Shown here: positions 1 to 10,211 of the stretch, piece after piece | How the letters are laid out: every line of letters begins with the position of its first letter | Position numbering within the stretch: position 1 is the first letter of the stretch | From: Clostridiales bacterium | GTDB taxonomy: Bacteria; Bacillota; Clostridia; Oscillospirales; Ruminococcaceae | DNA: 10,211 nt | Assembly (NCBI GenBank): GCA_012799315.1 | Contig: JAAZLM010000144.1 | Location: forward strand, 1 to 10,211 | Direction of reading: 5' to 3' | The notes under the pieces: generated by a model | What the model was told of the DNA's origin: nothing | Databases searched by the model: none | The model's input: only the letters and a program-made list of their open reading frames with translations | Made by a program: the position numbers and the translations under genes

Positions 1-281
1 ATTGTGGAGGCGATAAAGCCATAATAGTAAGGCAAATTGCTAAGGATAATTTTGTTAGAATAGAAGTGATGGATCACGGTGAAGGCATTGATGATGCTGA
101 TCTGCCCTATATTTGGGAGCGTTACTACAAGGTCGACAAAAAACATAAAAGACCAATTATGGGCACTGGACTTGGGCTTTCTATAGTGAAAAAAATTATT
201 GAAATGCACGATGGTTCATACGGTGTAAAATCTCAATTGGGTAAAGGAAGCAGATTTTGGTTTGAATTAAAGATAAAGTAG
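1..281 (+). CDS. Sensor histidine kinase, C-terminal end (5' truncated by window)
   Basis: This is the ATP-binding (HATPase_c) end of a two-component sensor kinase that would autophosphorylate a histidine and pass the phosphate to a response regulator. The reading frame is open from base 3, the first complete codon, so the gene begins before the window; the in-frame GTG/ATG at 66/69 is internal. About 92 residues are visible. The G1 box reads DHGEG, an F-box-like stretch reads IWERYYKVDK, and the G2 box reads GTGLGLSIVKK. It ends with the usual GKGSRFWFELKIK strand before TAG at 279-281. The spacing of these boxes is that of classical HisKA-type kinases. The sensor and dimerisation domains, the signal and the partner regulator lie outside the window. 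No convincing terminator follows. Confidence 0.93.
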   Translation, partial: CGGDKAIIVRQIAKDNFVRIEVMDHGEGIDDADLPYIWERYYKVDKKHKRPIMGTGLGLSIVKKIIEMHDGSYGVKSQLGKGSRFWFELKIK

Positions 282-363
282 TGAACCCAATCTAACAAAT
301 TACTGAGCAATTAGCCTACGCATAGCGTCAACACTCATTATAAAAGGCGAAATCGCTCATTCT

Positions 364-391
364 TGTATTATACACAAAAAAAGTGTATAAT
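364..391 (+). promoter_or_regulatory. Promoter for exoA-yaiI, overlapped by an inverted repeat
   Basis: A -35 like TTGTAT (364-369) and a consensus -10 TATAAT (386-391) are separated by 16 bases. They lie upstream of the exonuclease start at 427. A 9-bp inverted repeat (ATTATACAC at 367-375 and GTGTATAAT at 383-391, with a 7-A centre) covers most of the promoter, and its right arm contains the -10. This layout would suit a repressor operator, but no regulator is identified. Confidence 0.6.
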
Positions 392-426
392 TATATTATA
401 TATAAAATAGAGGGGCGTGGATTTAC

Positions 427-1182
427 TTGAAATTAATTTCATGGAACGTAAACGGCATCAGGGCTTGTATAAAAAAAGGATTCGAAGATTTCTTAAATGA
501 AGCCGATGCAGATATATTTTCTATTCAGGAAACAAAAATGCAGGAGGGACAGGTTGAAATTGACTTCCCCGGATATAATCAATACTGGGATAGCGCCGAG
601 AGGAAGGGTTATTCGGGCACCGCTTGCTTCACTAAAGAGAAACCGCTTACATTCACTAAAGGACTAGGCATAGAAGAGCACGACACGGAGGGGCGTGTTG
701 TAACTCTCGAATATGATAAGTTCTACTTGGTCAATGTATATACTCCGAATGCACAGCCAAAGCTAGCTAGAATAGATTATCGAATGGAATGGGATGATGC
801 ATTTAGGCAATATGTAAGCGATTTAGATAAATCCAAACCAGTAATTATATGCGGCGACTTAAATGTAGCACATAATGAAATAGACTTAAAAAATGCTAAG
901 CCGAATATAGGTAATCCCGGATTTTCCTATGAAGAAAGAGGGAAGTTCACCGAATTATTAGAAGCGGGTTTCATCGATACATTTAGATACTTATATCCCG
1001 ACAAGACGGGCGCATATACATGGTGGTCATATATGTTCAACGCACGTGCTAACAATGCAGGGTGGAGGATAGATTATTTCGTTGTTTCTGACAGGCTCAA
1101 AGATAAGATTATTGATAGCTGCATTTATCCTGAAATAATGGGCAGTGACCATTGCCCGGTCGGTCTTGAAATATCTTTGTAA
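427..1182 (+). CDS. xth: Exodeoxyribonuclease III (AP endonuclease family)
   Basis: This cytoplasmic DNA-repair enzyme cuts at abasic sites and removes nucleotides from 3' ends, with Mg2+. The 251-residue protein has the full endonuclease/exonuclease/phosphatase fold of the ExoIII/ExoA family at normal length. Visible active-site motifs are SWNVNG (N7), QETK (E35), NVYTPN (Y105), GDLNVAH (D144, N146), WRIDYFVVS (D216) and the terminal SDHCPVGLEI (D241, H242). Translation begins at TTG 427, because the family N terminus MKLISWNVNGIRA starts exactly there. AGGGG at 411-415 lies 11 bases upstream. The next gene begins 11 bases after the stop, so the two are probably cotranscribed from the promoter at 364-391. 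It could also be called exoA. Identity is secure. Confidence 0.96.
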   Translation: MKLISWNVNGIRACIKKGFEDFLNEADADIFSIQETKMQEGQVEIDFPGYNQYWDSAERKGYSGTACFTKEKPLTFTKGLGIEEHDTEGRVVTLEYDKFYLVNVYTPNAQPKLARIDYRMEWDDAFRQYVSDLDKSKPVIICGDLNVAHNEIDLKNAKPNIGNPGFSYEERGKFTELLEAGFIDTFRYLYPDKTGAYTWWSYMFNARANNAGWRIDYFVVSDRLKDKIIDSCIYPEIMGSDHCPVGLEISL

Positions 1183-1193
1183 AGGTTGATTAT

Positions 1194-1646
1194 ATGCGAA
1201 TTTTAGTAGATGCGGATGCCTGCCCTGTTAAGGAGATTATTATCATGCACGCAAAGAGGCATGGAATACCAGTCACTATGATAATCGATACAAGCCACGA
1301 ACTTAACGATGGTTATAGTGAAATTATCACAGTGGATAAAGCAAGGGACAGTGTCGATATTAAGCTAATAAACTTGACTAGTGCAGGTGATATTGTTGTC
1401 ACGCAGGATTTTGGAGTGGCGGCGATGGCGCTGGGAAAAGGAGCAATCCCAATTAATCAGAATGGACTAATTTTCACTGACGATAATATGGATAGGCTAC
1501 TTCTGGAGAGGTATATTGGACATAAGATTCGCAGATCGGGTGGACGGACACGCAATATGAAAAAACGAACTAAGGAAAACGATGATGAATTTGAAAAGGC
1601 ATTTGTGCCATTGCTCAAAAGGCAACTCAATACCGGGCAATCGTAA
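1194..1646 (+). CDS. YaiI/YqxD family protein (DUF188, UPF0178)
   Basis: This 150-residue protein matches the widespread YaiI/YqxD family, which has a PIN/NYN-like fold. A nuclease role is suspected for the family but no specific reaction is established. Diagnostic stretches are the N-terminal MRILVDADACPVK (D6, D8), the DSVDIKLIN segment (D52, D55), VTQDFGVAAMAL (D72) and INQNGLIFTDDNMD, followed by a basic tail with RRSGGRTR near 113-120. Length is normal for the family. The start ATG at 1194 has AAAGG at 1181-1185, which overlaps the TAA of the exonuclease gene, so the two form an operon. The pairing with a DNA-repair nuclease suggests, but does not prove, a nucleic-acid role. A palindromic terminator follows the stop by 7 bases. 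Confidence 0.93.
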   Translation: MRILVDADACPVKEIIIMHAKRHGIPVTMIIDTSHELNDGYSEIITVDKARDSVDIKLINLTSAGDIVVTQDFGVAAMALGKGAIPINQNGLIFTDDNMDRLLLERYIGHKIRRSGGRTRNMKKRTKENDDEFEKAFVPLLKRQLNTGQS

Positions 1647-1653
1647 TACATTA

Positions 1654-1687
1654 AAAAATGGTATCACCAATTGGTGATACCATTTTT
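1654..1687. terminator. Perfect 34-bp palindrome, bidirectional terminator
   Basis: Each arm is 17 bases: A5 then TGGTATCACCAA on the left, and its exact complement ending in T5 on the right, with centre CCAATTGG. Read on either strand this gives a GC-containing hairpin followed by a U-run. It sits between the convergent stops at 1646 (plus) and 1703 (minus), so one element can end both operons. Confidence 0.9.
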
Positions 1688-1702
1688 ATGCGGTAGTTTA
1701 TT

Positions 1703-2089
1703 CTACTTGTTCAGTGTTTTCTCCATAAATTTATTTGAATCTACTATAAATCGTGAATGAGTGCCTTTTCCGATTAGTCCAACATCATCGGATGCAGTAA
1801 TATCAAAATCAACTTGCCTGCCATCGATAGCAGTTATTGTCGCCGTTGCACTGACACTCCTGCCCTTTGCGGTAGCGGATAGATGGGAGATGTTCACCAT
1901 CGTGCCGACCGAGGTTTCGCCATCGTCTAAGAATTGTGCCAAAGATGCCGCTGCTGATTTTTCCATCAATGCTATCATCATCGGTGTAGCAAATACTTCT
2001 AAATCACCACTGCCAACAGACTTCGCAAGCATATTTTCTTCTACAATAGCATCAACTGTAATACTAGTGCCGACCGATATATCTTTCAT
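1703..2089 (-). CDS. FlK-like hot-dog thioesterase family protein
   Basis: This 128-residue protein resembles the thioesterase group related to fluoroacetyl-CoA thioesterase FlK. These are single hot-dog-domain enzymes that hydrolyse small acyl-CoA thioesters. Visible family motifs are VFATPMMIALME (T35, E43), GETSVGTMVNISHL (H69) and GKGTHSRFIVDSNKFMEK. The T35/E43/H69 set matches the catalytic Thr-Glu-His of FlK by position. The start is ATG 2089: AGGAGG lies 5-10 bases upstream and the family N terminus begins there. The frame is open for another 39 codons upstream, but that stretch overlaps proB and has no family match. The ribosome site overlaps the proB stop, so the two are tightly coupled. 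The real substrate is unknown, and fluoroacetate resistance should not be assumed. Confidence 0.85.
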   Translation of the reverse strand: MKDISVGTSITVDAIVEENMLAKSVGSGDLEVFATPMMIALMEKSAAASLAQFLDDGETSVGTMVNISHLSATAKGRSVSATATITAIDGRQVDFDITASDDVGLIGKGTHSRFIVDSNKFMEKTLNK

Positions 2090-2093
2090 ATAA

Positions 2094-2100
2094 TCCTCCT
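2094..2100 (-). promoter_or_regulatory. Ribosome binding site AGGAGGA, thioesterase gene
   Basis: The minus strand reads AGGAGGA four bases before ATG 2089, and its first base is the last base of the proB stop. It fixes the downstream start over the longer open frame and implies reinitiation or coupling with proB. Confidence 0.85.
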
Positions 2101-2900
2101 TAAGCTTCATCAATGCTGAAATGCGTGCCGATTTCTTTACCGTCGAATAAATCGTATAGGTTTTCTGGGCGATCACCATTAATAATGATAGTTTCAACTC
2201 CAGCATCTAAAGCAATTTTTGCCGCATGGAGTTTTGTTTGCATTCCACCCGTGCCAAGATCCGAGCCAGCGCATCCCGCACAGGCAAGCAACTCATCATC
2301 AATTTTAGTTACAAGCGGCAGGAGTTTCGCATCGTTATTCAACCTAGGATCTTTATCGTAAAGACCATCAATATCGGTAAGTATGATTAGCAAATCGGCA
2401 TTAACTAGAACACTTACTATCGCCGATAGTGTGTCATTTTCGCCGAATGTACCGCCCATATCGATTTCCTCACATGATACAGTATCGTTCTCATTTATAA
2501 TAGGGATAGTATCATATTCTAGCAATCGATTAAGCGTATTAACAACATTTCGCTTGAGTCCATCATTTGCAATGACGTCCCTTGTTAACAAAACTTGCGC
2601 TACGATATGCTCATATTCAGAAAAATAACCATCGTACATATACATAAGCTCGCATTGTCCGATAGCTGCGCATGCCTGCTTAGATGGCATATCCGATGGC
2701 CGCCCATCGAGCTTTAACTTCCCAACTCCGACGCCGATCGCACCGGAAGTTACTAAGAGAATCTCCTTACCCGAGTTTTTTAAATCGGAAATAACTTTAA
2801 CCAGGTTTTCCATTCTGCGAATCTTAATTCGCCCAGTTGAATGCGTCAATGTTGACGTTCCAATTTTCACAACAATCCGTTTGCTGTCTTTTAAGTTCAT
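2100..2900 (-). CDS. proB: Glutamate 5-kinase, kinase domain only (no PUA)
   Basis: ProB phosphorylates L-glutamate with ATP to give gamma-glutamyl phosphate, the first step of proline synthesis. The 266-residue product is an amino-acid-kinase domain: VVKIGTSTLT with K12, VTSGAIGVGVGKL at 50-62, QVLLTR, NENDT at 136-140, GENDTLSA at 153-160, LTDIDGLYDKDPR near 174-186 and GTGGMQTKLHAA near 216-227. The C-terminal PUA domain found in the ~367-residue E. coli-type enzyme is absent, and the stop comes cleanly after the kinase fold, so this is a short natural form. The start is ATG 2900, with GAGGAGA just upstream; a start at 2915 would place that site inside the gene. No proA is adjacent, which is unusual. 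The thioesterase gene follows, with its ribosome site on the proB stop. Confidence 0.94.
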   Translation of the reverse strand: MNLKDSKRIVVKIGTSTLTHSTGRIKIRRMENLVKVISDLKNSGKEILLVTSGAIGVGVGKLKLDGRPSDMPSKQACAAIGQCELMYMYDGYFSEYEHIVAQVLLTRDVIANDGLKRNVVNTLNRLLEYDTIPIINENDTVSCEEIDMGGTFGENDTLSAIVSVLVNADLLIILTDIDGLYDKDPRLNNDAKLLPLVTKIDDELLACAGCAGSDLGTGGMQTKLHAAKIALDAGVETIIINGDRPENLYDLFDGKEIGTHFSIDEA

Positions 2901-2906
2901 ATAAAA

Positions 2907-2913
2907 TCTCCTC
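2907..2913 (-). promoter_or_regulatory. Ribosome binding site GAGGAGA, proB
   Basis: The minus strand reads GAGGAGA six bases before ATG 2900. It selects this start over the in-frame upstream codon at 2915. The 86-base gap before proB holds no promoter I could call with confidence. Confidence 0.8.
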
Positions 2914-2986
2914 ATAGATATTTAGGTTATATTTTAATGTATTGACTACTGCATATATGTTATGCCAACAATCCAGCCCGATGAAT

Positions 2987-3325
2987 CTACATACTAATTA
3001 CTTTATAGCCGTCATTAACGTAATTTTTCATTCCTGCGTGTCCTGACATATCGCTTAACATTGGTAGTCCGATGTTGCTTACATCATCATATATGCCAAG
3101 TACCTTTGAACAGGCGGTGCAAATGCCGGCGATCAGTCCGCTTTCTTTAGCCTTTAAGTATAGGGGGTTCTGCTCTTTCTCAAAAATAGTGACGAGCTTC
3201 ACGGATGCACCTTCAAATATAATCTTCACCTCAGAGCCATCTTGAGCTAGATCCAGCGCATTTAACAAAATGTGTTGAAAGCACATTTTTTCACCCGTCA
3301 TACCGTAGAATAAAACTTTCTTCAT
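2987..3325 (-). CDS. DsrE-like small cytoplasmic protein with CxxC
   Basis: This 112-residue protein resembles the DsrE/DsrF-like group of small soluble proteins often found in Clostridia. The group is linked to sulfur relay or redox chemistry, but this subfamily has no settled function. It starts with a beta strand and loop, MKKVLFYGMTGEK, then MCFQH (C15), KIIFEGASVKLV, NPLYLKAKESGLIAGICTACSK with a CTAC motif (C69, C72), and GLPMLSDMSGHAGM near 86-99. There is no signal peptide or membrane segment. ATG 3325 is preceded by AAGGAG at 3333-3338 with a 7-base spacer. It lies 21 bases after guaA and 86 bases before proB on the same strand, so it is probably cotranscribed with guaA. The CxxC suggests thiol chemistry; that is inference. 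Confidence 0.8.
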   Translation of the reverse strand: MKKVLFYGMTGEKMCFQHILLNALDLAQDGSEVKIIFEGASVKLVTIFEKEQNPLYLKAKESGLIAGICTACSKVLGIYDDVSNIGLPMLSDMSGHAGMKNYVNDGYKVISM

Positions 3326-3346
3326 AATATCTCTCCTTAAATAAAA

Positions 3347-4870
3347 TTACTCCCACTCAATTGTTGATGGTGGTTTTGATGTAATATCGTATACTATTCG
3401 GTTAATTGAGCCTGCCTCATTCACGATCCTTTTGGAGATTTTATCAAGCACATCGTACGGGATACGTGCATAATCCGCCGTCATAAAATCATTTGTCACC
3501 ACTCCACGTAGCGCAAGTGTATAGTCATAGGTTCGCTGTGCCTTTGTCACGCCGACAGAACGCATCGATGTAAGAACACAGAAATATTGATGTATCTGTT
3601 TATCAAGTGACGCTTTTGCAATTTCGTCTCTGAATATGAAATCAGCCTCACGTAGTATTTCAAGTTTCTCAAATGTAATATCGCCAATAATTCTAATAGC
3701 AAGACCAGGGCCGGGGAATGGTTGCCTGAACACTAGCCTTTCGTCCAATCCTAGAACTAATCCCAATTGGCGAACCTCATCTTTGAATAGTTGGCGGAGT
3801 GGCTCAATAATCTCCTTGAATTCTACATGATCGGGTAGCCCGCCGACATTGTGATGACTTTTTATTAATGCGGCATCTCCAGCGCCGGATTCAATCACGT
3901 CGGGATAGATAGTTCCCTGTACTAGGAAATCGACAGTGCCGATCTTCCTTGCCTCATCTTCAAAAACACGTATGAATTCTTCGCCAATTATCTTTCTTTT
4001 TGTTTCCGGATCGCTAATACCGCTCAGCCTATTGAGGAAGCGCTCCCCAGCATTTACACGAACAAGGTTTATATCCCAATCGGCGAATGCGTCCTCGACT
4101 TCGTCACCTTCATTTTTACGCATAAAGCCATGATCAACAAAAATACAGCTGAGCTGATCGCCAATTGCCTTTGAGAGTAATGCCGCTGCAACAGAGCTAT
4201 CGACCCCTCCCGATAGGGCAAGAAGAACCCTCTTATTGCCGACGGTTTTGCGAATATTATCAATTGATGCTTTTGCGTAGCTTTCCATTGTCCAATCGCC
4301 AACACAACCGCAAATACTATATAAGAAATTACGCAGTATCTTTGATCCGTTCTCCGTATTGCTAATTTCGGGATGGAATTGCACGCCGTAGAATTTCCTG
4401 CTGCTATCCTGAATTGATATAGTGGGAATATCATCCGAATTTGCAATTGTATCAAAATTATCGGGAGTAGTGTCAACATAATAGTCCCTACTCATCCATG
4501 TCCTGCCACAACTGGGTAACCCATCGAACAATGTAGATGAATTATCGAAAGAAGCGACAACTTCACAATATTCATCGTCATTTGATGAGGAGATACTACC
4601 GCCGAATGCCCTTGCCATTAAGTGCATACCGCTGCTAATTCCTAGAATAGGAACATCGATCTCCCATATGCCATTATCTATTTCACGCAACTTATTGCTA
4701 GAAGTATCACCTATTATAATAATACCGACGGGATTCAGTTTCTTAATTTTCTCTAGTGGGATAGTGTAGGGATGCACTTCACAATAGACATTGCATTCAC
4801 GTACCCTCCTAGCTATTAATTGGTTGTTCCTGCCGCCTAAATCAAGAATTAAAACAAATTGATTTTTCAT
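3347..4870 (-). CDS. guaA: GMP synthase with degenerate glutaminase domain
   Basis: GuaA converts XMP to GMP using ATP and ammonia, normally drawn from glutamine. From ATG 4870 the protein has 507 residues, close to the usual ~510. The C-terminal two thirds are intact: P-loop LALSGGVDSSVAA near 218-230, FVDHGFMRKNEGDEV, QGTIYPDVIESG, IKSHHNVGGLPD, FRQPFPGPGLAIRIIGD and the closing DITSKPPSTIEWE. The N-terminal amidotransferase fold is present (QLIARRVRECNVYCEVHPY and FHPE with H166, E168), but the nucleophile motif reads GISSGMH where the family has GICYGMQ, so Cys is Ser at residue 79 (codon AGC, 4634-4636). The oxyanion region reads IIGDTSS in place of SGGP, and MSRDYY replaces MSHxD. Ammonia dependence is inferred. 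The frame is open upstream to TTG 4927 (19 more residues), but neither start has a good ribosome site. ATG 4870 matches the family N terminus. Confidence 0.93.
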   Translation of the reverse strand: MKNQFVLILDLGGRNNQLIARRVRECNVYCEVHPYTIPLEKIKKLNPVGIIIIGDTSSNKLREIDNGIWEIDVPILGISSGMHLMARAFGGSISSSNDDEYCEVVASFDNSSTLFDGLPSCGRTWMSRDYYVDTTPDNFDTIANSDDIPTISIQDSSRKFYGVQFHPEISNTENGSKILRNFLYSICGCVGDWTMESYAKASIDNIRKTVGNKRVLLALSGGVDSSVAAALLSKAIGDQLSCIFVDHGFMRKNEGDEVEDAFADWDINLVRVNAGERFLNRLSGISDPETKRKIIGEEFIRVFEDEARKIGTVDFLVQGTIYPDVIESGAGDAALIKSHHNVGGLPDHVEFKEIIEPLRQLFKDEVRQLGLVLGLDERLVFRQPFPGPGLAIRIIGDITFEKLEILREADFIFRDEIAKASLDKQIHQYFCVLTSMRSVGVTKAQRTYDYTLALRGVVTNDFMTADYARIPYDVLDKISKRIVNEAGSINRIVYDITSKPPSTIEWE

Positions 4871-4960
4871 CTTTGCAATTACTGCCTTTCCGACTTTGAA
4901 TTTTTTTAAGTCTATATTACAAGTCAATGTATCTGGATTTTAATATGCATTATAAACTAT

Positions 4961-4989
4961 ATTTTAACACTAATCACTACTACAAGCAA
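4961..4989 (-). promoter_or_regulatory. Promoter for the guaA operon
   Basis: On the minus strand, TTGCTT (4989-4984) is followed after 17 bases by TAAAAT (4966-4961), with TG one base before it as an extended -10. A consensus TATAAT at 4954-4949 lies just downstream but lacks a good -35. Either would start RNA upstream of both possible guaA starts. No guanine riboswitch is recognisable in the leader. Confidence 0.5.
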
Positions 4990-5077
4990 GTATTTTATTT
5001 GAATTTTCATAGTGGTGTATTTTTACGATTAGATTGGGAAAAATAGCTACCTAAGATAAATGATATTCTTTTATAGT

Positions 5078-5084
5078 AAAGGAG
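5078..5084 (+). promoter_or_regulatory. Ribosome binding site AAAGGAG, SLH protein gene
   Basis: AAAGGAG ends one base before ATG 5086 but seven bases before ATG 5092. Normal spacing therefore favours 5092 as the start. I could not find a convincing promoter between guaA and this gene. Confidence 0.75.
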
Positions 5085-5091
5085 CATGCAA

Positions 5092-6369
5092 ATGGAACAG
5101 ATTAAATCATCTAATGGCTATATGAAGAATCGTATTATAGCATTAATTTCAATCATGATGTTATTGCTAAGCACAGTTGTCAGCGCTGCAATATTCGATA
5201 TGCCGGTTGCTAATACAAATGCAGTGCAGGAGATAGCCTTTTATACAGTAAAAGGTAGTGAATTTGAATTTAGCTGCGACAACATCGAATCAAGATTAGG
5301 CATACCACGTGGCACATTGCTGGGTATGACGGTAACATCGTTGCCTGAGACGAACGAGGCAAAGTTCTCTATCGGCGACGATGCTTTGAATGAATTTGAC
5401 ACATTGACAAGGGACGAGATAAATTCGCTGAAACTTACTACAATTGACGATGTAGAAAAGATAGAGATAGGATTCATCCCCGATTGTGCCCAAAGCATAG
5501 CAACAATAGCGACAATAAGCATCTTGGATACCTATAACAATCCGCCAAAGGTCGAGAGTGCAAGGTATAATACAAATAGAAATATACCAGTAATGGGGAA
5601 GATAACAGCATATGATCCCGATGGCGACATGGTGAGAATAAAACTAATTTCTAAACCGGAGAAGGGGACTATCACATTCGATGGACTATCTTTTGAATAT
5701 AAACCGTATGCAAAATCAGCAGGGAAGGATAGATTCACTTTTATTTGTGAAGATAAATACGGTAATATATCGAATGAGAGCTTTGTAGATGTTATGATAG
5801 AAGATATAAAATCCGGTGTTTCGTATGCGGACATGAACGGGAATCCTAGCCATTATGCGGCAATAAAGCTATCGCAGAAGTCAATTCTTACTGGGCAGCG
5901 CATTGGCGGGCAGTATTTCCTAGAGCCGAATGAAGGAGTGGATAGAGGGGAATTCCTTGTGATGTTGATAAGTGCCGCAATGCTTGAAAAAGAATTGCCG
6001 CCATGTGTGAATACGGGGCTACAAAACGATAGTGAGATCCCATTATATCTTAAACCATATATTAAATTAGGTATTGATAAAGGCATTATAAAAGAGAGTA
6101 AATTTAATTATAAAGAGATCCCAACCAGGGCGGAGTCGGTCGTGATGGTGAGCAGAACCGCAGGTATGCCGAATGTTACAAAGCACAATCCGAACATATC
6201 GGATATATCGCAAATTCCTGAATGGGCACTATCATCATATATGAATTTATCCGCATATAAGATGCTAGATCTACATGATGGAAAAGCCCATCCCAACAAT
6301 GCTTTAACACGAGCAGGTGCAGTAGATCTGCTATGGCAATTATGGAAATATGCAGATACAGTCCGTTAG
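5092..6369 (+). CDS. Secreted SLH-domain protein with Ig/cadherin-like segment
   Basis: This 425-residue protein is predicted to be exported and held on the cell wall; its function is not recognised. Residues 11-32 form a Sec signal peptide: MKNR, then the hydrophobic run IIALISIMMLLLSTVV, then SA/A as the likely cleavage site. Residues ~37-148 are an unassigned domain with no motif I know. Residues ~150-238 look like an Ig/cadherin-like bacterial surface repeat, with ITAYDPDGDMVRIKL, GTITFDG, FEYKPY, and AGKDRFTFICEDKYGN. Residues ~245-420 hold three SLH-like repeats: one starting YADMNGNPSHYAA and ending VDRGEF, one with LGIDKGII and PTRAES, and one with IPEWALSSYMN and LTRAGAVDLLW. SLH domains bind pyruvylated secondary wall polymers. 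The start is ATG 5092 rather than 5086, by ribosome-site spacing. The gene is alone on its strand, divergent from guaA. Confidence 0.82.
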   Translation: MEQIKSSNGYMKNRIIALISIMMLLLSTVVSAAIFDMPVANTNAVQEIAFYTVKGSEFEFSCDNIESRLGIPRGTLLGMTVTSLPETNEAKFSIGDDALNEFDTLTRDEINSLKLTTIDDVEKIEIGFIPDCAQSIATIATISILDTYNNPPKVESARYNTNRNIPVMGKITAYDPDGDMVRIKLISKPEKGTITFDGLSFEYKPYAKSAGKDRFTFICEDKYGNISNESFVDVMIEDIKSGVSYADMNGNPSHYAAIKLSQKSILTGQRIGGQYFLEPNEGVDRGEFLVMLISAAMLEKELPPCVNTGLQNDSEIPLYLKPYIKLGIDKGIIKESKFNYKEIPTRAESVVMVSRTAGMPNVTKHNPNISDISQIPEWALSSYMNLSAYKMLDLHDGKAHPNNALTRAGAVDLLWQLWKYADTVR

Positions 6370-6373
6370 ATGA

Positions 6374-6407
6374 AAATCCTCCATACTGAATTCAGTATGG
6401 AGGATTT
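6374..6407. terminator. Second perfect 34-bp palindrome, bidirectional terminator
   Basis: The arms are 17 bases each, AAATCCTCCATACTGAA and its exact complement, with centre TGAATTCA. It begins four bases after the SLH gene stop and ends six bases before the ispE stop on the other strand. Its U-run is shorter (T3) than in the palindrome at 1654-1687, with ATTTA beyond. Confidence 0.87.
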
Positions 6408-6413
6408 ATTTAC

Positions 6414-7298
6414 TTACTTATTAATTGGCCTACATATAACTGAAAAAGGATATTGTGAACGCAGATATTCCATGCATTTCATAGCACTTTCATATTCAGC
6501 TATATTAAACAGCCCGTATACGGCGGTTCCACTACCGCTCATAGATGCGCCCACTGCTCCCATTGACAGCATGACTTCTTTTATAGATGCAACTTCATCA
6601 ACTTCTGCAAGTTGCTCGAAAACGTTGCCGATAGCCGATCCTACTTGTGATAGGCTATTAGTTGTCAATGCTAACATCACATCATCGGTGTATTCCTGCG
6701 TCTTGGCATTCACGTCGGGATCACCGTATATTCTATCGAATTCCGCATATGCCTTTGGCGTACTGATGCCACCGGCCGGCTTAGCCACTACAATGTAGCA
6801 GTCAGCCAGTTTCGTCACTGGTGTGATAATCTCACCAATACCCTCACATAATTGTGTGCCGCCAACAATGCAGAATGGCACATCAGCACCAATTTCGACA
6901 CCTATATCGCAAAGCTCACTTGTCGATAATCCCGCTCCATATAGCCAATTCAATCCGATAAGAACGGCGGCAGCATCGGCACTTGCGCCGCCAAGTCCCG
7001 CCTGGGATGGGATTCGCTTTTCCAAATAGATAGAGATACCCCTATCAGCTATCCCTACCGCTTCTAGAAAAGTCTTTGCTGCCTTATACGCGCTGTTCTC
7101 CTCATTGAGTATTAAGGTATCATCGTCACTTGAAAGGGTGATCTTATCACCTACACATCTGTTGATTTTCAATGTATCATAAATGCTAATTGACTGCATC
7201 ACCGTTCTTAAAAGGTGGTAATTATCTTCTCTTATCCCCACGATATCGAGGGAAAGATTCAACTTAGCATAAGCATTAATGGATATGTTTTTTCGCAT
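6414..7298 (-). CDS. ispE: 4-diphosphocytidyl-2-C-methyl-D-erythritol kinase
   Basis: IspE phosphorylates CDP-methylerythritol with ATP in the MEP route to isopentenyl diphosphate. It is a cytoplasmic GHMP kinase. The 294-residue protein shows AYAKLNLSLDIVG with K12 near the N terminus, the substrate stretch YHLLRTVMQSIS, the ATP loop PSQAGLGGASADAA at 97-110, GADVPFCIVGG with D139, and the C-terminal MSGSGTAVYGLF at 253-264. Length is typical. ATG 7298 matches the family start, with AAAGGTG 11 bases upstream; the frame is also open to a TTG at 7319, giving seven more residues. It follows the aminotransferase gene by 30 bases and should be cotranscribed with it and the Lrp gene, ending at the palindrome at 6374-6407. 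Confidence 0.95.
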   Translation of the reverse strand: MRKNISINAYAKLNLSLDIVGIREDNYHLLRTVMQSISIYDTLKINRCVGDKITLSSDDDTLILNEENSAYKAAKTFLEAVGIADRGISIYLEKRIPSQAGLGGASADAAAVLIGLNWLYGAGLSTSELCDIGVEIGADVPFCIVGGTQLCEGIGEIITPVTKLADCYIVVAKPAGGISTPKAYAEFDRIYGDPDVNAKTQEYTDDVMLALTTNSLSQVGSAIGNVFEQLAEVDEVASIKEVMLSMGAVGASMSGSGTAVYGLFNIAEYESAMKCMEYLRSQYPFSVICRPINK

Positions 7299-7328
7299 GG
7301 AAAACAACACACCTTTCAATTAATAAAA

Positions 7329-8501
7329 CTATCCTCTTAATTCTTTTAGGAAGCATTCAATACGTTCAATTGCAGTCTTTAGATGATTTAGAGAATACGC
7401 ATACGACACACGAACATATCCTTCACCGCTTTCACCAAATGCATTCCCCGGCACAACTGCAACTTTTTGCGACTTTAGCAATCTTTCGCAAAAATCATTA
7501 GATGTAAGGCCTGTTTCCTTAATAGATGGGAACACATAGAATGCCCCCTCAGGCTCAAAACAATCCAGACCAATACGATTGAAACTGCTAACTAGGTATT
7601 TGCGACGAATATTATATTCTTTGCGCATATATGCAATATCTTCATCACAATTTTCAAGAGCATCAATTGCAGCATATTGGCTTACAGTAGGGGAGCTCAT
7701 GATAGCATATTGATGTATTTTTAGCATCTGCTTTATAATTGGTGATGGCCCAACGGCGAATCCTAGTCGCCAGCCTGTCATTGCGTAATTTTTAGAAAAG
7801 CCATTTACTAAGATAGTCCTTTCACGCATATTTTCTACTTCTGCAATTGAAACGTGTTTACCACTATATGTTAATTCAGAATATAACTCATCGGATAGAA
7901 CAATTATATTTGTATCCTTTAAGACATTTGCAATCTCCTCTAAGTGAGGGCGCTTCATAATAGCGCCAGTAGGATTATTAGGATAGGGGAGAACTAACAT
8001 TTTAGTTTTAGACGTTATTTTAGCTTTTAAGGAATCGGCAGTTAAACGGAATTTATCTTCGTGCAATGTCCTTATCGGCACAGGAATACCGCCGGTTAAA
8101 GACACGATAGGTGAATAACATACGAAGCTAGGTTCAGGAATAAGCACTTCATCCCCAGGATTTATTAATGCACGAATAGCAAGATCAATTGCCTCGGATC
8201 CGCCGACTGTTACAAGTGTTTCATCAACGGGATTATACTGCACACCGATTCTACTTTGCATATATTTGCAAATAGATTCCCTTAATCCGATTAATCCTGA
8301 ATTTGCCGTGTAGCTAGTTTTGCCTTTTTCGAGTGTTCTAATTGCAGTTTTTCTAACTGACCAAGGTGTTTTAAAATCGGGCTCACCAATAGCGAGGGAG
8401 ATTGTCCCCTCTATTGCCGATGCCATATCAAAGAACCGCCGAATGCCTGACGGTTGAATATTATAAGCATTATCTGCTATTAGTTTATCATAATCTATCA
8501 C
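7329..8501 (-). CDS. PLP-dependent class I/II aminotransferase
   Basis: This 390-residue fold-type I aminotransferase moves amino groups between an amino acid and a keto acid through pyridoxal phosphate. Visible motifs are SLAIGEPDF near 35-43, SYTANSGLIGLRE, VTVGGSEAIDLA, NPGDEVLIPEPSF, PYPNNPTGA (N176), LSDELYSELTY (D204), the Schiff-base lysine K237 in NGFSKNYAMTGWRLGF, and R364 in GYVRVSYA, which should bind the substrate carboxylate. Length is normal. The start is GTG 8501, which overlaps the TGA of the upstream Lrp gene (GTGA), so translation is probably coupled; AAAGGGG lies 12 bases upstream. Sequence alone does not settle whether it prefers aspartate, alanine or an aromatic or branched-chain substrate. 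Coupling to an Lrp regulator suggests control by amino acid supply. Confidence 0.93.
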   Translation of the reverse strand: MIDYDKLIADNAYNIQPSGIRRFFDMASAIEGTISLAIGEPDFKTPWSVRKTAIRTLEKGKTSYTANSGLIGLRESICKYMQSRIGVQYNPVDETLVTVGGSEAIDLAIRALINPGDEVLIPEPSFVCYSPIVSLTGGIPVPIRTLHEDKFRLTADSLKAKITSKTKMLVLPYPNNPTGAIMKRPHLEEIANVLKDTNIIVLSDELYSELTYSGKHVSIAEVENMRERTILVNGFSKNYAMTGWRLGFAVGPSPIIKQMLKIHQYAIMSSPTVSQYAAIDALENCDEDIAYMRKEYNIRRKYLVSSFNRIGLDCFEPEGAFYVFPSIKETGLTSNDFCERLLKSQKVAVVPGNAFGESGEGYVRVSYAYSLNHLKTAIERIECFLKELRG

Positions 8502-8977
8502 AAAGAGATTAAGCCCCTTTCATCAGTGTCTTCTTTCATAAGAAAAATACCCCTTTCTTTATATCGCCTTAGCACAAAATGTGTGGACGTAGCCAATACG
8601 CCATTTAGCGGTGCTAATCGCTGTGCAACGAACAGCGCAATATCACGGAGATTCCTTCCGCTAATGGTGACGGATAAATCATATTCGCCACTCAGTAGAT
8701 ACACGCTATCAACCTCATCAAATTGCATAATGGTTGAAGCAATATCATCAAAGCCAAAGTTCGGCTGAGGAGTCACCTTCAACTCAATAAAGGCAGTAAC
8801 AGAATCTTGATCCGCCGCCTCCTCATCAATGATGGCGCTATATCCGTTGATAATGCCTGTGCGCTCATATTCCTTAATTTGCTCCTCCACTTCTCCTGCG
8901 GTAACGTCGAGAATTGAGGCAAGTTCACTACTAGTTAAACGGGCGTTCTGTTTTAATAAATGTAAAAGAGTGTCCAT
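8498..8977 (-). CDS. Lrp/AsnC family transcriptional regulator
   Basis: This 159-residue protein has the layout of feast/famine regulators, which bind DNA as oligomers and respond to amino acids. Residues ~1-45 form the winged helix-turn-helix (LLKQNARLTSSELASILDV, then VEEQIKEYERTGIINGYSAIID). Residues ~60-135 form the ligand-binding RAM domain, with AFIELKVTP, VYLLSGEYDLSVTI and LNGVLATSTHFVLRRY. ATG 8977 has GGAGGT six bases upstream; the frame is open to a TTG at 8995, but that would put the ribosome site inside the gene. The stop overlaps the GTG of the aminotransferase gene. It probably controls the linked aminotransferase, and perhaps itself, since the promoter at 9049-9077 drives the whole run. 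The effector is unknown. Confidence 0.92.
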   Translation of the reverse strand: MDTLLHLLKQNARLTSSELASILDVTAGEVEEQIKEYERTGIINGYSAIIDEEAADQDSVTAFIELKVTPQPNFGFDDIASTIMQFDEVDSVYLLSGEYDLSVTISGRNLRDIALFVAQRLAPLNGVLATSTHFVLRRYKERGIFLMKEDTDERGLISL

Positions 8978-8983
8978 TTCATT

Positions 8984-8989
8984 ACCTCC
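8984..8989 (-). promoter_or_regulatory. Ribosome binding site GGAGGT, Lrp gene
   Basis: The minus strand reads GGAGGT six bases before ATG 8977. It selects this start over the in-frame TTG at 8995. Confidence 0.82.
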
Positions 8990-9048
8990 AACCAAAAATT
9001 ATATTTCGTATCAATATTCAACGGGATATGCCTGTAAAATTAATCATA

Positions 9049-9077
9049 ATTGTAGCATAAAATTCTGCCGATGTCTA
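9049..9077 (-). promoter_or_regulatory. Promoter for lrp-aminotransferase-ispE
   Basis: On the minus strand, TAGACA (9077-9072, five of six matches to TTGACA) is followed after exactly 17 bases by TACAAT (9054-9049), with TG one base before it as an extended -10. The leader to ATG 8977 would be about 65 bases. No clear Lrp-type operator was picked out by eye. Confidence 0.65.
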
Positions 9078-9100
9078 TACGGATGGAACAAAAACAAAAT

Positions 9101-9907
9101 TTATATGCTAATGAAGTTGGCATTTCTACTCTTAAAATAAGTTATTTTTTTAAAGCCAATATCCTTTGCGATGGCAATTGCATCGTTAATGCCCTGACCG
9201 ACGTCAACCGCCTTATGAGCATCTGAGCCGACGCTGATTAATTGACCGCCAATATCGTGATATAGCTTAATGCATTGATAATCGGGCAATGTATCACCAA
9301 GGTCGCCCCTTAGCCCCGAAGTGTTGATTTCAAGTGCGATCCCTTTTTCAATCATAATATTATATATTGATTTAATCTTTTCATAGTAATTCTCAAGATT
9401 CACCCTTATATCGGTGCGACCGTGAATATATCGAATAGGATATGTGAAGTGGGCAATTGCATCGCATTTTCCCCATTCGCATATTTCTTGCAATTCGTCG
9501 AAATATCTAGTAAGCAATTCATGTATATCCTGCTCATAGTAATTTAGGAAGTAGAAGTCATCATACCCCCTCATTTCATGGAGTGCGCATAGAACGAAGT
9601 CAAGATCCATTTCAGAAATTAGCTTTTCAGAGAAAGCAGTGTTCTGCGTTGGTTGCCCAAGTTCGACTCCTTTTAAAATTTCCATCCTGCCACTGAATTT
9701 AGGGCTTACTTCATCAATATCCTCAATGCAATTTTTAATTGCTGAGCTAATGTCATCACCACCGAACTCGTGCGCCTCACAATGGTCGGTAATGGCAAAT
9801 ATCTCAATGCCCAATTCCACCGCTCTTGTACACATATCTAGGACTGTTTCGCTACCATCCGGCGAATGCCTAGTGTGCGAATGACAATCTATAATAACTG
9901 AATGCAT
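9101..9907 (-). CDS. PHP-domain phosphatase, HisJ (histidinol-phosphatase) family
   Basis: This 268-residue PHP-superfamily metal hydrolase resembles HisJ/HisK histidinol-phosphatase, which makes histidinol from histidinol phosphate in histidine synthesis. Metal-binding motifs appear in family order: DCHSHTRHSPDG (H9, H11), ITDHCE (D41, H42), KGVELGQ (E82), CALHE (H110), AHFTYPIRYIHGR (H153), EINTSG and SVGSDAHKA (D229, H231). Length matches the ~265-residue family. The start is ATG 9907, with AGGAGG at 9915-9920; the frame is open to another ATG at 9925, but that one precedes the ribosome site. No other his gene is in the window, and the gene stands alone, divergent from the ACT gene. Related PHP proteins can act on other phosphoesters, so the exact substrate is moderately certain. 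No clear terminator follows. Confidence 0.88.
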   Translation of the reverse strand: MHSVIIDCHSHTRHSPDGSETVLDMCTRAVELGIEIFAITDHCEAHEFGGDDISSAIKNCIEDIDEVSPKFSGRMEILKGVELGQPTQNTAFSEKLISEMDLDFVLCALHEMRGYDDFYFLNYYEQDIHELLTRYFDELQEICEWGKCDAIAHFTYPIRYIHGRTDIRVNLENYYEKIKSIYNIMIEKGIALEINTSGLRGDLGDTLPDYQCIKLYHDIGGQLISVGSDAHKAVDVGQGINDAIAIAKDIGFKKITYFKSRNANFISI

Positions 9908-9914
9908 CTTAATT

Positions 9915-9920
9915 CCTCCT
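9915..9920 (-). promoter_or_regulatory. Ribosome binding site AGGAGG, PHP phosphatase gene
   Basis: A perfect AGGAGG on the minus strand sits seven bases before ATG 9907. It rules out the in-frame ATG at 9925, which lies upstream of it. Confidence 0.85.
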
Positions 9921-9936
9921 AACATTAATTACTACT

Positions 9937-9945
9937 ATAATACCA
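9937..9945 (-). promoter_or_regulatory. Extended -10 element for the PHP phosphatase gene
   Basis: The minus strand reads TGGTATTAT (9945-9937), an extended -10 of the TGnTATTAT form, about 30 bases before ATG 9907. No good -35 is present at 16-18 bases; TTGCTT at 15 bases is the nearest. It is only a likely promoter. Confidence 0.4.
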
Positions 9946-10008
9946 TATTTTCAATAAAAGCAACACAAAAAAAGAGTTTTAAGAATAAAAATTGTTACTT
10001 TACCATGT

Positions 10009-10036
10009 TTGATAATAGTCTATCTTGTGTTATAAT
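10009..10036 (+). promoter_or_regulatory. Promoter for the ACT-domain gene
   Basis: TTGATA (10009-10014) and TATAAT (10031-10036) are separated by 16 bases, with TG at 10028-10029 making an extended -10. The gene start at 10084 follows about 40 bases after the expected RNA start. This is the best promoter match in the window. Confidence 0.75.
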
Positions 10037-10083
10037 ATAATAAGTGACAAAATTACACTAACAATCGGGAGGAGCAAATAATA

Positions 10084-10211
10084 ATGAAAGCAGTTGTAAC
10101 CGTTATCGGGAAAGATACAGTTGGTATATTGGCTAAAATCAGCACCCTTTGCGCAAGGCATAAAGCAAATGTAATGGATGTAACACAAACGATTATGCAA
10201 GATTTATTTGC
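10084..10211 (+). CDS. ACT-domain protein, N-terminal part (3' truncated by window)
   Basis: The first 42 residues are visible. MKAVVTVIGKDTVGILAKIS, then TLCARHKANVMDVTQTIMQD, is the beginning of a single-domain ACT protein of the ~90-residue kind. ACT domains bind small ligands, mostly amino acids, and regulate enzymes; GKDTVGILAKIS forms the first strand-turn-helix with the usual conserved glycine. ATG 10084 has GGGAGGAG at 10067-10074 with a 9-base spacer and its own promoter. In many Firmicutes such a gene precedes a DUF711/PFL-like family gene, so that is the likely next gene beyond the window. The specific ligand and partner cannot be told from this fragment. Confidence 0.87.
   Translation, partial: MKAVVTVIGKDTVGILAKISTLCARHKANVMDVTQTIMQDLF

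Follow-up and report, generated by a model that had tools for sequence, protein, structure and literature searches.

A GMP synthase with a predicted inactive glutaminase domain in a Clostridiales genome, and related glutaminase losses in its genome and family

In the GMP synthetase of Plasmodium falciparum, the available part of PMC4673825 describes the C89A mutant as inactive with glutamine and still active with NH4Cl (kcat 63 versus 55 per min, Km 8 versus 19 mM), and by analogy a GMP synthase that has lost its nucleophile should be a competent ammonia-dependent enzyme. The same portion of PMC4673825 reports that glutamine inhibits the ammonium-dependent activity of this enzyme, and that when its synthetase domain is isolated, kcat falls 5.9-fold and the Km for NH4Cl 2.7-fold. 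Three motifs of GMP synthetase involved in cross-talk are named in a figure legend of PMC10526850. Our literature search found no description of a bacterial GuaA with a dead glutaminase, and one may still be in print.

The guaA gene and its glutaminase half

The window, by which we mean the whole stretch of DNA that was analysed (10,211 nucleotides), carries guaA on its minus strand (3347..4870), encoding a GMP synthase of 507 aa whose frame starts with an ATG at 4870 and closes with a stop codon ending at 3347, the ORF being open further upstream to a TTG at 4927. The protein scored 694 bits against NF000848 (cut-off 400) in the NCBIfam scan, its best PDB sequence match was 5tw7 (E 6.5e-154), and it has the features of a GuaA, namely an intact ATP-pyrophosphatase P-loop (SGGVDSS, 4193..4213, in invariant columns), an intact lid loop (SHHNVGG, 3839..3859, by motif reading) and a GMP_synt_C domain, with the C-terminal residues of the synthetase half also kept. 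The synthetase domain (ATP-pyrophosphatase plus dimerization; residues 185-507, 3350..4318) is conserved, matching PF00958 and, with 464 bits, TIGR00884 (cut-off 339). The window's genome (G000; 1.26 Mb in 287 contigs, 78.7% complete, 2.94% contamination) yielded guaA as its sole gene with a PF00958 match; the search for a second, intact guaA suggested by the original prediction thus found none in the 78.7% that is present. In a FastTree tree of the synthetase half, the smallest supported set containing the window's enzyme held 7 rows, the other 6 of them intact, while in a second tree made with the MGD columns (see below) removed no supported set surrounded it and the nearest listed rows were intact GuaAs. 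Directly downstream of guaA lies a 112-aa ORF (2990-3325, minus strand) with no Pfam or NCBIfam match. Positions 1706-2206, also minus, encode a protein that matches the fluoroacetyl-CoA thioesterase family FlK (PF22636, 121 bits), beside an ORF which we take to resemble proB, and an Rfam search of the window returned no RNA element at the gathering threshold.

The class I glutaminase (GATase) domain (residues 1-184, 4319..4870; PF00117, 112 bits) is predicted to be inactive. At the nucleophile the gene reads GGA ATT AGC AGC GGT ATG CAC, that is GISSGMH, in which Ser79 (AGC, 4634..4636, read from 4636 to 4634) replaces the catalytic Cys and leaves the Cys-His-Glu triad incomplete. This substitution was as originally predicted, and so were IIGDTSS in place of the oxyanion loop (4697..4717; xTGGPxS in most relatives), WMSRDYY (MSRDYY at 4478..4495, where relatives have MSHxDx) and the retention of FHPE, which holds the triad His and Glu (4367..4378). 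Further changes were LGGRNNQ where relatives have FGGQYNQ (4820..4840), Tyr80 to Ser (4631..4633) and Gln83 to His. Among 70 first-round relatives (L006-L075, several of which are one contig fetched from two collections), the Cys, GGP, WMSH and the His/Glu pair were kept in all 70 and Gln83 in 69; the remaining one, L020, is otherwise intact and shares the His, so the change at Gln83 proves nothing by itself.

Conserved columns were counted leave-one-out, at a threshold of at least 95% conservation among 48 non-redundant relatives, and 17 of the 55 in the glutaminase half had changed in the window's protein, compared with 4 in the next-highest sequence. Mean identity to 37 relatives was 47% for the glutaminase half (60-69% among the relatives themselves) and 76% for the synthetase half (75-84% among the relatives). 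The synthetase half had been described as fully conserved, which proved too strong, since 7 of its 145 conserved columns differ and three of these are adjacent (MGD to TKA, residues 442-444, 3539..3547). Judged from these sequences, the synthetase half still looks functional, the glutaminase half should be unable to hydrolyse glutamine and is probably unable to bind it, and the label glutamine-hydrolyzing is not applicable to this GuaA because Ser79 replaces the Cys.

An AlphaFold2 model of the protein, made with 33 sequences, had a mean pLDDT of 81.1 and a pTM of 0.78, with pLDDT of at least 80 in 14 of the 18 ten-residue blocks of the glutaminase half; it fell below 50 at residues 57-60, which straddle the end of the oxyanion loop. 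The whole model resembles bacterial GMP synthases (5tw7, TM 0.86) and its glutaminase half matches the glutaminase domain of human GMPS (2vpi, TMt 0.92, rmsd 1.7), and on the strength of these two matches the class I glutaminase fold is predicted to survive. The cross-talk motifs given in the legend of PMC10526850 are kept in the window as RRVRE, DVIES and KDEVR, and we infer that the retained dead domain still docks on the synthetase.

With the synthetase tree of 62 taxa kept fixed, the window's enzyme had a glutaminase branch of 1.50 substitutions per site, where its synthetase branch would predict 0.96; this excess was the second largest of the 62, after that of L232, which is also dead. 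The ratio of glutaminase to synthetase branch was 3.6 (median 2.6), with at least eight taxa above it. Targeted selection on the active-site motifs was considered and rejected, as changes fell in 12 of 31 motif columns and 8 of 34 other conserved columns (p = 0.28). Because the ratio is not extreme, the changes are not significantly concentrated in motifs and the domain is truncated or missing in related lineages, the data fit relaxed constraint just as well; of the original view that this was a real, selected change, the first part held and the second found no support. The mild acceleration would suit a domain under relaxed constraint that the need to fold still keeps in check.

Glutaminase losses in the genome and the family

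The GuaA finding is one tip of a wider, repeated glutaminase loss in both the genome and the family. AsnB-1 (contig C267) begins MSGYVG at a position where all 29 relatives fetched, out of a longer list of full-length matches, have the Cys; it is also without RRLSI and Asp97, and has changed at 15 of 83 conserved glutaminase columns (others at most 4). Its synthetase half is fast as well, with 10 of 151 conserved columns changed where the others show no more than 6. AsnB-2 (contig C18) begins MGTIAG, with the Cys present in 13 of its 13 nearest fetched relatives at 38-48% identity. CarA (contig C209) reads FHPN, in which the triad Glu is lost, and SSGGGDP, with 12 of 68 conserved glutaminase columns changed (others at most 4, except the dead L105 with 21/73), and may be only impaired since its Cys and His are kept. 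As both AsnB nucleophiles and the triad Glu of CarA are lost, GMP, asparagine and perhaps carbamoyl-phosphate would draw on ammonia in this organism. The lineage is fast in general, its CarA end branch measuring 0.67 against a median of 0.35.

In the same genome, the glutaminase sites of PurF (HEECGVFGI) and of the PyrG fragment (GICLGMQ, QFHPE) appear intact, so the cell must still make or import glutamine. Three proteins of this 78.7% complete genome match PF00117, namely CarA, the window's GuaA and the PyrG fragment, and no separate GuaAa-type glutaminase was found among them; likewise there was no match to glutamine synthetase and none to GlmS above cut-off (best E 2.5e-31). At 78.7% completeness, the unrecovered remainder of the genome may contain an intact guaA, a partner glutaminase or a glutamine synthetase. 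Tetranucleotide composition agreed among contigs C36, C209, C267, C18 and C259 (r 0.84-0.91, compared with at most 0.51 against five relatives), while the short C114 piece that carries PyrG gave r 0.66-0.72, and its membership is less sure because different relatives reach 0.74 between themselves.

In an alignment of GuaA from 213 related loci plus the window, the full triad was present in 188 rows and missing from 26, the window's included. Two further full-length domains are dead, those of L232 (genome G053; FRPE and WIGQ, with the Cys kept) and L286 (G017; FYPE and GICFDGG), and three are truncated remnants (L109 of G021, L111 of G105 and L278 of G149). Each of these five comes from another genus, with a fused GuaA whose glutaminase is dead or truncated by different changes. 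A further 18 synthetases have no in-frame glutaminase part (L112, L114-L126, L128, L129, L131 and L288, of which L128, L129 and L131 are fragments), and no glutaminase-like ORF was found beside them at any of the 18 loci in the flanking sequence fetched, which reached about 1.5 kb at most. The remaining rows were L113, a masked locus whose frame shows the triad, and L110, a cut piece. A domain in decay would be expected to produce such a series, from intact through dead and truncated to absent. Named relatives included Oscillospiraceae, Ruminococcus and uncultured Clostridia MAGs, one of them from roe deer rectum.

A total of 197 genomes were searched, of which 170 could be scored, 146 as intact, 23 as lost and 1 as unknown. 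Parsimony required 6 changes between the intact and lost states on both trees (4 are forced by supported branches on the first tree and 3 on the second); this count leaves out L110, which if scored as lost gives 7 on the FastTree tree. Three genomes (G146, G134 and G021) hold two guaA-like genes each.

The CarA survey searched 80 genomes and examined 75 rows of 68 genomes, lower-listed fragments being left out, and found 57 rows intact, 17 dead (the window's genome included) and 1 cut. The dead rows outside the window's genome, 16 of 74 (L105, L293-L295, L297-L300, L302, L303, L306, L320, L331, L334, L335 and L342), had Cys to Gly in 14 of 16 and had lost the triad His in 14 of 16; some genomes with a dead CarA also hold an intact one. 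The CarA tree gave 11 changes, 4 of them forced by supported branches. By genome, GuaA loss and CarA death coincided in 6 cases, with 1 genome lost and intact (G017, whose GuaA glutaminase is dead), 5 intact and dead, and 45 intact for both, so that CarA was dead in 6 of 7 GuaA-lost and 5 of 50 GuaA-intact genomes (Fisher p = 8e-5, uncorrected for relatedness), the 7 including the window's own genome and three with standalone synthetases. Taken as independent pairs, the link comprised 4 with none contrary, a number that cannot reach significance.

Loss of glutamine synthetase was considered as a driver and rejected, given a weak family-wide link (absent in 3 of 23 GuaA-lost versus 3 of 145 genomes, p = 0.034 uncorrected) and a glutamine synthetase match retained in G021 and G105, both of which have lost the GuaA glutaminase. 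Absence of GlmS was commoner with GuaA loss (11/23 versus 27/145, p = 0.005 uncorrected). Individual genomes differed in this respect: G017, 96% complete, had no match to PF13522 (class II glutaminase) yet had partial matches to the GlmS model, and G060, listed as 100% complete, had no match to the GlmS model.

The MGD turn of the synthetase half

The three adjacent residues changed in the synthetase half belong to VGV-MGD-xR, which holds the hairpin turn joining a pair of long strands in the dimerization domain (model residues 428-442 and 445-459; block pLDDT 66). In the whole-genome set, 134 of the 143 enzymes whose triad is intact had MGD; of the 21 whose glutaminase is dead, truncated or absent, none did. 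GD was kept by 142 of the 143, eight of the nine without MGD among them, and by one of the 21, L232. These counts omit four intact rows gapped at this site, the fragments L128, L129 and L131, and L110 and L113, both of which read MGD. All 15 synthetase-only GMP synthases with a readable turn are without MGD. Fisher's test gave p = 9e-20 for the association when relatedness was ignored; once relatedness was accounted for, 3 independent pairs existed, too few for the link to reach significance.

GD is also kept in five aligned solved enzymes outside the family, those of E. coli and N. gonorrhoeae having MGD, that of A. baumannii VGD, and those of Coxiella and the split M. jannaschii subunit KGD. 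We suggest that the turn may be an element coupling the two halves, freed from constraint once the glutaminase is dead. We found no literature linking the GVMGD turn to GMP synthases, and it offers a concrete site for mutation in well-studied members by which the coupling of the two active sites could be probed.

Nitrogen source, alternative readings and known systems

Taken together, we consider it likely, with good confidence, that the window's GuaA is an ammonia-dependent GMP synthase whose dead glutaminase serves as a scaffold en route to loss, in a lineage where ammonia is taking over from glutamine in the synthesis of GMP, asparagine and perhaps carbamoyl-phosphate. The gene would be the housekeeping GMP synthase of the organism, its synthetase half adenylating XMP and aminating it with free ammonia from solution, which by analogy with the P. 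falciparum mutant would be its sole nitrogen donor; the glutaminase half would fold, dock and stay as a scaffold, on a path that ends in truncation or deletion as in the relatives. If the glutamine inhibition described in part of PMC4673825 applies here, loss of the glutamine site would lift it and so could be favoured, and since the isolated synthetase domain in that source has a lower kcat, the dead domain may still help, with a modest advantage. Ammonia-rich gut habitats would favour such an enzyme, habitat ammonia being a conceivable driver. The original prediction had offered free ammonia, ammonia borrowed from another amidotransferase, or a dead domain kept for structure or regulation; the first combined with a scaffold fits best, and the spare class I glutaminase that borrowing would call for was not found in the 78.7% complete genome. 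Neither the linked change in the synthetase half nor the parallel losses in AsnB and CarA had been part of that prediction.

More tentatively, and with slightly more doubt than confidence, we propose that a lineage of gut-type Clostridia has moved its GMP synthase, both asparagine synthetases and carbamoyl-phosphate synthetase onto free ammonia through repeated, independent disabling of glutaminases, and that the VGVxGD turn is needed only for glutaminase coupling, so that its loss marks ammonia-only GMP synthases.

Other readings fare far worse. It is improbable that this guaA has ceased to make GMP, as a decaying copy or a gene with a new function, while an intact guaA went unassembled: the incompleteness of the genome, the few relatives with two guaA-like genes and the three adjacent changes in conserved synthetase residues would allow it, whereas the synthetase half is close to its orthologues in degree of conservation, keeps its P-loop, lid and C-terminal residues, groups with the orthologues and belongs to the only PF00958 gene found. 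We give equally little weight to a glutaminase acting in trans, in which another amidotransferase would feed ammonia to this enzyme as archaeal GuaAa does for GuaAb. Archaea do have split GMP synthetases, according to the part of PMC10526850 available, and the cross-talk motifs are kept here; against this stand the mere three PF00117 proteins found in the 78.7% complete genome, the GD turn, which is lost in the window and kept in the split M. jannaschii subunit, the flanks of the standalone synthetases and the likelihood that the enzyme's own glutaminase domain would still fill the docking site. A glutaminase that still works, through a Ser nucleophile or relocated residues, is very improbable despite the retained triad His and Glu, because the oxyanion loop and MSH motif have changed too, Cys to Ser abolishes glutamine use in the class II enzymes PurF and AsnB (in the portion of PMC3261824 at hand), and human CPS1, with the same Cys to Ser change, does not use glutamine, although other changes may contribute there (PMC4655335, in part). 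An artefact of assembly, base calling or binning can be dismissed almost entirely, fragmented and slightly contaminated though the assembly is, given the many scattered, independent in-frame substitutions in the glutaminase half, the linked MGD to TKA change in the other domain, the parallel losses in AsnB-1, AsnB-2 and CarA on other contigs and the matching composition of five contigs, all of which bear out the original judgement that the loss is real and not a base-call error.

An ammonia-dependent GuaA of this kind bears on how such genomes are read. Annotation models call GuaA, CarA and AsnB-1 glutamine-hydrolyzing, all three passing the NCBIfam cut-offs (411 bits against 307 for CarA and 458 against 267 for AsnB-1), and metabolic models that follow these names would assign the wrong nitrogen economy. 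Glutamine-analogue inhibitors act on the catalytic cysteine, and enzymes without it, such as the window's GuaA, should resist them. With several enzymes of one genome losing the same side activity, the case is also a natural experiment on the conditions under which channelling of nitrogen from glutamine becomes dispensable, as it did for vertebrate CPS1.

Compared with two-domain bacterial GuaA (NF000848; E. coli 1GPM), the window's enzyme has the same domain order, predicted fold, synthetase motifs, lid and C-terminal residues, and one copy was found in its genome; it differs in having neither the catalytic Cys nor the oxyanion-loop and MSH motifs, in its TKA turn and in being predicted to use ammonia only. 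The split archaeal GuaAa and GuaAb are alike in that the synthetase can use external ammonia without the glutaminase, as stated in the part of PMC10526850 available, and unlike in having a working glutaminase partner, none of which was found in the window's genome. Single-domain NadE likewise performs its amidation on ammonia and not on glutamine; glutamine use there is said in the available portion of PMC3376133 to have been gained by recruitment of a glutaminase, whereas in the window's GuaA it would have been lost. Archaeal PurF' proteins are amidotransferase relatives without the N-terminal Cys for which ammonia dependence is one possibility offered in the part of PMC3261824 at hand, and differ in that their genes lie near purF, while the window's genome shows the loss in the single GuaA and the two AsnB that were found in it. 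Human CPS1 also retains a dead class I glutaminase domain with Cys to Ser and takes its ammonia from the surroundings (PMC4655335, in part), which for the window's GuaA is predicted only; CPS1 belongs to a different synthetase switched by N-acetylglutamate, and in the present bacterium the losses extend to several enzymes. With its nucleophile lost and its fold, as modelled, retained, the window's GuaA resembles vertebrate CPS1.
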